Shown piece by piece: positions 1-64,000 of a DNA stretch of 64,000 nucleotides. The position numbers were made by a program, and so were the translations under genes. Numbering within the stretch: the stretch's first letter is position 1; the number at the start of each line of letters is the position of its first letter. A model generated the notes under the pieces. The model was not told the origin of the DNA, searched no databases, and worked only from the letters and a program-made list of their open reading frames with translations. The stretch is from Mesoaciditoga lauensis cd-1655R = DSM 25116. GTDB lineage: Bacteria > Thermotogota > Thermotogae > Mesoaciditogales > Mesoaciditogaceae. The stretch covers positions 1 through 64,000 of the forward strand of contig NZ_KN050691.1 of the NCBI RefSeq assembly GCF_000745455.1. The letters are read 5' to 3'.

Positions 1-291
1 GTGGATACATATCGCAAGAGATTTCTCATAGAAGAAACATTCAGAGATTACAAAAGTGGCATGGGCTTTGGGAAATATTCGAATGGGATGGATGGAAAGA
101 GATTGCTTGCTTTGTTATCTATATACACGCTTTCGTATATGAGTATGTATGAAATGACGAAAGGGATTGTCAAAGACGGAAGATATTCTTTTCACACGAG
201 ATTCAGAAATAAGATGATTTACACCATGGGTAAAGATATTTTCTTTGAGAATCTGAACAATCTCAGAGTTTCTCATAGGGCCTTCAAATAA
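1..291 (+). CDS. IS4-family transposase, C-terminal part (cut by window edge)
   Basis: The reading frame is open at base 1, so the gene begins outside the window and only the last 96 residues or so are visible. Residues 4-19 (YRKRFLIEETFRDYKS) match the IS4 signature Y-(2)-R-(3)-E-(6)-K exactly; this E is the third acidic residue of the DDE catalytic triad. The rest is a hydrophobic helix followed by a basic tail, as expected for the end of such a transposase. Whether the full element is intact cannot be judged. The right inverted repeat should lie in 292-370, but its partner is outside the window, so I cannot define it. The family call is firm; the functional state is unknown. Confidence 0.8.
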   Translation: MDTYRKRFLIEETFRDYKSGMGFGKYSNGMDGKRLLALLSIYTLSYMSMYEMTKGIVKDGRYSFHTRFRNKMIYTMGKDIFFENLNNLRVSHRAFK

Positions 292-511
292 TATTTACTT
301 TCATTTGTTAACTTGGGGCCCTGGCAGGCGCACAATGTGAGTTATCGAACTTCATCAAACAAAATGAAAATTAATGGTAAAATAATGAAAAGAAAAGAAA
401 AGAGACTATCTTGGATGTTGAAAATAAAAAATTGAAATATTCTAGAAAATCAAGAACGAAACAAAAATAGTTCTTAGCAAGAACAAAGAAAACAAGGAAG
501 AAGGTGTAAGG

Positions 512-1720
512 ATGCATATCGTTATTGCCGGAAACGGTGTAAGTGCGATAACGTTTTTGAAAGAAATAAAGAGAGAATCCAAAAACGTGGAAATAGATGT
601 ATTTAGTGAGGAAGCAAGACCATTTTATTGGAGGCCGCGCCTTATAGAAGTGATGGCTAACGAAGCGAGTATAGAAGAGATAACACCTTACGATGAAAAA
701 TGGTATGAAGAACACAACGCAAAGTTACATCTTTCAGAATCGATTGTGGAAATTGACACTAAAAACAAAAAAGCTAAAACCTCAAAGGGGAATATCGTCG
801 AATACGATGCTTTCATCTTCGCAAACGGTGCTAAACCATTCTTGCTTCCCGTTCCAGGAAATGATCTGAAAAACGTTTACACGATAAGGACTTACGAAGA
901 TGTCGAAAAAATAAAATCCCATTACGGAAAGTCGAATAAATTCGTGATCATAGGTGGGGGCGTTCTAGGAATAGAAACGGCAGCTGCCTTGAACAGAGCA
1001 GGTGAAAAAGAAGTCTCAATTGTAGAGTTCTTTCCGTACCTTTTGCCACGGCAGCTTGACAAACCAGGGGCTTTCGTGCTGAAGGAAGTGTTGGAAAGAA
1101 AATATCCTTTGAAATTCCTTCTTGGAAAGGCTACATCACGAATTGTCGGTAGCGATAAAGTAAAAGGCGTTGAATTTTCAGATAAAACCTCTGTAAAAGC
1201 GGATGTGGTCATATTTTCAACTGGAGTAAGACCCAACGTTGAAGTTGCCAAAAAGGCAGGCATAAAGGTTGAAAAGGGAATAGTGGTCGATGACACTTTG
1301 AAAACAAATGTAGATGATGTTTACGCCATTGGGGATGTGGCTCAGCACAAAGGAAGAGTATACGGCATCGTTCCACCAGCCGTTGAACAAGCTAGAACGT
1401 TGGCAAAAATCCTTTTCTCTGATGAAAAAGTAAAATATGAAGGCAGCATAATGGCGAACACGTTAAAAGTTGCCGGAGTCGATCTTTTATCGGTAGGAAA
1501 AATCGATCCAGATTCTGGAAATGTGATTTTCTCCTCCCAGGGAGATACTAATAAAGGTCTCTACAAAAAAGTGGTCGTTGAAGACGGCAGTTTTGTTGGC
1601 GTTGTGAGCGTTGGAATAGATAAGAAAAGCGCATTCAAATTGAAGAAGTTGGTAGACGAAAAGAAAGAACCAACTTCTTCAATTTTCCAATACGTAAAAT
1701 TCGATGATGAGGAGGAATGA
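512..1720 (+). CDS. FAD/NAD(P)H oxidoreductase, NADH:rubredoxin reductase-like
   Basis: A 402-residue two-dinucleotide-fold flavoprotein. The N-terminal FAD-binding turn is IVIAGNGVSA (residues 3-12), the NAD(P)-binding turn is VIIGGGVLGIE (about 146-156), and the second FAD motif is TNVDDVYAIGDVA near 270. Length and order fit the pyridine nucleotide-disulfide oxidoreductase superfamily. There is no cysteine in the protein, so it is not a disulfide reductase; it fits the rubredoxin-reductase / NADH oxidase-like branch. The next gene is a ferritin-like diiron protein whose ATG overlaps this stop codon, which suggests that the pair detoxifies peroxide or oxygen in an anaerobe, electrons passing from NADH through a rubredoxin encoded elsewhere. 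The exact acceptor is inference. Confidence 0.8.
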   Translation: MHIVIAGNGVSAITFLKEIKRESKNVEIDVFSEEARPFYWRPRLIEVMANEASIEEITPYDEKWYEEHNAKLHLSESIVEIDTKNKKAKTSKGNIVEYDAFIFANGAKPFLLPVPGNDLKNVYTIRTYEDVEKIKSHYGKSNKFVIIGGGVLGIETAAALNRAGEKEVSIVEFFPYLLPRQLDKPGAFVLKEVLERKYPLKFLLGKATSRIVGSDKVKGVEFSDKTSVKADVVIFSTGVRPNVEVAKKAGIKVEKGIVVDDTLKTNVDDVYAIGDVAQHKGRVYGIVPPAVEQARTLAKILFSDEKVKYEGSIMANTLKVAGVDLLSVGKIDPDSGNVIFSSQGDTNKGLYKKVVVEDGSFVGVVSVGIDKKSAFKLKKLVDEKKEPTSSIFQYVKFDDEEE

Positions 1721-1722
1721 CA

Positions 1723-2193
1723 ATGAAAGATTACCTTTATTCTGCCGATGAGCTTCTTGAAATGGCTTTGAAAATAGAGGAAGATGGAGAAAGATTTTAC
1801 ACGTATCTTTCAGAAAAGTTTGAAGATCCACGAAAGAAAGAATTCTTCTCTTATCTTGCCTCGCAAGAAAAAGAACACGCCAAAACCTTTAAAGAACTTT
1901 CAAATGGATTGGTTGAAGAAACAGATCCAATCTTTTGGGAAGAAACTTCAAAATACGTGAAAAGTACCGTTGAGAACAAGGTGTTCCCAAGTCTACAGGA
2001 TATGATAAAGAAATCCGAAAACATGACGGTAAATGATTTGCTCGATTTCGCAATTTCTATAGAAAAAGAAACTGTTATATTCTACGAAGAACTGTACGAT
2101 CTGGTGCGCGAAAAAAAGTCAAAAGAGATATTAACCAAGATAATACGGGAAGAAGTTTCCCACGTTAGAAAACTTTCCTTGTTAAAGGGATAA
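1723..2193 (+). CDS. Rubrerythrin-like ferritin-fold diiron protein
   Basis: A 156-residue four-helix protein with two half-repeats: MALKIEEDGERFY with SQEKEHAKTF, then FAISIEKETVIFYEEL with REEVSHVRKL. The E...ExxH pairs are the diiron ligands of the ferritin/rubrerythrin superfamily. It has no cysteine, so the C-terminal rubredoxin domain of classical rubrerythrin is missing. Two ATGs are possible, 1717 and 1723. GGAGG at 1711-1715 is only one base from the first and seven bases from the second, so 1723 is preferred. It is translationally coupled to the flavoprotein upstream. The probable role is peroxide reduction or iron handling; the substrate is not shown by sequence. Confidence 0.82.
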   Translation: MKDYLYSADELLEMALKIEEDGERFYTYLSEKFEDPRKKEFFSYLASQEKEHAKTFKELSNGLVEETDPIFWEETSKYVKSTVENKVFPSLQDMIKKSENMTVNDLLDFAISIEKETVIFYEELYDLVREKKSKEILTKIIREEVSHVRKLSLLKG

Positions 2194-2206
2194 AGGAGGA
2201 TTTAAA

Positions 2207-3592
2207 ATGAAAAAAGTGTACGTGTTAATGGCAATCATCATCTTGTCTGCGGTAGCCTCTGTGGCGTTGGCAAGCGGAGTAATGAGTTTTGTTCCCCAGG
2301 ATACTGGCTTTGTTCTGAGCTTTACAAACAATTCGCAAAATTACGGTGCCCTCAAGAAAATAAACGTCTTCTCGTTCTTACTCAACGATCTTGGAATTGA
2401 AAATCTGATACAGGCCTCTGTAAGCCAAACCGCCGTATCAATTGGAACAAAATCATCTGAAGTATGGAAAATGACAGAAAACGACTTTGTCGTATTCGGT
2501 AATTTCAGCGTGCAAAACCTTCAAGCGAATTTCGCAATAGTCTTAAAAGGAAAATCAAAGATATTACTCGACTTGCTTTCAGCGCTTGTTGGTGGAAACA
2601 CAGGCACAAAGAATGTAAATGGCTACGAGATGAAAACCTTTGAAACCAACGGCATCACTATTTATATCGTTGATCATGATAATTATGTCCTTGCCTCAAA
2701 TTCTCCGGAGCTTCTCGCCACTTCTATAAAAACTTACGAAAACAACTCAGCATCTTTCACATTCCCCAGTAATGTCGTATCTGATGCTTGGTTTAAGTTT
2801 TACATGAAAAACAATGAAATGACAAAAGAATCCACTTTAGATACGATACCGGTTGATGGATACGGATATGGTGAAGTAAAAGATGGCATGTTGGTCATTA
2901 CAGGTGCTTCCGATTTTGAATACAAAGACAAAAGCTTGAAAGCCAAACTTCTTTCCTTTAAGCCAAATGCCAAATCACTGGAAGACATGCCTGCAACAGG
3001 TGATTTTTGGTTGGGCATAGACGTGGCTGACCCTGTAGAATTTTACGATTTGGTCAAAGAATACGCCAAAGATTTTGGGTTAAGCAAAGAAGACATGTCA
3101 AAATTCGAAGGAAGAGAACTGGCCCAGCATTTCAACGGAAAGGTATTCATGAATGCCAGCCTTGCATCTGAGAACACCAATTTTGTCGCAACCCTTTACC
3201 TTTCAAAAGATATTTCCGAATACATACCGGAATTTTCCAAAGACGCCTCTGCCACTTTCACATGGAAAGGACATACCGTTTTAAGAGATGACACGGTTGA
3301 AGGCACCAAAACCACTCATACGTACACCGTATTTTATCCAGATAAAGTGATAATAAGCGATATTGCACCTGAAGAACAAGGGACATTCATCAATTCTTCA
3401 TCGTCCGCCAAGGAAATGGGAAGCTTTTCCTCTTTTGAAAATCGTTTATGGGATAAATCATTCTTGATAGGATACATGGATGTTGGCAGCTTGGTAAAAT
3501 CTCTTCTTCAATATCCTTTAACATCTGGAGCACTTTTCCAAATGAAATTTGATAAAAATGCCAACTTGATATGGCAGCTGATGATAAAGTAA
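2207..3592 (+). CDS. Secreted protein of unknown function (DUF3352-like fold possible)
   Basis: 461 residues with a clear signal peptide: MKK, a hydrophobic core to about residue 20, and a likely cut after VALA. The mature part alternates beta-rich segments (FVPQDTGFVLSFTN, GKSKILLDLL, NYVLASNSPELL) and resembles periplasmic DUF3352-type proteins in opening with a FVP-D sentence and in repeating STS/SPELL-like turns, but I do not recognise it firmly. GGAGG lies at 2195-2199, just before the start, and the gene follows the rubrerythrin by 13 bases, so it is probably in the same transcript. No cysteine-based lipobox is present. The function is unknown; the cell location (exported) is the safer statement. 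Confidence 0.6.
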   Translation: MKKVYVLMAIIILSAVASVALASGVMSFVPQDTGFVLSFTNNSQNYGALKKINVFSFLLNDLGIENLIQASVSQTAVSIGTKSSEVWKMTENDFVVFGNFSVQNLQANFAIVLKGKSKILLDLLSALVGGNTGTKNVNGYEMKTFETNGITIYIVDHDNYVLASNSPELLATSIKTYENNSASFTFPSNVVSDAWFKFYMKNNEMTKESTLDTIPVDGYGYGEVKDGMLVITGASDFEYKDKSLKAKLLSFKPNAKSLEDMPATGDFWLGIDVADPVEFYDLVKEYAKDFGLSKEDMSKFEGRELAQHFNGKVFMNASLASENTNFVATLYLSKDISEYIPEFSKDASATFTWKGHTVLRDDTVEGTKTTHTYTVFYPDKVIISDIAPEEQGTFINSSSSAKEMGSFSSFENRLWDKSFLIGYMDVGSLVKSLLQYPLTSGALFQMKFDKNANLIWQLMIK

Positions 3593-3664
3593 ATTTCTTG
3601 GAAGACCAGAAATGAAAAAATACAGGGAAATATAAAAAGTAAAGCAAGAAAGGGAGAAAAAAGA

Positions 3665-4816
3665 ATGAGGAATATTTCTAAAACCGTTGATGCAATAGAA
3701 TCATCGCTGACGTTACGTATAGATTCAAAAGCAAAAGCCATGAAAAAAGAGGGAAAAGATCTTGTCCTCTTTACAGCCGGAGAACCTGACTTTGATACCC
3801 CTCAAGCGGTAAAAGAAGCCGCCATCGAAGCCATAAATGCAAACTTTACCAAGTACACCAAGTCAAGTGGAATAATAGAATTGAGAGAGGGTATCTGTGA
3901 AAAATTGAAAAAAGATAATGGTCTCGAATATTCTCCAGATGAAATAGTCGTTTCAAATGGAGGAAAACAAGCACTGTTCAACATATTTGGCGCAATACTC
4001 AATCCAGGTGATGAGGTAATCGTATTGACTCCAGCATGGGTCAGCTATTCCCCTCAAATCAAAATGTGGAAAGCGAAGCCAACTGAGGTGAAAACTTATC
4101 CAGAAAATGACTATCTTCCTCAAGAAGAAGACTTAGAAAAAGCTATAACCGATAAAACCAAAGCCATTCTTTTCAACTCTCCCAACAACCCAACAGGCGC
4201 CGTTTATGACAAAAGGACACTTGAAATGTTGGCTCACATCGCACAAAAACATGATCTATACATAGTAGCTGACGAAGTATACGAGAAGATGGTTTACGAT
4301 CTTCCACACATTTCCATAGCCTCTTTCGATGGCATGAAAGAGAGGACCTTGATAATAAACGGCTTTTCTAAAAGTCATGCCATGACAGGATGGAGGGTGG
4401 GATATTCCGTTGCCTCACTGAACATATCAAAACAGATTTCAAAAATTCAATCGCACACGACTTCTAACATAAACTCCATTACTCAAAAAGCAGCTTTGAA
4501 GGCGTTAAGCGTTGATACCAAATACATGATGGACGAATACAAAAAACGTCGTGACTTGATAAGTGACATGCTATCAAATGCAAATTTCAAATTCTTCAAA
4601 CCAAAAGGTGCTTTCTACGTTATGGTAAATATGACCGAATTTTTGACAGATGAAAAAAATACGGAAGATCTTTGCATGGAGTTGATGGAAAAAGCTGGCG
4701 TTGCGCTTATTCCTGCAGATGCGTTTGGAGCAAAAGGGTTCGTAAGGATTTCATTTGCAACATCTCAGGAGCTCATTAAAAAAGGAATAAACAGGCTAAT
4801 TGAGTACTTGAAATAA
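3665..4816 (+). CDS. aspC: Pyridoxal-phosphate aminotransferase, class I (aspartate type)
   Basis: 383 residues, standard length for the aspartate/aromatic aminotransferase subgroup I-gamma found in thermophiles. Visible motifs are FTAGEPDFDTP near the N terminus, SNGGKQALFN (cofactor phosphate contact), FNSPNNPTG around 175, VADEVYE around 205, and INGFSKSHAMTGWRVGY, in which the lysine of FSKS is the PLP Schiff-base residue. The conserved arginine in FVRISFA near the C terminus would bind the substrate carboxylate. It transfers amino groups between L-aspartate (or a related amino acid) and 2-oxoglutarate. The gene symbol reflects the family; exact substrate range is not decided by sequence. 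A promoter for the next gene overlaps its 3' end. Confidence 0.85.
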   Translation: MRNISKTVDAIESSLTLRIDSKAKAMKKEGKDLVLFTAGEPDFDTPQAVKEAAIEAINANFTKYTKSSGIIELREGICEKLKKDNGLEYSPDEIVVSNGGKQALFNIFGAILNPGDEVIVLTPAWVSYSPQIKMWKAKPTEVKTYPENDYLPQEEDLEKAITDKTKAILFNSPNNPTGAVYDKRTLEMLAHIAQKHDLYIVADEVYEKMVYDLPHISIASFDGMKERTLIINGFSKSHAMTGWRVGYSVASLNISKQISKIQSHTTSNINSITQKAALKALSVDTKYMMDEYKKRRDLISDMLSNANFKFFKPKGAFYVMVNMTEFLTDEKNTEDLCMELMEKAGVALIPADAFGAKGFVRISFATSQELIKKGINRLIEYLK

Positions 4817-4836
4817 AATCAAAGTTATCATATAAT
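4808..4836 (+). promoter_or_regulatory. Sigma-70-type promoter for the folT leader
   Basis: TTGAAA at 4808-4813 and a consensus TATAAT at 4831-4836 are separated by 17 bases. The -35 hexamer lies across the last codons of the aminotransferase gene. Transcription would start near 4843 and give a leader of about 125 bases before folT. Confidence 0.8.
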
Positions 4837-4848
4837 CAAATAGCACTA

Positions 4849-4904
4849 CGAAAAGGGCGTTGTTTTTCGCGTTTCCAGCCCGTAAAATATGGGAAACGGA
4901 ATCA
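4849..4904 (+). promoter_or_regulatory. Candidate riboswitch/attenuator aptamer (pseudoknot-capable leader)
   Basis: The RNA from 4849 to 4898 can form a small hairpin (CGAAAA 4849-4854 with TTTTCG 4864-4869) whose loop GGGC (4855-4858) is complementary to GCCC (4878-4881), giving a pseudoknot. Directly after the hairpin, CGTTTCC (4870-4876) is complementary to GGAAACG (4892-4898), which is also the 5' arm of the downstream terminator. Formation of this second helix would therefore block the terminator. The arrangement (promoter, knotted element, switchable terminator, transporter gene) is that of a transcription-attenuating riboswitch. The likely ligand is a folate or related vitamin because of the gene controlled, but I do not see the tetrahydrofolate riboswitch consensus. 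Structure is read by eye; class is unknown. Confidence 0.6.
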
Positions 4905-4928
4905 TAAATGATTCCGTTTCCTTTTTTT
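4892..4928 (+). terminator. Intrinsic terminator inside the folT leader
   Basis: A perfect 13-bp stem (4892-4904 with 4909-4921), loop TAAA, followed by seven T residues at 4922-4928. It sits between the promoter at 4808 and the folT start at 4968, so it would stop transcription before the gene unless the competing helix with 4870-4876 forms. Confidence 0.9.
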
Positions 4929-4967
4929 GAAAGCAGCTTCGAATTCATACCGATTGGAGGAATGTAA

Positions 4968-5519
4968 ATGAAAAAAAGCACCGTGGATATCAAAAGGTTA
5001 ACAATCAACTCAGCGTTTATAGCTCTCAGCGTCGTTTTAGAGAGATTTTTATCCCTGAGAATATCCTTTTTCGGTGTGGAAGGTGTGAGAATAGGTATAG
5101 GAGCATTGCCAATATTTTTGTCTGGATTTATATTTGAACCTATGGATGGGCTTATCGTTGGCGCGTTAAGCGATTTGGTAGGATATTTTATAAGCCCAAT
5201 GGGAATTTACATGCCACAGTTTACCCTCACATCCGCTTTAACTGGCTGGATCCCGGCCATTGTATACAAGTATTTCTTCAGACGAAAGTTGAACTTTCTT
5301 TCACTTTTTGTAGCAATAGGAATTGGGCAATTCATAACGGATGTCGTGATGGTACCGTATTTTATACATACTCTTTTTCATGTTCCGTATGCAGTTTTAA
5401 TGCCAACAAGGGCTATCGGTTATGCCATAATGCTTTTTGTATATCCTGTCCTTACCTTACCTGTAATGAAAAGGATCCCTGCCGTTCGTCAGATGGTTCT
5501 TACCAAAAAAGTTGAATGA
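4968..5519 (+). CDS. folT: Folate-type ECF transporter S component
   Basis: 183 residues, with about six hydrophobic segments and the typical S-component layout. Residues around 40-110 (RIGIGALPIFLSGFIFEPMDG, then GALSDLVGYF and FTLTSALTGWIP) match the FolT subgroup pattern of a ligand-binding membrane subunit. It would bind the vitamin and work with the shared EcfT and EcfA/A' energy module, which is not encoded here. GGAGG at 4956-4960 gives good spacing to ATG 4968; ATG 4962 is too close. The gene stands alone behind its own promoter and switchable leader. Folate specificity is inferred from family resemblance; another pterin or vitamin remains possible. Confidence 0.75.
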   Translation: MKKSTVDIKRLTINSAFIALSVVLERFLSLRISFFGVEGVRIGIGALPIFLSGFIFEPMDGLIVGALSDLVGYFISPMGIYMPQFTLTSALTGWIPAIVYKYFFRRKLNFLSLFVAIGIGQFITDVVMVPYFIHTLFHVPYAVLMPTRAIGYAIMLFVYPVLTLPVMKRIPAVRQMVLTKKVE

Positions 5520-5603
5520 AACCTTTTTGCATTGTTAAGTCCTTATATTTTGCCAAGAATACAAACCTAACAAAGTTTTTTCTTCTTCGCCTTTCCCTCC
5601 CTA

Positions 5604-5701
5604 TTTTTGAAGTTTCTGTCAAAACATATGAAGACGCCATACAAGATGCGAAATAACAGAGTTGGAGGCACAGGATGTGCCGAGAAAGCGAATCTAACAG
5701 T
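5604..5701 (+). repeat. Family B repeat, left half (B1)
   Basis: About 98 bases equal to the left half of the full family B elements at 8370 and 14314: the arm GAAGTTTCTGTCAAAAC, the segment CCATACAAGATGC, the hairpin GGCACAGGATGTGCC and the core GAGAAAGCGAATC. The right half is missing. It is followed head-to-tail by family A copy A1, and the same B-half plus A unit recurs inverted at 42489-43110. Confidence 0.85.
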
Positions 5702-5722
5702 TTTTTCTTCTTCCCCTTTCTC

Positions 5723-5906
5723 TTTATCGAAACCCAAGCCAGCACTTATGAACTCTCCATCTGGAGACTCATAAAAACGAGGTTGGGAAACACACGGATG
5801 TGTTGAGAAAGCGAAGCACTCATGGACGAGTGTCTGAGCGTGCCTCGTTTTTTGGGTCGTAAGATGGGTAAAAGAGTGAATCCGGGCTGGCTTGGGTTTC
5901 GATAAA
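5723..5906 (+). repeat. Family A inverted-repeat element (A1)
   Basis: The ends are perfect 21-base inverted arms (5723-5743 and 5886-5906, containing CGAAACCCAAGCCAGC and its complement). Inside are an imperfect second stem, a nested stem ending in AAAACGAGG / CCTCGTTTT, and two small hairpins: AACACA-CGGA-TGTGTT, and CACTC with GAGTG. The core GAGAAAGCGAAG lies between the two small hairpins. The stretch 5520-6031 contains no gene; it holds B1, A1 and a TATAAT-like box at 5970 before the patatin gene. Confidence 0.9.
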
Positions 5907-6031
5907 TATCTTCAATGATCACCTTTTTCCACCAATCAAAATCGTTACTTTCACCTCCATCAGGAGTTGTATAATTAAAAAAGGATTTGATTCATTAAAA
6001 AGAAGGTGATCTTTCAACGAAAAAGGTAAGC

Positions 6032-7246
6032 GTGATCTTTTTTATAATTTTTTTGGGGACAACACTTGTTCTATTCGCTTCTTCTCCATGGGCATTGGTG
6101 CTGTCAGGTGGTGGAGCACGTGGTGCTTATGAAGCTGGCGCGCTGAAAGCTATAAAAGAGTTAAATCTGAACGTAAAAGGCGTTTACGGTACATCAGTGG
6201 GTGCTTTGAACGGCGCGTTTTACGTTCAAGACGATGTAACTGAATTGTACGAGATGTGGCAAAACCTTTCTCTTGAAAATGTCATGGAGCTTCCATCTAC
6301 CTCTTCCACAAATATTTTCAGGCTTCCTCTTTCGAAAATATACAAAGTCATCTCATCGGGTGGGTTCAACGTTTCGCCTCTGGCATTCCTGATTTCCAAG
6401 CATCTTGATGAAGAAAAAGTGAGAAAAAGCGGGATTGATTTTGGGCTTGTCACCATAGATGTTTCAAACTTTGTTCCTCTGGAGCTGTATATATCAGACA
6501 TACCATCCGGAAAATTGATCGACTATCTTATGGCAAGTGCAAATTATCCTCTTTTTCAAAGGTGGAAAATAGGAAAAAACATTTATATAGATGGAGGATT
6601 TTACAACAACGCACCGGTATCTATGGCGCTAAAAAAGGGATTTAAACGTATATTACTTATAGATATTTCCGACATTCCCATCTTCCTTCCAAAAATTCCC
6701 CAACCAGTTGAACTTAAAGTCATAAAGCCTTCAGGGCCAATTGGAAATGCCATGGAATTTGTCCCATCTCAAGAAAGAATATGGGAAGAGATGGGATATT
6801 TGGATACGATGAAATTCTTCGGAAAACTTGTTGGAAAGCGCTATTATATATATCCCTCTTCAAAAAATATCTTAATTGATGCCATGCTGGAAATGAAAAA
6901 AGAAGAGATAGAAAAACTATCAAAAATTTTAGGAATAAGTACAGATAATGAATCTCTGGATTTTACAGTTTATGAGAAAATCATACCAAAACTTTTAAAC
7001 TATTTTCCTTCTTCTTCTTCTTTTGAGGAATTAAATCTTTCCGTCCTTGAATGCGTCGCTTCTTATTTAAACGTTCCACGTTTGAAAGCGTACACTCAAT
7101 ACTCACTTTGTCAGGCTATATTAAGTACAAAAATTCCATCTAAATCTTTTTGGGAATCATGGGACACCAAAAGTAAAAAGATCGTTGAATTTGTCAAGGA
7201 AATATGCGGTAAAATCAAAATTGATAACAAAACTAAAGTTCGTTGA
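6032..7246 (+). CDS. Patatin-like phospholipase, exported or membrane-anchored
   Basis: 404 residues. A hydrophobic N terminus (IFFIIFLGTTLVLFASS) looks like a signal peptide or anchor. The patatin hydrolase domain follows at once: the oxyanion-hole glycines GGGARGAYEAGAL (about 27-39), the nucleophile elbow GTSVGALNG (GXSXG, about 58-66), and the catalytic aspartate in DGGFYNNAPVS near 190. Together these form the Ser-Asp dyad of patatins, which release fatty acids from membrane lipids. The C-terminal 150 residues have no recognisable domain. The start is GTG at 6032 with a weak AAGGT upstream; no better in-frame start is seen. The lipid substrate is unknown. Confidence 0.85.
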   Translation: MIFFIIFLGTTLVLFASSPWALVLSGGGARGAYEAGALKAIKELNLNVKGVYGTSVGALNGAFYVQDDVTELYEMWQNLSLENVMELPSTSSTNIFRLPLSKIYKVISSGGFNVSPLAFLISKHLDEEKVRKSGIDFGLVTIDVSNFVPLELYISDIPSGKLIDYLMASANYPLFQRWKIGKNIYIDGGFYNNAPVSMALKKGFKRILLIDISDIPIFLPKIPQPVELKVIKPSGPIGNAMEFVPSQERIWEEMGYLDTMKFFGKLVGKRYYIYPSSKNILIDAMLEMKKEEIEKLSKILGISTDNESLDFTVYEKIIPKLLNYFPSSSSFEELNLSVLECVASYLNVPRLKAYTQYSLCQAILSTKIPSKSFWESWDTKSKKIVEFVKEICGKIKIDNKTKVR

Positions 7247-7272
7247 CCCTTAAGCCGATAATATGTTAGAAT
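7243..7272 (+). promoter_or_regulatory. Promoter of the prepilin-like gene
   Basis: TTGACC at 7243-7248 and TAGAAT at 7267-7272 are 18 bases apart. The -35 box overlaps the patatin stop codon, so the pilin-like gene probably has its own transcript. Confidence 0.6.
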
Positions 7273-7323
7273 TAGCCGAGTTCCTAATTAAAAAAGGACA
7301 ATTACTTTACGGAGGTGAACTTA

Positions 7324-7755
7324 ATGAGAAAGAGAAGAGAAGGTTTTACGTTAGTTGAGCTTCTCATCGTTATGGCTGTTATAGCCGCTTTGATGGGAGC
7401 TTTGGTACCTGTTGCGTTGAATGCCATAAAACACGCAAATGCTACAAGAGTAGCGGAAAATTTGAGGGCAATTTCAACAGCAGTCCAGCAGTATATTTAT
7501 ACAAACAAACCCGCTTCACCAACTGATGTAACATTGAATGACGTTAAAACTAATCTTTCGGGAAATCCAGATGCTTATAAGGATTATACAGTTAGTGTTC
7601 AAGCTTCTGGTACTAACAGTAAAACTTACAATATTTGGGTATGGTACAACGGCAATTCTCCAAGCGCTTCAGACGTCCAAAAAGTTTGGAACATGGTAAC
7701 ATCTACTCACACTGATTATCCTGCTGTAGAGAATACAATAACCATTTATTGGTGA
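7324..7755 (+). CDS. Type IV prepilin-like / pseudopilin protein
   Basis: 143 residues. The N terminus MRKRREGFTLVELLIVMAVI is a textbook type III signal: a short basic leader, the prepilin peptidase site G|F, the conserved E at position 5 of the mature protein, and a long hydrophobic helix. A variable beta-rich C-terminal region follows, with repeated T/S/N and a possible closing WNMV...TITIYW. GGAGGTGA at 7311-7318 selects the ATG at 7324; the GTG within that Shine-Dalgarno is not the start. It is monocistronic, with a promoter before it and a terminator directly after it. No assembly ATPase or secretin gene is nearby, so partner genes must be elsewhere. Confidence 0.88.
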   Translation: MRKRREGFTLVELLIVMAVIAALMGALVPVALNAIKHANATRVAENLRAISTAVQQYIYTNKPASPTDVTLNDVKTNLSGNPDAYKDYTVSVQASGTNSKTYNIWVWYNGNSPSASDVQKVWNMVTSTHTDYPAVENTITIYW

Positions 7756-7774
7756 TCTTAAGAATTTAGAGTGT

Positions 7775-7802
7775 GCCCACCTGTTTAGAGGTGGGCTTTT
7801 TT
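7775..7802 (+). terminator. Terminator of the prepilin-like gene
   Basis: GCCCACCT (7775-7782) pairs with AGGTGGGC (7789-7796), followed by six T residues (7797-7802). It lies 20 bases after the pilin stop codon. Confidence 0.92.
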
Positions 7803-7968
7803 GCTGCCATTCTTAGCCAAAAACGCTTTCTTTTACTCATGTTGTGCGTGAACATTACGAAAAGTATTACGAGAGACATTACAAAAATTTCTATGAGAAC
7901 ATGTGAGCAACATTTGACAACACTTTTTGATTTAAAACCCGCTTTCCAAGCGGTCAAGGCAATTTTTT

Positions 7969-8140
7969 CGAAGTCCTGTCAGAACGGATTCGCTCTTCTT
8001 TCCGTCTTCCTAATTCACAATATGAGGCACGCTCAGACACTCGTCCATGAATGCTTCGCTTTCTCGGCACGTCCTGTGCCTCTCAACCTCATATTTTGAA
8101 TCCTCAGCTGGCGAGCTCATATGTTCTGACAAGTACTTCG
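7969..8140 (-). repeat. Family A' inverted-repeat element (A2)
   Basis: The arms are CGAAGTCCTGTCAGAAC on the left and GTTCTGACAAGTACTTCG on the right, a different arm sequence from A1 but again nearly complementary to each other. The interior carries the same hairpins and the core in reverse (TTCGCTTTCTC). It is flanked by AAAACCCGCTTTCCAAGCGG on the left, a motif seen beside other copies (8557, 11922, 54470). No gene is supported in 7803-8677: the stretch holds A2, then the composite element 8219-8613. Confidence 0.85.
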
Positions 8141-8218
8141 AGGGTGAGGTTTAATCCCTTTTTGAAATGCTTTGTAACATTGACACACAGGTTGAGTCTT
8201 TTAGGTTCTCTTCATTTT

Positions 8219-8613
8219 GTGTGGGTAAAACATGACAAATCTCTATTCTGTCCTTGTAAGTTTGAACAAAGTCATTCAAAGACACCTTGTTATCAAGTAA
8301 AAGAACAAGCATACTCGAAGCACTGTCAGGACATATGAACTCATTGTTTTTTCGTTTCTATCAACCCTTGAAGCCTTCGTCAAAACATATGAAGACGCCA
8401 TACAAGATGCGAAATAACAGAGTTGGAGGCACAGGACGTGCCGAGAAAGCAAATCTAACAGGATGTTTGTATGCAGCGGGCTCTGTTATGAGCATCTTCT
8501 ATGGATATACGTCTGAATCAGTTTTGACAAGGCTTCAAAAAGATTACACCCACCGCTTGTAAAGCGGTACTAAAATGTCAAAGAATGTGTTATTTAAAAA
8601 ATACTACCCACAC
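8219..8613 (+). repeat. Framed composite element with TIR GTGTGGGTA
   Basis: The stretch is bounded by GTGTGGGTA (8219-8227) and its exact complement TACCCACAC (8605-8613); next inside are ACATGACA and TGTCAAAGAATGTG. Bases 8230-8340 match 11642-11755 closely, and 8540-8595 match 11910-11965, so this and 11633-11983 are the same framed element. Here a left family A' arm (8313-8340) is followed by a complete family B hairpin rather than a family A core, which suggests nested insertion or replacement. Confidence 0.75.
8370..8536 (+). repeat. Family B inverted-repeat element, full length (B2)
   Basis: The outer arms GAAGCCTTCGTCAAAAC (8370-8386) and GTTTTGACAAGGCTTC (8521-8536) are complementary apart from one small bulge. 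Nested inside are ACAAGATGC with GCATCTTCT, AACAGAG with CTCTGTT, and the tip hairpin GGCACAGGA-TGTGCC (loop within) followed by GAGAAAGC. The whole can fold into one long rod with a side branch. Confidence 0.85.
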
Positions 8614-8677
8614 GATCGTGAAGAGATCCGTTTTTTAGTGTATAATATTTTAAAATTGTCGAAAGGAATGTTGAGGC

Positions 8678-9538
8678 ATGATAGGAATTATATGTGATTC
8701 CGGGACAGATCTTCCAGATGAAATTTTAGAAGACAAACGTGTAAAAATGGTTCCGCTGAAAGTCATATTAGGCGACAAGATATACAAAGATAGATTTGAA
8801 ATAAGTGAAGAAGAGGTTTTGGAATTCATGAAACAAGGTTTTCCAAAAAGTTCTTTGCCAAATGTAGATGAAGTTAAGAACGCTCTCATGGAAATGGTAA
8901 AAGATGGGTACAACGAAATAATAGGCGTGAATATTTCAAGTGGATTAAGCGGCACACATAACGTTTTTAAGATGGCCTCTTCTGATTTCTTAAAAGAGTT
9001 TTCTGACATCAAAATTGAAATTGTAGATTCTCTCAACATATCGATGGGAGCAGGATTTTTGGTTTACAAAGCTTTGCAGTTGATAGACAGTGGGGCAAGT
9101 TTTGAAGAAGTGGTGAGGGGCGTAAAGGATTCCATAAAGAAATCAAAACTTCTTTACACGATCCCCACCCTGAAATTTTTAAAAGCAGGAGGAAGGATAG
9201 GAAAGGTAAGCGCAACAATGGGGGAGATATTGAACCTAAAACCGGTGATATCCGTTGACGATGAAGGAGTATATTACACGGTTGCAAAAGCGCGCGGCAT
9301 GAAAAAAGCTGTCGACAAGATGACAGCCGCTCTCGTAAGATTCGCCGAAGGTAGGAAAGTGCTTGCGCTTTCCATTTATCGTTCAGGAAACGATCCCAAA
9401 ACTCTTGAACTTGTAAAAACCGTTGAAGAAAGCTTAAAGCCTTTAAATGCACCCGTTATATTTGAAAAGAGCACCACACCGGTACTTTTGGTACATGTTG
9501 GAGATGGGTTAATAGGAGCCGGCGTTTTAACTGAATAG
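8678..9538 (+). CDS. DegV family fatty-acid-binding protein (FakB-type)
   Basis: 286 residues, full length for the family. The N-terminal DegV domain has IGIICDSGTDLPDEIL, and the lipid-binding signature GVNISSGLSGTHN lies near residue 90. The C-terminal domain has LKFLKAGGRIGK near 165-175, typical of the fold. In Firmicutes such proteins present fatty acids to the kinase FakA for phosphorylation; that role is family knowledge, and no FakA gene is adjacent. A TATAAT box at 8641-8646 may be the promoter, though no good -35 hexamer lies 17 bases upstream. The 3' end overlaps the convergent GGDEF gene by 12 bases. Confidence 0.88.
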   Translation: MIGIICDSGTDLPDEILEDKRVKMVPLKVILGDKIYKDRFEISEEEVLEFMKQGFPKSSLPNVDEVKNALMEMVKDGYNEIIGVNISSGLSGTHNVFKMASSDFLKEFSDIKIEIVDSLNISMGAGFLVYKALQLIDSGASFEEVVRGVKDSIKKSKLLYTIPTLKFLKAGGRIGKVSATMGEILNLKPVISVDDEGVYYTVAKARGMKKAVDKMTAALVRFAEGRKVLALSIYRSGNDPKTLELVKTVEESLKPLNAPVIFEKSTTPVLLVHVGDGLIGAGVLTE

Positions 9539-11308
9539 GTTGAAACGCTGTGATTTCATTCTTTTCTTTTCTTCATACATTTTTACATCTGCCTGTGCTA
9601 CAAATTCATCTTGCGAACGCTTATAATCGTATTGAGCGCATCCATGGCTTAAAATGATGGCATAAGGATGTGTTTCACTGTTATTCTCACGTTCAAGATC
9701 TGCTTTCACCTTTTCCCATCTTTTTTCAGCATTTTCTATTCTACATGATGGGAATATCAAAAGAAATTCATCCCCACCCATTCTACACAGCACATCTGAT
9801 TTTCGTATGTTTTTAAGCATTATCTTCACGGATGTCTTTATGAGTTTGTCACCTTCGGCATGTCCGAATTTATCATTCACATGTTTTAAATCGTTTATAT
9901 CGACAAAACATATTGAAAGAGGCTCCCCACTCCTTTGTGAAGATTTCATCTTTTCAGAAAGAATTGTTAAACCGGTTCTTCTGTTGTAAACTCCTGTAAG
10001 TTCATCGTAAGTCGCATACTCTTTTAATCTTTCTTCCATTTTCTTTCTTTCATTTACATTCGACATAACCCCAAAAATCATGATGAGATTTTCCTCTTCT
10101 GCTTTTACAAGTTTTCCCCTTGCGTAGATCCATTGCCATTCTCCATCATTTGATAACATTCTATATTCCACGTCAAATTTGGACTTCTCATCTTTTGCGC
10201 ATTTTTCAAAAAAATCCACAATTCTTTTGAAGCCGTCTGAATGAGTCAACTTTCTGAATTCTTCAAGTGAATCATCAAACACATCCCAATCGTATCCAAG
10301 CTGGTTGAATATTTCTTTGGATATCTTAATTCTTTTTCTTTTCACGTCGTATTCAAACACCGATAGCTGTGAAGCTTCCAAAGCTAATTCATATCTTCGC
10401 ATTACACTTTTCATTCTTTGCTGAGTTATTTTCAATTCATCCACATCTAAAGCTGACACTACAAGCATCGGTTCACCAAATAAATCTACTTTTTTTGAGC
10501 GGAGATCCACCCATTTTTCTCCTCCATCTTTTGTGATTATCTTGACGGCATACTCTTTTATTGCTTCTGCGCCATGTAATCTCTTTAAACCTCTCTCTTT
10601 TACCATCTCAGAAAAATCAGGATGTATAAGTTCCCAAAAATACATGTTCAAAAGCTCATTCTTTGTATACCCGCTTATTTCACATGCCGCTTTGTTCACA
10701 TACGAAAACTTCAAATCGGAATTTATCAGGACAATGCCAACCGGCGAAAAATCGCTCAACGTTTTGAATTTTATATTGCTCTTGTTTAATTCTTCCTCCA
10801 GAACCTTTATTCTAAAAGCGTTTGCAGCCAAATTTTTGAAAAGCTTTGCGATGAACATTGAACGCTCACTAAAATGTTTTTCTTTCCCTTTTAAAATGTC
10901 TATTCCCATTCCAGCCACATTTTTCCCGTTTATTTTCAAATCAAATACCAACGATTCTTTTAAAGGGCGAATGGCCCCAGCAAATTTTTTCTTTGTTTCA
11001 TCTGAATGCAAATCCAACGTATTTTTTACCAACAACACTTCATTTTTTGGAAGAATGAAATCTTTTTCATCTAAGTCTAATTTTTTCAAGGCTTCTAAAT
11101 CATGACAAACGGCATCTACAAATTTCACCTTTCCATCTTCGTAAATAAAAGCACTACCACAATCTGCTTCCGGAATGATGAACATGAGCTCTCTGAGTAA
11201 AGCGGAAAGGAAATCTTCGAGACTCTTTTCAAAAGGGTCAAGGGCAGATATAAAATTTATAAGATGATCCATACGCGAAGGAGTTTTCAAATGATAATCA
11301 TTTTCCAT
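9527..11308 (-). CDS. GAF-PAS-PAS-GGDEF sensory diguanylate cyclase
   Basis: 593 residues with no membrane segment, so probably cytoplasmic. In order: an N-terminal GAF-like region (about 15-155, ADCGSAFIYEDGKVKFVDAVCHD), PAS 1 (about 170-290, SPVGIVLINSDLKFSYVNKAACEISGY), PAS 2 with its PAC half (about 300-425, ending FGVMSNVNERKKMEER), and a GGDEF domain from YDELTGVYNRRTG to the end. The active site is intact (RMGGDEFLLIF), and RKSD five residues upstream is the RxxD inhibitory c-di-GMP site. It should make c-di-GMP under control of a signal sensed by GAF/PAS, with product inhibition. It belongs to the same signalling circle as the proteins at 58491-61864, which are not linked to it. The signal is unknown. 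Confidence 0.9.
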   Translation of the reverse strand: MENDYHLKTPSRMDHLINFISALDPFEKSLEDFLSALLRELMFIIPEADCGSAFIYEDGKVKFVDAVCHDLEALKKLDLDEKDFILPKNEVLLVKNTLDLHSDETKKKFAGAIRPLKESLVFDLKINGKNVAGMGIDILKGKEKHFSERSMFIAKLFKNLAANAFRIKVLEEELNKSNIKFKTLSDFSPVGIVLINSDLKFSYVNKAACEISGYTKNELLNMYFWELIHPDFSEMVKERGLKRLHGAEAIKEYAVKIITKDGGEKWVDLRSKKVDLFGEPMLVVSALDVDELKITQQRMKSVMRRYELALEASQLSVFEYDVKRKRIKISKEIFNQLGYDWDVFDDSLEEFRKLTHSDGFKRIVDFFEKCAKDEKSKFDVEYRMLSNDGEWQWIYARGKLVKAEEENLIMIFGVMSNVNERKKMEERLKEYATYDELTGVYNRRTGLTILSEKMKSSQRSGEPLSICFVDINDLKHVNDKFGHAEGDKLIKTSVKIMLKNIRKSDVLCRMGGDEFLLIFPSCRIENAEKRWEKVKADLERENNSETHPYAIILSHGCAQYDYKRSQDEFVAQADVKMYEEKKRMKSQRFNLFS

Positions 11309-11402
11309 TCTAATCTCCTTTCAAATAATATATTCATATAATTATAACACGACAACTCTTTTCCTTGCAATCTGGTACACACGAGTATGCGTCAAGTAGG
11401 AC

Positions 11403-11431
11403 TTGAACTTGTGAGTTTTGTATGGTACAAT
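11403..11431 (+). promoter_or_regulatory. Promoter of tRNA-Gln
   Basis: TTGAAC (11403-11408), a 17-base spacer, TACAAT (11426-11431), ending 13 bases before the mature tRNA. Confidence 0.8.
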
Positions 11432-11444
11432 ATGGATGGTTGAT

Positions 11445-11518
11445 TGCGCGGTAGTGTAATGGCAGCACACGGGATTTTGGATCCCGGCGTGGAGGTTCGA
11501 ATCCTCCCCGCGCAGCCA
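11445..11518 (+). tRNA. tRNA-Gln (anticodon TTG)
   Basis: The cloverleaf is complete by eye: acceptor TGCGCGG (11445-11451) pairs with CCGCGCA (11508-11514), the anticodon stem is CGGGA/TCCCG with loop TTTTGGA and anticodon TTG, and the T arm is GGAGG-TTCGAAT-CCTCC (11491-11507). A weak T-A first acceptor pair is typical of tRNA-Gln. CCA is encoded at 11516-11518. A single tRNA gene with its own promoter and terminator. Confidence 0.95.
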
Positions 11519-11523
11519 AAGCG

Positions 11524-11550
11524 AAAAGAGGACAAAAAGTCCTCTTTTTT
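11524..11550 (+). terminator. Terminator of tRNA-Gln
   Basis: AAAAGAGGAC (11524-11533), loop AAAAA, GTCCTCTTTT (11539-11548), and the T run continuing to 11550. Confidence 0.92.
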
Positions 11551-11632
11551 GTTTTCAATTTATCATTTCTAAAAAAGTTCCACGCTGTAGGGCTTTTTAA
11601 ATTATCTTTATATTTTGTTTCTCATCAGTTTA

Positions 11633-11983
11633 GTGCGGCTAAAACATGCCAATTTTTATTCTGTCTGTTGTTGTAGTTTTGAACAAAATTATCCAAAAAT
11701 ACCTTGTTATCAAGTAAAAGGACAAGCATCCTCGAAGTACTTGTCAGAACATATGAGCTTCCCATCTGAAGATTCATAAATATGAAGTTGAGAGACACAG
11801 GATGTGCCGAGAAAGCGAAGCACTCACGGACGAGTGTCTGAGCGTGCCTCATATTTTGAATTGTAAGATGGAAAGAAGAGCGAATCCGTTCTGACAAGTG
11901 CTTCGAGAAAAATCACCTTTACCGCTTGGAAAGCGGTGGTAAAATGTCAAAGGATGCTATTATTCGAAATATGTTATCCACAC
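11633..11983 (+). repeat. Framed composite element carrying a family A' core (A3 at 11731-11907)
   Basis: The outer ends GTGCGGCTA (11633-11641) and TATCCACAC (11975-11983) are imperfect inverted repeats equivalent to those of 8219-8613. The nested A' core has arms CTCGAAGTACTTGTCAGAAC (11731-11750) and its complement (11888-11907) with one G-T type mismatch. The tip hairpins CACAGGATGTG and CACTC/GAGTG and the core GAGAAAGCGAAG are present. Just outside the right arm is the hairpin CCGCTTGGAAAGCGG (11920-11934). The stretch 11551-12033 holds only this element. Confidence 0.82.
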
Positions 11984-12033
11984 AAATTCACAGAGAACTT
12001 TATATTTTCTCTGCGCGGTGGAACAAGTTTACC

Positions 12034-13716
12034 TTATTTTACTTTGAATTCTTCAACGTTTGAAGCAAGGCCATCAGATATCTTTTTGACATTTTCTTCT
12101 TCATCTTTTATTTTTGCTATATATTTCGCTTGGCTATTTATCTCATCATTAGCTTTTACCATAAGCTCGCTAACTTGCGCAAGCTGGGTAGAAGCCTCTT
12201 TAACACTGCTTGCCATCTCTTCAGAAGTTGCGCTTTGTTCTTCCGAAACAGCTGCCAAATCCTCCGTTCTGGACGTAACTTCGCTGACGTCTTCTTTTAT
12301 TCTGTTGAATATTTCAGATATCCTTCCCATTTTCTCCAGAACACTTTCGATAGACGAAACCATTTTCTTACTCGAATCGGCAGTTTGTTTCGAATTATCT
12401 ATTATTTCGTTCAGATTGGATGAGATCTTTTCAGTTGATTGTTTTGTTTCTTCGGCAAGTGACCTTATTTCATCCGCAACAACGGCAAAGCCTTTACCTG
12501 CTTCTCCAGCTCGCGCCGCTTCTATTGCAGCGTTTAAAGCTAAAAGATTCGTTTGTTCTGCGATCGAGCTTATCGTTTCCAAAATTTCACCTATGGCATC
12601 TACCGATCGCTCCAAAGTATCTGCTTTTGCCATCATATCGTTTGATTCGTTTCCAACTACATCGATCTCCTTGTTCATGTTTTCCACCACTTCTGCCCCA
12701 TCGTTGGTTTCGCTCAAAACTCTGTTCATGTTGGCAGAAAGCTCCGTTGCCGAATTTGCAACGCTAACAGCTGAGTTCGCAACTTCTTGAACGTTTTCAT
12801 CTATTTGCTGCATAACGGAAGATATTTCTTTTATTACATCAGTTATGTTATCCGTGGTTACTTCAACATTTTGAGAACCGTTTTTCACTTCTTCTAGGTT
12901 TTCGTCTAAAGAATTCATGGAAGTTTTTAAATGCTCCACATCTGCATGTATGGTCATGGCAAGGTCTCTGATCTTTCCTATGAACTTGTTAACCCCTTGA
13001 GATATTTTCCCTATTTCATCTTTGGAAAAAATCGGAAGCTCCACCGTCAAATCTCCACCTTTCCCTTCGCTTAAGGAATTAACGACATTAAGAAGGTTTT
13101 TGACGGGTTTATGAACAGATCTTTCATATATTAAAATGAACAAAGCCACTATGACCAAGCCTATTATCATTAACCAAAACTGTATTAACTTCATGACGGC
13201 AACTTTTACCTCACTGTATTTCTGATACATACCAACAGCGGTGTTCATCTCACTTAAAAGCTTCACGTTGTTGTTTATCACGTAATTTAGTGCGTCCTTA
13301 TCCTTTCCTTTGCTTTCTATCACCTTTTGGATTGCCGCTTTAAAAGGTGTAAAAAGGTTTTGCACCGTTGCCAACTGTTTTCTTATCTTTTCTGTAGGTG
13401 CAGCAGGTATAACAGTCCATTGCGTCATCCCAAGATCCAGAGCCACTTTTCCTCCATCTTTTAATCCATTTAGTGTTGTTTCGAAAAGTGATTCCGTGGT
13501 ACGAAGCGTTTTTTCATACGATGTGTTTCCATTGGCAATTATCAAAGCTTCTTTCGACATTTTTTGGGTAAGCATTCTTTGTCTTCCAGAAAGATTAACG
13601 AGTAAAGCGTCATCTTTTTGCATATTCGTGAGTACCAAAGTAGAAGCGTAGATAACGATCAAAAATGCCGCAAAGATTACCAACGGTATAACGAGCTTTG
13701 CCATAAGCGACTTCAT
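12034..13716 (-). CDS. Methyl-accepting chemotaxis protein with NarX/PilJ-type sensor
   Basis: 560 residues. TM1 covers about 8-30; the periplasmic part begins with [18 protein letters not shown], the P-box-like signature of type IV pili / nitrate-sensor N-terminal domains (PilJ family). TM2 ([20 protein letters not shown]) is near 178-198, followed by a HAMP domain and a long coiled-coil signalling domain. The tip [42 protein letters not shown] (about 383-425) is the canonical CheA/CheW contact hairpin. It would report a small ligand to the chemotaxis kinase. No che gene lies nearby and there is no C-terminal pentapeptide for CheR. The sensor ligand is unknown. Confidence 0.92.
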
Positions 13717-13907
13717 GATATTTTTCCCCCTTCATGTTCAAGTTTATTTGATATCAAGTAAGAAATTATAACACGGTCTCTTCAAATTATGCAGGCAGGT
13801 CTGAATAAGGAAACTCTCAAGTCTTTGAACATAGCTTAAATCCCTGGAAATTACTTTCAAAAGTACCACGAAACAAGATATTCTAATTTGATCAATAAAG
13901 TCTCATA

Positions 13908-14010
13908 TCCCCCTTTGTCGGCTCCGCCGACACTTCCCCCACAAGCGGGGGCAGATTTCTTATATAAAATGACTCTGCCGATACTCTTCCCCCTCAAACA
14001 GAGGAAGACT
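13908..14010 (+). repeat. Family C GC-rich hairpin repeat (C1)
   Basis: Hairpin TGTCGGCTCCGCCGACA at 13916-13932 is followed by CCCCC-ACAA-GCGGGGG (13937-13952) and a second, weaker CTGCCG...CCCCCTC unit. The same hairpins recur at 63472-63575 and, inverted, at 56328-56382. Bases 13717-13907 upstream hold the chemoreceptor's leader; I see no gene there, only a copy of CAAATTATGCA at 13786, a short motif shared with 54353 and 63439. Confidence 0.75.
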
Positions 14011-14033
14011 TATGTAGAACTTCATCAATACTT

Positions 14034-14080
14034 CGCTTTTTAGGAACAGAGTTGGAGAAAGCGAATCTGACAGAGTTTTT
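14034..14080 (+). repeat. Eroded family B half (B6 remnant)
   Basis: AACAGAGTTGGAGAAAGCGA and ATCTGACAGAG match the family B left half with the GGCACAGGATGTGCC hairpin deleted. It precedes copy A4 exactly as B1 precedes A1, so this is a degenerate B-half plus A composite. Confidence 0.6.
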
Positions 14081-14103
14081 TCCTCTCTCCCCATTTTTCT
14101 TTT

Positions 14104-14276
14104 CGAAACACTTGCCAACACTTATGAACTCTCCATCTGGAGACTCTAAAAACGAGGTTGAGAAACACATGGATGTGTTGAGAAAGCGAAGCACTCATGG
14201 ATGAGTGTCTGAGCGTGCCTCGTTTTTTGAGTCGTAAGATGGATAAAAGAGTGAATTCGTGCTGGCACGTGTTTCG
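14104..14276 (+). repeat. Family A inverted-repeat element (A4)
   Basis: The arms CGAAACACTTGCCAACAC (14104-14121) and GTGCTGGCACGTGTTTCG (14259-14276) pair with two mismatches; they differ from A1 on both sides in a matched way (ACACTTGCC against ACCCAAGCC). In this copy the internal CACTCAT-GG-ATGAGTG hairpin is perfect. Confidence 0.88.
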
Positions 14277-14313
14277 GATTAATCATGCTTTTCTCTGCCT
14301 TTCCCTCTCCTTT

Positions 14314-14488
14314 TTTTGAAGTTTCTGTCAAAACATATGAAGACACCATACAAGATGCGAAATAACGGAGTTGGAGGCACACGATGTGCCGAGAAAGCGA
14401 ATCTAACAGGATGTTTGTATGCAGCGGGCTCTGTTATGAGCATCTTGTATGGAGATACGTCTGAATCAGTTTTGACAAAACTTCAAAA
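14314..14488 (+). repeat. Family B inverted-repeat element, full length (B3)
   Basis: The outer arms TTTTGAAGTTTCTGTCAAAA (14314-14333) and GTTTTGACAAAACTTCAAAA (14469-14488) pair with a one-base bulge; CCATACAAGATGC and GCATCTTGTATGG are a perfect 13-bp inner stem, better than in B2; AACGGAG and CTCTGTT form the next stem. The tip is GGCACACGATGTGCC with GAGAAAGCGAATC. It ends about 24 bases before the stop codon of the next minus-strand gene. Confidence 0.88.
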
Positions 14489-14511
14489 TTTTCTTTTTCG
14501 TGCAACGCACC

Positions 14512-16119
14512 TTACTTATTTCCTTCCATCTCGTTTAACATTGAAATCGCCAGGTACGTGCTTCTAAAAGTTTCGATTCCATCCATGCTGTTGTAAAAAT
14601 ATCCACCACTTTGTGGATCTTTCAATTTCTCTATGTTGAAAACGTAAAAGTCTTTGTCAATAGACAAACCGAAGTTCTTTTGCAATCTCAGCAAAGCGTT
14701 CAAAAGGTTCAAATCGGTACTTAATCCTTTTTTCAAATATTCAACGAATTTTTCTTCCATGAGTCTGGCTATTTTTTCATTCACCGTGTATCCAAAATCA
14801 TGTGCAAAATTCAACAACTCAACGTAATCGTAGTAATAAGAGAGATCTCTTTTAGATGTATCTAACTCGTTTAGTCCTTTGAATAGCCTGTCCAAAACGA
14901 CGTGTATGTCTTCGAAGACTTTGTCATTCTTATAATCAATGCGTTGAATGGTTTTCAGCAATCCAAAGGCATCATCAAAGTTGAATGTCGCGAGGTAATA
15001 AGCTTCCAAAGAAGGAGAAAGATCCATCTTTTCTTTGAATTCTTTTGCCAATACATCCATCTGCGTCTTGTTTACAAGATGGTACATGTCATTCATATCC
15101 AAAGCGTATCCCATGTACTTTGCCAAAACATTTACAGGGTAAACAGACGCTTCAGAAACAAGGCTGTTTACGAAATTAATCCAATAGTCTTTATCAGTCT
15201 TTGCACCTATGGTGTTTAAAATTTTGGTTGCCCAATAAGTATCACTTACAGATGAAATTGTGCCCAACTTATAATATCCACCAAAAGGTGCTCTGTTTGA
15301 TTCGAATTTTTCAAATTCTTTTTCTATCTCATTACTTTCATCTTTTTTGAGAACTTCACAAAGCTGCTCATACGCTAAAAGTTGAGACGGTGTGGATATA
15401 TCCGGATTGGTAAGCGTGCTCTCAACTTTTTTTGCGTTTAAAAGGCCCATTTTCAGAAGCGTTAATTCCCGCATGTAATCTCCGTTAACGTAGGAAAGAT
15501 GATCGTTTACAAACTTCAAAATTCTAGCATCCCTCGGAATTTTCTTGCTGATTTTTCCCAACGCAACCAACACCGTTAACCCCGCATTGGGATACGTCTT
15601 TTTGTCCATAGCGCTTTTCAAAACATTTGAAGCCTCTTTGTAAATGTATGAACTGCCCAGATCTTTTCCAAGCAATTTTTCAAGAAGCAACCCATCGGCT
15701 ATCATCTGGTAGTAAGAATACGTATCCACATAATTTTTTAAATTCTTGTTTAAAAACTCATCTAGGGCATTTAAGAACTTCAAATCCATCTTCATTTTAT
15801 TTTCTTTCATGTAATAAGAAAGAGCTACACTGTAATGGATCCACGTTGAGATTTTGAAATAAGAAGCATGGGTTTTCAAAAGCTCGAAATATCTTTCAAA
15901 GTATGTTTGCGGAACAAATTCTTTTCCGTAAATTTCCGCCATTTTCTGTAAAGATATCGTTTGAGGTAGGTCTCCATATCTGGATATCACCGTCGGCGTA
16001 TCCAGATACCCTCCATCGCTCATCTTATGAAATTGAACGTAAGAAGCGATATCACCAAACGCAGTGAGAACGCCAAAAATCAAAATCCCGATCAAAAGCA
16101 TTATGGCATTTTTCTTCAA
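14512..16119 (-). CDS. Secreted/anchored protein, probable alpha-toroid fold, unknown function
   Basis: 535 residues. The N terminus [22 protein letters not shown] is a signal peptide or anchor. The rest is helical. Near the C terminus, [14 protein letters not shown] then [16 protein letters not shown] resembles one repeat of prenyltransferase/terpenoid-cyclase-like alpha/alpha toroids (GG-F/Y, then a helix with T-YLAISML), and similar patches occur earlier ([23 protein letters not shown]). The start is TTG at 16119, overlapping the stop of glgC by four bases, with GGGGAAAGG upstream, so it is translationally coupled to the glycogen genes. I do not recognise a specific function; a surface or periplasmic role is inferred from the leader only. 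Confidence 0.55.
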
Positions 16120-17384
16120 TTTTGCCTTTCCCCTTTCAGATTTTTTCCGCTTTTTAACAGATTTATCCCCATTTTTTCAACATCTAGAAAATTCGCCACA
16201 GAACAATTTTTTCCAATTTTCATCTTTGCAGGTATAGTTACACCTTCTCCTATAACCGTTATACCGTGGTTGTATATGGATGGAAATTCTTCGTTTTCTA
16301 CTTCCTCGCCTATTCCTATTTGCACACCATCTTTCACGATTGAATTTTCGCTTATTATCGCATTTTCTATTAAGCAATTTTCGCCTATCACCGTGTTTGT
16401 CATCACGACAGAATTCCTTACAACCGTTCCCTTTCCGACCTTTACACCCTGGAAAAGAACGCTGCTTTCAACTTCACCCCAAACTCGGCTTCCTTCGCTA
16501 ACAAGAGATTTTATGACGTTAGATCCTTTTCCAAAAAAAGCGGGAGGCATCTCTTCACTGTGAGTGTAAAATCTCCAATTCGGATCGTACAAGTTCAAAG
16601 CCGGCATAGGATGTGTTAATTCTAAATTAGTTTCCCACAAAGAATGAATGGTTCCCACATCTCTCCAATATCCTTCGAATTCATACGCATACATCTTCGT
16701 TTCCTTTGAAAGAAGCTTTGGAATCACATTTTTTCCAAAATCATGTTGTGAATCCTTATCTTTTTCGTCTTCTACAAGTGCGTTCCTAAGTACTTTCCAA
16801 TTGAAAAGATATATTCCCATAGATATAAGTTGGGATTTAGGATGTAGCGGCTTTTCCTCAAAATCGATTATTCTCAAAACGTTGTCCGTTATAACAGTTC
16901 CAAACCTACTCGCTTCGGATAAAGGTACCTTTATACAAGATATTGTAACATCTGCATTTTTTGAAATGTGAAAGTCAAGCATCTCGTTGTAATCCATGGA
17001 ATAAACGTGATCTCCAGAAAGCACCAACACGTATTTTGGAGAAAATTTGTCTATGAAATCCATGTTTTGTTGAATGGCGTGGGCAGTTCCTTTGTACCAT
17101 TCCCCTTTTGATGAAGCGGTGTAAGGAGAAAGTATGAAAAGTCCTCCTTGCTTTCTATCCATATCCCAATCTCTTCCTATTCCCAAATGAGCGCTAAGAA
17201 CGCGTGGTTTGTACTGTGTAAGCACCCCCACTGTGTAAATGGAAGAGTTGGCACAATTTGACAGTGTAAAGTCGATGATCCTGTACTTTCCTCCAAATGG
17301 AACGGCAGGTTTCGCTATATCTTCGGTAAGGATTCCCAGTCTTGTTCCTTGCCCACCTGCCAATATCATCGCAACTATATTCAA
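16116..17384 (-). CDS. glgC: Glucose-1-phosphate adenylyltransferase, catalytic subunit
   Basis: 422 residues. It makes ADP-glucose from ATP and glucose 1-phosphate for glycogen synthesis. The nucleotide-binding loop [31 protein letters not shown] is intact near the N terminus; [10 protein letters not shown], the FEEKPLHP motif (substrate lysine) and EGYWRDVGT are all present, followed by a C-terminal left-handed beta-helix of hexapeptide repeats. An in-frame ATG exists at 17414 but lies within the end of glgD. The strong GGGGGGTGAAG at 17389-17398 points instead to TTG at 17384 ([11 protein letters not shown]). Downstream of glgD by 14 bases and coupled to the toroid protein; one operon. Confidence 0.9.
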
Positions 17385-17398
17385 CTCTTCACCCCCCT

Positions 17399-18508
17399 TT
17401 AAACTACCTGCCATTTTTCGAATATCAACGGTTCTTCGTATCCTTTGTAAGTGCGTTCGGAGCGAATTGTAACGTTTTTATCCAGTATGCAATTGAATAT
17501 CTTTGCGCCTTCTTCTATTATCGAACCTTCCATCACTATTGAGTCCTCTACCATAGCACCAGATTTTATCTGTACGTTCCTAAATATCACGCTGTTTCTA
17601 ACTCTTCCAGATATTATGCTTCCGTCTGCAACTATTGAATTCTCTACCGAACCCGTAGGCGTAACCTTTGGGGGAGCCAGATCTTTTAGTTTTGTGAAGA
17701 TCCTTCCATTTTCGTAAAACAGTTCCGTCGATATGTCTGAATCGAGCATGTCCATGTTTATGCGCTTGTACTCCTGTACCGATTTTTTTATGTTTTTCCA
17801 ATAACCGGTGAATTTGTAGGACATAACTCTTAACACTTTTAAGTTAGATATCACCACGTCGTTGAGAAAATCATATTTTTCATTTGGAACGCTTGCGTAA
17901 AGCAAGTCCATAAGCAGCTTTTTGTTCATGAAGTAAACTCCAAGGTTTATCAGATCTCCAGCCGGTTTTTCTGACTTTTCCTTTATCTGCAAGATCCTGC
18001 CTTCTTCGTCTGTTTTTATCGTACCGTAAAGAGATGTGTTGTATTCCTTGGATGATTTAGTCATAACGGTTATATCGGCCATCGAAATCATATGATAATC
18101 GTAAAGGGCATTAAAATCGAAGTTGTAAATGTGATCGCCAGATCCTATGAGAACGTAATCTTCGTTTCCCCTTTTAAGGATGGTCATATTTTGAAATATC
18201 GCATCAGCGGTTCCACGATACCAATACATCCCTTCTTCATCCGCATATGGCTGGAGGATGTAGAGTCCTCCATGTTTTCTATCCAGATCCCAGTCCCTAC
18301 CAGAACCAAGATGGTCCATAAGGCTACGAGGGTTGTATTGTGTTATAACCCCAACCTTCCTTACTCCCGATCTCACCATATTTGAAAGCGTAAAATCTAT
18401 GGCTCTGTACTTTCCACCAACAGGCATCGCAGCAGATGCCCGTTTTTTGGTCAACTTATCAAGTGCCTTTCCCTTGTCTCCCGCTAAGATAAGCCCAAGC
18501 ACTTTCAA
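17399..18508 (-). CDS. glgD: GlgD, non-catalytic ADP-glucose pyrophosphorylase-like subunit
   Basis: 369 residues, homologous along its length to GlgC but with degenerate active-site motifs: the nucleotide loop reads [20 protein letters not shown], lacking the arginine of GxGTRL, and the WRDVGT motif is replaced by [18 protein letters not shown] and the C-terminal beta-helix remain. In Firmicutes such GlgD subunits activate GlgC in a hetero-oligomer; the same is inferred here from the gene pair. The start is TTG at 18508 with GAGGAG ten bases upstream; a stop codon lies in frame just before it, so no longer start exists. Confidence 0.88.
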
Positions 18509-18524
18509 CCGCCATCATCTCCTC

Positions 18525-19784
18525 TCACATTAAATCAGGATAGAGAGGAAATTCCCTGCAAAGATTTTCAACCCTTTCTTTTGCCATTTTTTTGGTGCCT
18601 TCGTCTTCTGGTTTATGAATAATGCCCGCTATGATGTCAGCTATCTCTTCCATTTGTTCTTCTTTCATACCGCGTGTCGTAACAGCCGGCGTCCCAAGCC
18701 TTATTCCACTCGTTATAAAGGGCGAGCGCGTTTCACGTGGAATGGTGTTTTTGTTGACGGTTATACCAACTTCACCGAGCAGCCTTTCGATTTTTTTGCC
18801 GCTAACGCCGTTTTCGGTCAGATCTACCAACATTAGATGCGTGTCCGTTCCTCCGGAAACTATTCTTATATTTCTATCCATAAGCGCTTGTGCCAGTGCT
18901 TTTGCATTTTTGACTATTTGGCTTTGATATGCTTTAAACGAATCCGTCATGGCTTCCTTGAAGCATACCGCTTTTGCCGCTATTATGTGCATGAGAGGGC
19001 CCCCTTGAATACCGGGGAATATGGATTTATCTATTGCTTTTGCTATTTCTTCTTTTTTGGATAAGATAAGACCACCCCTTGGTCCTCGAAGAGTTTTATG
19101 AGTTGTAGAGGTAACGACATCGGCGTACTCCATTGGATTAGGATGCACTTTTGCAGCCACTAGACCGGCAAAATGGGCCATGTCAACCACCAGGTACGCT
19201 CCAACTTCATCTGCTATCTCTCTAAATCTTTTGAAATCTATTATTCTCGCGTACGCGCTTCCCCCGGTTACTATAACTTTAGGCTTGTGTTCCAGGGCTA
19301 ATCTTTCCACTTCATCGTAATCTATAATCTCCGTATCCGGATTCAATCCATAAGGAACGAAGTTGTAAAGCTTTCCAGAGAAATTAACGGGTGAACCATG
19401 TGTCAAATGCCCACCTTGCGTTAAGGAAAGCCCCATAATCACGCTGGAAGGCTCGGCAAGGGCAAAATATGTAGCCATGTTTGCCTGAGAACCGGAATGT
19501 GGTTGAACATTCGCAAAATTTGCATCGAAAAGGGCTTTTGCCCTATCTCGTGCCAAATTTTCCGCTATATCCACCACTTCACAACCACCGTAATACCTTT
19601 TGGCAGGATAGCCTTCCGCATATTTGTTCGTCAAAACGCTACCCATCGCTTGTAAAACCGCCTTAGAAACGAAATTTTCAGACGCTATGAGCTCTATACC
19701 ATTTTGTTGCCTTTTCAGCTCCTTGTGAAGCACATCGTATATTTCTGGATCAACGCTTTTAACTTCTTCCCAAAGATCTTTCAT
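18525..19784 (-). CDS. glyA: Serine hydroxymethyltransferase
   Basis: 419 residues, full length. It interconverts serine and glycine with tetrahydrofolate and 5,10-methylene-THF, using [14 protein letters not shown] and [16 protein letters not shown] are the family N-terminal blocks; the PLP lysine is in [31 protein letters not shown] lies near the C terminus. It lies between the sigma-54-type regulator upstream and glgD downstream, with short gaps on both sides, so all may share a transcript although the functions differ. A one-carbon theme recurs in the window: FolT, cyclodeaminase and Kbl/Tdh. Confidence 0.97.
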
Positions 19785-19797
19785 CTTATCTCCTCCC

Positions 19798-21504
19798 CTA
19801 TTTTATTCGATAGTGGTTCAACTTGTAAAACAGAGTCCTCAAACTTATCCCAAGGGCTTCTGCCGTTTTTGTCCTGTTACCTTCATAAGATTTGAGCGTG
19901 GTTTCTATAAGATGTTTTTCGAAGTTGTTGAGAGCGGTTTTAAGGGTTATTCCTGAGGGAACATGAATGGATGTGGAAGTTTTCCGTGGTACTTCAAATG
20001 CGGGTAAATGTGAGATCTTTATGATTTTTTCATCGATTTCCATGTTTATTATGGCACGAGCTATGAAATTCTCAAGTTCCCTAACGTTTCCATACCATGG
20101 CAAGCTTTTGAGGATTTCGAAAACTTCATCTGATACGCTTTTAATAGCCCTGCCATACTCCTGATTCAGCTTTCTTATTATGTGTTTTACAAGAGGTTCA
20201 AGATCTTCCATTCTTTCCCTAAGAGGTGTTATGACTATTGGCACAACGTTCAATCTGTAATATAGATCTGGGATGAATCTTCCATCTTTTATTCTTTCTT
20301 CCAAATCCAAGTTGGTAGCCGCTATTATTCTGACATCGAGATGCTTGGTTTTCGTGCTTCCCAACCTCGTTATCTCCATTTCTTGCAAAAATCTTAAAAA
20401 TCTCGATTGGACTTTGACTTCCATTTTGCCTATTTCATCTAAAAAAAGGGTTCCTCCATTTGCTTCTTCCAACAACCCTCTTTTGCCGCCTTTTTTCGCG
20501 CCGGTAAAAGCCCCATCCTCATATCCAAAGAGCTCTGATTCCAATATTCCCTCCGGCAAGGCCGCACAGTTAACGCTTACAAAAGGATTGGAAGCTCTGT
20601 CACTTGCGTTGTGGATGGCGTGGGCAAAGAGTTCTTTACCCGTTCCCGATTCACCTCTTAAAAGTACCGTAGCCCTTGTTTTAGCAACTTTTTTTGCCTG
20701 AAGGATTGCCACCTGCATCGTGTGAGAAACACCTATGATATCGTCAAAGGTGTATTTTGCTCTCAAAAACCTTATGGTCCTGTTTGCTTCTTCCAGTTCG
20801 CGGCTCAAAGCTATTATTTTGGAGACATCGTGAATAACGGCCACACTCCCGGAGAACTTTCCATCGATGACCAAAGGGGTGGCATCTATTATCACTTCTT
20901 TTCTAAGAGGTCCAACTTTTATACGATGTCCGAAGATTGGCTTCTTTAACTTTGCCACCTTCATATGCACGCTTTCACCTTCTGCTATATCAACGTTCGC
21001 AGATTTCCCTATAACCTCTTCTGCGCTAAAACCAGTCAGCTTGGTGTAAGCTTTGTTTACCATTTTTACTTTTCCGCTTTCATCTGCCACGCTAATGGCA
21101 TCATCGGTGGATTCTATTATGGTTTCCAGCATGAATCTTACGTTTTTGAGATCGGTAACCTCTTCTGCCATGTGTTGAACTTCGGTTATATCTCTGAAAA
21201 CCGCAACGGCTCCCACAACTTTCCCATTTTCGTCTTTTAAAGGAATCCTGGAAGTAACTATTTTTGTATTTCCAGCGTCTTGAATCCTATCCAATTCTGG
21301 CATGCCATTTTCGACGACTATATGAAGACGGGTGTTGGGAATGGTATTCACAACTTTCTCCCCTTCGTAATCGCTTATTGGAAGGTGTAATATCTTACAT
21401 GCCGCATGGTTTATGAAAAGAATACGGGCATTTTTATCTACCATAATTACGCCTTCAAGCATTGAATCAAGAATACGCCTGTAATATTTACACTTTGAGG
21501 TCAT
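19798..21504 (-). CDS. Sigma-54-type transcriptional activator with two PAS domains
   Basis: 568 residues. PAS 1 covers about 5-115 ([26 protein letters not shown]), PAS 2 about 125-240 ([24 protein letters not shown]), and the AAA+ domain about 255-495 with Walker A GESGTGKE, the sigma-54 contact loop GAFTGA ([14 protein letters not shown]) and Walker [14 protein letters not shown] Fis-type helix-turn-helix ends the protein ([23 protein letters not shown]). With GAFTGA intact it should activate a sigma-54 promoter, so the genome should encode RpoN. GGAGG five bases before ATG 21504 fixes the start; the earlier TTG at 21516 is part of the Shine-Dalgarno region. It overlaps nadK by 17 bases. 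The target genes and the PAS ligand are unknown. Confidence 0.92.
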
Positions 21505-22330
21505 GCTTTCCTCCAAAACCGTTGTGAATTCCCCATCCTAATTTCGTGTGAACCAACTTAAAGAAGTTTATATCCCATGTGCATAAGAAATTCAAATAAC
21601 TCTGTGAACCACTTATTTCAAATTCGTGCGTGCCATTTTTTGCGCAAATTTCTTCTCCATCGCCAATGCAAAAATACTCTTCGTCTTCACGTGGCCTCAC
21701 GTTTACCTTTATTTTCCTCTCGAAAGATGTTATCACAGGCCATGCGGCAAAAGCATGAGCCATCATCGGAACTATGGAGATCAAAGAGAGATTTGGATCT
21801 ATCACAGATCCTCCCGCTGATAAATTGTAAGCGGTTGAACCTGTTGGCGTGGAGAAAATCATGCCATCACAAAGCATTTCTCCCATTTCACTTCCATCTA
21901 TGTTAACGGCTATTTTGAGCATGTGAGACCTCACCGCACGTTGAATGACGAAATCGTTGAAGAATTCTCTGCTCTCACCTTTTTCATCTGTGACTTTTAA
22001 AAATCCCCTTCTTACCACCTTGTAAGTGCTTTTATCTATTATTTCGTGAAGCACATCGTCTATTCTGCTGAATTCATAGGGACTTAAAAAACCCAGATGA
22101 CCAAAATTTATTCCCACAACGCTCACATTCTTGCGGGAAAGAATTTTGGAAGCTTTTAAAACCGTACCATCTCCTCCTAAAACGAAGGCGATGGTTTGTT
22201 CATCAGCCGCTTCCACATCTATCACTTTTAAGCCCCTCTTTTCAAGCTTGATTTTTAAAGCTTGAAAGGCTTCGACCGTCCTTGGTTTCTTTTCGTTTCT
22301 GAATATAAGCGCCGTTTTAAACTTCATCAT
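21488..22330 (-). CDS. nadK: NAD kinase
   Basis: 280 residues. It phosphorylates NAD to NADP with ATP or polyphosphate. The GGDGT motif (VLGGDGTVLKASKIL) and the following NFGHLGFLSPYE, then CDGMIFSTPTGSTAYNLSAGG, are the diagnostic NAD-kinase blocks. The gene begins four bases inside the end of yggT and ends inside the start of the regulator downstream, giving a tightly packed ruvB-yggT-nadK-regulator set. Confidence 0.95.
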   Translation of the reverse strand: MMKFKTALIFRNEKKPRTVEAFQALKIKLEKRGLKVIDVEAADEQTIAFVLGGDGTVLKASKILSRKNVSVVGINFGHLGFLSPYEFSRIDDVLHEIIDKSTYKVVRRGFLKVTDEKGESREFFNDFVIQRAVRSHMLKIAVNIDGSEMGEMLCDGMIFSTPTGSTAYNLSAGGSVIDPNLSLISIVPMMAHAFAAWPVITSFERKIKVNVRPREDEEYFCIGDGEEICAKNGTHEFEISGSQSYLNFLCTWDINFFKLVHTKLGWGIHNGFGGKHDLKV

Positions 22331-22632
22331 CTTTTTAGCACTATGCTGAGATCGAATAACGTGTTAACAACGAACGCTTGAAGAAATATCAATATCAGTA
22401 AAGCAACGAAGGGAGAAAAATCGAACATTCCGATCGGCGGGATAAAGCGCCTTAACGGCCTCACCATTGGATCGCACATTTGATCTAAAATCCTTCTGAA
22501 AGGATGATAATACGGCAAAATAAAACTCAAAATTGAGTCAATTATCAAAATGGTTATGGCAAAAACTATCACGATGTTTAAAATGACGGCTATAGCGTAT
22601 ACGAAATTTGCCAAGACGAACACATCAATCAC
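22327..22632 (-). CDS. YggT family membrane protein
   Basis: 101 residues with two hydrophobic segments (residues 5-30 and 72-95) and the family motif [13 protein letters not shown], including the [10 protein letters not shown] loop. YggT proteins are linked with cell division or osmotic tolerance in other bacteria, but no biochemical role is established. It starts at GTG 22632, overlapping the ruvB stop, with GAGGA before it. Confidence 0.88.
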
Positions 22633-23644
22633 TCCTCAATTCAGAATTTCCAAGGTTTATCAAAGATTCTCCTATGGCACTATATCCTTTTGTGGTCAAA
22701 ATTCTCCCACGCGATGTTCTTGCGATAAAGCCTCCTTGCAAAAGATAAGGCTCGTAAACTTCGCTGATGGTTTCAGCTTCCATTCCAACAGTTGCAGCCA
22801 GCGCATTCAATCCCACAGGGCCTCCTCTGTAATCATGAGCTATTTTTGTAAGGATTTTTCTATCGGTTTCATCCAAACCGTATTCATCGATGTTCATGGA
22901 TTTAAACGCCTCTTCAACTATTTCCAGCGTGATCTCCTCTTTCGATTTAACGGTTGCAAAGTCACGTATCCTTTTCAACAACCTGTTGGCAACTCGGGGA
23001 GTTCCACGTGATCTTTTCGCTATTTCCATGGCGCACGCATCATCTATTTTCACGCCAAGAATCCGCGCAGTCCTTTCAACTATAGTCTTCAACTCTTCGA
23101 CTTTGTAAAAATCAAGCTCTAACACCATTCCAAAACGGTTTCTCAATGGAGGCGTCAAAAGCCCACTTCGTGTCGTGGCACCAACTAGTGTAAAGGGATT
23201 TACCGAAAGCCTAACCGTTCTCGCTCCTGGCCCTTTTCCCACCAGGATATCAAGCTTAAAATCTTCCATTGCGGCATACAAAACCTCTTCCACCGCGTGG
23301 GGAAGCCTGTGTATTTCATCTATGAAAAGCACGTCACCACTTGAGAGCGAAGTAAGGACTGCCGCAAGATCTCCTTGCCTTTCGATGACAGGTCCACTGG
23401 TCGTATGAAGCCTCCCACCAGTTTCATGGGCTATTATCGTGGCAAGTGTGGTTTTTCCCAATCCAGGGGGTCCTGCCAAAAGCACATGATCTAACACGTC
23501 TCCACGTATCTTTGCGGCTTGTATGGCAATGCTTAACCGCTCTTTAACGTTACTTTGACCTATGTATTCGCCTAACGATAAAGGCCTTATGCTTACAAAA
23601 CTTTCGTCTTCATTTTGAGGTTCTGAAGATAACAATCTACCCAT
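22625..23644 (-). CDS. ruvB: Holliday junction branch-migration helicase RuvB
   Basis: 339 residues, full length. It is the AAA+ motor that drives branch migration with RuvA. Walker A is [17 protein letters not shown] (about 60), Walker [10 protein letters not shown], sensor 1 [18 protein letters not shown] with the arginine finger, and the C-terminal winged helix ends with [13 protein letters not shown]. ruvA and ruvC are not in the window. It follows asnS by 12 bases and overlaps yggT. Confidence 0.97.
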
Positions 23645-23656
23645 TCATTCACCAGC

Positions 23657-24964
23657 TCACGGATGAATCCTGTAGATGGTTCTGGCAAATGGGATAGCTT
23701 CTCTTATATGATCTAATTTGCATATCCAGGCGACAAGCCTTTCAACTCCCATTCCAAAACCACTGTGTGGGACGCTTCCGTATCTTCTCAAGTCGATGTA
23801 CCAGTCATAAGATTCAACAGGCAAATTGAATTCTTTTATTCTTTCTATAAGCAAATCCAAATCGTAAATGCGTTCAGAAGCACCTATGATTTCTCCGTAT
23901 CCTTCAGGCGCCAGCATATCATCACATAAAACCACTTCCGGGTTTTCCGGATTCGGCTGCATGTAGAAAGCCTTTATCTTTCTTGGATAGTTGTATACCA
24001 TAACGGGTTTTTCAAATTCCTCGCTTATGCCGGTTTCTTCGTCTCCGCCTATATCGTCTCCCCATTTTATGTCGAATCCTTTCTTTTGCAAAAGCTTTAT
24101 GGCTTCACCGTAGCTTACACGTGGAAATGGAGGCTCTATCTTTTCAAGCGGTGTTGTGTCCCTATCAAGGGCAGCAAGATGCTCTCCTGCCCTTTCCAAA
24201 ACTTTTTGAATGACGTACGAAACGAGTTCTTCCTGAAGTGTCATGTTGTCATCGGAAGTGTAATAAGCCATTTCCGCCTCATTCATCCAAAATTCCGTTA
24301 AGTGTCTGCGCGTCTTCGATTTTTCAGCCCTGAACGTTGGTCCCAGGTTAAAAACCTTTCCCAGAGCCATCGCTGCAGCTTCCAAATAAAGTTGACCCGT
24401 TTGGGCAAGGTAGGCTTTCCCAAGATCGAAATATTTCACGCTGAAAAGCTCCCCGGCGGACTCACCTATTGCTCCGGTAAGTATGGGCGTATCGATGAGA
24501 ACAAATTTTTTAGAATGATAGAATTCTCTTATCGCCTTTATAACTTCGTCGCGAATCTTCAAAATATGAAACTGTCTTTTCGATCGGAGCCAAAGGTGTC
24601 TGTTGGTCATCAAGAAATCTATGCCATGTTCCTTTTTTGAAATTGGATAGTCTTCTGTTGGAATCTGAACTATTTGAATGTTATTGACATCCATTTCAAA
24701 GCCGTAAGGTGATCTTTTGTCTTCCCGAACACCCCCCTGAACGATAACGCTTGATTCTATCCTTAGAGAATCGGCCTTTTTGAAAGTTTCTTCATCCACA
24801 GAGGATTTTTCAACAATAGCCTGAATGAATCCCGTTCCATCTCTCAACTGTAAAAAGTGTATCTTTCCGCTTGAACGCTTGTTGAACATCCAACCTCTTA
24901 TTTCAATTTCTTCTCCCACATGTTCTGCCACATCTTCTATGTACACCCATCGAGCCAACTTCAT
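23657..24964 (-). CDS. asnS: Asparaginyl-tRNA synthetase
   Basis: 435 residues from ATG 24964. A class II synthetase with an N-terminal OB-fold anticodon domain (EIRGWMFNKRSSGKIHFLQLRDGTGFIQAIV) and a catalytic core: motif 2 FRAEKSKTRRHLTEFWMNEAEMAY, motif 3 GFGMGVERLVAWI. The overall pattern (GQLYLEAAAMALGKVFNLGPTFRAEKS) fits AsnS rather than AspS, but archaeal-type AspS is a close relative. A longer reading from 24994 has no Shine-Dalgarno; AAAGGAG lies just before 24964. It heads the ruvB-yggT-nadK set. Confidence 0.88.
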   Translation of the reverse strand: MKLARWVYIEDVAEHVGEEIEIRGWMFNKRSSGKIHFLQLRDGTGFIQAIVEKSSVDEETFKKADSLRIESSVIVQGGVREDKRSPYGFEMDVNNIQIVQIPTEDYPISKKEHGIDFLMTNRHLWLRSKRQFHILKIRDEVIKAIREFYHSKKFVLIDTPILTGAIGESAGELFSVKYFDLGKAYLAQTGQLYLEAAAMALGKVFNLGPTFRAEKSKTRRHLTEFWMNEAEMAYYTSDDNMTLQEELVSYVIQKVLERAGEHLAALDRDTTPLEKIEPPFPRVSYGEAIKLLQKKGFDIKWGDDIGGDEETGISEEFEKPVMVYNYPRKIKAFYMQPNPENPEVVLCDDMLAPEGYGEIIGASERIYDLDLLIERIKEFNLPVESYDWYIDLRRYGSVPHSGFGMGVERLVAWICKLDHIREAIPFARTIYRIHP

Positions 24965-25034
24965 CACTCCTTTTGTTTTGTTTCCTTCCATCATTCAATG
25001 ATGAAACAATTTGCATGCTTACTTCAATTTTACC

Positions 25035-25069
25035 ATAAAAAAGCCCCGAGCAACGCCGGGGCTTTTTAT
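25035..25069 (-). terminator. Terminator of the beta-barrel gene
   Basis: GCCCCG and CGGGGC stems extended by A/T pairs (25037-25048 with 25055-25066) with T-rich tails on both strands. The beta-barrel gene ends at 25098 and reads into it; it insulates asnS. Confidence 0.9.
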
Positions 25070-25097
25070 AAGATGTTATCTTTTTTGATTTTACCGA

Positions 25098-26534
25098 TTA
25101 GAAGCTCACAGTTGCAGCAGCCTGGATGTACCAGTAAGCTGGGTTAACAACCGTGTACGCTCCATTAGCATCCTGGCTAAGAGTTCCAAAGAACGCTGTG
25201 TAAGTCCAGATGTTGGCTGCGTATGTTGCCATTGCGTAGTAGCCAGCATAAGCTGGTCCAGTAGTTGCGCTGGTTACGTAGCCTTCGAGCGTCCAAGGAG
25301 CATTGGTATAGTCAACTTTCGCATTCCATGTAGGATTGGCAAATGCCATGAAATCTGCCCAATTGACATCGCCAGCGAAAGAAACGTTTCCAAATGCAGC
25401 GTCCAAAGCAACGTCCAACGTCTTTGTTGTCAAACCAAACGTAGGAAGAATTCCGCCTTCAACATCTACACTTGGGGTTATCGTAAGAGGACCTGCGGCA
25501 ACTTTGGCACTTGCTGTGAGACCATAACCAGCCGTCTGTGTCGCATTGAGAATGTCGTATGTTCCATCGATCCATGGGTTAACCGTGAACATTCCAAATG
25601 TGTTGGAATAAGAAGCTTTCCCATAAATGCTATGTGCATTCGCTGGGTATTCTGGAGAATCTGCATTTCCATCACCATCGCTGTCAACAAATGCTTCATA
25701 TTTAGGTGTGAAATCTTTGAAATACTTGTATTCGGCATTGACGGTAACAGTTCCCATTCCAGAAAGACCGAAATCTTTATCGTAGTTCACATCTACACCA
25801 ATTTGGCTAACCGGATCGGCAGCAGTGGCAACTGGAAGCCACGTGCTAGTTTCGCTTGCAACTGGAGCGGCCGTTCTGGCAAGGTCGGAACCGTACGCTG
25901 CCAAAACTGCCAAGCCAGGAAGCCCTGTGTATTTAACGCCCGCGAAATAGTCGTAAAGTGCGTTGTTCATTGCATCGTAGTAAAGAGCACCTGTTACGGA
26001 GTAATTGCTACCAGCGTAGTTGGCTGCAACTTCATCTTTGAAGTAAGGCGTTGTGAAAAGTGGTGTGCTTGGATTCGTGGAGGCGCCATCGTTTGTCGTA
26101 TCAAGGTATTGAAGCGTAAGAGCGCTTGATGGTTTGTAAACGTAGGTGAATCCAGCGGCTGATCCGTTGCTCCACATCAAACCACAGAAGCTTCTCGCAT
26201 ATGCTTCTTCAAATGTCAATTTACTCATGGCTGACTCGTACACCATGCTGTTAAGAGAAACAGAAGGTGTACCGTTCCAATCAAGGTTCAAGCCTAGGTT
26301 AAGCGTCCATGTAGCTGGTTTCGTGAAAGTACCACCGAAATTGCTTGCCCATGCTGCGCTTACACTTAAATCGCTACCAAAACCGTGTGTAAGATCCATG
26401 CCTTGCCCGTTAAGAACAAAGCCGAAGCTGTAAGAACCACTTACAGAAAGAGATGGTGTTAACGTGTAACTTGCCGCTAATGCGCCTATTGCCAAAAGCG
26501 AGGTAATAGCAATAACCAAAACAAGTTTCTTCAT
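25098..26534 (-). CDS. Outer-membrane beta-barrel protein of the toga
   Basis: 478 residues. The signal peptide MKKLVLVIAITSLLAIGALA is followed at once by alternating strands (SYTLTPSLSVSGSYSFGF), and alternating hydrophobic/polar strands rich in Y, A, G, T and N run throughout. The C terminus AAATVSF ends in phenylalanine, the usual BAM recognition feature. There is an acidic DSDGDGNADSPEYP loop near residue 270, which looks like a calcium-binding turn. No conserved enzymatic motif. It is most likely a porin or structural barrel of the Thermotogota outer sheath. The partner Omp-alpha-like gene is next upstream with an independent leader. Strong leader and terminator suggest high expression. 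Confidence 0.78.
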   Translation of the reverse strand: MKKLVLVIAITSLLAIGALAASYTLTPSLSVSGSYSFGFVLNGQGMDLTHGFGSDLSVSAAWASNFGGTFTKPATWTLNLGLNLDWNGTPSVSLNSMVYESAMSKLTFEEAYARSFCGLMWSNGSAAGFTYVYKPSSALTLQYLDTTNDGASTNPSTPLFTTPYFKDEVAANYAGSNYSVTGALYYDAMNNALYDYFAGVKYTGLPGLAVLAAYGSDLARTAAPVASETSTWLPVATAADPVSQIGVDVNYDKDFGLSGMGTVTVNAEYKYFKDFTPKYEAFVDSDGDGNADSPEYPANAHSIYGKASYSNTFGMFTVNPWIDGTYDILNATQTAGYGLTASAKVAAGPLTITPSVDVEGGILPTFGLTTKTLDVALDAAFGNVSFAGDVNWADFMAFANPTWNAKVDYTNAPWTLEGYVTSATTGPAYAGYYAMATYAANIWTYTAFFGTLSQDANGAYTVVNPAYWYIQAAATVSF

Positions 26535-26648
26535 TTTTTTATTCCCCCTTCTTTAATAAGCCTCTCTGTATTCGCCCTTTTTAAAATTTAACAGGGAGGA
26601 TTTTAAAAAGAATCTTTTAGTGAAAAGTTTCAAAGTTTAAAGAGTTGA

Positions 26649-27692
26649 TCAATAGCTCCAGTAATTCCAAACCCAATAAAGGAACGTTCCAAAACCTATT
26701 GCACCAACGGCTATTCCAGCAACACCTGTCCACATAGCGATGTTCGCTTTGTTGTTAGCGTTGGCTATTTCTTGTTCAAGAGCCACTTTGGTGTTTGAAA
26801 TCTCACTTGAAAGTTGTGCTTTTGTCGTTTTCAGATCATTTTGTGCAAAGCTTATCTCGTTGGAGAGTGAGCTTCTAACACTTGAGATGGATGTGTTGAG
26901 AGCAACGTAATTGTCATCAACGGTCTTTTTAAGGTCTTTAACCTGTGCTTTCAGATCGTCAATGGCTTTCTTGTTGTCAGCTATTGGTTTGGTAGCCACG
27001 GAGATCTTTCTGTAAATAAATGCGGAAGTTTGGTTGATTTCAGCTTCCAAATCGCCTTTGACTTTCATAAGTTCATCGTTGCTGGAAGCTGCCTTGAGAG
27101 CCTTCATGTCTTGTTTGAGCGAAGCAATTTCTCTTGCCTGGTTCGCGATCATGTTGTTGTTGATGTTCGCAAACTTAAGGGCCTTATCGGCATTTGCAGA
27201 TGCGGCATCAACTTTAGATGACAAAGACGTTTTGATGTCTACCAACAGAGTTTGAAGCGTGTTGATAGAATCTGTGTTGCTGGCAACGATCTTTGCAAGA
27301 TTAGGTGTGCCCTTAAGCTCATCTACAACTACCTTCAAGGAATTAACTTCTTTTTGGAGATTGGCAACTACCGCATCGTTGTTGCCTACCTTCTTGACCA
27401 CAGAGTTAATCACCGTTTGCAAAGCGGTTATATCCTGTGCTTTCGCAAGAAGAGGATCATTCTCAAGATAATTCAGCAAGTTGTAGGCTGTCTGTGCGAG
27501 TTGATATCTGTTGACGGTTGCTGAACCGTTGAAGAGCCCGTTTGAGCCTACCATAATTTTAGCCTTGGTAAGAGCCTCAACGGCTGGTGCGTAGATGCTA
27601 TTGGCCGGTACATCAGAATAGGTCGCCGCAAATACCAGCGAAGCCATTAATAACACGCCAACAATAGCAACTACCATAAGGCTTTTTTTCAT
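26649..27692 (-). CDS. SLH / coiled-coil outer-sheath protein (Omp-alpha-like)
   Basis: 347 residues: signal peptide (to VFA|ATYSDVP), one SLH domain (about 22-75, ATYSDVPANSIYAPAVEALTKAKIMVG), a long heptad coiled coil (about 95-310), and a hydrophobic C-terminal helix (AMWTGVAGIAVGAIGFGTFLYWVW). This is the layout of Thermotoga Omp-alpha, in which SLH binds the peptidoglycan side and the C-terminal helix anchors in the outer sheath, the coil spanning the periplasm as a spacer. GGAGG nine bases before the ATG. The domain order is directly visible; the spacer role is family knowledge. Confidence 0.9.
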   Translation of the reverse strand: MKKSLMVVAIVGVLLMASLVFAATYSDVPANSIYAPAVEALTKAKIMVGSNGLFNGSATVNRYQLAQTAYNLLNYLENDPLLAKAQDITALQTVINSVVKKVGNNDAVVANLQKEVNSLKVVVDELKGTPNLAKIVASNTDSINTLQTLLVDIKTSLSSKVDAASANADKALKFANINNNMIANQAREIASLKQDMKALKAASSNDELMKVKGDLEAEINQTSAFIYRKISVATKPIADNKKAIDDLKAQVKDLKKTVDDNYVALNTSISSVRSSLSNEISFAQNDLKTTKAQLSSEISNTKVALEQEIANANNKANIAMWTGVAGIAVGAIGFGTFLYWVWNYWSY

Positions 27693-27826
27693 TTATACCA
27701 TCCTCCTTTTTAAATAGTGGACATCTTGTAAGTACTTCTGAATAAGGATGTGAATGCCTCACCCCCTATCTCAATACTATCCCATCAATTTAGAATTATA
27801 CCATCACATATTGATGATTTCAAGGG

Positions 27827-29011
27827 TTAGGAAATTTTAATCTTGTAGAATTTCAGTTTTCCAACCCTTATGATCTCTCCGCCTTTGAAATTCGTCACAA
27901 AAAACGGATCCTTAACGGGCGTGTTATCTATCTTCACGCCACCTTGTTTTATAAGCCTTTTGGCTTCACTGGATGAAGAAGTTGCACCTATTTCTTTCAA
28001 AAATTGTGAAAGTTTCACGCCATTTTTCGCTTCAACTTCTTTTATCTCTTTTGGAGTTTCTTTTTTTGAGAAGGTGGAAACGAAATATTCCTCAGCTTTC
28101 TTTGCCGATTCCTCATCGTGCAACCACTTTGTTATCTCAAACGCCAATCTTTTTTTAAATTCCATCGGATGCAGCTTTTCCGATTTAACATCCTTTTCAG
28201 CTTTTTCAACGTCTAAATCGGTTAAAAGTTTGGCGTATTTAAACATCAAGCTATCTGGTATAGACATTATCTTTCCATACACGTCTTGAGGGGTATCGGT
28301 TATGGCGACGTAATTGTTGTAACTTTTCGACATCTTCAAATTTCCGTCCGTTCCTTCTATCAAAGGCATCGTCATAACTATCTGTGGCTTTTGGCCAAAC
28401 TCCTCCTGGTATTTTCTGCCAACAAGGAGGTTGAATTTCTGATCCGTTCCACCCATTTCGACATCAGATTTAACCGCAACGGAGTCGTATGCCTGGGCTA
28501 TTGGATACAAAAATTCGGCAATGCTTATGGGCTCTCCATTCTTGTATCGTTTTTCAAAGTCGTCTCTTTCCAACATCCTGGCAACGGTGTATTTTGCAGC
28601 CAATCTTATGACATCTTCAAAATTCAGCGGCTCCAACCATTCTGAATTAAATCGTAACTCCGTTTTAGAACGATCTAAGATCTTAAATGCCTGCTCCTGG
28701 TAAGAAACCGCGTTCTTTTTTGCCTCTTCTGCCGAAAGCATGGGACGTGTTTTTGAACGTCCCGATGGATCGCCTATTCTAGCTGTAAAATCGCCTATTA
28801 TCAGCACGACAATATGGCCTAAATCTTGAAACTCTCTTAACTTTTTTAAAACCACAGCGTGCCCCAAATGAAGATCGGGTCGCGATGGGTCCACACCCAA
28901 TTTCACTCTTAAAGGCCTTCCCGTTTTGAGGCGCTCTAAAAGTTCTTCCTCACTTATCAGTTCTTCAACATTTCTCTTAAGAATTCGAAGTTGTTCTTCA
29001 GGCTTTATCAT
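27827..29011 (-). CDS. tyrS: Tyrosyl-tRNA synthetase
   Basis: 394 residues. A class I synthetase: the HIGH-like motif is PDLHLGHAVVLKKL, the KMSKS motif is LKMSKSYNNYVAI near 230, and the tyrosine-specific pocket block is YPIAQAYDSVAVKSDVEMGGTDQKFN. A C-terminal S4 RNA-binding domain (about 330-394, VKLSQFLKEIGATSSSSEAKRLIKQGGVKIDN) is present. It belongs to the longer TyrZ-like bacterial type. It lies ten bases downstream of secG. Confidence 0.95.
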   Translation of the reverse strand: MIKPEEQLRILKRNVEELISEEELLERLKTGRPLRVKLGVDPSRPDLHLGHAVVLKKLREFQDLGHIVVLIIGDFTARIGDPSGRSKTRPMLSAEEAKKNAVSYQEQAFKILDRSKTELRFNSEWLEPLNFEDVIRLAAKYTVARMLERDDFEKRYKNGEPISIAEFLYPIAQAYDSVAVKSDVEMGGTDQKFNLLVGRKYQEEFGQKPQIVMTMPLIEGTDGNLKMSKSYNNYVAITDTPQDVYGKIMSIPDSLMFKYAKLLTDLDVEKAEKDVKSEKLHPMEFKKRLAFEITKWLHDEESAKKAEEYFVSTFSKKETPKEIKEVEAKNGVKLSQFLKEIGATSSSSEAKRLIKQGGVKIDNTPVKDPFFVTNFKGGEIIRVGKLKFYKIKIS

Positions 29012-29021
29012 ATACTCTCCC

Positions 29022-29267
29022 TTATCTTGGAAGGTTTATAAGATATGCAACGATAACACTCATAACCATGAAAGTAATGGCCAAAGTGAGCGTGACTTTT
29101 CCAAGCGTATCCAATCCCTTTTCCCTACCGAAAACCGTGTAAAGAGAACCGGAACCGAATGCACCACCCAACCCTGCGTGCTTTGACATTTGCATCATCA
29201 CACTCCATATCAGCCCCACTGATACAGCAATGTAAATTCCGATCACTATAAGAAATACAATGCCCAA
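29022..29267 (-). CDS. secG: Protein translocase subunit SecG
   Basis: 81 residues with two hydrophobic segments (about 2-23 and 56-78) and the family connecting loop MQMSKHAGLGGAFGSGSLYTVFGREKGLD (G-rich, about 26-54). SecG assists SecYE during export. The length is normal. It is in the same orientation as tyrS, ten bases upstream of it. Confidence 0.92.
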   Translation of the reverse strand: MGIVFLIVIGIYIAVSVGLIWSVMMQMSKHAGLGGAFGSGSLYTVFGREKGLDTLGKVTLTLAITFMVMSVIVAYLINLPR

Positions 29268-29332
29268 TTTTTACTCCTCCTTTCAATAGCTTCTTTTTCG
29301 TTGAAGCTATTATATCAAAAAATCCCTTTTGT

Positions 29333-29944
29333 TCACATTTTCTTGCAATTAATGATGCAATTGTCAACCTTACCCTTTAACTCAGATACCGCTTCTCTCA
29401 TGGAAGAAACGAATTCTTCATCCTTTATGGATTGAAGGTTTATCTCCACATTTGCTAGTGCACATGTGAAAGCTGCTTCCAACAAAGCAACAGCACTCTC
29501 GGCATCGCTGTGGGCATTTTTATTTCCAAACTTCATGGCTGACTCTGCGAGAGGGCAAAGTTTTGAAATTTCCCTTGCCAATTCGTATGGAACCTCACAC
29601 GCCTTTTTCAAGCTTTCTTGCAATTTCTCTTTTCGTTCTTCTTTTTCTTGGGGAGTGCTTTTTGGAAGCTTCAAAGCCTTCATAACTTCGTTGAAGGCCA
29701 CTATATCATCATCAGCGCTATCCAATATCTTTTTTCTTCTGTAATCGGCTTCAGCGACTATCCTTTCCATTTCAGCTTCGTATTCCTCATAACCTTTTTT
29801 ACCAATTGTAAGGTTTGCCACCATCTGTATTAACGCCGCACCAAGTGCAGCCACCGCGGCGCCAACCGCTCCACCACCTGGCGTGGGAGACTTAGAAGCC
29901 ACATCATCTATGAATTCCTTAACCGTCATATCTGATATCTTCAT
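29333..29944 (-). CDS. fchA: Formiminotetrahydrofolate cyclodeaminase-like protein
   Basis: 203 residues, the size of the free-standing cyclodeaminase. The N-terminal motif ASKSPTPGGGAVGAAVAALGAALIQMVANLT is the family's glycine-rich folate/formimino site, and the rest is all-helical with the expected ARE/LARE and AEAA regions. It converts formimino-THF to 5,10-methenyl-THF and ammonia, or a related reaction. No formiminotransferase or histidine-degradation gene is near. Its leader is about 90 bases downstream of deoC. Confidence 0.85.
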   Translation of the reverse strand: MKISDMTVKEFIDDVASKSPTPGGGAVGAAVAALGAALIQMVANLTIGKKGYEEYEAEMERIVAEADYRRKKILDSADDDIVAFNEVMKALKLPKSTPQEKEERKEKLQESLKKACEVPYELAREISKLCPLAESAMKFGNKNAHSDAESAVALLEAAFTCALANVEINLQSIKDEEFVSSMREAVSELKGKVDNCIINCKKM

Positions 29945-30034
29945 CCTTACATCACCACCTTTATTCCTTTGTCTTGTTGTTTTTTTGATTTAACTATTTA
30001 CTGCTCGCTATTTACCATTCACTTCTTACTATTT

Positions 30035-30766
30035 CTATTTATCGCTTACTATCTCTACCGAATGAGATGCGCCTATTCTAGTCGCTCCCGCTCTGAACAT
30101 TTCAATGGCATCTTCAAATGAATGTATGCCACCCGATGCCTTTACTTCCATTTCATTTCCCACAACGAATTTCATCAGCGCTACATCTTCAGCTTTTGCC
30201 CCACCTTTTGAATATCCGGTGGATGTTTTAACGAAATGGGCACCAGCTTCTTTGGATATAACGCAGGCAGCCACTTTCTCTTCAAAATCCAAGAGTGCAG
30301 TTTCTATTATGACCTTAACCATTTTTCCGTTTGCCGCTTCCACGACCGCTTTTATATCTTCATAAACATCTTCATATCTTTCTTCTTTTAAAGCTCCTAT
30401 GTTCATGACCATATCTATTTCATCGGCTCCATGCTCTATAACCCATCTTGTTTCCGCCGCTTTTATTGAAGGTGAAGTGGCCCCAAAAGGAAATGCAACG
30501 ACGCTTGCAACTTTAACAGCCGTTCCACTCAATATTTTGAACGCCAAAGGTACGTTTACTGGATTCACACATACCGAATGAAATGCGTACTTCACAGCCT
30601 CAGCACATAATTTCTCTATCTGGGAATTCGTAGCATCTGGTGAAAGTAAAGTATGATCTATCATAGAAGCAATTTGTTCGCGTGTTGCCACCTTGTTTGA
30701 AGGGGTAAAAACGAAACCTTTGGCCCTTATTATCTCATTTTCTATTTTTTCTGTTAAATCTGACAT
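30035..30766 (-). CDS. deoC: Deoxyribose-phosphate aldolase
   Basis: 243 residues. It cleaves 2-deoxyribose 5-phosphate to glyceraldehyde 3-phosphate and acetaldehyde. The family blocks IDHTLLSPDATNSQIEKLCAEA, VCVNPVNVPLAFKIL, VVAFPFGATSPSIKAAE and FVKTSTGYSKGGAKAEDV are present; the Schiff-base lysine is in VKTSTGY. It lies 18 bases downstream of the HD gene at the end of the nucleoside transporter run, which fits use of imported deoxyribonucleosides. Confidence 0.95.
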   Translation of the reverse strand: MSDLTEKIENEIIRAKGFVFTPSNKVATREQIASMIDHTLLSPDATNSQIEKLCAEAVKYAFHSVCVNPVNVPLAFKILSGTAVKVASVVAFPFGATSPSIKAAETRWVIEHGADEIDMVMNIGALKEERYEDVYEDIKAVVEAANGKMVKVIIETALLDFEEKVAACVISKEAGAHFVKTSTGYSKGGAKAEDVALMKFVVGNEMEVKASGGIHSFEDAIEMFRAGATRIGASHSVEIVSDK

Positions 30767-30784
30767 GAAATCATCCCCTCCATA

Positions 30785-31330
30785 TCAAAGACCCAGTTCT
30801 TCATGAATCTCTTTCATTGCCGTAAGCGCTATGTCGTAAAATTCTTCCAAACTCAATCCCATCTCCGAGCATGACGCCATTTGTTCACGGCTGGCACCTT
30901 TGGCAAATGATTTTTCCTTGAATCTTTTCAGCAAGAACTTCACATCCACAGGCTCTAGTTTTTTTTCAGGTCTAATGAGCGCACCGGCAACTATAAAACC
31001 TGTCGTAGGATCAGCAGCGTAAATTGCTTTTTCGATGAGTTTTTCCCTTGGTTTTTTATCACAATGAGCCAAAATGGCATCGTACACGTCTTGAGGAAGA
31101 TCGTATTTCTTTAAAAGTTCTACACTTATCAATCCGTGCTTTTCTGGATTTTCTTTAGTTTCAGGATAATCGTAATCATGAAGGATACCCGCTATTTCCC
31201 ATAACGACTCATCTTCACCAAATCTTTTTGCAAGAGCTTTCATCACCGCTCCTGTGGCAATCATGTGATTTACCAAATTACGTGAAGAAACATGTTCCTT
31301 AACGATTTCTATCGCTTCATTTCTTGTCAT
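30785..31330 (-). CDS. HD-domain phosphohydrolase
   Basis: 181 residues. The HD metal site is complete: H...(NHMIATGAVMKALAKRFG), GILHDYDYPET with the HD pair, EKHGLISVELL, and the distal aspartate in KAIYAADPTTGF. The family hydrolyses phosphoester bonds of nucleotides or related compounds; the substrate is not decided by sequence. It sits between deoC and the unknown gene 31317-32528, overlapping the latter by 14 bases, so it is likely part of nucleoside salvage by context only. Confidence 0.82.
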   Translation of the reverse strand: MTRNEAIEIVKEHVSSRNLVNHMIATGAVMKALAKRFGEDESLWEIAGILHDYDYPETKENPEKHGLISVELLKKYDLPQDVYDAILAHCDKKPREKLIEKAIYAADPTTGFIVAGALIRPEKKLEPVDVKFLLKRFKEKSFAKGASREQMASCSEMGLSLEEFYDIALTAMKEIHEELGL

Positions 31331-32528
31331 CTTTCGAGTTCACCCCCTTGCAAGTTCTGTAACCAAAAAACATCCTCATAACATGGTATCTCCTTATCTT
31401 CATTCCAAAATTTATCCTTGATGGTGAATATCCCTTTATCTTCGCAAATTCAAATATGAGCTTCCTTAAAGAAGTGTGGTAATCATCTCCCAACTTTTCC
31501 GGAGAAATTCTAAAGATCGCCGAACTCTCTTCAGCTAAACCAAATGATTTAACCACATCCGCCGAAAGTGAAAGAAAGAAAAAGGCTTTCGGATCTATTT
31601 TGGAAATCTCTTTGATCATCGCATTAAATCCATCCGGCTCATCCAAAGAATAATGACACAATCCTTCAAAATAAAGGAAATTTGGGTCTCTTATTTTCGG
31701 TATAGCACGCAAAGCCTTTGAATATTCTCCCTTCATGTAAAGCGAAAGGGCTTTGGTATAACTTTCAAGATAACAATAAGGACTCTTTTCCTCATGCATC
31801 TCTCCGCCGTTTTTAACGTTTATAAGGTTACAAACAGCGTTCCCACATGGATTATACGTCTTATGGCATATTCTATCTATGAGCACACTTCGTGGAATCT
31901 GACTTTCGGGCAACGTAAACATCCCTATATCCAACAAATACTTTCTTGAGGAAAGGCGTGGAAATTTGACTTCATCGTTTCCTTTGAAAATTTCCCAAAC
32001 AAAACTTGCCATTTTATCTTCGCTCATGGAAAGATAGATTTTGAAAGAATCTTCCCATCGCTCATCTTCCACAAAAAACAGCACATGAGAAAGTGCCAGA
32101 TAACCCAGTGGAGAAGTAGAATAAGTATTCTTCAGATTTAATGCGGTTCTAAGAGCTTCTTTAACGTTACCCACATTCATTAAAGTTATGAAAAGATTGT
32201 ACATCGACACTTCGTCGTGTCGTTTTTTCAAAGACTCTATCAAAATGTCGTATTCTTTTCTCAAATACCTGATGAAATCTTTCTTATTTTTGAAATCATG
32301 CGATTCCATCATATCAGCAATTCTCTCGTCGCTTATGTTAAAATCCGCAAAATCATACAAATCGGTAAAAACGGTTAATCTGCTGAAATCCAAATTGTAA
32401 GAGGAGGCTTGAATCGACAACGATTGAGATGCTGGGGAACTTTCTTCTTTTTTTTCCAAGCCAAGATCTTCTTCGATCTTTCTTTTAAGCTCTAACGCAG
32501 CTTTAAGCTTTCGATCCTCTTTTTTCAT
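31317..32528 (-). CDS. Unknown protein, TPR-like helical
   Basis: 403 residues, no signal peptide, highly charged N terminus. The middle and C-terminal parts have helical pairs resembling tetratricopeptide units (YSTSPLGYLALSHVLFFV, YTKALSLYMKGEYSKALRAIPKIRDPNFLYFEGLCHYSL). There is a short cysteine/histidine cluster near residue 225 (HKTYNPCGNAVCNLI then HEEKSPYCY) that might bind a metal. I do not recognise the family. It is wedged between the nucleoside permease and the HD gene with 14-base spacing or overlap on each side, so it is co-transcribed with them. Confidence 0.55.
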   Translation of the reverse strand: MKKEDRKLKAALELKRKIEEDLGLEKKEESSPASQSLSIQASSYNLDFSRLTVFTDLYDFADFNISDERIADMMESHDFKNKKDFIRYLRKEYDILIESLKKRHDEVSMYNLFITLMNVGNVKEALRTALNLKNTYSTSPLGYLALSHVLFFVEDERWEDSFKIYLSMSEDKMASFVWEIFKGNDEVKFPRLSSRKYLLDIGMFTLPESQIPRSVLIDRICHKTYNPCGNAVCNLINVKNGGEMHEEKSPYCYLESYTKALSLYMKGEYSKALRAIPKIRDPNFLYFEGLCHYSLDEPDGFNAMIKEISKIDPKAFFFLSLSADVVKSFGLAEESSAIFRISPEKLGDDYHTSLRKLIFEFAKIKGYSPSRINFGMKIRRYHVMRMFFGYRTCKGVNSKDDKK

Positions 32529-32542
32529 GATTCTGTTGGCCT

Positions 32543-33502
32543 TCAGTCTTTTATGTACGGTATACCATCAGCACTTGGAGCTCTACTCTTACCAACAAAT
32601 CCTCCGACAACTATTAAAGTAAGAATGTATGGGATCATTCCGAAAAGGTACTGAGTATTTGTCGCCAAATGAAGTACTCCCTGGCTTTGAAGCTGATCGT
32701 TAAACGCTGACGCAGCTCCAAAGAGTATGGCAGCCCACATGGCACCTGTAGGACTCCAGTTACCTATTATCATAGCCGCCAAAGCGATAAAACCACGACC
32801 GTTTGACATATTTTCGGTAAACTGTCCCAATTCGCCTATACTGAGAAAAGCTCCTCCCAAAGCGGCAAAAACCCCACTCATAAGCACGCCGAAGTATCGA
32901 ATATTGTAAACGTTAACCCCTAACGTATCAGCAGCTTCTGGATTGTTTCCAACCGATCTCATTCTCAAACCAAGTTTAGTTTTATATATGAGGTACCAAC
33001 TGAATATAACCGAAGCAAAAGCTATATAAACAAGTGGTGAAAGAGAACCAACCATCTTTCCGAAGAAAGGAACATCTTCAAAAGAGCCGAGATTTATAAG
33101 AGGTATGGATCTTACCAAATCGGTAGAGCCGGGTTTTCCAAAGAGCTCAACCAACAAAAATCCGGTGATCCCTTGAGCAAGCAATATTATGGCCGTACCG
33201 CTTATGATCTGATCTCCCGCGTACCTTATAGAAGCCCAAGCGTGCAAAGCTGCCATGGAAATTCCCAGCAGTAAGGCTAAAGCCAATCCATACCAAGGAT
33301 TTCCCGTAAAATAACTTCCAACGACACCACCAAAAGCTCCCATTAACATTATTCCTTCAAGCGCAATGTTGACAACACCTGTCGTTTCACTGTAAACTCC
33401 GCCAAGCGCGGCAAAAATCAGCGGTGTTGATTGATTGAGAGTCGATCTGTAAAATATGGGATTTATAAAAACATTTATGATGGCTTGAACCCATGCGTTC
33501 AT
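32543..33502 (-). CDS. Nucleoside-type ABC transporter permease (second)
   Basis: 319 residues with about eight to nine hydrophobic segments. The opening PIFYRSTLNQSTPLIFAALGGVYSETTGVVNIALEGIMLMGAF is characteristic of the second permease of BMP/NupQ-type transporters, including the EG-MLMGAF loop that contacts the ATPase. It overlaps the first permease by four bases. Nucleoside specificity is inferred from the binding-protein family. Confidence 0.9.
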   Translation of the reverse strand: MNAWVQAIINVFINPIFYRSTLNQSTPLIFAALGGVYSETTGVVNIALEGIMLMGAFGGVVGSYFTGNPWYGLALALLLGISMAALHAWASIRYAGDQIISGTAIILLAQGITGFLLVELFGKPGSTDLVRSIPLINLGSFEDVPFFGKMVGSLSPLVYIAFASVIFSWYLIYKTKLGLRMRSVGNNPEAADTLGVNVYNIRYFGVLMSGVFAALGGAFLSIGELGQFTENMSNGRGFIALAAMIIGNWSPTGAMWAAILFGAASAFNDQLQSQGVLHLATNTQYLFGMIPYILTLIVVGGFVGKSRAPSADGIPYIKD

Positions 33503-34557
33503 GCTTCTTCAGCTCCTTTATTTTTCCAGAACATGAATGTTTTTACCAATCTGTTGGCCGCTACCAAGAATATGATGATACCCTGGATTATTATGACTAT
33601 GTTTTTCGAAACCCCAGCTATTTGCATCTGGTTGGAACCTGCTCTTATCGAAGAAATCAAAAATGCCGCAAAAGCTATTCCTATAGGATCATTTTGCCCA
33701 ATCAACGCTATGGTAATACCGTCAAATCCCATGCTGCCCCCAAGCGAACCAAGATATCTGTAATAGACCCCCATAACCTGCATTGTACCGGCTAAACCTG
33801 CCAACGCTCCACTTATCGCCATGGCCAGGACGGTGTTCTTTGCTATGCTTATACCACCGTACTCAGCCGCATAGGGATTAAAGCCAACGGCTTTGATTTC
33901 GTAACCTGTTTTCGTCTTTTCTATTATTATGTAAACAACCACAACGGCTGCCAACGCTACGAATATTCCCGCGCTTAGCCATGTGGCACCAGTCGTTATC
34001 AAATTTGGAAATCTCGCAGAGTAGGCAATCTCAGGGGATTTTGGAACTCCACCCGGTGCCTGGAAAGGACCGTTAACAACGTAGTTAGCAATGAAGACGG
34101 CTACGTAATTGAGCATGATGGTTGTTATAACCTCATGCGCGCCTCTTGCAGCTTTAAGCCATCCTGCCAAAGCAGCCCACAACGCTCCTCCAAGCATTCC
34201 TACAACAAGCATCAAAGGAATGGAAAGATAGAATGGAAATGTCGCCATCTGCGACCCCACATAAGTGGCAAGAAGAGCTCCAATTATCAACTGACCGTTG
34301 GCACCGATGTTAAACAGCCCAGCTCTGAATCCAAAACCAACGGCCAACCCTGTCAGTATCAACGGTGTTGCTTTCATTATGTTGTTTATCAAAGCGCCTT
34401 CCGTTCCAAAAGCCCCATAAATAAGGGCTCCATAGGCAACAAATGGGTTTTTTCCGATCAGTATCATGACGATTGCCGCTATAAACAAAGAAACAATAAC
34501 GGCTATTACAGGAACGATTACTTTGTCATTCATGTAGAATTTTTTCAGCTTCGACAT
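33499..34557 (-). CDS. Nucleoside-type ABC transporter permease (first)
   Basis: 352 residues, eight or more hydrophobic segments. MIKATPLILTGLAVGFGFRAGLFNIGANGQLIIGALLAT, with FNIGANGQ, is the permease signature of the branched-chain/BMP-type family, and the second typical block AVGFNPYAAEYGGISIAKNTVLAMAISGALAGLAGTMQVMG is present. It pairs with the next permease to form the pore. Two bases separate it from the ATPase gene. Confidence 0.9.
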   Translation of the reverse strand: MSKLKKFYMNDKVIVPVIAVIVSLFIAAIVMILIGKNPFVAYGALIYGAFGTEGALINNIMKATPLILTGLAVGFGFRAGLFNIGANGQLIIGALLATYVGSQMATFPFYLSIPLMLVVGMLGGALWAALAGWLKAARGAHEVITTIMLNYVAVFIANYVVNGPFQAPGGVPKSPEIAYSARFPNLITTGATWLSAGIFVALAAVVVVYIIIEKTKTGYEIKAVGFNPYAAEYGGISIAKNTVLAMAISGALAGLAGTMQVMGVYYRYLGSLGGSMGFDGITIALIGQNDPIGIAFAAFLISSIRAGSNQMQIAGVSKNIVIIIQGIIIFLVAANRLVKTFMFWKNKGAEEA

Positions 34558-34559
34558 CT

Positions 34560-36128
34560 TTAAACCTCCTGTGTTTCTTGCGCACGAAGATCCTCAAGCC
34601 TATGGCCAGCCATCATCAATCCAACTTCTTCCGTTGAGGTTGTTTCAGGCGTAACCTCTCCCATTATTTCTCCTTCGTACATAACCAAAATTCGATCACT
34701 CAGTGAGAATATCTCTTCAAGCTCCATGGAAATAAGCAAAACACCTATTCCTCTATCTCTCATAGAAATGATAGCCTTGTGTATGAACTCTATGGCTCCT
34801 ATGTCCAATCCACGTGTTGGCTGGGAAACAACCAAAAAATCTGGATTGAACGCTATTTCTCTCGCTATTATGACTTTTTGCTGGTTACCACCACTCAAAT
34901 TCGCACCATAAAGATTTATAAGCGGAGGCCTTACATCGAATTTCTTAACCAAGTCTTCCGCAAATTTTTTGATTTCCTGAATTTTCAGGAAAGCCCCATC
35001 GCAGAATTGCGGATCGTCATGTTTTCCAAGTATGAAGTTGTAGTATATCGGGAATGAGGTTACCATCCCTCTCTTCAATCTATCTTCTGGAACGTGTCCC
35101 ATTCCCATCTCGCGACGTTTTTTGGGAGTGAAATTGGTTATATCTATCCCTTTGAAGATGACTTTCCCCTCTTCTACTTTCCTCAAACCCGTTATAGCTT
35201 CCACCAATTCGGATTGTCCGTTACCCGCAACACCGGCTATGCCAACTATTTCTCCTTTTCTCACGGACAACGAGATGCCATTAACAGCCCTTAGACCACG
35301 ATTTTCGTTAACGTAAAGTTTCTTAACTTCAAATATCTTATCGCCAACTTTGGCTTCATCTTTTTCAACTCTCAAAAGCACATCGCGCCCCACCATCATG
35401 TGGGCCAATTCTTTTGGATTCGTTTCACTGGTTTTCACAACACCTGTCACTTTTCCAAGTCTCATAACCGTTACTGAATCTGTAACCGCCATAACCTCAT
35501 GAAGCTTATGGGTTATTAATATAATGGTTTTTCCCTGTTCTTTCAGCGATCTCAACACTTTAAAGAGTTCATCGGTTTCTTGCGGGGTCAAAACGGCCGT
35601 TGGTTCATCAAGAATGAGTATTTCCGCCCCTCTATACAAAACCTTTATTATTTCCACCCTTTGCTGAGCGCCAACCGGCAGATCTTCTATGATTGCGTCC
35701 GGGTCAACGTACAAACCAAACTTTTCTGAAAGTTCTTTTATCTGTTTACGAGCAACATCCGTCGCGAAAAATGGGCCTCGAGATGGTTCCATTCCCAACA
35801 CGACGTTTTCAACGACACTTAACCTTTCAACAAGCATGAAATGCTGGTGAACCATACCTATCTTTGCAGCTATGGCATCGTTTGGATTTTTTATCTTGGT
35901 TTCCACACCGTTTATGTATATCTTACCCGAATTGGGGTTTATCAAACCGTAGAGCTGGCTCATCAGAGTTGTTTTTCCAGCTCCATTTTCGCCAACTATC
36001 GCGTGGATCTCGCCTTTCTTTACAAAAAGATCAACATGATCGTTGGCGAGCACGCCAGGAAATCTTTTGACGATTTGTTCCATCACAACAGCATATTGTG
36101 AGTAGTCTTTTTTGTTCGTGTTTTCCAC
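34560..36128 (-). CDS. Nucleoside-type ABC transporter ATPase, two ABC domains
   Basis: 522 residues with tandem ATPase domains. The first has an intact Walker A (GENGAGKTTLMSQLYG) and a Walker B (EILILDEPTAVLTPQE) with a weak signature (LPVGAQQRVEI). The second has a degenerate Walker A (GVAGNGQSELVEAITG), a good signature (LSGGNQQKV) and a glutamine in place of the catalytic glutamate (VVSQPTRGLDIGA). This RbsA/MglA-type asymmetry is normal: one composite site hydrolyses ATP. It is 68 bases downstream of the binding protein, with a hairpin between them. Confidence 0.93.
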   Translation of the reverse strand: MENTNKKDYSQYAVVMEQIVKRFPGVLANDHVDLFVKKGEIHAIVGENGAGKTTLMSQLYGLINPNSGKIYINGVETKIKNPNDAIAAKIGMVHQHFMLVERLSVVENVVLGMEPSRGPFFATDVARKQIKELSEKFGLYVDPDAIIEDLPVGAQQRVEIIKVLYRGAEILILDEPTAVLTPQETDELFKVLRSLKEQGKTIILITHKLHEVMAVTDSVTVMRLGKVTGVVKTSETNPKELAHMMVGRDVLLRVEKDEAKVGDKIFEVKKLYVNENRGLRAVNGISLSVRKGEIVGIAGVAGNGQSELVEAITGLRKVEEGKVIFKGIDITNFTPKKRREMGMGHVPEDRLKRGMVTSFPIYYNFILGKHDDPQFCDGAFLKIQEIKKFAEDLVKKFDVRPPLINLYGANLSGGNQQKVIIAREIAFNPDFLVVSQPTRGLDIGAIEFIHKAIISMRDRGIGVLLISMELEEIFSLSDRILVMYEGEIMGEVTPETTSTEEVGLMMAGHRLEDLRAQETQEV

Positions 36129-36154
36129 AGGATCCCATCCTTTCGATTCAAAAG

Positions 36155-36176
36155 GGTAGGGGAAAAATCCCCTACC
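36155..36176 (-). terminator. Intercistronic hairpin after the binding-protein gene
   Basis: GGTAGGGG (36155-36162), loop AAAAAT, CCCCTACC (36169-36176); on the transcribed strand CTTTTG follows. A partial terminator or RNA-stabilising hairpin would keep the binding protein more abundant than the membrane and ATPase subunits. The T tract is short, so read-through is expected. Confidence 0.65.
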
Positions 36177-36195
36177 TTAAAAACTTTTCGTTATT

Positions 36196-37206
36196 TTAGA
36201 ATTGAATGGCTGGTACTTGGAACGATTGGAAAGATTCTTTCGTGTTTGGAACGACCAAGGTTCCATCTATTATTGCTTTCTCGAGTACTTTAAGTTGATC
36301 CATGAGGGTCTTGGAAACGTATTGTTTCGTGTAAGTCATCGGGCTTATTCCAACACCATCTTGCTTAAGTCCAAGAACCGTTGTTCCACCTTTGAAGCTT
36401 CCATCGTATGCGGATTTGATACCATCAAAAACGGCAACGTCAACACGCTTCATAGCACTTGTGAGAACAAAGCCAGGAGCCAAGTAATCCTGATCCTGGT
36501 CAACACCTATTGCGAAATGACCTTGTCCAGCATCTTTTGCCGCTTCTATCGTTCCGAGACCGCTCAAACCGGCGGCTGCGAAAACGATGTCGGCGCCTTC
36601 AGAGAATTGGCTATTGGTCATGGATTTTCCAGCTGCTGGATCGTCGAAACTTCCAACGTAACCTGAGAGAACTTGAACGTTTGCACCGTTGAGAACGTTG
36701 TACGTTTCAACACCGGCTTCGTATCCGTATTGATATCTCAAAACTGGTGGTATCGGTATTCCACCTATGAATCCAACTTTTCCGGTTTTTGAAACACCTG
36801 CGGCTAGATATCCAACTAAGAAAGCGGCTTCCTGTTCTTTAAACAAGAAATTTTCCACGTTTGGAGCTTTTACGATACCATCTATGAATATGAACTTCGT
36901 GTTCGGGAATTGCGGAGCAACTTTTGCCAATGCATCTTGCATCATGAAACCGACGGCCACAACAACATCAGAGACCTGAGCTGCTGCGGTAAGGTTTGGA
37001 ATGTAGTCTGCTTGTTCGTAAGACTGAATGACGTTCGCCGTGATGCCAAACTTCTTTGCAGCCATTTCCACCCCGGCCCATGCGCTGTCGTTGAATGATT
37101 TGTCACCAAGACCTCCTGTATCGGTGACAAAGAAAACCGTTAATGCGGCACCTATCGTGCTCATCATGAGCACCAATGCCAATAAAGCTACAACATACTT
37201 CTTCAT
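36196..37206 (-). CDS. BMP-family nucleoside-binding protein
   Basis: 336 residues from ATG 37206, where GGAGG and a short A-rich spacer precede it; a longer in-frame reading to 37275 runs into the upstream gene and is not used. The signal peptide is MKKYVVALLALVLMMSTIGAAL, and the mature part opens TVFFVTDTGGLGDKSFNDSAWAG, the hallmark of the BMP (PnrA/Med) family that binds purine nucleosides or similar. GVDQDQDYLAPGFVLTSAMKR is the other typical block. No lipobox cysteine, so it is periplasmic and soluble rather than a lipoprotein as in Borrelia or Bacillus. First gene of the transporter run, 16 bases after the 728-residue gene. Confidence 0.92.
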   Translation of the reverse strand: MKKYVVALLALVLMMSTIGAALTVFFVTDTGGLGDKSFNDSAWAGVEMAAKKFGITANVIQSYEQADYIPNLTAAAQVSDVVVAVGFMMQDALAKVAPQFPNTKFIFIDGIVKAPNVENFLFKEQEAAFLVGYLAAGVSKTGKVGFIGGIPIPPVLRYQYGYEAGVETYNVLNGANVQVLSGYVGSFDDPAAGKSMTNSQFSEGADIVFAAAGLSGLGTIEAAKDAGQGHFAIGVDQDQDYLAPGFVLTSAMKRVDVAVFDGIKSAYDGSFKGGTTVLGLKQDGVGISPMTYTKQYVSKTLMDQLKVLEKAIIDGTLVVPNTKESFQSFQVPAIQF

Positions 37207-37222
37207 GCTTTTTTCCCTCCTT

Positions 37223-39409
37223 TTAAGATTTCTTAATACCAGAAAGGCGCGTATGTAGCGCCTCAAAGGCCACAAAAATGGCTATTCCTATGGTTATGAA
37301 GATCATGGCTTTGTTAGATGACTCCCCATTTTGCAGTATGTGAGAATAGGTGGGAAAACCGTATTCAACAAAGAATTCAACGGCTTTGGGGGTTATGAGC
37401 AAAAATGCAGCCACAATCGTTATCAAGGACATGGTAAATCTGTATATCCAGTTCCTCCCAAAGAACGTAACTGATAAGAGGAGAAGGGAAACTATTATGA
37501 ACAATTTAGAACCTTCTCTAGTTTGAAAAAAGTGCACAGTTGGAGCGCTCTCTGGAATGACATCTGCTTTCTTCATTATGCCGTCAAGTTGAGGAGATAT
37601 CTCTTTAAGGTAAGAAGAAGATATTTTTTTCTCCAGGCTTTTGTTGATTTGCTCGCGCAAAGAAGGAGCGGCAAACGTGTATATTCCATCCAACGTCTGG
37701 GCGAACAAATTCTCTCTCATTTTTATCAAACCAAGTATCTTTTGCATATCTTCCAGAGTTGCCTGTGCCCTTTCATTTACAACTTTGATATTTTTCATGG
37801 ACTCTTTTGCGTTTTCATATTCAAAGAACTTGGAATTTCTATCAACGTTTATTCTTAAAGCGGAAGGATACTGAATAACACCTTTAAAAGCTCCAGCTTT
37901 CTTTATCGTCGTAAGATAGGAAGAAAGAGTTTGGGTTGTAAAGTTGTAAGGATCCAATCTGAGGGAAACCAAATTGGAATTCAAATTGTTAAGATGATAG
38001 GTAAGGATTCCATTTGCACCGTAAAGTTCATTTTCGTACAAGTTCAAATAAACACTCTTCATAAAAGTGTCGTTTTTTGACATTTTCGTGGATGGAAGAT
38101 TGGTGTAAAGAGGAGCAAAAAGCATTGCGATAAACAACACAACAACCGCGGAAGAAGATAAAATAAACAGGATCTTCTTTGTGGAAAAAACATGAAACCA
38201 CGACAAAATGGATAAAAACGCCGTCGTTACCACTATGAACCCGTACATGGTTGAATCGAATCTGTTCAGCAACGGGTCAACACCAAACAGCAACACGATT
38301 CCTTCAAAGGCCAATATGGCAAAAAGGGTGTATTTCATGGCTTTTGGCCTGATAAAGAGCACAGCGATCAGAGCTGCAGCGTATGCAAGCCATCTCCAGA
38401 AAAGCCACGGTGCAGGTCTTGCACTTTGGCCGGCCAGCGATCTTTCCAGTTTAAACATCCTGTCGTTAAACCTTTTGGACACATCTCTTTTCACCACATT
38501 TGAAGAAAGCATCTCTTGAATTTTCAAAGTGGAGCTCAGCGATGCCAATCCACGTTCGACGGCTTCCTTTGGAGTTTTTCCTGGAGAAGCGAAAAGCTTT
38601 ATCATTCTGGCCGAATTATCAAAAGCCCTTGAAATATTCGATTTAAATTTTTCAATTGCGCTGTTTACATCTTCCTGTGTCAACGATTCCAGCGCAAGAG
38701 ATGTTACGGTATCGTTGGCATTCGAATTTTCAACTGAAGGAACGTTTATCGAAGCATCTTCAACTGCCTTTTCTATCTCCGTAGGTACTTTGTCGTTGTA
38801 AGCTTTTTGAAGTGAGGAAAGCAAAATCTTTTTGAGATCCACTTTAGAGTACGAAAAATTTCCCACGGCCTTTCCGGATGCGCCTATTGACTTTTGAATG
38901 TAAGCCTTCGCAACATCAGCAGCTGCATTGCTTATTTGCGTGTTCAAATCAAAAACGGCCTCTGTAAAAGTTGGTGATTTTGGAAAATCCGTTTGCTCCA
39001 CATTTTCCCTGTAAAGAGTACCAACTACGTAAACCAAGAAAGCAGACAAACTCACATTTTCCACAGGATCGGCTGTTTTATATCTTTCGTATATATCTTT
39101 TGCTATATACTGCATGTTGATGTTAGGAAAATTCCCTATAGCACCAGATGGAATTTTGAAGCTTCTTATTCTTATCCATCGATAATAAGCAGCCGGTTCC
39201 AATTCGCTTACTATCGTGTAAACAACCTTTTGAATGGAACTGGAAGGCGTTACACTTAGCTTTCCGGTTTTCTCAAAAATACTCATGTACTGGTCAAAGG
39301 TGTTTACATATTGTTTATAGTCTGAAAGCACTTTCGTTTCAAAATTCGTTGCCAAAGCAGCAACTGCGAGAATGGATAGCAACAAAAATACGACAACCGA
39401 TTTTTTCAC
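37223..39409 (-). CDS. Large secreted/membrane protein of unknown function
   Basis: 728 residues. The signal peptide is MKKSVVVFLLLSILAVAALA; residues 20-330 are helical and polar (no cysteine seen), followed by about four to five membrane segments near 340-440 (PAPWLFWRWLAYAAALIAVLFI onward), a second soluble part (about 440-640) and two to three more membrane segments at the end (LFIIVSLLLLSVTFF, FTMSLITIVAAFLLI, AMIFITIGIAIFVAF). I recognise no family. It directly precedes bmp with 16 bases and the same orientation, so it may be co-transcribed. A sensor or envelope-channel role would be speculation. Confidence 0.6.
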   Translation of the reverse strand: MKKSVVVFLLLSILAVAALATNFETKVLSDYKQYVNTFDQYMSIFEKTGKLSVTPSSSIQKVVYTIVSELEPAAYYRWIRIRSFKIPSGAIGNFPNINMQYIAKDIYERYKTADPVENVSLSAFLVYVVGTLYRENVEQTDFPKSPTFTEAVFDLNTQISNAAADVAKAYIQKSIGASGKAVGNFSYSKVDLKKILLSSLQKAYNDKVPTEIEKAVEDASINVPSVENSNANDTVTSLALESLTQEDVNSAIEKFKSNISRAFDNSARMIKLFASPGKTPKEAVERGLASLSSTLKIQEMLSSNVVKRDVSKRFNDRMFKLERSLAGQSARPAPWLFWRWLAYAAALIAVLFIRPKAMKYTLFAILAFEGIVLLFGVDPLLNRFDSTMYGFIVVTTAFLSILSWFHVFSTKKILFILSSSAVVVLFIAMLFAPLYTNLPSTKMSKNDTFMKSVYLNLYENELYGANGILTYHLNNLNSNLVSLRLDPYNFTTQTLSSYLTTIKKAGAFKGVIQYPSALRINVDRNSKFFEYENAKESMKNIKVVNERAQATLEDMQKILGLIKMRENLFAQTLDGIYTFAAPSLREQINKSLEKKISSSYLKEISPQLDGIMKKADVIPESAPTVHFFQTREGSKLFIIVSLLLLSVTFFGRNWIYRFTMSLITIVAAFLLITPKAVEFFVEYGFPTYSHILQNGESSNKAMIFITIGIAIFVAFEALHTRLSGIKKS

Positions 39410-39466
39410 ATCAACACCCCATTTAAATAGTTGTTAGTGGTGAAATTATATCATAAGTTTTTAAAA

Positions 39467-39501
39467 TTTAAGACAAGGAGAAAACAACTCCTTGTCTTAA
39501 A
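39467..39501 (-). terminator. Terminator after kbl
   Basis: TTTAAGACAAGGAG (39467-39480), loop of seven, CTCCTTGTCTTAAA (39488-39501), a perfect 14-bp stem. It is downstream of kbl (stop at 39519) on the minus strand; the tail TTTTAAAAAC is a modest T tract. Confidence 0.75.
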
Positions 39502-39518
39502 TATCAATTCAAAGGAAT

Positions 39519-40694
39519 TTAAATTACTTTCAATTCCTTTCCTATCTTCTCAAACTTTTCGAGCGCAAAGTCAAGATCTTCTTTTGTATGAACGGCGCTT
39601 ATCATGACCCTAATTCTGGCTTTTCCCTTTGGAACAGTTGGATACCCAATAGACTGAGCAAAAATCCCTTCATCGAAAAGTTTTCTGCTGAATTCGGTTC
39701 CAACTTTCGCATCGTAGAGCATAACCGGTGTTATAGGAGTTTGGCTGTGTCCGATATCAAAGCCAAGTTTCTTCATTTCTTCTTTGAAATAGTTTCCGTT
39801 TTCCCACAACTTTTTCACGAGTTCGTCGCTTGATTGTAGAACCCTCACAGCTGCAAGAACGGCTCCCGTATCCGCCGGAGTTGGTGCGCTGGAGAAAAGG
39901 AACGGCCTTGCCTTTTGTTTAAGATAATTTATAAGTGTTTTATTACCAGCAACGTATCCACCAACGACCCCAAAAGCCTTCGACATCGTTCCTATATCTA
40001 TGTCAACCTTTCCTTCCAAACCAAAATGTGCCACAATACCTTTTCCACTTGGCCCTAAAACTCCTTCGCCGTGGGCATCGTCAACCATTACCAAAGCGTT
40101 GTACTTTTCACCCAATTCAACTATTTTATCCAACGGAGCAACATCGCCATCCATACTGAAAACGCCGTCGGTTACTATAAGCCTTCTGCGGCCTTGTGTG
40201 TAGGTTTTAAGCTTTTCTTCCAGATCGTTTGTATCCAAATGACCCCATCTTATTATCTTGGCACCAGAAAGCCTGCAACCATCTATTATTGAAGCGTGAT
40301 TAAGCTCATCACTGAAAATCAAATCTTCTTTTCCAACTATGGAAGGAATAACCGCCTGATTGGCGTTAAAACCAGATTGAATGAGAAGAGCAGCTTCTGC
40401 ACCTTTGAACTCTGCCAATTCTTTTTCCGCTTGTTCGTGCAAGCTTAGCGTTCCAGCTATCGTTCTAACGGCACCAGGTCCAACTCCCCATTTTTCTATA
40501 GCCTCTATCGCCGCTTTTTTCAGCCTTTCATCGTTTGCCAATCCTAAATAGTTGTTGGAGCAAAGGTTCAACACCTTTTTGCCTTCAATTTCCAACCATG
40601 CTCCTTGTGGGCTTTCCAAAGTTCTTATGTAAGTGTACAAACCTTTTTCTTTAAGTTCGTCCATCTCATCTTCAAGTATCTTCCAATTAAACAT
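39519..40694 (-). CDS. kbl: Glycine C-acetyltransferase (2-amino-3-ketobutyrate CoA ligase)
   Basis: 391 residues. A PLP enzyme of the alpha-oxoamine synthase family: [42 protein letters not shown] and the Schiff-base lysine in [17 protein letters not shown]. With Tdh it completes threonine to glycine plus acetyl-CoA through 2-amino-3-oxobutyrate. Tdh is the next gene upstream, 12 bases away; that pairing makes Kbl more likely than BioF or KBL-like serine palmitoyltransferase relatives. Confidence 0.93.
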
Positions 40695-40706
40695 ACTTTC
40701 ACCCCC

Positions 40707-41756
40707 TTACAATTTTAAAACGATCTTACCGCATTTTCCTTCTTCCATTAACTTGAATCCTTTTTCGTAATCTTCAAAATCAAAAGTATGGGTTATAACC
40801 TTTGAAAGATCTAGCTTCTTGTTCTTCAACAGATCGCCAACTTTGTACCATGTGTCAAACATCTTTCGACCCGTTATTCCATAGATTCTTATCGCTTTGA
40901 ATATCACCAGATCGTTCAAATTGATCTTCACATCTGAGTTGTAGACACCTAACAGTGAAGCTCTTCCCGCTGGTGTAAGTGCTGCCAACCCATCGTTGAG
41001 TGCCCTTTCATTTCCACTCATTTCTATTAGCACATCCGCGCCGTCACCGTTAGTTTCCGCCTTTACGCGTTTAACAACATCTTCTTTTGTAGGATCTATA
41101 ACCACATCAGCTCCTATTTCCTTAGCCAAATTTTTGCGATACTCGTTTATCTCGCTGACAATTATCTTCGCCGCTCCGGCTGTTCTTAACACCTCTATGG
41201 CCAACAAACCAATCGGTCCGGCTCCGGTAACTAGCACATTTTTCCCGGTTACGTCTTCCGTGAAAATCGTATGAACGGCGTTACCAAGAGGTTCCTGAAC
41301 CGAAGCCCAAATGTGAGGAATGGAAGGATCGTTTTTCCACAACACTATTTCTGGTACTTTTATGTAGTCTGCAAAAGCTCCATCCCTATCTACACCTAAA
41401 ATTTGAAGGTGTTGGCAGACGTGCATGTTTCCGGTTCTGCATTGCTTACATTTTCCACAGGGAATGTGGGTTTCAGAAGAAACGAAATCGCCAATTTTCA
41501 CCATGCTGACATCTCTACCAACCGCAACCACTTCTCCAGAAAATTCATGTCCCATAGTTTGCGGCGGCTTGATGTGTTCTTGAGCCCACTTATTCCAAAG
41601 GTAAATGTGTAAATCCGTTCCACATATCGAAGCCGCATATACCTTTACAAGCACATCATGTGGCCCCAAATCTTTTGGAACATCTTTTGTTACAAGCGTT
41701 GCACCTCTTCCGGGCTTCTCTTTTATAATTGCCCGCATTTTGTCAGGGATTTTCAA
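40707..41756 (-). CDS. tdh: L-threonine 3-dehydrogenase
   Basis: 349 residues from TTG 41756 (GAGGTGA five bases upstream; GTG 41765 is the alternative and is too close to the Shine-Dalgarno). A zinc medium-chain dehydrogenase: catalytic zinc ligands in ASICGTDLH and TMGHEFSGEV, structural zinc in CGKCKQCRTGNMHVC, NAD fold VTGAGPIGLLAIE, and the family blocks WNKWAQ...PPQTMGHE. It oxidises L-threonine to 2-amino-3-oxobutyrate with NAD. Forms the threonine-to-glycine operon with kbl. The adjoining plus-strand gene at 41917 starts 160 bases away. Confidence 0.95.
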   Translation of the reverse strand: MKIPDKMRAIIKEKPGRGATLVTKDVPKDLGPHDVLVKVYAASICGTDLHIYLWNKWAQEHIKPPQTMGHEFSGEVVAVGRDVSMVKIGDFVSSETHIPCGKCKQCRTGNMHVCQHLQILGVDRDGAFADYIKVPEIVLWKNDPSIPHIWASVQEPLGNAVHTIFTEDVTGKNVLVTGAGPIGLLAIEVLRTAGAAKIIVSEINEYRKNLAKEIGADVVIDPTKEDVVKRVKAETNGDGADVLIEMSGNERALNDGLAALTPAGRASLLGVYNSDVKINLNDLVIFKAIRIYGITGRKMFDTWYKVGDLLKNKKLDLSKVITHTFDFEDYEKGFKLMEEGKCGKIVLKL

Positions 41757-41916
41757 AATCGTCACCTCTCCTCACCAATAAATGAAAAATACTGAATTTT
41801 CTCTACATAAGAATTTTACCACCAAAAATGTAATTTTTATACTGATCTAAAATATAGTATTTTTTTGTACCATATAAATGAGTCGGCTCAAAAATAACAA
41901 AAAGAAAGGGTGATGA

Positions 41917-42162
41917 ATGATGGCTGCTGGAGATGCCGTGACGGAATTGGGAAAGAAAGAATCTCTGATGATCTATCTCAACACGGGGCAAGTAGATCAA
42001 AATGGAAAGCCTATCTTAACGAGAGTAACTGTAAACGGAGTAAATCCATCCGCGCAGGAACAGGCAAAATATGACTTCGCTTACGCTTTGGCGGGATTGA
42101 CTTCCAAAAGTGTGGAAGGGATTAACGTTAGAACCACAACTGAACTTGGACCTATAGGCTGA
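41917..42162 (+). CDS. DUF1659 family small protein
   Basis: 81 residues. The sequence ESLMIYLNTGQVDQNGKPIL-TRVTVNGV then YDFAYALAGLTSKSVEGINVR follows the DUF1659 pattern (LxxxxxTGxDxxGxPxxxxxxxxxV...). Function unknown for the family. ATG 41917 and 41920 are both possible, behind AAAGGGTGA. Sixteen bases downstream is a DUF2922 gene; the two families commonly occur as neighbours in Firmicutes, so the pair itself is evidence for both calls. The role is unknown. Confidence 0.8.
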   Translation: MMAAGDAVTELGKKESLMIYLNTGQVDQNGKPILTRVTVNGVNPSAQEQAKYDFAYALAGLTSKSVEGINVRTTTELGPIG

Positions 42163-42178
42163 AAGGGGTGAATGATAT

Positions 42179-42418
42179 ATGGCAGTAACGACGACTAAAT
42201 ACTTAAGCATGAAATTCGTTGCCTCATCTGATGGTTCTTCGAAGATCATAAGGCTCGCCGATCCAAGGGACGATCTTACAGCGACTGATGTTCAAAATTT
42301 CATGAGCTCAGTTCTCTCTTCGAATTTGCTTTACACTTCAAAAGGCGCTCTTTGCGATCAGGTGGACTCCGCTAACATCATAGACAGAAGTAACAACGAA
42401 CTGTTCAACCTCATTTAA
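42179..42418 (+). CDS. DUF2922 family small protein
   Basis: 79 residues. TTTKYLSMKFVASSDGSSKIIRLADPRDDLTATDVQNFMSSVLSSNLL fits DUF2922: two beta strands, the conserved PRDDLTxxxVxxxM block, and a C-terminal RSNNELFNLI tail. AAAGGGGTG precedes the ATG. It follows the DUF1659 gene closely and is closed by a terminator at 42424, making a two-gene transcript. No function is established for the family. Confidence 0.82.
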   Translation: MAVTTTKYLSMKFVASSDGSSKIIRLADPRDDLTATDVQNFMSSVLSSNLLYTSKGALCDQVDSANIIDRSNNELFNLI

Positions 42419-42423
42419 CCTTT

Positions 42424-42446
42424 GGGCGGCATATGCCGCCCTTTTT
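42424..42446 (+). terminator. Terminator after the DUF1659/DUF2922 pair
   Basis: A perfect palindromic stem GGGCGGCATATGCCGCCC (42424-42441) followed by TTTTT (42442-42446). Confidence 0.92.
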
Positions 42447-42488
42447 ACGTGCGGGAGTAAGGAATTATGATATGCAAAGAATATTTAT

Positions 42489-42662
42489 CGAAACACATTC
42501 CAGCACGGATTCACTCTTTTACCCATCTTACGACTCTAAAAACGAGGCACGCTCAGACACTCGTCCGTGAGTGTTTCGCTTTCTCAACACATCCGTGTGT
42601 TTCCCAACCTCGTTTTTATGAGTCTCCAGCTGGAGAGCTCATAAGTGCTGGCAGGTGTTTCG
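42489..42662 (-). repeat. Family A inverted-repeat element (A5)
   Basis: The arms CGAAACACATTCCAGCAC and GTGCTGGCAGGTGTTTCG pair with two mismatches; the interior has hairpins as in A1, inverted. Together with B4 it forms an inverted B-half plus A composite. Confidence 0.88.
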
Positions 42663-42684
42663 AAAGGAGAAAGGGTGGAAAAAA

Positions 42685-42784
42685 CCTGTTAGATTCGCTT
42701 TCTGGGCACATCCTGTGCCTCCAACTCTGTTATTTCGCATCTTGTGTGGCGTCTTCATATGTTTTGACAGAAACTTCAAAAAAA
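42685..42784 (-). repeat. Family B half repeat (B4)
   Basis: Inverse of B1: the core GATTCGCTTTCTGGGCACAT and its neighbour, the segment GCATCTTGTGTGG and the arm GTTTTGACAGAAACTTC. Only the left half of the family is present. Confidence 0.85.
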
Positions 42785-42819
42785 AGAGAGAGAAAAGCGA
42801 AGAAAAGCATAATTGATCT

Positions 42820-42991
42820 GAACACTTGCCAGCACGAATTCACTCTTTTATCCATCTTACGACTCAAAAAACGAGGCACGCTCAGACACTCATCCGTGAG
42901 TGCTTCGCTTTCTCAACACATCCGTGTGTTTTCCAACCTCGTTTTTATGAGTCTCCAGATGGTGAGTTCATAAGTGCTGGGGAGTGTTTCG
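42820..42991 (-). repeat. Family A inverted-repeat element (A6)
   Basis: The arms GAACACTTGCCAGCAC and GTGCTGGGGAGTGTTTCG pair imperfectly. With B5 it is a direct tandem copy of the A5-B4 unit, about 36 bases downstream. The stretch 42447-43130 contains no gene, only these two composite units. Confidence 0.85.
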
Positions 42992-43010
42992 AATGGGAGA
43001 GAGGAAAAAC

Positions 43011-43110
43011 TCTGTCAGATTCGCTTTCTCGGCACGTCGTGTGCCTCCAACTCTGTTATTTCACATCTTGTATGGCGTCTTCATATGTTTTGACAGAAAC
43101 TTCAAAAAAA
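43011..43110 (-). repeat. Family B half repeat (B5)
   Basis: As B4, with the hairpin GGCACGTCGTGTGCC in place of GGCACATCCTGTGCC: the stem is kept while loop bases change. It ends directly before the Shine-Dalgarno region of the gene at 43131, so any promoter of that gene lies within or beyond the repeat. Confidence 0.85.
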
Positions 43111-43130
43111 GAGAAAAGAGGCGATGACAA

Positions 43131-43379
43131 GTGGAAGAATTTCTGAGCGTTTTAAAAGATGTGAAATTTGTGGTGGATTTTGCTATTGTACTTGTTGAAC
43201 ATCCGGGTGATGGAGAAAAGAAAAAATCAAAAGTTATGAAAATCGTGAACGATTTCATAAACGAAAATGGCATTAAACTTCCAATCCCGTCGGCTATATT
43301 GAATTGGATCATAGGCGAAGTCATAGATATGAGCGTGAGGTGGCTGAATGAAAACTTCTGGAAAAAAGACAAAGAGTAA
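43131..43379 (+). CDS. Small protein, holin-like C-terminal pattern, unknown function
   Basis: 82 residues starting at GTG, with GAGG ten bases upstream. An N-terminal short hydrophobic patch (VKFVVDFAIVLVE) is followed by a charged helix and KVMKIVNDFINENGIKLPIPSAILNWIIGEVIDMSVRWLN, which loosely recalls the C-terminal part of LL-H-type phage holins (helix, G-I, helix with IExxV). It overlaps the next gene by 32 bases in another frame, so the two are translationally coupled. I do not recognise it firmly; membrane insertion is uncertain because the hydrophobic patch is short. Confidence 0.5.
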   Translation: MEEFLSVLKDVKFVVDFAIVLVEHPGDGEKKKSKVMKIVNDFINENGIKLPIPSAILNWIIGEVIDMSVRWLNENFWKKDKE

Positions 43380-43822
43380 GACCAACGAATTGGAGCAAAT
43401 TTTCTACAAATTGAAAAAGAAATACGCCTATTCCGTATGTCCCAGCGAAAGGGAAGATTTAGAGCAGACAATATGGTATCTGATGTTATTGGCAATGAAA
43501 AAATACGATCCTAAGCGTGGAACGCTTCAAAATTTTGCTTATTATTTCGCAGACCAAAAGCTAAAAGATCATTTTTGGCGAAGGGTTAACCTTCCGGAAA
43601 CCAAAGGAAGCTTCACGCTTCTTCATTTAAAAGCCGCGTTGGTAGAAGACGATGAGGCATTACCGGACAAACGCATGAAAAAATCCATCGATCTCCCGTA
43701 TTTCCTAAGACTGAAAGCCGAAGGATACAATCTTTCAGAAATAGCGTCAAAGATGAACATTTCATATGGAACGGCAAGAAGACGATGGAAAAAATACGTG
43801 GAGAAAATCAAAAAAAGCCAGG

Positions 43823-43830
<8 letters not shown>
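43348..43830 (+). CDS. Sigma-70-like factor (region 2 and region 4)
   Basis: 160 residues. The N-terminal half, SEREDLEQTIWYLMLLAMKKYDPKRGTLQNFAYYFADQKLKDHFWRR, fits sigma region 2 (DL-Q--W--L--A---YDP-RG----FA--------D--RR). The C-terminal part, LPYFLRLKAEGYNLSEIASKMNISYGTARRRWKKYVEKIKK, is a helix-turn-helix of region 4 type. The layout resembles small sigma factors of Firmicutes phage-like or DUF1659-type loci. It ends in a terminator shared with the convergent aldolase gene, the two coding ends overlapping by eight bases. A sigma role is inferred from domains; the target promoters are unknown. Confidence 0.72.
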
Positions 43831-45222
<1,392 letters not shown>

Positions 45223-46332
45223 TCAATCGTAAGAACCAATGAATACCCCATAATCTCCTCTTTCCCAGTTGTCTATTTTCAATTGAGGCGTTATTAATTC
45301 CCATCCTCTTTCAATTCTTTCAAGAACTGTTGAAAGTGGTTTTATACCGCTTATTGAGTCAATTTCTTCAACACAAAATGCTCCCGTCGCTGAGGCAATA
45401 GCCAACGTTTTCAAAGGCCCCATTTCTTCAACTAGCCCCGTTAGAAAGCCTGCAATAGAAGCATCTCCTGCTCCCGTGGTTCCTTTCACCTTTACCTTGA
45501 ATGCAGGAACAAGCAATTCCTTTTCTGACCACCGTTCTCCTATCAATTTAGCGAGAGGGTCAGAGAGTTTTCCGGATCGGAAATATAACCCGCTTTCTCC
45601 CAATTTTATAACTACCATTTTTGTTCCCCATTGAATTAATTTTTTTGAAGCCAAACGCAGCTTTTTTACCGTGAAAGGGAGTTCTATATCAAGCATGTAA
45701 AACAATTCTCTGACACTTGGGAAAAAGATGTCAGTATGGGGAAGAACATTTTTCAAAAGCCTTTGCCAATCTCTTACACTGGAGTCCGAAAACGGATCTG
45801 GCATCGTTATATCCATACTTGTTACCATTTTAAAGTCGTGAGCTTCATCAAAAACTCTTACAAGCTCTTCACCATCGTTTTCGCGCATTCGCTTCATTAA
45901 GGTGGGGTATCCAAAATGAAAAATCTTTGAATCCTTTAAATCACCAAATTTTATATCATTTGCGGCAAAAGCGTCATTTGCTCCCGGATAGTGTAAAAAA
46001 GATCTATCAGCATCTGGAGGACTTAAAACAATTGTGTAAGAAGAATGAATATTAGGACCTACCACAAGATGATTGGATAAATTTTTACCGTTAGACTCTA
46101 TTATATTCGTAATCAGTTTTCCTATCTCGTCATCTCCAATTTTCCCTATTAGAATGGGATCCATCCCCAGTTTTTTCAAAGATATTCCTGTGTTTGAAAC
46201 ACAACCTCCGGTGGAAAATTTTAATCCTTCTGTGATGATCAAATTTCCCGGCAAAAGTTCTTCCCATTTTCCATTTTTCCATGTTGGTATTATATCCAAA
46301 CATAGATGCCCAGCTACGATAATTTTACGCAT
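45223..46332 (-). CDS. PfkB-family carbohydrate kinase
   Basis: 369 residues from ATG 46332 (GGAGG eight bases upstream). The ribokinase fold is clear: the first strand IIVAGHLCLDIIP, FSTGGCVSNTGISLKKLGM-PILIGKIGDDEIG, and the ATP/catalytic motif VKGTTGAGDASIAGFLTGL, with the catalytic aspartate in TGAGD. This is the family that phosphorylates ribose, fructose 1-phosphate and similar. It lies between xylB and lyxose isomerase, so the substrate is likely a pentulose; the choice of C1 or C5 is not decided. In combination with the downstream aldolase a 1-phosphate product is attractive. Confidence 0.85.
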   Translation of the reverse strand: MRKIIVAGHLCLDIIPTWKNGKWEELLPGNLIITEGLKFSTGGCVSNTGISLKKLGMDPILIGKIGDDEIGKLITNIIESNGKNLSNHLVVGPNIHSSYTIVLSPPDADRSFLHYPGANDAFAANDIKFGDLKDSKIFHFGYPTLMKRMRENDGEELVRVFDEAHDFKMVTSMDITMPDPFSDSSVRDWQRLLKNVLPHTDIFFPSVRELFYMLDIELPFTVKKLRLASKKLIQWGTKMVVIKLGESGLYFRSGKLSDPLAKLIGERWSEKELLVPAFKVKVKGTTGAGDASIAGFLTGLVEEMGPLKTLAIASATGAFCVEEIDSISGIKPLSTVLERIERGWELITPQLKIDNWERGDYGVFIGSYD

Positions 46333-46373
46333 GGTTAATTCCTCCAATTTTCAAACACAGGCAAAATCTTTAT

Positions 46374-47918
46374 CTATTTTGTCGTTTCCCTTTCAATATC
46401 AAAAGATTTGGACATTATCGCAGCATTTGCTCGATAAATGCTCTTGTAAATATCATATCGTTTACCGTATTCCTCAACATTTCCCGAAATTGGTTTGAAC
46501 GTTCTTTTGGTCTTCACCATGGTTTTCATGGCTTCTTGGACAGTACTGTAAACTCCCGAACCCACTGCCGCAAGTATCCCTGCACCAAAAGCGGGACCTT
46601 CATCCATCATCAAAGTGTCTATATTGACATTTAATACATCGGTTATAATTTGCGTCCATAATTCGCTCTTTGCTCCACCACCGATTATTTTTGCTTCTTT
46701 TACTTTTAATCCATACTTCTTGGCTATTTCTAAAGAATCCTTTAATGAATAAGCTACTCCTTCCAAAACACTCCGAATAAAATGTTCTTCTTTGTGTCTC
46801 AATGAAAATCCCAAGAAAATTCCGCGTGCTTTCGCGTCCATATAAGGTGTTCGCTCTCCATTAAGATATGGCAAGTAGTACAGTCCTTCGCTTCCCAAAG
46901 AGACTTTTTTTGCTTTTTCTAACATAAAATCGTAAACATTTTTATCTTCTCTCTGTTCTGCCAATCCATGTTTTTCAAAAGTTTCTCTGAACCATTTCAA
47001 AGAAAGCCCTGCAGAAAGCGTAACACCCATGTTGTACCACAAATTCTCAACGTGATTAAAAAAGTGCAGCCTTCCTTTTGGATCTCTTTTCATAGGATTA
47101 TTTACTGGAAGAAACACCACTCCTGACGATCCAATGCTAATCAGCATTTGCCCGTCATCCGCCACTCCAGCTCCAACCGCTCCACAAACGTTATCAGCAC
47201 CACCAGCTATCACTAAACATTCTTTATTTATTCCTGTTTCTCTTGAAACCTCCTTTGAAATTTTTCCAATAGCTTCTGTAGATTTCACAACCTCTGGGAA
47301 TATATTCAAATGGAGCCCAATCTTCTCAATTATCTCATTTGACCACTTTTTGCCTATAACATCATAAAGAGCCGTACCCGACGCATCTGTAGGTTCTGTA
47401 CAAATACGATTCGTCAATTTGTAATTTATGTAATCTTTTGGGAGAATTACTTTCCAAAGTTTTGAATAATTCTCTGGTTCATTTTCTTTTAACCACAATA
47501 TTTTAGGAGCGGTGAAGCCTTCAAGCGGGAGATTCTGCACTTTTTTCAACAGTTCTTCCTTACCAATCTTACTTTCAATTTCTTTTCGTTGTTTAATAGT
47601 CCTTGTGTCATTCCAAAGTATCGCTGGTCTTATGACTTTTCCATTATTATCAAGAAAGACGGAGCCATGCATTTGCCCGCTCAAAGCTAAAGCTTTTACC
47701 TCAGTTGAATTTCTCCCCAAAAAATCAGAAACCGCTTTTAGTGATTTTAAAATTGCCTTCCACCATTCAGCCGGAACTTCTTCCGACCATCCAGGTTTTG
47801 GTGTGTATAAATTGTACCCTTCGAAATGTTTGAATAAAACTTTTCCTTCGTCAGAAAGGGCTACAAGCTTAACCCCTGTTGTCCCAAGATCTATTCCTAA
47901 AAATATCAAATCGTTCAC
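46374..47918 (-). CDS. xylB: Xylulokinase
   Basis: 514 residues, FGGY family. N-terminal IFLGIDLGTTGVKLVALSDEGKV, sugar-contact ALSGQMHGSVFLD and ILWNDTRT, and the catalytic aspartate in AGGADNVCGAVGAGV; C-terminal FRxxxLEGVAY-L and GGGAKSELWTQIITDVLN. It phosphorylates D-xylulose to D-xylulose 5-phosphate. Start GTG 47918 with AGGAT upstream. Directly downstream of xylA (three bases), so the call is supported by context. Confidence 0.95.
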   Translation of the reverse strand: MNDLIFLGIDLGTTGVKLVALSDEGKVLFKHFEGYNLYTPKPGWSEEVPAEWWKAILKSLKAVSDFLGRNSTEVKALALSGQMHGSVFLDNNGKVIRPAILWNDTRTIKQRKEIESKIGKEELLKKVQNLPLEGFTAPKILWLKENEPENYSKLWKVILPKDYINYKLTNRICTEPTDASGTALYDVIGKKWSNEIIEKIGLHLNIFPEVVKSTEAIGKISKEVSRETGINKECLVIAGGADNVCGAVGAGVADDGQMLISIGSSGVVFLPVNNPMKRDPKGRLHFFNHVENLWYNMGVTLSAGLSLKWFRETFEKHGLAEQREDKNVYDFMLEKAKKVSLGSEGLYYLPYLNGERTPYMDAKARGIFLGFSLRHKEEHFIRSVLEGVAYSLKDSLEIAKKYGLKVKEAKIIGGGAKSELWTQIITDVLNVNIDTLMMDEGPAFGAGILAAVGSGVYSTVQEAMKTMVKTKRTFKPISGNVEEYGKRYDIYKSIYRANAAIMSKSFDIERETTK

Positions 47919-47921
47919 ATC

Positions 47922-49244
47922 CTATGATTGAAAATTTAATATGTAATAATTAAGTAGAGATTCTAATTCTTCTTGCATACCAGAAATATTGCCAATTTTA
48001 TCTTTATCTATGACGTACTTTTCCAGCGTTTCAAAATTCATCTTCCCAGAAACAATGTCTTTTCCGATGCCTCGTTTGTAGCTGGAATATCTTTTAGAAA
48101 CAAATTCATCAATTACGCCATCTCCTATTACCTTGTGGGCTATTTTCCAACCCGCAGCAAAAGCATCTATAGCAGCTATGTGTGCTTTAAATAGATCTTC
48201 CGGAGTGAAAGATCCTCTTCTAACTTTGGCATCAAAATTAAGACCTCCTGAATGGAGCCCTCCATTTTTGATAACCTCATACATTGCCAAGGTAGTTTCA
48301 TAAATATTAGTTGGAAATCTATCGACGTCCCACCCCAGCAAAAGATCACCTTGGTTTGCATCTATGCTTCCAAGTTTTCCATTGATGCGTGCATATCTAA
48401 GCTCATGCTGAAATGTGTGACCAGCAAGTGTGGCATGATTGGCCTCTATATTCAATTTGAAATGTTCTGAGAGATCGTACTTTTGTAAGAAGGCAATAGC
48501 GCTTGCCGCATCAAAATCATATTGATGTTTTGTTGGTTCTTTAGGCTTAGGTTCTATGAGAAATTGGCCGTCAAATCCGATTTTCTTGGCATAATCTACG
48601 GCCATATGTAGGAACCTGGCCATATTTTCAAGTTCAAATTCCATGTCAGTATTTAGTAGTGTTTCGTAACCTTCACGTCCTCCCCAAAAAACGTAATTTG
48701 ATGCTCCAACTTCTTTTGCAATTTCTAGGGCTTTTTTAACCTGCGCAGCCGCATAGGCGAATACATCAGCATTTGGAGAGGTGGCGGCGCCATGGACATA
48801 TCTTGGGTTAGAGAACATATTGGCTGTTACCCATAGCGGTTTTATCTTAGAAGTTTTCATATGATCTTTAATATGTTCAACGACTACATCCAAATTTTTA
48901 TTTGTTTCTCTCAGTGTGCCTCCCTCTGGAGCAATGTCTCTGTCGTGAAAACAGAAATATTCCACATTCAACTTTTCACAAAATTCGAAAAGCGCATCAA
49001 CTTTTATTAAAGCTAAATCCATAGGATTGGATACTTTTGACCATGGCCTCTGCATCGTACCCATACCGAATGGATCAGAACCATCGTAGTTAAAAGTATG
49101 CCAAAACGCCACAGCAAATTTTAAATGCTCTGACATGGACCTACCATCCACAATTTCGTTCGGATTGTAGTATCTAAATGATAAGGGATCTTTTGATTTT
49201 GGACCTTCGTATGGAATATTCCTAATTCCATCGAAAATTTTCAT
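47922..49244 (-). CDS. xylA: Xylose isomerase
   Basis: 440 residues from ATG 49244 (GGGGGTT upstream; the longer frame to 49328 has no signal). A class II xylose isomerase: [25 protein letters not shown] (catalytic histidine/aspartate), [37 protein letters not shown] and GSIDANQGD for the two metal sites. It converts D-xylose to D-xylulose. A 213-base gap with a hairpin separates it from the binding-protein gene upstream; a separate promoter there is possible but I could not fix one. Confidence 0.97.
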
Positions 49245-49423
49245 GTTTTTTAACCCCCACAAATCAATCAAAAATTCTATAATATTCATATTAATAAAAT
49301 TAATAATATTCCATCTTTTTTGCAGCATAACATCGTATCCATTTATTTCTTTTCTTGTCGGCTTTTATGTTTACTCATAAGAACTCTCAACACTTACAAA
49401 TAAAACAACACATCTAAAGTAAA

Positions 49424-49444
49424 GAGCGGGAATACTTCCCGCTC
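49424..49444 (-). terminator. Intercistronic hairpin after the sugar-binding protein
   Basis: GAGCGGGAA-TAC-TTCCCGCTC (49424-49444), a perfect 9-bp stem, directly after the binding-protein gene. The T tract on the minus strand is only TTTACTTTA, so it probably attenuates and stabilises rather than stops. The same design follows the BMP gene at 36155. Confidence 0.7.
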
Positions 49445-49457
49445 TCTCAATTAATAA

Positions 49458-50399
49458 TTAGTGCCATCCATGTACAGAATCAGCTATCCATTTTTCAACA
49501 TTAGATTTTGTGATCCCATAAACTCTGAGAAAATATCTCTTATTTTGTGTGTTGGATGGAAGGACTAGCTTGAATCCTCTGGCTAAGAAATCAGCTGCAG
49601 CTATAGCCAGCATGGTCATTTTTCTTGGTTGCTGTCCAACTTCGACTGTTATTTCTCCCTTTTTTAGTGCTTCGATGCCTTGAGGTGAAGCATCTATTGC
49701 AAAGACCTTTATTCCCTTACGATTAAACTCTTTTATTGCTTGAACGGCTCCAAGTGCCATAGGATCGTTTTCGGCGTAAATTGCATCCAAATTTGGATGG
49801 GCGGTAAGTATGGCTTCTGCAGCTTTCATTCCATCGGCCATGTTGAAATTACCATTTTGTTCTGCTACGATATGAATGTTTGGATATTTCTTCACAACTT
49901 GCATAAAGCCTTCTGTTCTTTCCCTTTGAACGCTCAAGCCAGGTGTTCCTAAAATAACAGCAATGTTGCCCTTTCCATTTAGCATCTTGACTAATGCTTC
50001 TCCATCAATTTCTCCAGCCTCTGTGTTGTTTGATTCTATATCCAACGATATGTGTGGACTATTCACAGTTCTGTCAATGCATATAAAAGGTATTCCAGCT
50101 TTATAAGCAGCCTCGGCAGCAGGAACCAGTGCGTCAGAATCAGTTGGATTTATAACAATAGCGTCAACTTTTCGCTGGATGAGATCTTCAACTTGGTTGT
50201 ATTGAGTAGCATTGCTGTAATTGGCATTCAGCACTATCAAATCTGCGCCTAATGCTTTTGCTTGCGTTTTTGCTGCGTTAGCCATCTCTACAAAATATGG
50301 ATTGTCCATGTTTCCGAGAACTAAGCCAATTGTTAGGGCCATCGATACAGCAGCCATTCCAATCATCATGACCGCCACTAAAAGTATGTACCTCTTCAT
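49458..50399 (-). CDS. Sugar ABC transporter substrate-binding protein (RbsB/XylF type)
   Basis: 313 residues from ATG 50399 (GGAGG ten bases upstream; TTG 50405 is possible). Signal peptide MKRYILLVAVMMIGMAAVSMALT, no lipobox cysteine. The type I periplasmic binding fold follows: GLVLGNMDNPYFVEMANAAKTQAKALGADL, DAIVINPTDSDALVPAAEAAYKAGIPFICIDRTV, and AIYAENDPMALGAVQAI. The family covers ribose, xylose and related sugars; the operon points to a pentose (xylose or lyxose). Confidence 0.9.
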   Translation of the reverse strand: MKRYILLVAVMMIGMAAVSMALTIGLVLGNMDNPYFVEMANAAKTQAKALGADLIVLNANYSNATQYNQVEDLIQRKVDAIVINPTDSDALVPAAEAAYKAGIPFICIDRTVNSPHISLDIESNNTEAGEIDGEALVKMLNGKGNIAVILGTPGLSVQRERTEGFMQVVKKYPNIHIVAEQNGNFNMADGMKAAEAILTAHPNLDAIYAENDPMALGAVQAIKEFNRKGIKVFAIDASPQGIEALKKGEITVEVGQQPRKMTMLAIAAADFLARGFKLVLPSNTQNKRYFLRVYGITKSNVEKWIADSVHGWH

Positions 50400-50451
50400 T
50401 CTCAAAACACCTCCTTATGATTTACGGGCAAATATGCCCATATTTTACCCA

Positions 50452-51405
50452 TCATTCATTCCAATACTCTTTTTCAAAAGTCGTTATCAATACTGCCAAA
50501 ACAATGACAATTCCCTTAACAACCTCTTGGGTATATGGAGATATGTTCATAATGGTCATTCCGTTATTCAAAACGGCTATCAAAAAACCACCTATGATCG
50601 TTCCAACTACCCAGCCTTCCCCACCAAAAAGACTCGTGCCACCAAGTACAACAGCAGCTATAGCGTCTAATTCATATCCTGTTCCGGCATTGGGCTGTGC
50701 GGTTCCCAATCTTGACGTTAGCACCAAACCCCCTAAAGCTGCAAAGAAAGCACTAAGCACGTAAACAATGATAAGAACAGATTTTATCTTTATCCCTGCG
50801 GCACGTGCAGCACGAATATTTCCACCCGTTGCATAAACACTTCGTCCAAACCTTGTCCTCGCAAGGGTTATCCACACCAAAATAAATGCAATTGTCATAA
50901 TAATGATAGGGAGAGGAATTTTCAAAAAGTCGCCCTGTCCTATGTATGAAAAACCCTGGGGCAGTCCCCATATAGGTTGCCCATGGGTATACATCAACAC
51001 TAATCCTCTACCTACTGACATAGTTGCAAGGGTAGCAATGAACGGTGGCAATTTTCCAAATGCAACAAGTATTCCGTTAAACAGCCCAATCGATGCTCCA
51101 ATTCCTAATCCAGCTAGAGCCCCTAGAAACACATTTCCCCCTGCAAACAAAGTTGTTCCTGCAAAAAACGCTCCAGACAAGGCAGCAATTGAACCCACCG
51201 AAAGATCTATTCCAGCCGTAAGAATAGCAAACATTTCTCCCAATGCAAGTAATATATTCACAGATGATTGTTTAGAAATTATCACAAAATTTGAGAAGGT
51301 GAAAAAGTAAATTGGTGATTCAAATGCAAAAAAAGCTATAACTCCTCCTAATCCCAACAACACTCCATATTTTTTTATGAAACTTAAAACGGCAGCTTTT
51401 GACAT
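50452..51405 (-). CDS. Sugar ABC transporter permease (RbsC type)
   Basis: 317 residues with eight to ten hydrophobic segments. LALGEMFAILTAGIDLSVGSIAALSGAF is the RbsC/XylH signature near residue 50, and GRSVYATGGNIRAARAAGIKIKSVLIIVYVLSAFFAALGGLVLTSR is the ATPase-contact loop. It forms a homodimeric pore with the two-domain ATPase. One base separates it from the ATPase gene. Confidence 0.93.
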   Translation of the reverse strand: MSKAAVLSFIKKYGVLLGLGGVIAFFAFESPIYFFTFSNFVIISKQSSVNILLALGEMFAILTAGIDLSVGSIAALSGAFFAGTTLFAGGNVFLGALAGLGIGASIGLFNGILVAFGKLPPFIATLATMSVGRGLVLMYTHGQPIWGLPQGFSYIGQGDFLKIPLPIIIMTIAFILVWITLARTRFGRSVYATGGNIRAARAAGIKIKSVLIIVYVLSAFFAALGGLVLTSRLGTAQPNAGTGYELDAIAAVVLGGTSLFGGEGWVVGTIIGGFLIAVLNNGMTIMNISPYTQEVVKGIVIVLAVLITTFEKEYWNE

Positions 51406-51406
51406 C

Positions 51407-52948
51407 TTACATCTCCTTCCCTTTTACGGCAAGCTCCAAAACTCTTTCCGGAGTTGCATCTTTAGAATTAAGTTCTCCTGTAATTCTTCCTTCACTCATA
51501 ACTAAGATTCTATCGCTTATATTTATTACTTCCTCTAATTCCGAAGAAATCAAAATTACAGCAACCCCTTTCAGCACTTGATCGTATATGAATTTGTATA
51601 TCTCAAATTTGGCTCCAACGTCTATTCCCCTTGTCGGTTCCTCTAGAATCAAAACTTTTGGAGAACGAACGATCCATTTTCCGAGCACCACTTTTTGCTG
51701 ATTACCTCCACTAAGGTTCTCGACCCTTTGATTTATGCTTGTAACCTTGGTATTAAGATAATCTATCATCGATAAAGCACTTTTTCTTTCTTTTCTAGGC
51801 TTGATAAATCCAAGTTTGGATAAAAAATCCAAGTTAGGTAGCGAGTGATTCTCTCTCACGGTAAGTTTTAACACAAGTCCTAAAGAATGGCGGTCTTCTG
51901 GAACCAATAATATGCCTTCTTTCATAGCTTTGCTTGGATTTTTAATTTGGATCTCTTGCCCCTTGAACTCCACACTTCCTCTTGATTCTCTAAGCCCAAA
52001 TAACGCTTCTCCCACTTGTGCACTACCGCATCCTACCAATCCAGCTATTCCTAATACTTCTCCTTCTCTTAGCTCAAAATTCACATTCCTAAAAAATGGT
52101 TCAGATGAGAAATTTTGAACTCTTAGCAAAATTTTTCCAGCATTATATGAAGGCTTGTCAGGGAATCTGTTTTCCAAACTTCTTCCAACCATCATTTTGA
52201 CCAAATCATTCATGTTAGAATCTTCAATGTCTAAAGTGGAAATAAGTTCTCCATTCCTCAAAACGCTAACTTTATCAGCTATTTCAAATATTTCTTCCAA
52301 TCTGTGAGATATGAAAATAATGGTAACTCCCTGTTTTTTTAAGGTCTTCAATATAGAAAAAAGCGTTTTAGTTTCTTTTAAGGATAAAGCAGCGGTAGGT
52401 TCATCCATGATTAGGATATAAGGTTTTACAGAAAGTGCTTTCACTATCTCCACTATTTGTTTGCTTGCAACGCTTAGATCACTCACCTTTGAATCTACGG
52501 AGATGTTAGGGGCTCCTATTTTTCTAAGAGATTCTTTCACCTCATTTTTCATTGCTTTTTTATCGATGAATTTCAGCCCTCCTACTTTTCGTGTGAGCAA
52601 TCTTCCCAGAAAGACATTTTCGTAAACGCTTAATTGAGGAACTAAACTAAACTCCTGATGTATGAGAGTAATCGCACTTCTTATGGCATCTAACGGTGAA
52701 GAAAAGTGCTTTTCTTCACCGTTAACAAATAAACTTCCACTGGTAGGCTTGTATTCCCCAGCAATGATTTTCATAAGAGTAGATTTGCCGGCACCATTTT
52801 CACCAACAATAGCGTGGATCTCTCCTTTGGTTATAGTTAAATTCACATTTTTCAAAACTTCAACCCCTGAAAATGACTTACATATATTTTTTGTTTCCAA
52901 TACAACTTTTGTTGACGATTTAGGTACTGTACCATTCAAAGTTTTCAC
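51407..52948 (-). CDS. Sugar ABC transporter ATPase, two ABC domains (RbsA type)
   Basis: 513 residues. First domain: GENGAGKSTLMKIIAGE, SVASKQIVEIVKAL and YILIMDEPTAALSLKE; second domain: degenerate Walker A GLVGCGSAQVGEALFG, signature LSGGNQQKVVLGKWI and VLILEEPTRGIDVGAK. This asymmetry is usual for RbsA/XylG/MglA proteins. Co-transcribed with permease and binding protein; four bases downstream of the ROK gene. Confidence 0.94.
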   Translation of the reverse strand: MKTLNGTVPKSSTKVVLETKNICKSFSGVEVLKNVNLTITKGEIHAIVGENGAGKSTLMKIIAGEYKPTSGSLFVNGEEKHFSSPLDAIRSAITLIHQEFSLVPQLSVYENVFLGRLLTRKVGGLKFIDKKAMKNEVKESLRKIGAPNISVDSKVSDLSVASKQIVEIVKALSVKPYILIMDEPTAALSLKETKTLFSILKTLKKQGVTIIFISHRLEEIFEIADKVSVLRNGELISTLDIEDSNMNDLVKMMVGRSLENRFPDKPSYNAGKILLRVQNFSSEPFFRNVNFELREGEVLGIAGLVGCGSAQVGEALFGLRESRGSVEFKGQEIQIKNPSKAMKEGILLVPEDRHSLGLVLKLTVRENHSLPNLDFLSKLGFIKPRKERKSALSMIDYLNTKVTSINQRVENLSGGNQQKVVLGKWIVRSPKVLILEEPTRGIDVGAKFEIYKFIYDQVLKGVAVILISSELEEVINISDRILVMSEGRITGELNSKDATPERVLELAVKGKEM

Positions 52949-52952
52949 CTTC

Positions 52953-54116
52953 TCAGATTATTATCGGCCCTTCAAACTCACCCAAAAATGACAAAACCGC
53001 CGCACCGTACAATTCAGCTGGATATTTAGAGAAAGAAGACGATTCTATCCTTACTTTTGCGGCATCGGATGTTATGCTCATCTTTTTCACCTTTTTAATA
53101 ACATCTTGAGATATTTCGTTCCATATTTTAGATATGGTGCCACCTACGATCACAACATCAGGGCTAATGCCGTTAACTATATTAGCTATTCCCGTTGCAA
53201 CTGCTGTAGAATATTTTTCAAGAGTGGAAGAACCTATTTGCACATCTGAAAGCTTGGAACTTGAAATAGAAAATTTTTGGGGGGCTATTTGACTTATAGA
53301 AGCATACCTTTCCCAACATCCTCTATTTCCACAATGGCACTTTTTCCCATTCATTTCTACAATCATGTGCCCAAATTCTCCTGCTGTATTCCATCTCCCC
53401 CTGTACAATTGTCCGTTGATAACAAGGCCTGTTCCTATTCCTTCACCAAACAGAATGAATATCACATTTCGATCGTTTTCATTTATTTTTTTACCAAACA
53501 TCATTTCCGCAATCACAGCAAGATTCGCTTCGTTATCCATTGAGACTTTTCTTGGGTTATCAAAAAGAACGTCAAGTTTTTCTTCAATCATTTCAGCTAA
53601 AGGAAGATCTTTCCAACCCAGATTAGGTGTGATTACGATCTTTCTGAAGTTCTTTTCCACTATTCCTGGAATGCTTAAGGAAACCGAAAACATTTTTTCT
53701 TTATCTGTTACATGCCTTTTTATGAATTTGATCACGTAATCAATAAAATCTTCGGGTCTCTTTTTTGTCTTAAACGTTGTTACTTTTTCAAAAGACATTG
53801 AAAAATTAGCAATTGCGATCATGGAATAATTAACGCCTACTTTGATTACAAGGCTTTTTCTATATTCTGGATTCAAAGCAATAAGAGAGGGATTTCTTCC
53901 ATTTTTAGACGTTTTTGAAACGCCAACATTTTTCAGCATACCAGATTGCATAAGTTCTTGAGTTATCCTACTCACGGTACTTTTACTGATTTTTAAAGTC
54001 TTGGTCAACTCCACTTGAGATATAGGTTGAGATCTCAAGATAGCATTCAACATTAACGTTCGGTTCACATTTTTTTGATTTGCTGATGACACTGTAGACC
54101 CTTTTACCAAAAACAT
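52953..54116 (-). CDS. xylR: ROK-family repressor, XylR type
   Basis: 387 residues from ATG 54116 (AAGGAGG upstream; the frame to 54152 crosses the operator and is not used). N-terminal winged helix-turn-helix (NQKNVNRTLMLNAILRSQPISQVELTKTLKISKSTVSRITQEL) followed by a ROK sugar-kinase-like domain: the IFGEGIGTGLVINGQLYRGRWNTAGEFGHM signature and the zinc motif CHCGNRGCWERYAS. It lacks a kinase role if the usual DxGxT loop is degenerate (here KVGVNYSMIAIA). It would bind xylose or a phosphorylated sugar and control the operon it heads, by autoregulation at 54130-54152. First gene of the pentose operon. Confidence 0.88.
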   Translation of the reverse strand: MFLVKGSTVSSANQKNVNRTLMLNAILRSQPISQVELTKTLKISKSTVSRITQELMQSGMLKNVGVSKTSKNGRNPSLIALNPEYRKSLVIKVGVNYSMIAIANFSMSFEKVTTFKTKKRPEDFIDYVIKFIKRHVTDKEKMFSVSLSIPGIVEKNFRKIVITPNLGWKDLPLAEMIEEKLDVLFDNPRKVSMDNEANLAVIAEMMFGKKINENDRNVIFILFGEGIGTGLVINGQLYRGRWNTAGEFGHMIVEMNGKKCHCGNRGCWERYASISQIAPQKFSISSSKLSDVQIGSSTLEKYSTAVATGIANIVNGISPDVVIVGGTISKIWNEISQDVIKKVKKMSITSDAAKVRIESSSFSKYPAELYGAAVLSFLGEFEGPIII

Positions 54117-54129
54117 ATTTTCCTCCTTA

Positions 54130-54152
54130 TTGTTTCTCCTTGGGAGAAACAA
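54130..54152 (-). promoter_or_regulatory. Operator palindrome of the pentose operon
   Basis: TTGTTTCTCC-TTG-GGAGAAACAA, two perfect 10-base arms with a 3-base spacer. On the minus strand it starts a few bases after the -10 box, covering the expected transcription start, and ends just before the Shine-Dalgarno of the ROK gene. That is the position of a repressor site, most likely for the ROK protein itself. Confidence 0.85.
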
Positions 54153-54156
54153 AATG

Positions 54157-54185
54157 ATTTTACCATTACCCTATATTCTAGTCAA
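54157..54185 (-). promoter_or_regulatory. Promoter of the pentose operon
   Basis: On the minus strand TTGACT (54185-54180), a 17-base spacer, and TAAAAT (54162-54157). Close to consensus, directly upstream of the operator. Confidence 0.88.
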
Positions 54186-54694
54186 GTCCATTTAATACCG
54201 AAAAAAAGCAAAATTAGCCAAATATTAGCGTTTAGATTTCTTTAGCATAAAATTACTTATAATATCTTCGAAATACTTAGAATTTTTCATCTACAAACTT
54301 ATAAACAAAATCTAATTTTAAAATAAAGTTGAACTTACATCGCGAGAAAAACTCAAATTATGCAAGCCGAACTAAGAAGTAAAATACTCATCCCGTGCAT
54401 GAAGTTTAAGAAAACAACCGAAAATTTTGTCCTCGTTTTCGAAGGAAATGTCGACGATGCGATAAAATCCGCTTTCCAAGTGGCCAAGGCAATTTTTTCT
54501 AAGTCCTGTCAGAACGGATTCGCTCTTCTTTCCATCTTACAATTCAAATATGAGGCACGCTCAGACACTCGTCCATGAGTGCTTCGCTTTCTCGGCACGT
54601 CCTGTGCCTTTCAATCTTATATTTAGATCCTGAATCAAGTTCAGAATACTCTAGTAAATCAAGAGTGAATTTTTAAGGAATTTTATTTTTTCAA

Positions 54695-55855
54695 TCAAGG
54701 CATCGCCGGGTCAAACTCAACTCCATTCTTCCAAATCACGTACACCAATTCCGCCATTTTCCTCGCTATCGCTACCAGTGCCACCTTTGCGTGTTTTCTC
54801 TTTTTTAACTCCTCGTACTTCTTTCTGTATTTCGGTATGTATCTTATCGCCCTTACTGCCAGATTGTAAAACACCATCCTTAGGTTCTTGTTTCCCTTCT
54901 TAGATATCCCGGACGTCCTGTAACTCTTTCCGCTTTGCTTTATCACCGGGTCCATCCCAAGAAAGGCCACGAATTTCTCCTTCGTAGAGAATCTGCTAAT
55001 CTCACCCACTTCAGACACTATCGTCGCTTCCGTCAGCTTTCCCATCCCTGGTATCGTTGAGATGGGGTTCTTCGGTAAAAAAGATGAGTTTATCCTTTCT
55101 ATCTCCTTTTCCAATTTCTCGGCTGATTCTTTTACCATCTTCAGCTGCGTCACTATAGTTGAGACCATCGTTGAATGCACTCCCAGTTTGTCTGTCAGTC
55201 CTATTGAATCTTCAAGTGATTCAACCACTTCTTTCGCTTTCTTTCTTGACCATCCCTTGAAAGACGAGAGCAGTTCCACCGCTTCTTTCTTGTTGGCAAG
55301 AATCGATTCACGACTCGGATATTTCGAAAGTAGTCCTAGCAGAACAACAGAATTCATCTGGCTGAAGAATTTTACTATTTCTGGCATGTTTACTTTGAGA
55401 ATGTTCCTCAACTGAATTTGCAGTCTGGTTTGTTCTTTTACAATTGAACTCCTGAATCTCACCAGTTTTCTCAAAGCCTGTATCTCCTTGGGCAATTTCG
55501 TGGAAACTACCGCATTGTCTCCGAGAACGAAAAGGGCGAGAGCGAGGTTTTTCGCATCTATTTGGTCTGTTTTCGAATTTGAATACGATTTAAGGAAGTT
55601 TTTGACACTGTATGGATGAAATAGAATCACTTCGTATCCTAAATCGTTTAGAAATTCGTAGATGTTGTTGTCGTAGATACCAGTTGACTCCATCGCTATG
55701 GAGATTTCTTCGTGAAGGTTTTCAAGCTTGGATGCGAACTTTTTGAATCCCTTCCTTGATTGCCTAAAGGTTTGAAGCGTATACTTTTTGGCCTTGGGTT
55801 CGTAGAAAGCAACGTCAAACTTTTCACTCGATATGTCTATGCCAACGTAGATCAT
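54695..55855 (-). CDS. IS110-family transposase (DEDD recombinase)
   Basis: 386 residues, full length. The N-terminal RuvC-like DEDD domain has YVGIDISSEKFDVAF (first D), ISIAMESTGIYDNNIYEFL (E) and SKTDQIDAKNLA (the two final D residues). The C-terminal Tnp20 domain has ISTIPGMGKLTEATIVSEVG then FLGMDPVIKQSGKSYRTSGISKKGNKNLRMVFYNLAV, with the serine of the S-G-K-S/S-G-I region as the likely nucleophile. Active residues and length look intact, so the element may still be mobile. GGAGGGAATGAGTA precedes the start. Confidence 0.95.
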   Translation of the reverse strand: MIYVGIDISSEKFDVAFYEPKAKKYTLQTFRQSRKGFKKFASKLENLHEEISIAMESTGIYDNNIYEFLNDLGYEVILFHPYSVKNFLKSYSNSKTDQIDAKNLALALFVLGDNAVVSTKLPKEIQALRKLVRFRSSIVKEQTRLQIQLRNILKVNMPEIVKFFSQMNSVVLLGLLSKYPSRESILANKKEAVELLSSFKGWSRKKAKEVVESLEDSIGLTDKLGVHSTMVSTIVTQLKMVKESAEKLEKEIERINSSFLPKNPISTIPGMGKLTEATIVSEVGEISRFSTKEKFVAFLGMDPVIKQSGKSYRTSGISKKGNKNLRMVFYNLAVRAIRYIPKYRKKYEELKKRKHAKVALVAIARKMAELVYVIWKNGVEFDPAMP

Positions 55856-56052
55856 TACTCATTCCCTCCTTTTCAAAATGCCTCCGCCTCATACACCCGC
55901 TATATGTTCGGCCTTTTGAGGTCATTACTCTAAATCATGCTTTGAAGGAGGCTAAATTCTGAACTCAGGCTCTATGGCTTAGGTGACCCACTAGCTCTCT
56001 TACCTTTTTATATTTTACACGGGATGACGTTAAGGTCAAAGACTCTAATCCT
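55856..56052 (-). ncRNA. Candidate IS110 bridge RNA region
   Basis: The noncoding end upstream of the transposase gene, where IS110-group elements encode the bridge RNA that pairs with target and donor DNA. A stem can form between GCCTCC (55880-55885) and GGAGGC (55947-55952). On the RNA strand, CCTGAGTTCAGAATT (55969-55955) matches the other end of the element (CCTGA...GTTCAGAAT at 54629-54647) in two blocks, a candidate donor-pairing segment. RNA ends and loops are not proven. Confidence 0.6.
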
Positions 56053-56227
56053 AATGAGAGTTCATATGTTCTGACAAGTACTTCGAGAGGAGATTTAATT
56101 TCTTTTTGATTAGCTTCGTGCTTTGCAGTCGCTTTTTACGCGTTTTTATCCTCATTTTAGTTTTGATTGTTCGCAATGCTTGGTGTTAATAATGCTTTTT
56201 AACATTGACGATTGACGTACACAATGA

Positions 56228-56382
56228 AGAATTAATATAGGAAAATGAACCCTCCTCGCCAACGTTGTTGGCCCTCTCCTCCCAGTTTTGTGAGGAGAAT
56301 CAGCAGAGTTATTTTCCGAATTAATAAGTCTGCCCCCGCTTGCGAGGGAAGTGGCGGCGAAGCCGGCGTAGGGGGTTTCCAA
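56228..56382 (-). repeat. Family C GC-rich hairpin repeat (C3)
   Basis: The inverse of C1/C2: TCTGCCCCCGCTTGCGAGGG (56329-56348), then GTGGCGGCGAAGCCGGCGTA and GGGGG; a looser hairpin (CCTCCTCGCC...GTGAGGAG) extends to the left. It lies next to the 3' end of the MMPL gene and may act as its transcript end. Confidence 0.65.
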
Positions 56383-56392
56383 GAATAATTCA

Positions 56393-58507
56393 CTATTTAC
56401 CTTTTTTCATTTTTTTATCGTACATTCTCAAGAGTTCCCCAACGAAGACGATAGTTAAAAAGGCACCTAATCCTATTCCAATTGCCAACATGCCACCAAG
56501 CTGCATGTACAAACGCAGAGGAGCAAAAAGCAACGTCCCAAAGCCCGCCATCAATCCGACGGCGCTTACAGTTATAACCGGCCCAACTTCGTTTAAAACT
56601 TCGTTTACATCTTTCGTCATCCTATACCTACTTATCGTGTGAATGGAATAATCTATGACTAATCCCATGAGAACACTGGAAATTATCGCCGTTGAAATTT
56701 CAAGATTCACCTTTAAAATTCCCATCAGAGCGAAATTGAACATCACAGTCAACACGATAGGAACGGAAGCAATTAACGGTGGGATAAAACTTCTAAACGT
56801 TATTATGAGTAATGCCAGTATGAAAATAAAAGCCACAACTATAGTTGAAATCTGGTTTTGCATTATAGAATCATTCATGGCAGCGTACACAAGCGAAGGA
56901 GATGTTACCTCGATTTTGTAAGATGGAAAACGCTTTCCCAACTTTTCTATCGCCTTCGCTATCCTTTGAGCGCTGTTCGTGTCGGTCAAAGCTGTTTTTA
57001 CGAAAAGCCTTGTCGTGTTGCCGTAGAACCATTCCGAAAAATACGGAGAGTATTTCGGATTTTTCGAAAGCGTTTGCAAAATTGGTAAGGGAACGTCGAA
57101 CGATTGGGATATGTCCATCACGGAATTCACACCCGAAACGCCTGGAATTTTTTCAATTTCCTGGATGAATTTATCCAGATTCTCAGCGTCTTTTTCGGTA
57201 AAAGGCTGAGACTTTTCCACCATAACGTAGAAAGGCAGCACCCATCCGAAATATTCTTTCGCAACGCGCGCTGAACTTCTCAATCTAGAATTGTATTTGA
57301 AATAACTGAATTCATCCGAGTTAACGTTAATTCGCATCATGAAAAACGGGGATAAAGCCAAAAACACAAGCGTCCCTGCTATCGCCCATTTGTTGAACTT
57401 TGAAGAAAAGTTCACTTTAAGTTTTAGCGGATGAATAGTTCTTTTATGGATATCAAAGAACTTGGTAATGGCGGGTATCAACACTATCGCGAACAGCGCG
57501 CTTATTCCTATTCCTACAGAGACAAGTATTCCAAAGGTTTTGAAAGCCCCTATGCCGGTAAAGACAAAGGAAATGAAACCAACAACCGTCGTAAGCGCGG
57601 ACATTATTATTGGAACGGTTTCTTCTTTTAAAGTTTTCATAACGGCATCGTGATGATTTGATTTTGATCTGTTGAACATGTATCTATCTAAAAAATGCAA
57701 TCCATACGATGAACTCACAACTATTATGAATATACCCACGGTAGCCGTTAACATGTTGAGGGAAAAGTTCATCATTCCAGCCACTCCGTAAGTCCACATC
57801 GCGGCAACAGCCGCAAGAAGAGGAGGAATGGCAGCTCCAACTACATTCCCCAACCTTAAAAAGTATAAAAGCCACATCATGCCGAAAAGCAACGGAGGAT
57901 AGAAGATGGCAAGAATGAGAATGGAAGAGTTCATTGAGGAATTCAAAACATCTTCCCCTGTGATGTAATACGGCATATCTTCAGGAAGATCCTTTTTCAA
58001 GATATTTTCTATCGCCGGCGCCACATCTTTAGCATCTTTTTTAAGATAAACGATTATCGATACCACTTTTCCTGAAGGATCTACAAGATTTCCAACGTAG
58101 AGTTTTGAATTCAGAATATTTTTTGTAGAGGCTACTGGAACGCCTTTTTCAAAATAAGGTGTATATTTCATTCCACTGAAGATGTTGAATTTCACATCCG
58201 CGGCGTCAAAGATAGATTGAACGCTCTTCACGCTTTTGTTTTCTTTTATCTTTTGCACCAAATTATAAAGTGTCAATGAATTCTTCTTTTTGAAAATGCC
58301 GTCTGTTTTCACAATTATCATTATCTGATCGGCATCTCCAAAATTTTTTTCCATCTTTTTCATGGCTACAAGAGCAGGATCGTTCGAAGGTACAAGCGCT
58401 TCAGTTCCTTGCATGCGTATTTTCGAAAGAAAAGCAAAAAGTATCACGCTTGCCACACCGAAGATGACAAAAACAATTATGGCAATAGCTTTATCCGATA
58501 CTTTCAT
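56393..58507 (-). CDS. RND-superfamily exporter (MMPL/HpnN-like)
   Basis: 704 residues. Two repeats, each with one membrane helix, a large extracytoplasmic domain and five more membrane helices. First repeat: IIVFVIFGVASVILFAFLSKI, then IQMEALVPSNDPALVAMKKMEKNFG, then SSILILAIFYPPLLFGMMWLLYFL onward. Second repeat opens near 360 (WAIAGTLVFLALSPFFMMRI, NVNSDEFSYFKYNS), ending in AVGLMAGFGTLLFAPLRLYM. The pattern is that of MMPL/hopanoid or lipid exporters driven by the proton gradient. The first half contains the motif GDADQIMIIVK, usual in the family. It overlaps the response regulator gene by 17 bases. Substrate unknown. Confidence 0.88.
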   Translation of the reverse strand: MKVSDKAIAIIVFVIFGVASVILFAFLSKIRMQGTEALVPSNDPALVAMKKMEKNFGDADQIMIIVKTDGIFKKKNSLTLYNLVQKIKENKSVKSVQSIFDAADVKFNIFSGMKYTPYFEKGVPVASTKNILNSKLYVGNLVDPSGKVVSIIVYLKKDAKDVAPAIENILKKDLPEDMPYYITGEDVLNSSMNSSILILAIFYPPLLFGMMWLLYFLRLGNVVGAAIPPLLAAVAAMWTYGVAGMMNFSLNMLTATVGIFIIVVSSSYGLHFLDRYMFNRSKSNHHDAVMKTLKEETVPIIMSALTTVVGFISFVFTGIGAFKTFGILVSVGIGISALFAIVLIPAITKFFDIHKRTIHPLKLKVNFSSKFNKWAIAGTLVFLALSPFFMMRINVNSDEFSYFKYNSRLRSSARVAKEYFGWVLPFYVMVEKSQPFTEKDAENLDKFIQEIEKIPGVSGVNSVMDISQSFDVPLPILQTLSKNPKYSPYFSEWFYGNTTRLFVKTALTDTNSAQRIAKAIEKLGKRFPSYKIEVTSPSLVYAAMNDSIMQNQISTIVVAFIFILALLIITFRSFIPPLIASVPIVLTVMFNFALMGILKVNLEISTAIISSVLMGLVIDYSIHTISRYRMTKDVNEVLNEVGPVITVSAVGLMAGFGTLLFAPLRLYMQLGGMLAIGIGLGAFLTIVFVGELLRMYDKKMKKGK

Positions 58508-59843
58508 AACTTATCACCTTGTTTCTTCCCTCCTTTTTCGCCTGGTAAAGCAGCCCATCCGCGAATTCTATCACTTCGGTGTAACTGCTAAAATCATCTC
58601 TCCTGGCCACTCCTGCGCTTACGCTTATGCTGAGTGTTGGCATACTTTGCGAAAAGTGGGCTTTTTCCACCATTTGCCTGAATTCGTTCATCACAGAAGT
58701 GAGAAAGTTGCTTTTTTCTGAGATCGCCATGAATTCTTCTCCACCAAACCTTCCAACGAAAACATCGTGTTTTTCGCCGAATTCTCTTAACATCTTTCCA
58801 AGTCCAGCTAGCACTTCATTTCCAACTTCATGGCCATAAGAGTCGTTCACCTTTTTGAAATGGTCTATGTCTATTATGGAAATTTCAAAATTCTTTCCCG
58901 AATTCCACAACTTTTCCAAATGCCCTTCGATGGCTCTAAAATTTGCTATGCCGGTGAGATCGTCCAAATAAGCGTTCTTTCTGTACTCATTTACCTCGAT
59001 GATGTTTTTGAATATTCCGCCGATCTCTTCACATATTATCGAAAGCAGTTTTTCTTCTCTGACAGAAAAAGACCTTTCACGCCATAGCGCCAACACACCT
59101 TCTTCTTTTCCATCGTAAGAAATGACTTTGTAAATACTGTTAAGGCCTTCCACATCTTCTTTTCCATCTATAGTTCTATACGTGTGATATGAAGGAAAAT
59201 AAGGCCTTTTCAATCGAGAGAGCAAGTCTTCTTCCGTTTTTTTCATATCCTTTAAAGATGAATACAAGATCATTTCGCTCATGGTTATCATCAAGGCGGC
59301 AAATGCTTTGATGCCGAATAAGCTTCTCAAAAGATTTCTTATCTTTTGAATCGTATAATCCACGTCTTCGACGTGGTTCGAAAGCTCACTTATTTCAGCG
59401 CGCAGCGTTGTTTCCGCCAGTAATTCGTCCAAAACAGCACCAAAAACGTTTTTCCCATCCTGGGGCGGCATATCGCTCTTCCATTTGAAGTTTTTCAAGA
59501 TTTTTTTAACATTATCGAGCGCGTTAGAAGAGGTCTTCTCTATGTAAGCGTCTGCACCAGAATACATGCTCCAGAACCTGTCCACGCTATCAGCGGAGCC
59601 GGTAAGCAATATTACAGGCATATCTTTTAAATGCGGATCCTTTTTCAAGATTCTACAAAGTTGGTAGCCATTTAATCCTGGCATTATTACATCTGAGATG
59701 AGGACATCGACGCAAGATTCGTATATTTTAAAATAAGCTTGAAGGCCGTCTTCGGCTGTTATCACATCGTAGCCTTCAGATGACAGCAAATCCTTCAAAA
59801 TGGTGCGCCACATTTTGCTATCGTCAGCTACCATGACTTTCAC
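58491..59843 (-). CDS. Response regulator with GAF-like linker and GGDEF domain
   Basis: 450 residues. REC domain: acidic pair MVADDSKMWR, phosphoacceptor aspartate in DVLISDVIMPGLNGYQL (about 54) and VILLTGSADS. A helical and GAF-like central part (about 130-285) follows, then GGDEF: LDDLTGIANFRAIE, IDIDHFKKVNDSYGHEVGNEV and the active site GRFGGEEFMAIS. The residues five before the motif read EKHD rather than RxxD, so the inhibitory c-di-GMP site looks absent. Phosphorylation should trigger c-di-GMP synthesis. It starts 29 bases downstream of the HD-GYP gene: opposing enzyme activities in one operon. Confidence 0.9.
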   Translation of the reverse strand: MKVMVADDSKMWRTILKDLLSSEGYDVITAEDGLQAYFKIYESCVDVLISDVIMPGLNGYQLCRILKKDPHLKDMPVILLTGSADSVDRFWSMYSGADAYIEKTSSNALDNVKKILKNFKWKSDMPPQDGKNVFGAVLDELLAETTLRAEISELSNHVEDVDYTIQKIRNLLRSLFGIKAFAALMITMSEMILYSSLKDMKKTEEDLLSRLKRPYFPSYHTYRTIDGKEDVEGLNSIYKVISYDGKEEGVLALWRERSFSVREEKLLSIICEEIGGIFKNIIEVNEYRKNAYLDDLTGIANFRAIEGHLEKLWNSGKNFEISIIDIDHFKKVNDSYGHEVGNEVLAGLGKMLREFGEKHDVFVGRFGGEEFMAISEKSNFLTSVMNEFRQMVEKAHFSQSMPTLSISVSAGVARRDDFSSYTEVIEFADGLLYQAKKEGRNKVISYESIG

Positions 59844-59872
59844 ATGAAACTCCCCCTTGCAAATATGAAAAT

Positions 59873-61864
59873 TCAGGCTTTAAGTTTCTCTTCGATTTTA
59901 TTTATCCATCTCACGAATTCTTTCGCGAATTTGGGATCGAATTGCTTTCCCGCGTTTTTCTCTATCTCTTTTAATGCTTCTTCCTTGCTTTTCGCCCTTC
60001 TGTAAGCCCTGTTGCTTGTCATGGCATCATATGAGTCGCAAATAGCCATTATCCTTGAATCAACAGGTATCTCTTCGCCGGCTAGGCCATCGGGATATCC
60101 ATTTCCATCCCATCTTTCATGATGATGTCTTATTACATGTGCAACATCTGAAAGTTGTGCGCCTTCCTCTATAAGATCGGCCCCTATAGAAGGATGCTTT
60201 TTTATCTCTTCAAACTCTTCAGGGGTGAGTTTTTCTTCCTTGTTCAAAATGTTTAACGACACAAAGAGCTTTCCAATATCGTGAAGAATAGCCTCTTGCC
60301 ATATCTTTTTTATTCTGTTGTTGTCAAGCCCTATTATCTCCGCCAATTTAGTTGAGTACCAGGCCACTCTTTCTGAATGGCCCTGGGTGTACAAATCATA
60401 CTTTTCAAGGGCTTTAACTAATACCATTGTGGTCTTTTCCTTCATTTCCTCTTGGGCGGTGGAATACTTTCTCAAGATGTAGAAAGCTGAGGCTATCTTT
60501 GAAAAGCTTTCAACCGCTTTGGCATCTTCCTCGGAAAATGACTCATCGCTGTCTATGGGAATATCCACCGACAAAAAACCATCTTCTTTGCCAGAAAGAT
60601 CCAGCGGGGCTATTATTGTTTCTTTTGTCGGAAAAGTTGCATCTGCCAATTTTTTGAAAAGGTCAGGCGGGATTGCCCTTTTGTCCTTATCCATAATGTT
60701 GTGTATTATGGTGTCTCTTCCATCTCTGGTCATCGCGTATTCGCGCTTCAAAGGGATTTTTTTGAGCTTTTCAATATCATGTCCCACAGCCGCCACGAAT
60801 TTCCATTTGTCATTTTCAAAAAGGGAAATGGAACCGTATTTGGCAACGGGTACAACCTGAAGAGCGCTTTTCAACACTTGCTGAAGGAATTCCTCTTCGT
60901 TCATCCTTGAAATTCCCATTTTAGCCAACAAACTTGTCATGTTTTGAAAACGAAGGTTCAGCTTTTCTAATTCATCATAAGCTTTCTTTATTTCTGAATT
61001 CGCCATTTCCAGCTTATTTTTAGTCTTTTCCTCTTCAGTTATGTCCCTTATTGAAGCCAAAAGAGAAGGCTTTCCGTGGAAGTTTATCATCTTAACGTTG
61101 AAATGACAGAGCTTGATCTCACCTGTCTTTGATAGAATTTTCGCCGTATATTCGGTGGGCGCTTTTTTCCCTTTCCTTCTATTTTGGGCGTATTTCATGA
61201 GCCTTTCACGATCGTCTGGATGTACTAAGTCCCATGCTACCATTTTAAGCAATTCCTCTTTCTGGTACCCAACGAGTTTCTCGAATTCTTCATTTACAAA
61301 CAAAAGCCTTCCATTGTCAAATATTATGATCGCATCATGGCTTCTTTCAACAACTGACTTGTAAATGCTTTCCTTTTTTAAAGAGGCACCATGTTCCATA
61401 TTTATCTTTAAAGCACTGAATAAAATCCTCACATATAAGTTCAATGAATTTAAAACATCTTTGGGAAAGCCTTTGTCATTCGTTGAACCTAAAGCCATCA
61501 GAATTTTTTCGTTTTCTTTCGAAAGCAAAGGACAAACGAGCAAGGAGTCCGCTTTTATCCCGAAGTTTTCTTGAAGCGTTTTTTTCCACTCATCATTCGC
61601 GTTTACACAGTGAGGAATCACCTGAAGTGAAGGAGAAATGGCAAAAAATTCTCCCTTCTTTTTTAAATGGCAGTTTTTCGAGGATTTTACGCTTAAAATC
61701 CCATCTTTTACTTGAAGTATAACCCCACAATTCGCTTCTTCAGATAGCTTAAAGGCGATTTCTAAAATGCTGGAAAACAAAGTATTTTCATCTTCGAAGA
61801 GATTGGTTTTAGACAAAAAATCATTCAATTCTTCATCTGAAAAGTGTTTTTCTTCTTCTTTCAT
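59873..61864 (-). CDS. GAF-PAS-GAF HD-GYP c-di-GMP phosphodiesterase
   Basis: 663 residues, no membrane segment. A GAF-like N terminus (about 25-155), PAS (about 165-285, DAIIIFDNGRLLFVNEEFEKLVGYQ), a coiled linker, a second GAF (about 305-475, VAKYGSISLFENDKWKFVAAVGHD) and HD-GYP (about 490-655). The catalytic metal residues are visible: HSERVAWYS, ILHDIGKLFV, HPSIGADLI, IRHHHERWDGNGYPDGLAGEEIP and DSYDAMTSNRAYR. The intact GYP motif supports c-di-GMP hydrolysis. First gene of the operon with the GGDEF response regulator and, downstream, the MMPL exporter. Signal unknown. Confidence 0.92.
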   Translation of the reverse strand: MKEEEKHFSDEELNDFLSKTNLFEDENTLFSSILEIAFKLSEEANCGVILQVKDGILSVKSSKNCHLKKKGEFFAISPSLQVIPHCVNANDEWKKTLQENFGIKADSLLVCPLLSKENEKILMALGSTNDKGFPKDVLNSLNLYVRILFSALKINMEHGASLKKESIYKSVVERSHDAIIIFDNGRLLFVNEEFEKLVGYQKEELLKMVAWDLVHPDDRERLMKYAQNRRKGKKAPTEYTAKILSKTGEIKLCHFNVKMINFHGKPSLLASIRDITEEEKTKNKLEMANSEIKKAYDELEKLNLRFQNMTSLLAKMGISRMNEEEFLQQVLKSALQVVPVAKYGSISLFENDKWKFVAAVGHDIEKLKKIPLKREYAMTRDGRDTIIHNIMDKDKRAIPPDLFKKLADATFPTKETIIAPLDLSGKEDGFLSVDIPIDSDESFSEEDAKAVESFSKIASAFYILRKYSTAQEEMKEKTTMVLVKALEKYDLYTQGHSERVAWYSTKLAEIIGLDNNRIKKIWQEAILHDIGKLFVSLNILNKEEKLTPEEFEEIKKHPSIGADLIEEGAQLSDVAHVIRHHHERWDGNGYPDGLAGEEIPVDSRIMAICDSYDAMTSNRAYRRAKSKEEALKEIEKNAGKQFDPKFAKEFVRWINKIEEKLKA

Positions 61865-61972
61865 CTTTTCTCCTTGATTGCTGGATTCATCTAATTGTAG
61901 AGAAAAATCCGCTGCTTCATTATATCATAGCGAAAGAAATTTTAAGCGAATATATGTTTTCCACACGAAACG

Positions 61973-62030
61973 TGATATAATTAATATGCTTTTCAGTAAT
62001 ATACTGACAAGTATATTACTGAAAAGCATA
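61973..62030 (+). promoter_or_regulatory. Extended -10 promoter and perfect 21-bp palindrome before the ATPase gene
   Basis: TGATATAAT (61973-61981) is an extended -10 box. From 61985 to 62030 two perfect inverted arms of 21 bases (TATGCTTTTCAGTAATATAC plus T, and the complement) enclose only four bases. It covers the expected transcription start and leader; it could be an operator, a long RNA hairpin, or the trace of an insertion. Confidence 0.85.
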
Positions 62031-62052
62031 AAGATAAAAGTTGGTGATAAAC

Positions 62053-63417
62053 ATGCAATTTTATGATAGAAAAGACGAGATTCACTTTCTGAGTAAAATT
62101 ACGAGAGCATCTCACAAACAAATGATAAGTATGTACGGAAGACGCAGAATAGGAAAGACCACGCTTTTGAAGCATGTTCTCCCTGGAGCAGAATATTTTT
62201 TCGTTGATACTCGTTCGTCAAGTACGCTTCTCCTTGATTTTTCAAAAAGACTCATTCAGGGTCAATTTGACAATTGGGAGGAGTTCTTCAGATACCTTCT
62301 GAGTCATAAAAAAATTGTCATATTTGATGAATTTCAAAATTTCTCGAAGGTGGACAAATCCATTTTTAGCGTATTGCAAAAAGTCTGGGATGAATTGGAA
62401 AACGATACAAAGCTCATTTTGTGTGGGTCTTATGTTGGAATGATGAAGCACATATTTCTTGACTCGAAAGAGCCACTTTTTGGTAGGGCTTCGTATAACA
62501 TAAAAGTAAAGCCGTTCAATTTTAAGTCAAGTTACGAAATGTTATCCAATTTCGGTTATACTTTTGAGGAAAGTATTGCATGGTATTCAATACTTGGCGG
62601 AGTTCCAAAATATTTATGGTATTTGGAAGATAAAAAAGCGTTTAACGAGAAAATTTACGATCTATTTTACTCTCCATTCGCTCCTTTAAAAGAAGAGGGG
62701 AAAAACATATTGGTGATGGAGTTTGGAAGTGAACATCCCGGATATTTTTCGATCTTAAAGGCCATTGGAAGCTACGACAGAAAACTCTCTGAAATTGCCA
62801 GCAAAAGTGCGTTAAAGGATACCACTATTTCCAAATACCTCTACGAGCTTGTTAACTATTACGATGTGGTTGAAAAGATTGAAAATAAGTTCTCTAGAAA
62901 AAAAAGAAACACAAGATACAGAATAAAAGATAACTACTTAAGATTTTGGTACAGATTTATTTATGGAATAATGGACGTGGTGGAATTCAACCCTCAAGCG
63001 GCTTTGAAATACGCGATTGAGAACATTTCGCAGCATATTGGCCTCACTTTTGAGCACATAATTATGGAATCACTTGATGATTTATATAAATGCGGTTTAA
63101 TACCGTGCATGCCGGTTAGCATCGGGAAAAACTGGGGAAAAACGCGGGATGGTTCCACTTATGAAATAGATGTGATCGGAGAATGTGAAAAAGAGATTCT
63201 ACTCGTCGAATGTAAGTGGACATCAAAAGAAATTACACAAAAAGCCATCGACGATTTTCTTGAAAAAGGCGCGTACATAAAAGATAAAAGAGAAAAAATT
63301 CCAATCATTATCAGCAAAGCACCCTTTAAATCAAACACATCCAACAGCGTCATAAAAATAACCCTTAAAGATTTAGAAAGGGCTTTCTTAGATCAAACAC
63401 AAACACATCGTGTCTAA
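62053..63417 (+). CDS. Archaeal-type AAA ATPase with C-terminal DUF234 nuclease-like domain
   Basis: 454 residues from ATG 62053, with GGTGA five bases upstream; TTG 62041 is the alternative. N terminus MQFYDRKDEIHFLSKI then Walker A MYGRRRIGKTTLLKH, Walker B KIVIFDEFQNF and the sensor ILCGSYVGMMK. A helical lid and winged-helix part follow (STSALKDTTISKYLYELVNYYDVVEKI). The C-terminal part has an intact PD-(D/E)xK-like site: DGSTYEIDVIGECEKEILLVECKW, E/D with ECK. Many such genes lie alone on mobile DNA in archaea and thermophiles; biological role unresolved. Flanked by a palindrome before and a family C repeat after. Confidence 0.88.
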   Translation: MQFYDRKDEIHFLSKITRASHKQMISMYGRRRIGKTTLLKHVLPGAEYFFVDTRSSSTLLLDFSKRLIQGQFDNWEEFFRYLLSHKKIVIFDEFQNFSKVDKSIFSVLQKVWDELENDTKLILCGSYVGMMKHIFLDSKEPLFGRASYNIKVKPFNFKSSYEMLSNFGYTFEESIAWYSILGGVPKYLWYLEDKKAFNEKIYDLFYSPFAPLKEEGKNILVMEFGSEHPGYFSILKAIGSYDRKLSEIASKSALKDTTISKYLYELVNYYDVVEKIENKFSRKKRNTRYRIKDNYLRFWYRFIYGIMDVVEFNPQAALKYAIENISQHIGLTFEHIIMESLDDLYKCGLIPCMPVSIGKNWGKTRDGSTYEIDVIGECEKEILLVECKWTSKEITQKAIDDFLEKGAYIKDKREKIPIIISKAPFKSNTSNSVIKITLKDLERAFLDQTQTHRV

Positions 63418-63471
63418 CGTCAAAAAAACTTTTAATACTCAAATTATGCAAGTCTGAATATGAAAACCATT

Positions 63472-63575
63472 TTCCCCCTTCGTCGGCTCCGCCGACACTT
63501 TCACTATAAGTGAGGGCAAACTTACTATGTAAAATCGCTACTCTGCTGCCACTTCCCCCGCAAGCGGGGGCAGAA
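63472..63575 (+). repeat. Family C GC-rich hairpin repeat (C2)
   Basis: GTCGGCTCCGCCGAC at 63482-63496, a weaker copy of the second hairpin (TCACTATAAGTGAGGGC), then the perfect CCCCCGC-AA-GCGGGGG at 63555-63570. It begins 55 bases after the ATPase stop codon, behind CTCAAATTATGCAAG (63438). The gap 63418-63713 otherwise holds no gene. Confidence 0.8.
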
Positions 63576-63709
63576 TATACATAAAATGACAAGAAGGGTT
63601 CATTTTTCCCCTTGATTTTCAATATCGACGGCTTTTCAATTGTCTCTTAAACTCAACGTGCAAGATAAGCAAAGCGAAATCTCCCACACCGTCAAAAAGA
63701 AGGGCAAAC

Positions 63710-63739
63710 AAAAATCCCCACCTCTCACGAGGTGGGGAT
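63710..63739 (-). terminator. Terminator of the right-edge surface-protein gene
   Basis: ATCCCCACCTC (63714-63724), loop TCAC, GAGGTGGGGAT (63729-63739); the minus-strand product continues with TTTTTG. Twenty bases after the stop codon of the gene at 63759. Confidence 0.92.
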
Positions 63740-63758
63740 GAGTTTCAACTAATGAATC

Positions 63759-64000
63759 TTATTGATTGTTGTAACTTCCCGTTCCAGTAACAGGGTTACC
63801 TGCTATATCTGTTATGTCACTGACATGCACCGTCCAACTGCCATTCAATTCGCCCGGAAGTACTTCATTGACGAATTTTTCGACAGTGACGCAAGAAGCA
63901 TTGAACGTAACATCGCTAGCATGGTAAATTACACCATAACTATTTTCAAAGTATATGTCATTTGGAGTGAATGCATCAGTTGTTGCAACTGTTTCAGTAA
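63759..64000 (-). CDS. Surface/secreted protein with Ig-like repeat, C-terminal end (partial)
   Basis: Open frame running off the right edge; about 80 residues are visible, ending in NPVTGTGSYNNQ. The stretch ELNGSWTVHVSDITDIAGNPVTG is typical of bacterial Ig-like (Big_5/SbsA-type) domains, in which DITDxAGN marks the last strands. No cell-wall anchor or SLH is seen in the visible part. It is followed by a strong terminator. The start is outside the window, so length and other domains cannot be given; by type this is probably a secreted or sheath protein. Confidence 0.8.
   Translation of the reverse strand, partial: TETVATTDAFTPNDIYFENSYGVIYHASDVTFNASCVTVEKFVNEVLPGELNGSWTVHVSDITDIAGNPVTGTGSYNNQ

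Follow-up and report, generated by a model that had tools for sequence, protein, structure and literature searches.

A conserved leader of folT genes in the Mesoaciditogaceae: a candidate pseudoknot antiterminator laid out like a transcriptional ON riboswitch

The DNA analysed here (the window) is a stretch of 64,000 nucleotides of Mesoaciditoga lauensis cd-1655R = DSM 25116 (contig NZ_KN050691.1, positions 1 to 64,000). Between an aspartate aminotransferase gene and a folT-family gene it carries a short leader, described in a first-pass annotation as riboswitch-like on account of a consensus promoter, a hairpin whose loop can pair downstream, a helix competing with a terminator, a perfect 13-bp terminator and a folT gene behind it. 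All of these elements are found in the window, in the following arrangement:

4808..4836 (+): sigma-70-type promoter TTGAAA-17-TATAAT, near-consensus (11/12 matches)
4843-4928 (+): leader as a whole, a transcription attenuator candidate ahead of folT
4849-4854/4864-4869 (+): 5' hairpin CGAAAA/TTTTCG, 6 bp in the window, with GGGC in its loop
4855..4858 (+): 5' strand (GGGC) of putative pseudoknot stem S1, invariant in 4/4 leaders
4859..4869 (+): putative loop L1, an invariant GTTGTTT followed by 3-4 variable nt
4870..4876 (+): 5' strand (CGTTTCC) of putative stem S2, the candidate antiterminator strand
A4877 (+): putative loop L2, a single A between the S2 5' strand and the S1 3' strand
4878..4881 (+): 3' strand (GCCC) of S1, complementary to GGGC
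4882..4891 (+): putative loop L3, A-rich (AAAA.A invariant)
4892..4898 (+): 3' strand (GGAAACG) of S2, the putative switching strand, shared with the base of the terminator's 5' arm
4892-4904/4909-4921 (+): intrinsic terminator, a perfect 13-bp stem with loop TAAA, followed by T7 at 4922-4928
4956-4960 (+): ribosome-binding site GGAGG of folT
4968..5519 (+): folT-family ECF transporter S component, 183 aa (TIGR04518)

The -35 box falls on the final codons of the aspartate aminotransferase gene, which ends at 4816, and promoter-like sequences occur at the same place in the three orthologous loci (L002, L003 and L004). The CGTTTCC segment at 4870-4876 recurs in direct orientation in the 3' arm of the terminator. 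The encoded protein scores 121.7 bits against TIGR04518 (cut-off 60), and the solved structures nearest to it by sequence are FolT proteins (4z7f, 5d3m, 5d0y). Also present in the window are dispersed repeats with units of ~80-300 nt, in both orientations and up to 97% alike (5598-5909, 8012-8540, 11664-11913, 14077-14488, 42481-43114 and 54463-54627), arranged in tandem at 42481-43114 and with one copy directly 3' of folT. Several ORFs with 'SSYVLT', probably spurious, overlap this repeat, which resembles a non-coding interspersed element and may be mobile.

A FolT protein search of 41 related genomes recovered 14 homologues, four of them in the Mesoaciditogaceae including that of the window, and the same leader precedes all four of these genes. 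The shared layout is AAAGGGCGTTGTTT-nnn-CGTTTCCAGCCC-nn(n)AAAAnAnnGGAAACGG, followed by the terminator. Identity among the four orthologues is 85-96% over the leader core (46-48 nt), 55-67% over the 60 bases 5' of the core, 59-74% over the spacer between terminator and start codon (three genomes, L004 left out) and 66-77% over the folT DNA (the values for L004 being approximate). At L004 the sequence 5' of the leader differs from that of the other loci, yet the leader still stands beside folT, suggesting that it travels with the gene.

The four closest orthologues keep the whole core and not just the terminator, so that the refuting outcome named in the first-pass annotation did not materialise, and what they keep departs in part from the structure first annotated. 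The pairs of the proposed hairpin and of its loop contact are all present in the window, and GGGC/GCCC is invariant, but only AAA/UUU (3/6 bp) of the 5' hairpin at 4849-4869 is common to the orthologues, and the 6-bp hairpin was ruled out as the conserved core for this reason. The element that is conserved is better described as a candidate H-type pseudoknot with an invariant GTTGTTT than as a hairpin plus loop contact. Likewise, the conservation of the 4849-4898 pairing that was to be checked among Thermotogota folT leaders holds for S1 and S2 in the four Mesoaciditogaceae, but nothing similar to the leader was found at the loci of 17 other Thermotogota folT genes, even with filters off. Since the S1 and S2 pairs never vary among the leaders (only four sequences), covariation speaks neither for nor against the pseudoknot pairs; the terminator has one compensatory change, from A-U to G-C. 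The unpaired GTTGTTT, A4877 and AAAA.A are also invariant, which a simple antiterminator would not seem to require.

Judging from these sequences, the conserved part may fold as a compact H-type pseudoknot, with S1 formed by GGGC/GCCC and S2 by CGTTTCC/GGAAACG. The two complementary pairs are interleaved in all four leaders, with 4 bp in S1 (5 in L004), 7 bp in S2, and loops of 10-11 nt (L1), one A (L2) and 10-12 nt (L3). The pseudoknot energy, estimated for 37 C as a stack sum with a flat penalty of 9.6 kcal/mol although the hosts are thermophiles, is -12.4 to -14.0 kcal/mol, and the best H-type pseudoknot energy was reached by 6, 0, 1 and 1 of 1000 dinucleotide shuffles of the respective leaders. 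Until the 3' arm of the terminator has been made, the best nested alternative amounts to -9.2 to -12.3 kcal/mol; the terminator itself reaches -16.5 to -22.2 kcal/mol, so that the pseudoknot is at least as stable as the former and less stable than the latter, as expected for a kinetic switch. At 60 C the terminator weakens steeply, to -9.3 to -13.4 kcal/mol.

Folding of the full leader gives z = -3.8, mainly owing to the terminator; the 5' part, when restricted to nested folds, does no better than its shuffles (z = 0.06), which indicates that its conservation is not explained by simple hairpins. With the terminator held fixed, 7.2% of dinucleotide-shuffled leaders contain a 7-mer antiterminator, and 0.5% combine it with an enclosing 4-bp G/C stem. 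These shuffle statistics, and above all the conservation of the core in four orthologous leaders, confirm that the leader is beyond chance. The segment GGAAACG is common to S2 and the terminator base, making pseudoknot and terminator mutually exclusive, in line with the competition between CGTTTCC/GGAAACG and the terminator that had been annotated. A layout like that of a transcriptional attenuator or riboswitch is supported, and the earlier riboswitch-like interpretation as a whole is partly supported.

The distribution of the leader is narrow. A covariance model built from the core and run on 103 Thermotogota genomes scored 73-78 bits at the four Mesoaciditogaceae loci and no more than 26 bits elsewhere, and no Thermotogota genome in this set beyond those four was found to carry the leader. 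Matches of 20-26 bits were attributed to chance, the top ones examined (L019 and L021, in nuoF; also L020, L048, L049 and L050) lying mostly inside coding frames. The pattern GGGCGTTGTTT-N1..12-CGTTTCCAGCCC, scanned over 84,980 species, recovered only the records of the other three Mesoaciditogaceae leaders, from a set in which the window's own record may be absent, and the leader was not found in viral contigs. Searches against Rfam 15, at gathering thresholds and, for positions 4780-5000, down to E = 10, returned no relevant family, the matches being just chance microRNA and terminator-like ones; the fluoride, preQ1, SAM-II/V, guanidine-III and THF-II covariance models were unmatched in the same region at E = 10. 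The THF-I family (RF01831) was unmatched in the window, both at gathering threshold and at E = 10, and had no match in its genome. These results bear out the earlier view that this is not a tetrahydrofolate riboswitch and that it may belong to an unassigned class. A literature search recovered no publication on this leader.

The context of folT across the phylum provides some insight into the function of the gene. FolT proteins above the TIGR04518 cut-off occur in 21 Thermotogota genomes and HPPK in 75, with HPPK missing from all 17 FolT genomes outside the Mesoaciditogaceae (Fisher p about 1e-11, without correction for common ancestry). The FolT genomes outside the family also have no strong DHPS match in the subset of 40 relatives. 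This exclusivity suggests that losing folate synthesis goes together with having folT. In a genome of another Thermotogota family (f7) an HPPK gene is apparently broken by in-frame stops (G058:C7:300292-300638), perhaps because folate synthesis is being lost. THF-I riboswitches stand ahead of two of the folT genes from genomes without HPPK, both in family f7 (genomes G056 and G062; L054:2058-2161(-) and L061:2071-2169(-); 64.8 and 61.0 bits), and these are the only two in the 103 Thermotogota genomes. According to a 2013 survey, THF riboswitches were largely confined to Firmicutes (PMC3766115). Taken together, the mutual exclusion of FolT and HPPK and the presence of THF-I riboswitches on folT make it very probable, if indirectly, that this gene family imports folate. 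In another relative (G064), a HEARO RNA (RF02033, 152.8 bits) is located just 3' of folT (L064:2269-2487(+)).

Within the Mesoaciditogaceae, folP and folK are present in 10/10 genomes and folT in four, each with the leader. As folP and folK are kept in the leader-bearing genomes, the leader sits where folate uptake is optional. A simple evolutionary picture of Thermotogota would be that folate auxotrophs carry folT without this leader, some of them with a THF-I riboswitch, and that prototrophs having folT use the leader.

On this basis, the leader is most likely a cis-acting attenuator of folT in which an H-type pseudoknot serves as antiterminator, probably as a metabolite-binding aptamer fused to its expression platform (probability of roughly 0.57). 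Confidence in this reading is moderate, with four genomes of one bacterial family, one target gene and no covariation. During transcription S1 (GGGC/GCCC) would close first and S2 (CGUUUCC/GGAAACG) second, so that the invariant GUUGUUU loop would run beside S2 and the A-rich one beside S1. Timely stabilisation of the pseudoknot would withhold GGAAACG, the terminator would not nucleate and folT would be transcribed; otherwise the stronger terminator would capture GGAAACG and transcription would end. Because the last pseudoknot strand doubles as the terminator 5' arm, we infer that a stabilising ligand would switch folT ON. Such logic is unusual for a vitamin importer, being the opposite of the usual feedback. 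The likeliest effector would be a metabolite that signals a shortage of folate or of one-carbon units, or else a folate or pterin that can be imported and induces its own uptake.

Several known systems share parts of this architecture. In the fluoride riboswitch a pseudoknot strand is also a terminator strand and the ligand blocks its displacement (PMC11077080), and the leader resembles this transcriptional ON switch of crcB, known in Thermotoga too, in setting a pseudoknot against a terminator; it differs in fold, in sequence (no Rfam match) and in gene context. The ZMP riboswitch likewise uses a pseudoknot strand that is also a terminator strand, with the ligand preventing displacement (PMC7337938). 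The leader shares with this ZMP/ZTP (pfl) class the folate and one-carbon theme, transcriptional ON control and a pseudoknot antiterminator, but does not contain the three-helix pfl motif. The ZMP/ZTP family itself (RF01750) was found in 0/103 Thermotogota genomes, with positive controls detected, an absence that leaves room for a one-carbon shortage signal here but proves nothing. With THF-I (RF01831) the leader has folT as target in common, as in the two Thermotogota folT genes above, but the THF-I aptamer is a three-way junction of about 100 nt (PMC9881143) and no aptamer of that kind is present. In topology, with two stems, a U-rich L1 and an A-rich L3, the putative fold matches the SAM-II, SAM-V and guanidine-III pseudoknots with their major-groove triplex (PMC6061858, PMC5696562), whose U-rich first loop can pack against the second stem's A-U pairs. 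Pseudoknots of this type commonly have a U-rich L1 beside A-U pairs of S2 and an A-rich L3 beside S1 as their tertiary pattern. In the H-type SAM-V riboswitch these contacts are U:A.U major-groove triples (PMC6061858), and the UUU of L1 beside the AAA-UUU of S2 recalls them, making L1 a candidate major-groove third strand. The leader differs from these three classes in having no sequence match to them; they occur in other lineages, and SAM-V and guanidine-III act on translation.

The usual physiology of a vitamin importer would be better matched by an OFF feedback, in which a THF-like ligand binds the 5' hairpin and the GGGC/GCCC contact and ties up CGTTTCC, so that the terminator forms, and the ligand-free RNA makes the CGTTTCC/GGAAACG antiterminator. 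THF riboswitches are usually described as repressing, and the two THF-I elements on folT in relatives of another family fit this scheme, as do the full 6 bp of the hairpin in the window and the invariance of AAA/UUU around GGGC. However, the hairpin is not conserved past its three A-U pairs, the invariant A-rich stretch at 4884-4889 would be idle in the hairpin fold, and GGGC/GCCC can coexist with S2 in one pseudoknot and need not oppose it. An OFF switch matches the conservation less well than an ON pseudoknot does, and is considered unlikely. A similarly low probability is given to a protein-controlled antiterminator, in which an RNA-binding protein would hold the pseudoknot or the S2 hairpin and permit readthrough. 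A short element with invariant primary sequence also resembles a protein site, and four orthologues are too few to separate protein from ligand; however, the RNA-binding domain of BglG/LicT-type antiterminators (PF03123), the best-known proteins of this kind, was found in 0/10 genomes of the family (four controls detected) and no regulator gene adjoins folT. BglG/LicT-type RNA sites have internal loops, whereas S2 is a perfect helix.

The comparable strength of terminator and pseudoknot and the weakening of the terminator at 60 C in thermophilic hosts could also be read as a device with no effector, giving a readthrough level that is constitutive or depends on temperature, magnesium or elongation rate. 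Such a device would leave unexplained the strict conservation of the unpaired GTTGTTT, A4877 and AAAA.A and the restriction to folT of folate prototrophs, and appears quite improbable. Attenuation by a leader peptide or otherwise coupled to translation is very improbable: the window has a TTG-initiated frame of 15 codons at 4860, but loop indels (10 or 11 nt in L1, 10 or 12 nt in L3) shift the frame in the orthologues, indicating that no peptide is conserved, and there is no single-codon run. The metabolite-responsive ON pseudoknot is retained as the preferred reading.

The motif is presented as a candidate cis-regulatory RNA organised like a transcriptional ON riboswitch; to call it a riboswitch would be premature. 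It displays the general riboswitch trait of a conserved, aptamer-like RNA that overlaps its expression platform in a 5' leader. More tentatively, it could represent a riboswitch class of its own, in which an H-type pseudoknot of minimal size (about 45 nt) is fused strand-for-strand with an intrinsic terminator. Such a switch would sense folate status and turn folate import ON in bacteria that are also able to make folate; this would be a third folate-linked aptamer fold or a receptor for a one-carbon alarm metabolite. If the leader does bind a metabolite, a deep-branching thermophilic lineage would hold a riboswitch class that has not been described before and whose fold is among the smallest, and the question would be why stabilising an RNA pseudoknot should switch a vitamin importer on and not off.

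Follow-up and report, generated by a model that had tools for sequence, protein, structure and literature searches.

The window analysed here, the first 64,000 nucleotides of contig NZ_KN050691.1 of Mesoaciditoga lauensis, contains dispersed copies of a palindromic repeat, family A, and of a sister family B with the same layout. Two arm types are distinguished within family A, A1 (CGAAACAC..) and A2 (CGAAGTAC..), while B has other arms (TTGAAGTTTCTGTC..). The copies proposed in the initial annotation were all recovered, at or near their positions, by repeat search and covariance search; the count of seven corresponds to four A1 and three A2 copies in the window, which are only a small sample of the genome's total. 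The A1 copies lie at 5727-5902 (+ strand; arms CGAAACCC..; 197 bits with covariance model R1, of which it is partly a training sequence), 14103-14277 (+, 184 bits), 42488-42663 (-, 177.6 bits) and 42817-42992 (-, 190.5 bits). Two A2 copies are continuous, one at 7967-8141 (-, 165.5 bits) and one, itself a training sequence, at 11732-11906 (+, 194.8 bits). Full B copies were found at 8368-8540 (+) and, immediately 3' of an A1 copy, at 14310-14488 (+); in addition, there are several left halves of B, namely at 5601-5700 (+, 5' of the A1 copy at 5727), 42679-42784 (-) and 43012-43111 (-). A separate short repeat family (CCCCCGCTTGCGGGGGAAGTGGCGGC..) occurs at 13908-13970, 56322-56375 and 63473-63535.

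The third A2 copy, listed earlier as 54501/56085, is a single element in two parts, both on the minus strand: the core with the right arm at 54497-54627 (R1 match 54497-54676, 94 bits) and the left arm at 56058-56087. A second palindromic repeat lies within its left stem, and the gene of an IS110-family transposase (54695-55855, -; NF033542, 248 bits; PF01548, PF02371) sits between 54627 and 56058. This gene, of a family of RNA-guided transposases, is inserted into the palindromic repeat within the A2 copy; elsewhere in the same genome (C3:75288) an A2 copy carries a similar short palindromic insert without the insertion sequence.

The genome (2.17 Mb) contains at least 40 A1, at least 40 A2 and at least 23 full B copies. 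A sample of 761 kb yielded 91 pieces of at least 60 bp, including 70 full-length ones; scaled to the whole genome, this gives about 260 pieces, the sample consisting of large contigs and thus being non-random; we estimate 200 or more copies genome-wide. The copies are dispersed and almost always lie outside genes. No consistent cis-regulatory orientation was seen with a simple ORF caller (both neighbours antisense in 29 cases, both sense in 13), which speaks against cis-regulation of the neighbouring genes. A1/B chains have a common right end. The islands formed by the repeats are mosaic, A2 and B halves being joined within the core; at C2:156602 of this genome, the left half of A2 and the right half of B are joined exactly in the core, which suggests module exchange.

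Each copy type folds as one long stem, with z-scores from -8.8 (the A2 copy at 11732) to -9.5 (the A1 copy at 5727) and none of 200 shuffled sequences folding as well. An outer stem of about 20 pairs leads to an internal loop of tandem GA (UGA/GAA). Beyond this loop, a second stem, bulged by five bases on the 3' side, is separated by a 3x3 internal loop from a third stem, and the core follows. The core begins with hairpin 1 (ACACGGAUGU in A1, ACAGGAYGU in A2 and B), followed by GAGAAAGCGAA and hairpin 2, with an AYGGAY or ACAGGAU loop, and, in A1 and A2, by UGAGCGUGCC; hairpin 2 of A1 and A2 stands on a second tandem-GA motif, GCGAA/UGAGC. The core sequence GAGAAAGCGAA had been identified correctly and is common to A1, A2 and B. 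The element had been called cloverleaf-capable; its form is a long stem with internal loops and two hairpins on top. The loops are ACGGAY and AYGGAY in A1, CAGGAY and AYGGAY in A2, and CAGGAU twice in B. A distance of 27-28 nt, mostly 28, separates their GGA triplets, and the same holds for copies from other genera and families (G042, G038, G043, G102 and G008).

Several long-core variants (L160, L152, L166, L169, L170, L172, L174) have a third hairpin, e.g., TTGCACAGTGTGCAA, followed by CGACCAAAGCGRTAGCTGCGA, which resembles the GAGAAAGCGAA unit. Reading by eye showed long-core copies from G006 and 355-202 to be spanned by open frames (such as ..TTKAIAAMKGTGRAEKAKHSRTSV), as would be expected if the repeat were a stable remnant of a protein-coding segment. 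Such an origin is extremely improbable and was rejected: hairpin 1 of A1 and A2 differs in length by one base, so that the frame is not kept between them while the stem co-varies.

The consensus strand bearing GAGAAAGCGAA folds better than its complement by 9-11 kcal/mol in A1, A2 and B, and is favoured in 133 of 134 copies. In other genomes, diverged hairpins that are intact favour the same, top strand by 5-19 kcal/mol, the exception being L174, whose right half is disrupted. As the lineages share ancestry, this preference is a single trend rather than many independent tests. We read family A from the GAGAAAGCGAA-bearing strand.

The arms of a copy had been reported to change together, and the alignment of copies and RNAalifold bear this out, for the internal hairpins as well. 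In an alignment of 19 copies from several genomes, changes on both sides were found at 30 of 63 pairs; cells with both-side changes numbered 142, against 49 in shuffled alignments and 12-30 in slid structures, and the covariation score was 0.327 versus 0.157, all these counts reflecting differences between lineages, being inflated by related rows, and including B, part of whose stem 3 departs from the common structure. RNAalifold independently predicted 45 pairs, 24 of them with both-side changes. Recent copies behave differently. Within subfamilies the pairs break about neutrally (GU 136 versus AC 132, without strand asymmetry), and A1 shows 11 both-side against 218 single-side changes. From this excess of single-side changes in A1 and the overall parity of GU and AC it follows that individual copies decay about neutrally after insertion; strand-specific RNA selection was sought within subfamilies and was not seen. 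Selection on the structure, proposed earlier, is therefore supported between lineages and not within recent copies, and the pairing seems to be kept only in active lineages, as expected for a mobile family. In recent copies, the conservation of the GGA triplets does not clearly exceed that of the remaining core (P 0.09 in A1 and 0.025 in A2, no excess in B), and one G has been lost from a GGA in 8 of the 23 B copies. In hairpin 2, the Y positions of AYGGAY are CpG sites (ACGGACG) in A1 and A2 genome-wide; both C and T are common there, and all four combinations occur in A1 and in A2.

Palindromes undergo template switching, and at quasi-palindromes this process could copy one arm onto the other, restoring the pairing mechanically and without selection. 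The A1 copy at 5727-5902, which has arm changes on both sides that are absent from the consensus, would fit such a process, as would the scarcity of both-side changes in A1. It explains neither the conserved unpaired loops and asymmetric bulges nor why the short internal hairpins of distant families co-vary, and we regard it as a distinctly unlikely source of the co-variation.

At default thresholds, a search of the window against Rfam found a tRNA and nothing else. When the region 5600-5960 was compared with 4227 families by bit score, the best match was RF01731 (TwoAYGGAY), with 23.2 bits at 5759-5865 (+), i.e., on the expected strand; the A1 copy at 14103 (L061) reached 30.1 bits. These values are below the gathering cut-off of 43 bits; RF01731 reaches 40-45 bits in other Thermotogota, and in the genus g18 (family f7) at least 17 matches in four genomes exceed the cut-off, with many more below it; these g18 copies over the cut-off bridge family A and RF01731. 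One locus (L182) was matched by both R1 and RF01731. A second covariance model, R2, built from 15 RF01731 matches of g18 only, gave 10 matches in 392 kb of the M. lauensis genome, all sense and all at positions of A copies, including those at 14103 (E 5e-4) and 42817, with a best E-value of 6e-5, the E-values of such models being rough. These sense-only matches of an independent model argue for homology. R2 also finds copies in G102.

Of 103 Thermotogota genomes searched with R1, 10 gave matches to the element; three of these belong to family f7 and one to family f11. R1 also assigns scores of up to 40 bits to the antisense hairpins of genuine copies, so that on this model alone only the matches in G042 (62-64 bits) stand, and the connection with G052 and G102, the most remote genomes, is weak. 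Among genome contigs, the exact core pattern occurred only in Mesoaciditoga MAGs and one Thermotogae MAG, and it was not matched in viral contigs. The published TwoAYGGAY family comes from the gut, Gammaproteobacteria and Clostridiales (PMC2864571), whereas family A belongs to Thermotogota.

The initial annotation knew of no named family with this layout, but of the Rfam families RF01731 matches best, and its cut-off is passed by this architecture in g18. In family A and TwoAYGGAY alike, a long stem bears a pair of GGA-loop hairpins, with a short joining segment and tandem-GA stem pairs, the latter a described feature of TwoAYGGAY (PMC4333381). The loops of A1, A2 and B agree with the two terminal AYGGAY-loop hairpins of that family, and the putative tandem-GA pairs of family A lie, as UGA/GAA, at the junction of arm and stem and under hairpin 2. 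Unlike TwoAYGGAY, family A has a long-stem layout with a 3' bulge and hundreds of copies, several of them within transposon shells. We conclude that the resemblance reflects homology or very close convergence, short of formal membership. Family A (A1, A2 and the sister family B) is thus likely to be a divergent, high-copy TwoAYGGAY-type RNA rather than a structure of a new kind. Further palindromic repeats of bacteria, such as REP/BIME and Correia, are likewise intergenic, palindromic and abundant, but family A is longer, has a conserved multi-loop core and is recognized by an RNA covariance model. Among the publications listed for MITEs or repeats of Thermotogae or Marinitoga, none was relevant. 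In g18 (L224, L226, L230), near-identical palindromic stretches of about 20 bases flank the TwoAYGGAY copies on both sides; those of L224 and L230 are terminator-like, as though insertion had duplicated a terminator.

The arms, described earlier as terminal, do not mark where the mobile unit ends; several copies lie within larger shells. The type I shell, with ends GGTTCTC..GAGAAC, is 380-385 bp long with an A2 copy and about 425 bp with a B copy. One of them (11617-11998, +) encloses the A2 copy at 11732 and is bordered by the direct repeat TTTATATTTT (11607-11616 and 11999-12008). Another (8204-8629, +) carries the full B copy at 8368; a duplication was not seen for this copy, and the same B-bearing shell elsewhere (L084) is accompanied by the direct repeat CGAAAACTC. 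Of 12 type I copies, 6 lie between direct repeats of 7-10 bp (counted from 7 bp upward), whereas 132 swapped pairs included 4 such cases; this agrees with a target duplication of about 8 bp. The type II shell, about 360 bp long with ends ACTCAC..TTGTGCGT, carries A2; the one around the A2 copy at 7967-8141 (7835-8197, -; TIR ACTCA..TGTGCGT) has a CTTTT duplication at 7830-7834 and 8198-8202, and exact adjacent 5-bp duplications were found for this type in 3/10 versus 0/90 cases. A third shell, represented by copies in G043 and G039, is 188 bp long, with GTGTCC ends and direct repeats of 9-12 bp (4/4 versus 1/12). As the islands are mosaic, many copies lack their duplications.

The type I end is present in 5 of 10 genomes of the bacterial family. 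In G006 one such end (TGGTTCTCTTCATAATAGTGTGGGTAA, L175) lies beside a PF01610/NF033550 gene, the other end being only partly similar; no other ISL3 transposase occurs in the family's genomes, and the N-terminal part of this one, which has the matching end, is short. The M. lauensis genome has no PF01610 match, and an autonomous ISL3 partner was not found in it. The absence of a transposase, noted earlier, thus holds for the copies themselves, but a matching ISL3-family gene exists in a related genome and an IS110-family gene splits one copy. Type I shells resemble ISL3-family MITEs in their GGTTCTC..GAGAAC ends, in AT-rich duplications of about 8 bp, and in the end common with the G006 element, but differ from them in that the genome has no ISL3 transposase and the internal hairpin also occurs in other shells. 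MITE-like elements and hosts of a structured RNA had been offered as alternatives; the repeats appear to be both, and a TwoAYGGAY-type hairpin is probably borne by mobile elements. The link of a TwoAYGGAY-type RNA to several transposon shells is new.

No convincing promoter-like site was found 5' of the scanned A1 and A2 copies in the window, and promoters predicted on the top strand were no better than those on the other strand. In G038, the sequence TTGACA-N18-TAATAT lies 5' of the hairpin, on the top strand only, at L219, L224 and L226, directly upstream in the last two. Expression by read-through transcripts is possible; gene orientation gives no support for it. The repeats could be ordinary MITEs whose hairpin works as DNA only, in single-stranded or cruciform form, and RF01731 would then itself be a mobile DNA hairpin mistaken for RNA. 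The target duplications in several shells would agree with this, and so would the dispersed, mostly intergenic positions without cis-regulatory orientation, the neutral decay of recent copies without strand asymmetry, and the lack of promoters in the window copies. However, one core is found in at least three shells with different ends, therefore it is the ends, and not the hairpin, that suit the transposases. Moreover, the constant GGA spacing, the tandem-GA loops and the bias toward folding of one strand persist across families, and some G038 copies have the upstream promoter-like sequence on the top strand only. We consider a DNA-only role unlikely, and infer that the hairpin of family A fairly probably acts as RNA.

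The original description of TwoAYGGAY regarded it as a probable RNA that is probably not cis-regulatory; from motifs alone, Gardner and Eldai later predicted that it would bind CsrA (PMC4333381). CsrA binds by preference to GGA presented in a hairpin loop; its SELEX consensus is RUACARGGAUGU, and its dimer bridges two sites 10-63 nt apart (PMC7652899). The two GGA loops of family A fit this bridging geometry. In the M. lauensis genome csrA directly follows a gene that we take to be fliW, and the csrA product retains the N-terminal MLVLRRK and the LREELY segment, whose residues are presumably important in CsrA. Against CsrA binding speak the lack of promoters before the window copies, the GGA triplets not clearly standing out in recent copies, the B copies with a damaged GGA, and the 87% complete genome G006, where csrA was not found alongside 25 R1 matches. 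CsrA-sequestering sRNAs of the CsrB/RsmY type likewise have GGA in hairpin loops spaced within the bridging range, but family A has two sites instead of many, a long double-stranded stem and dispersed mobile copies, and its binding of CsrA is putative. We propose, as a plausible though tentative hypothesis suggested by the loop motifs, that the paired GGA hairpins may bind a CsrA dimer.

The best explanation is that non-autonomous MITE-like transposons of more than one kind carry and disperse a TwoAYGGAY-type hairpin, which probably acts as RNA; its paired GGA hairpins may bind a CsrA dimer, in which case its transcripts would act as CsrA decoys or CsrA-bound elements. The computed basis for the hairpin and its mobility comprises the common architecture, stem co-variation among lineages, the two-way link with RF01731 by way of a second Thermotogota family, target duplications at three different shells and the ISL3-type ends of the type I shell. 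It is conceivable, but rather doubtful, that the TwoAYGGAY-type RNAs, at any rate those of Thermotogota, are a conserved cargo of selfish DNA, a two-site CsrA decoy which moves between unrelated shells and has reached hundreds of copies, the element itself tuning the global regulator of its host.

TwoAYGGAY is an orphan bacterial RNA family without a known function, which is here tied to mobile DNA; the hundreds of mobile copies in duplication-marked shells offer a new explanation for its scattered distribution. As culturable Thermotogota are available, the proposed role as a CsrA decoy is testable. Should the RNA bind CsrA, a global regulator would have a decoy that travels on a mobile element; should it not, RF01731 may have to be reinterpreted as DNA.
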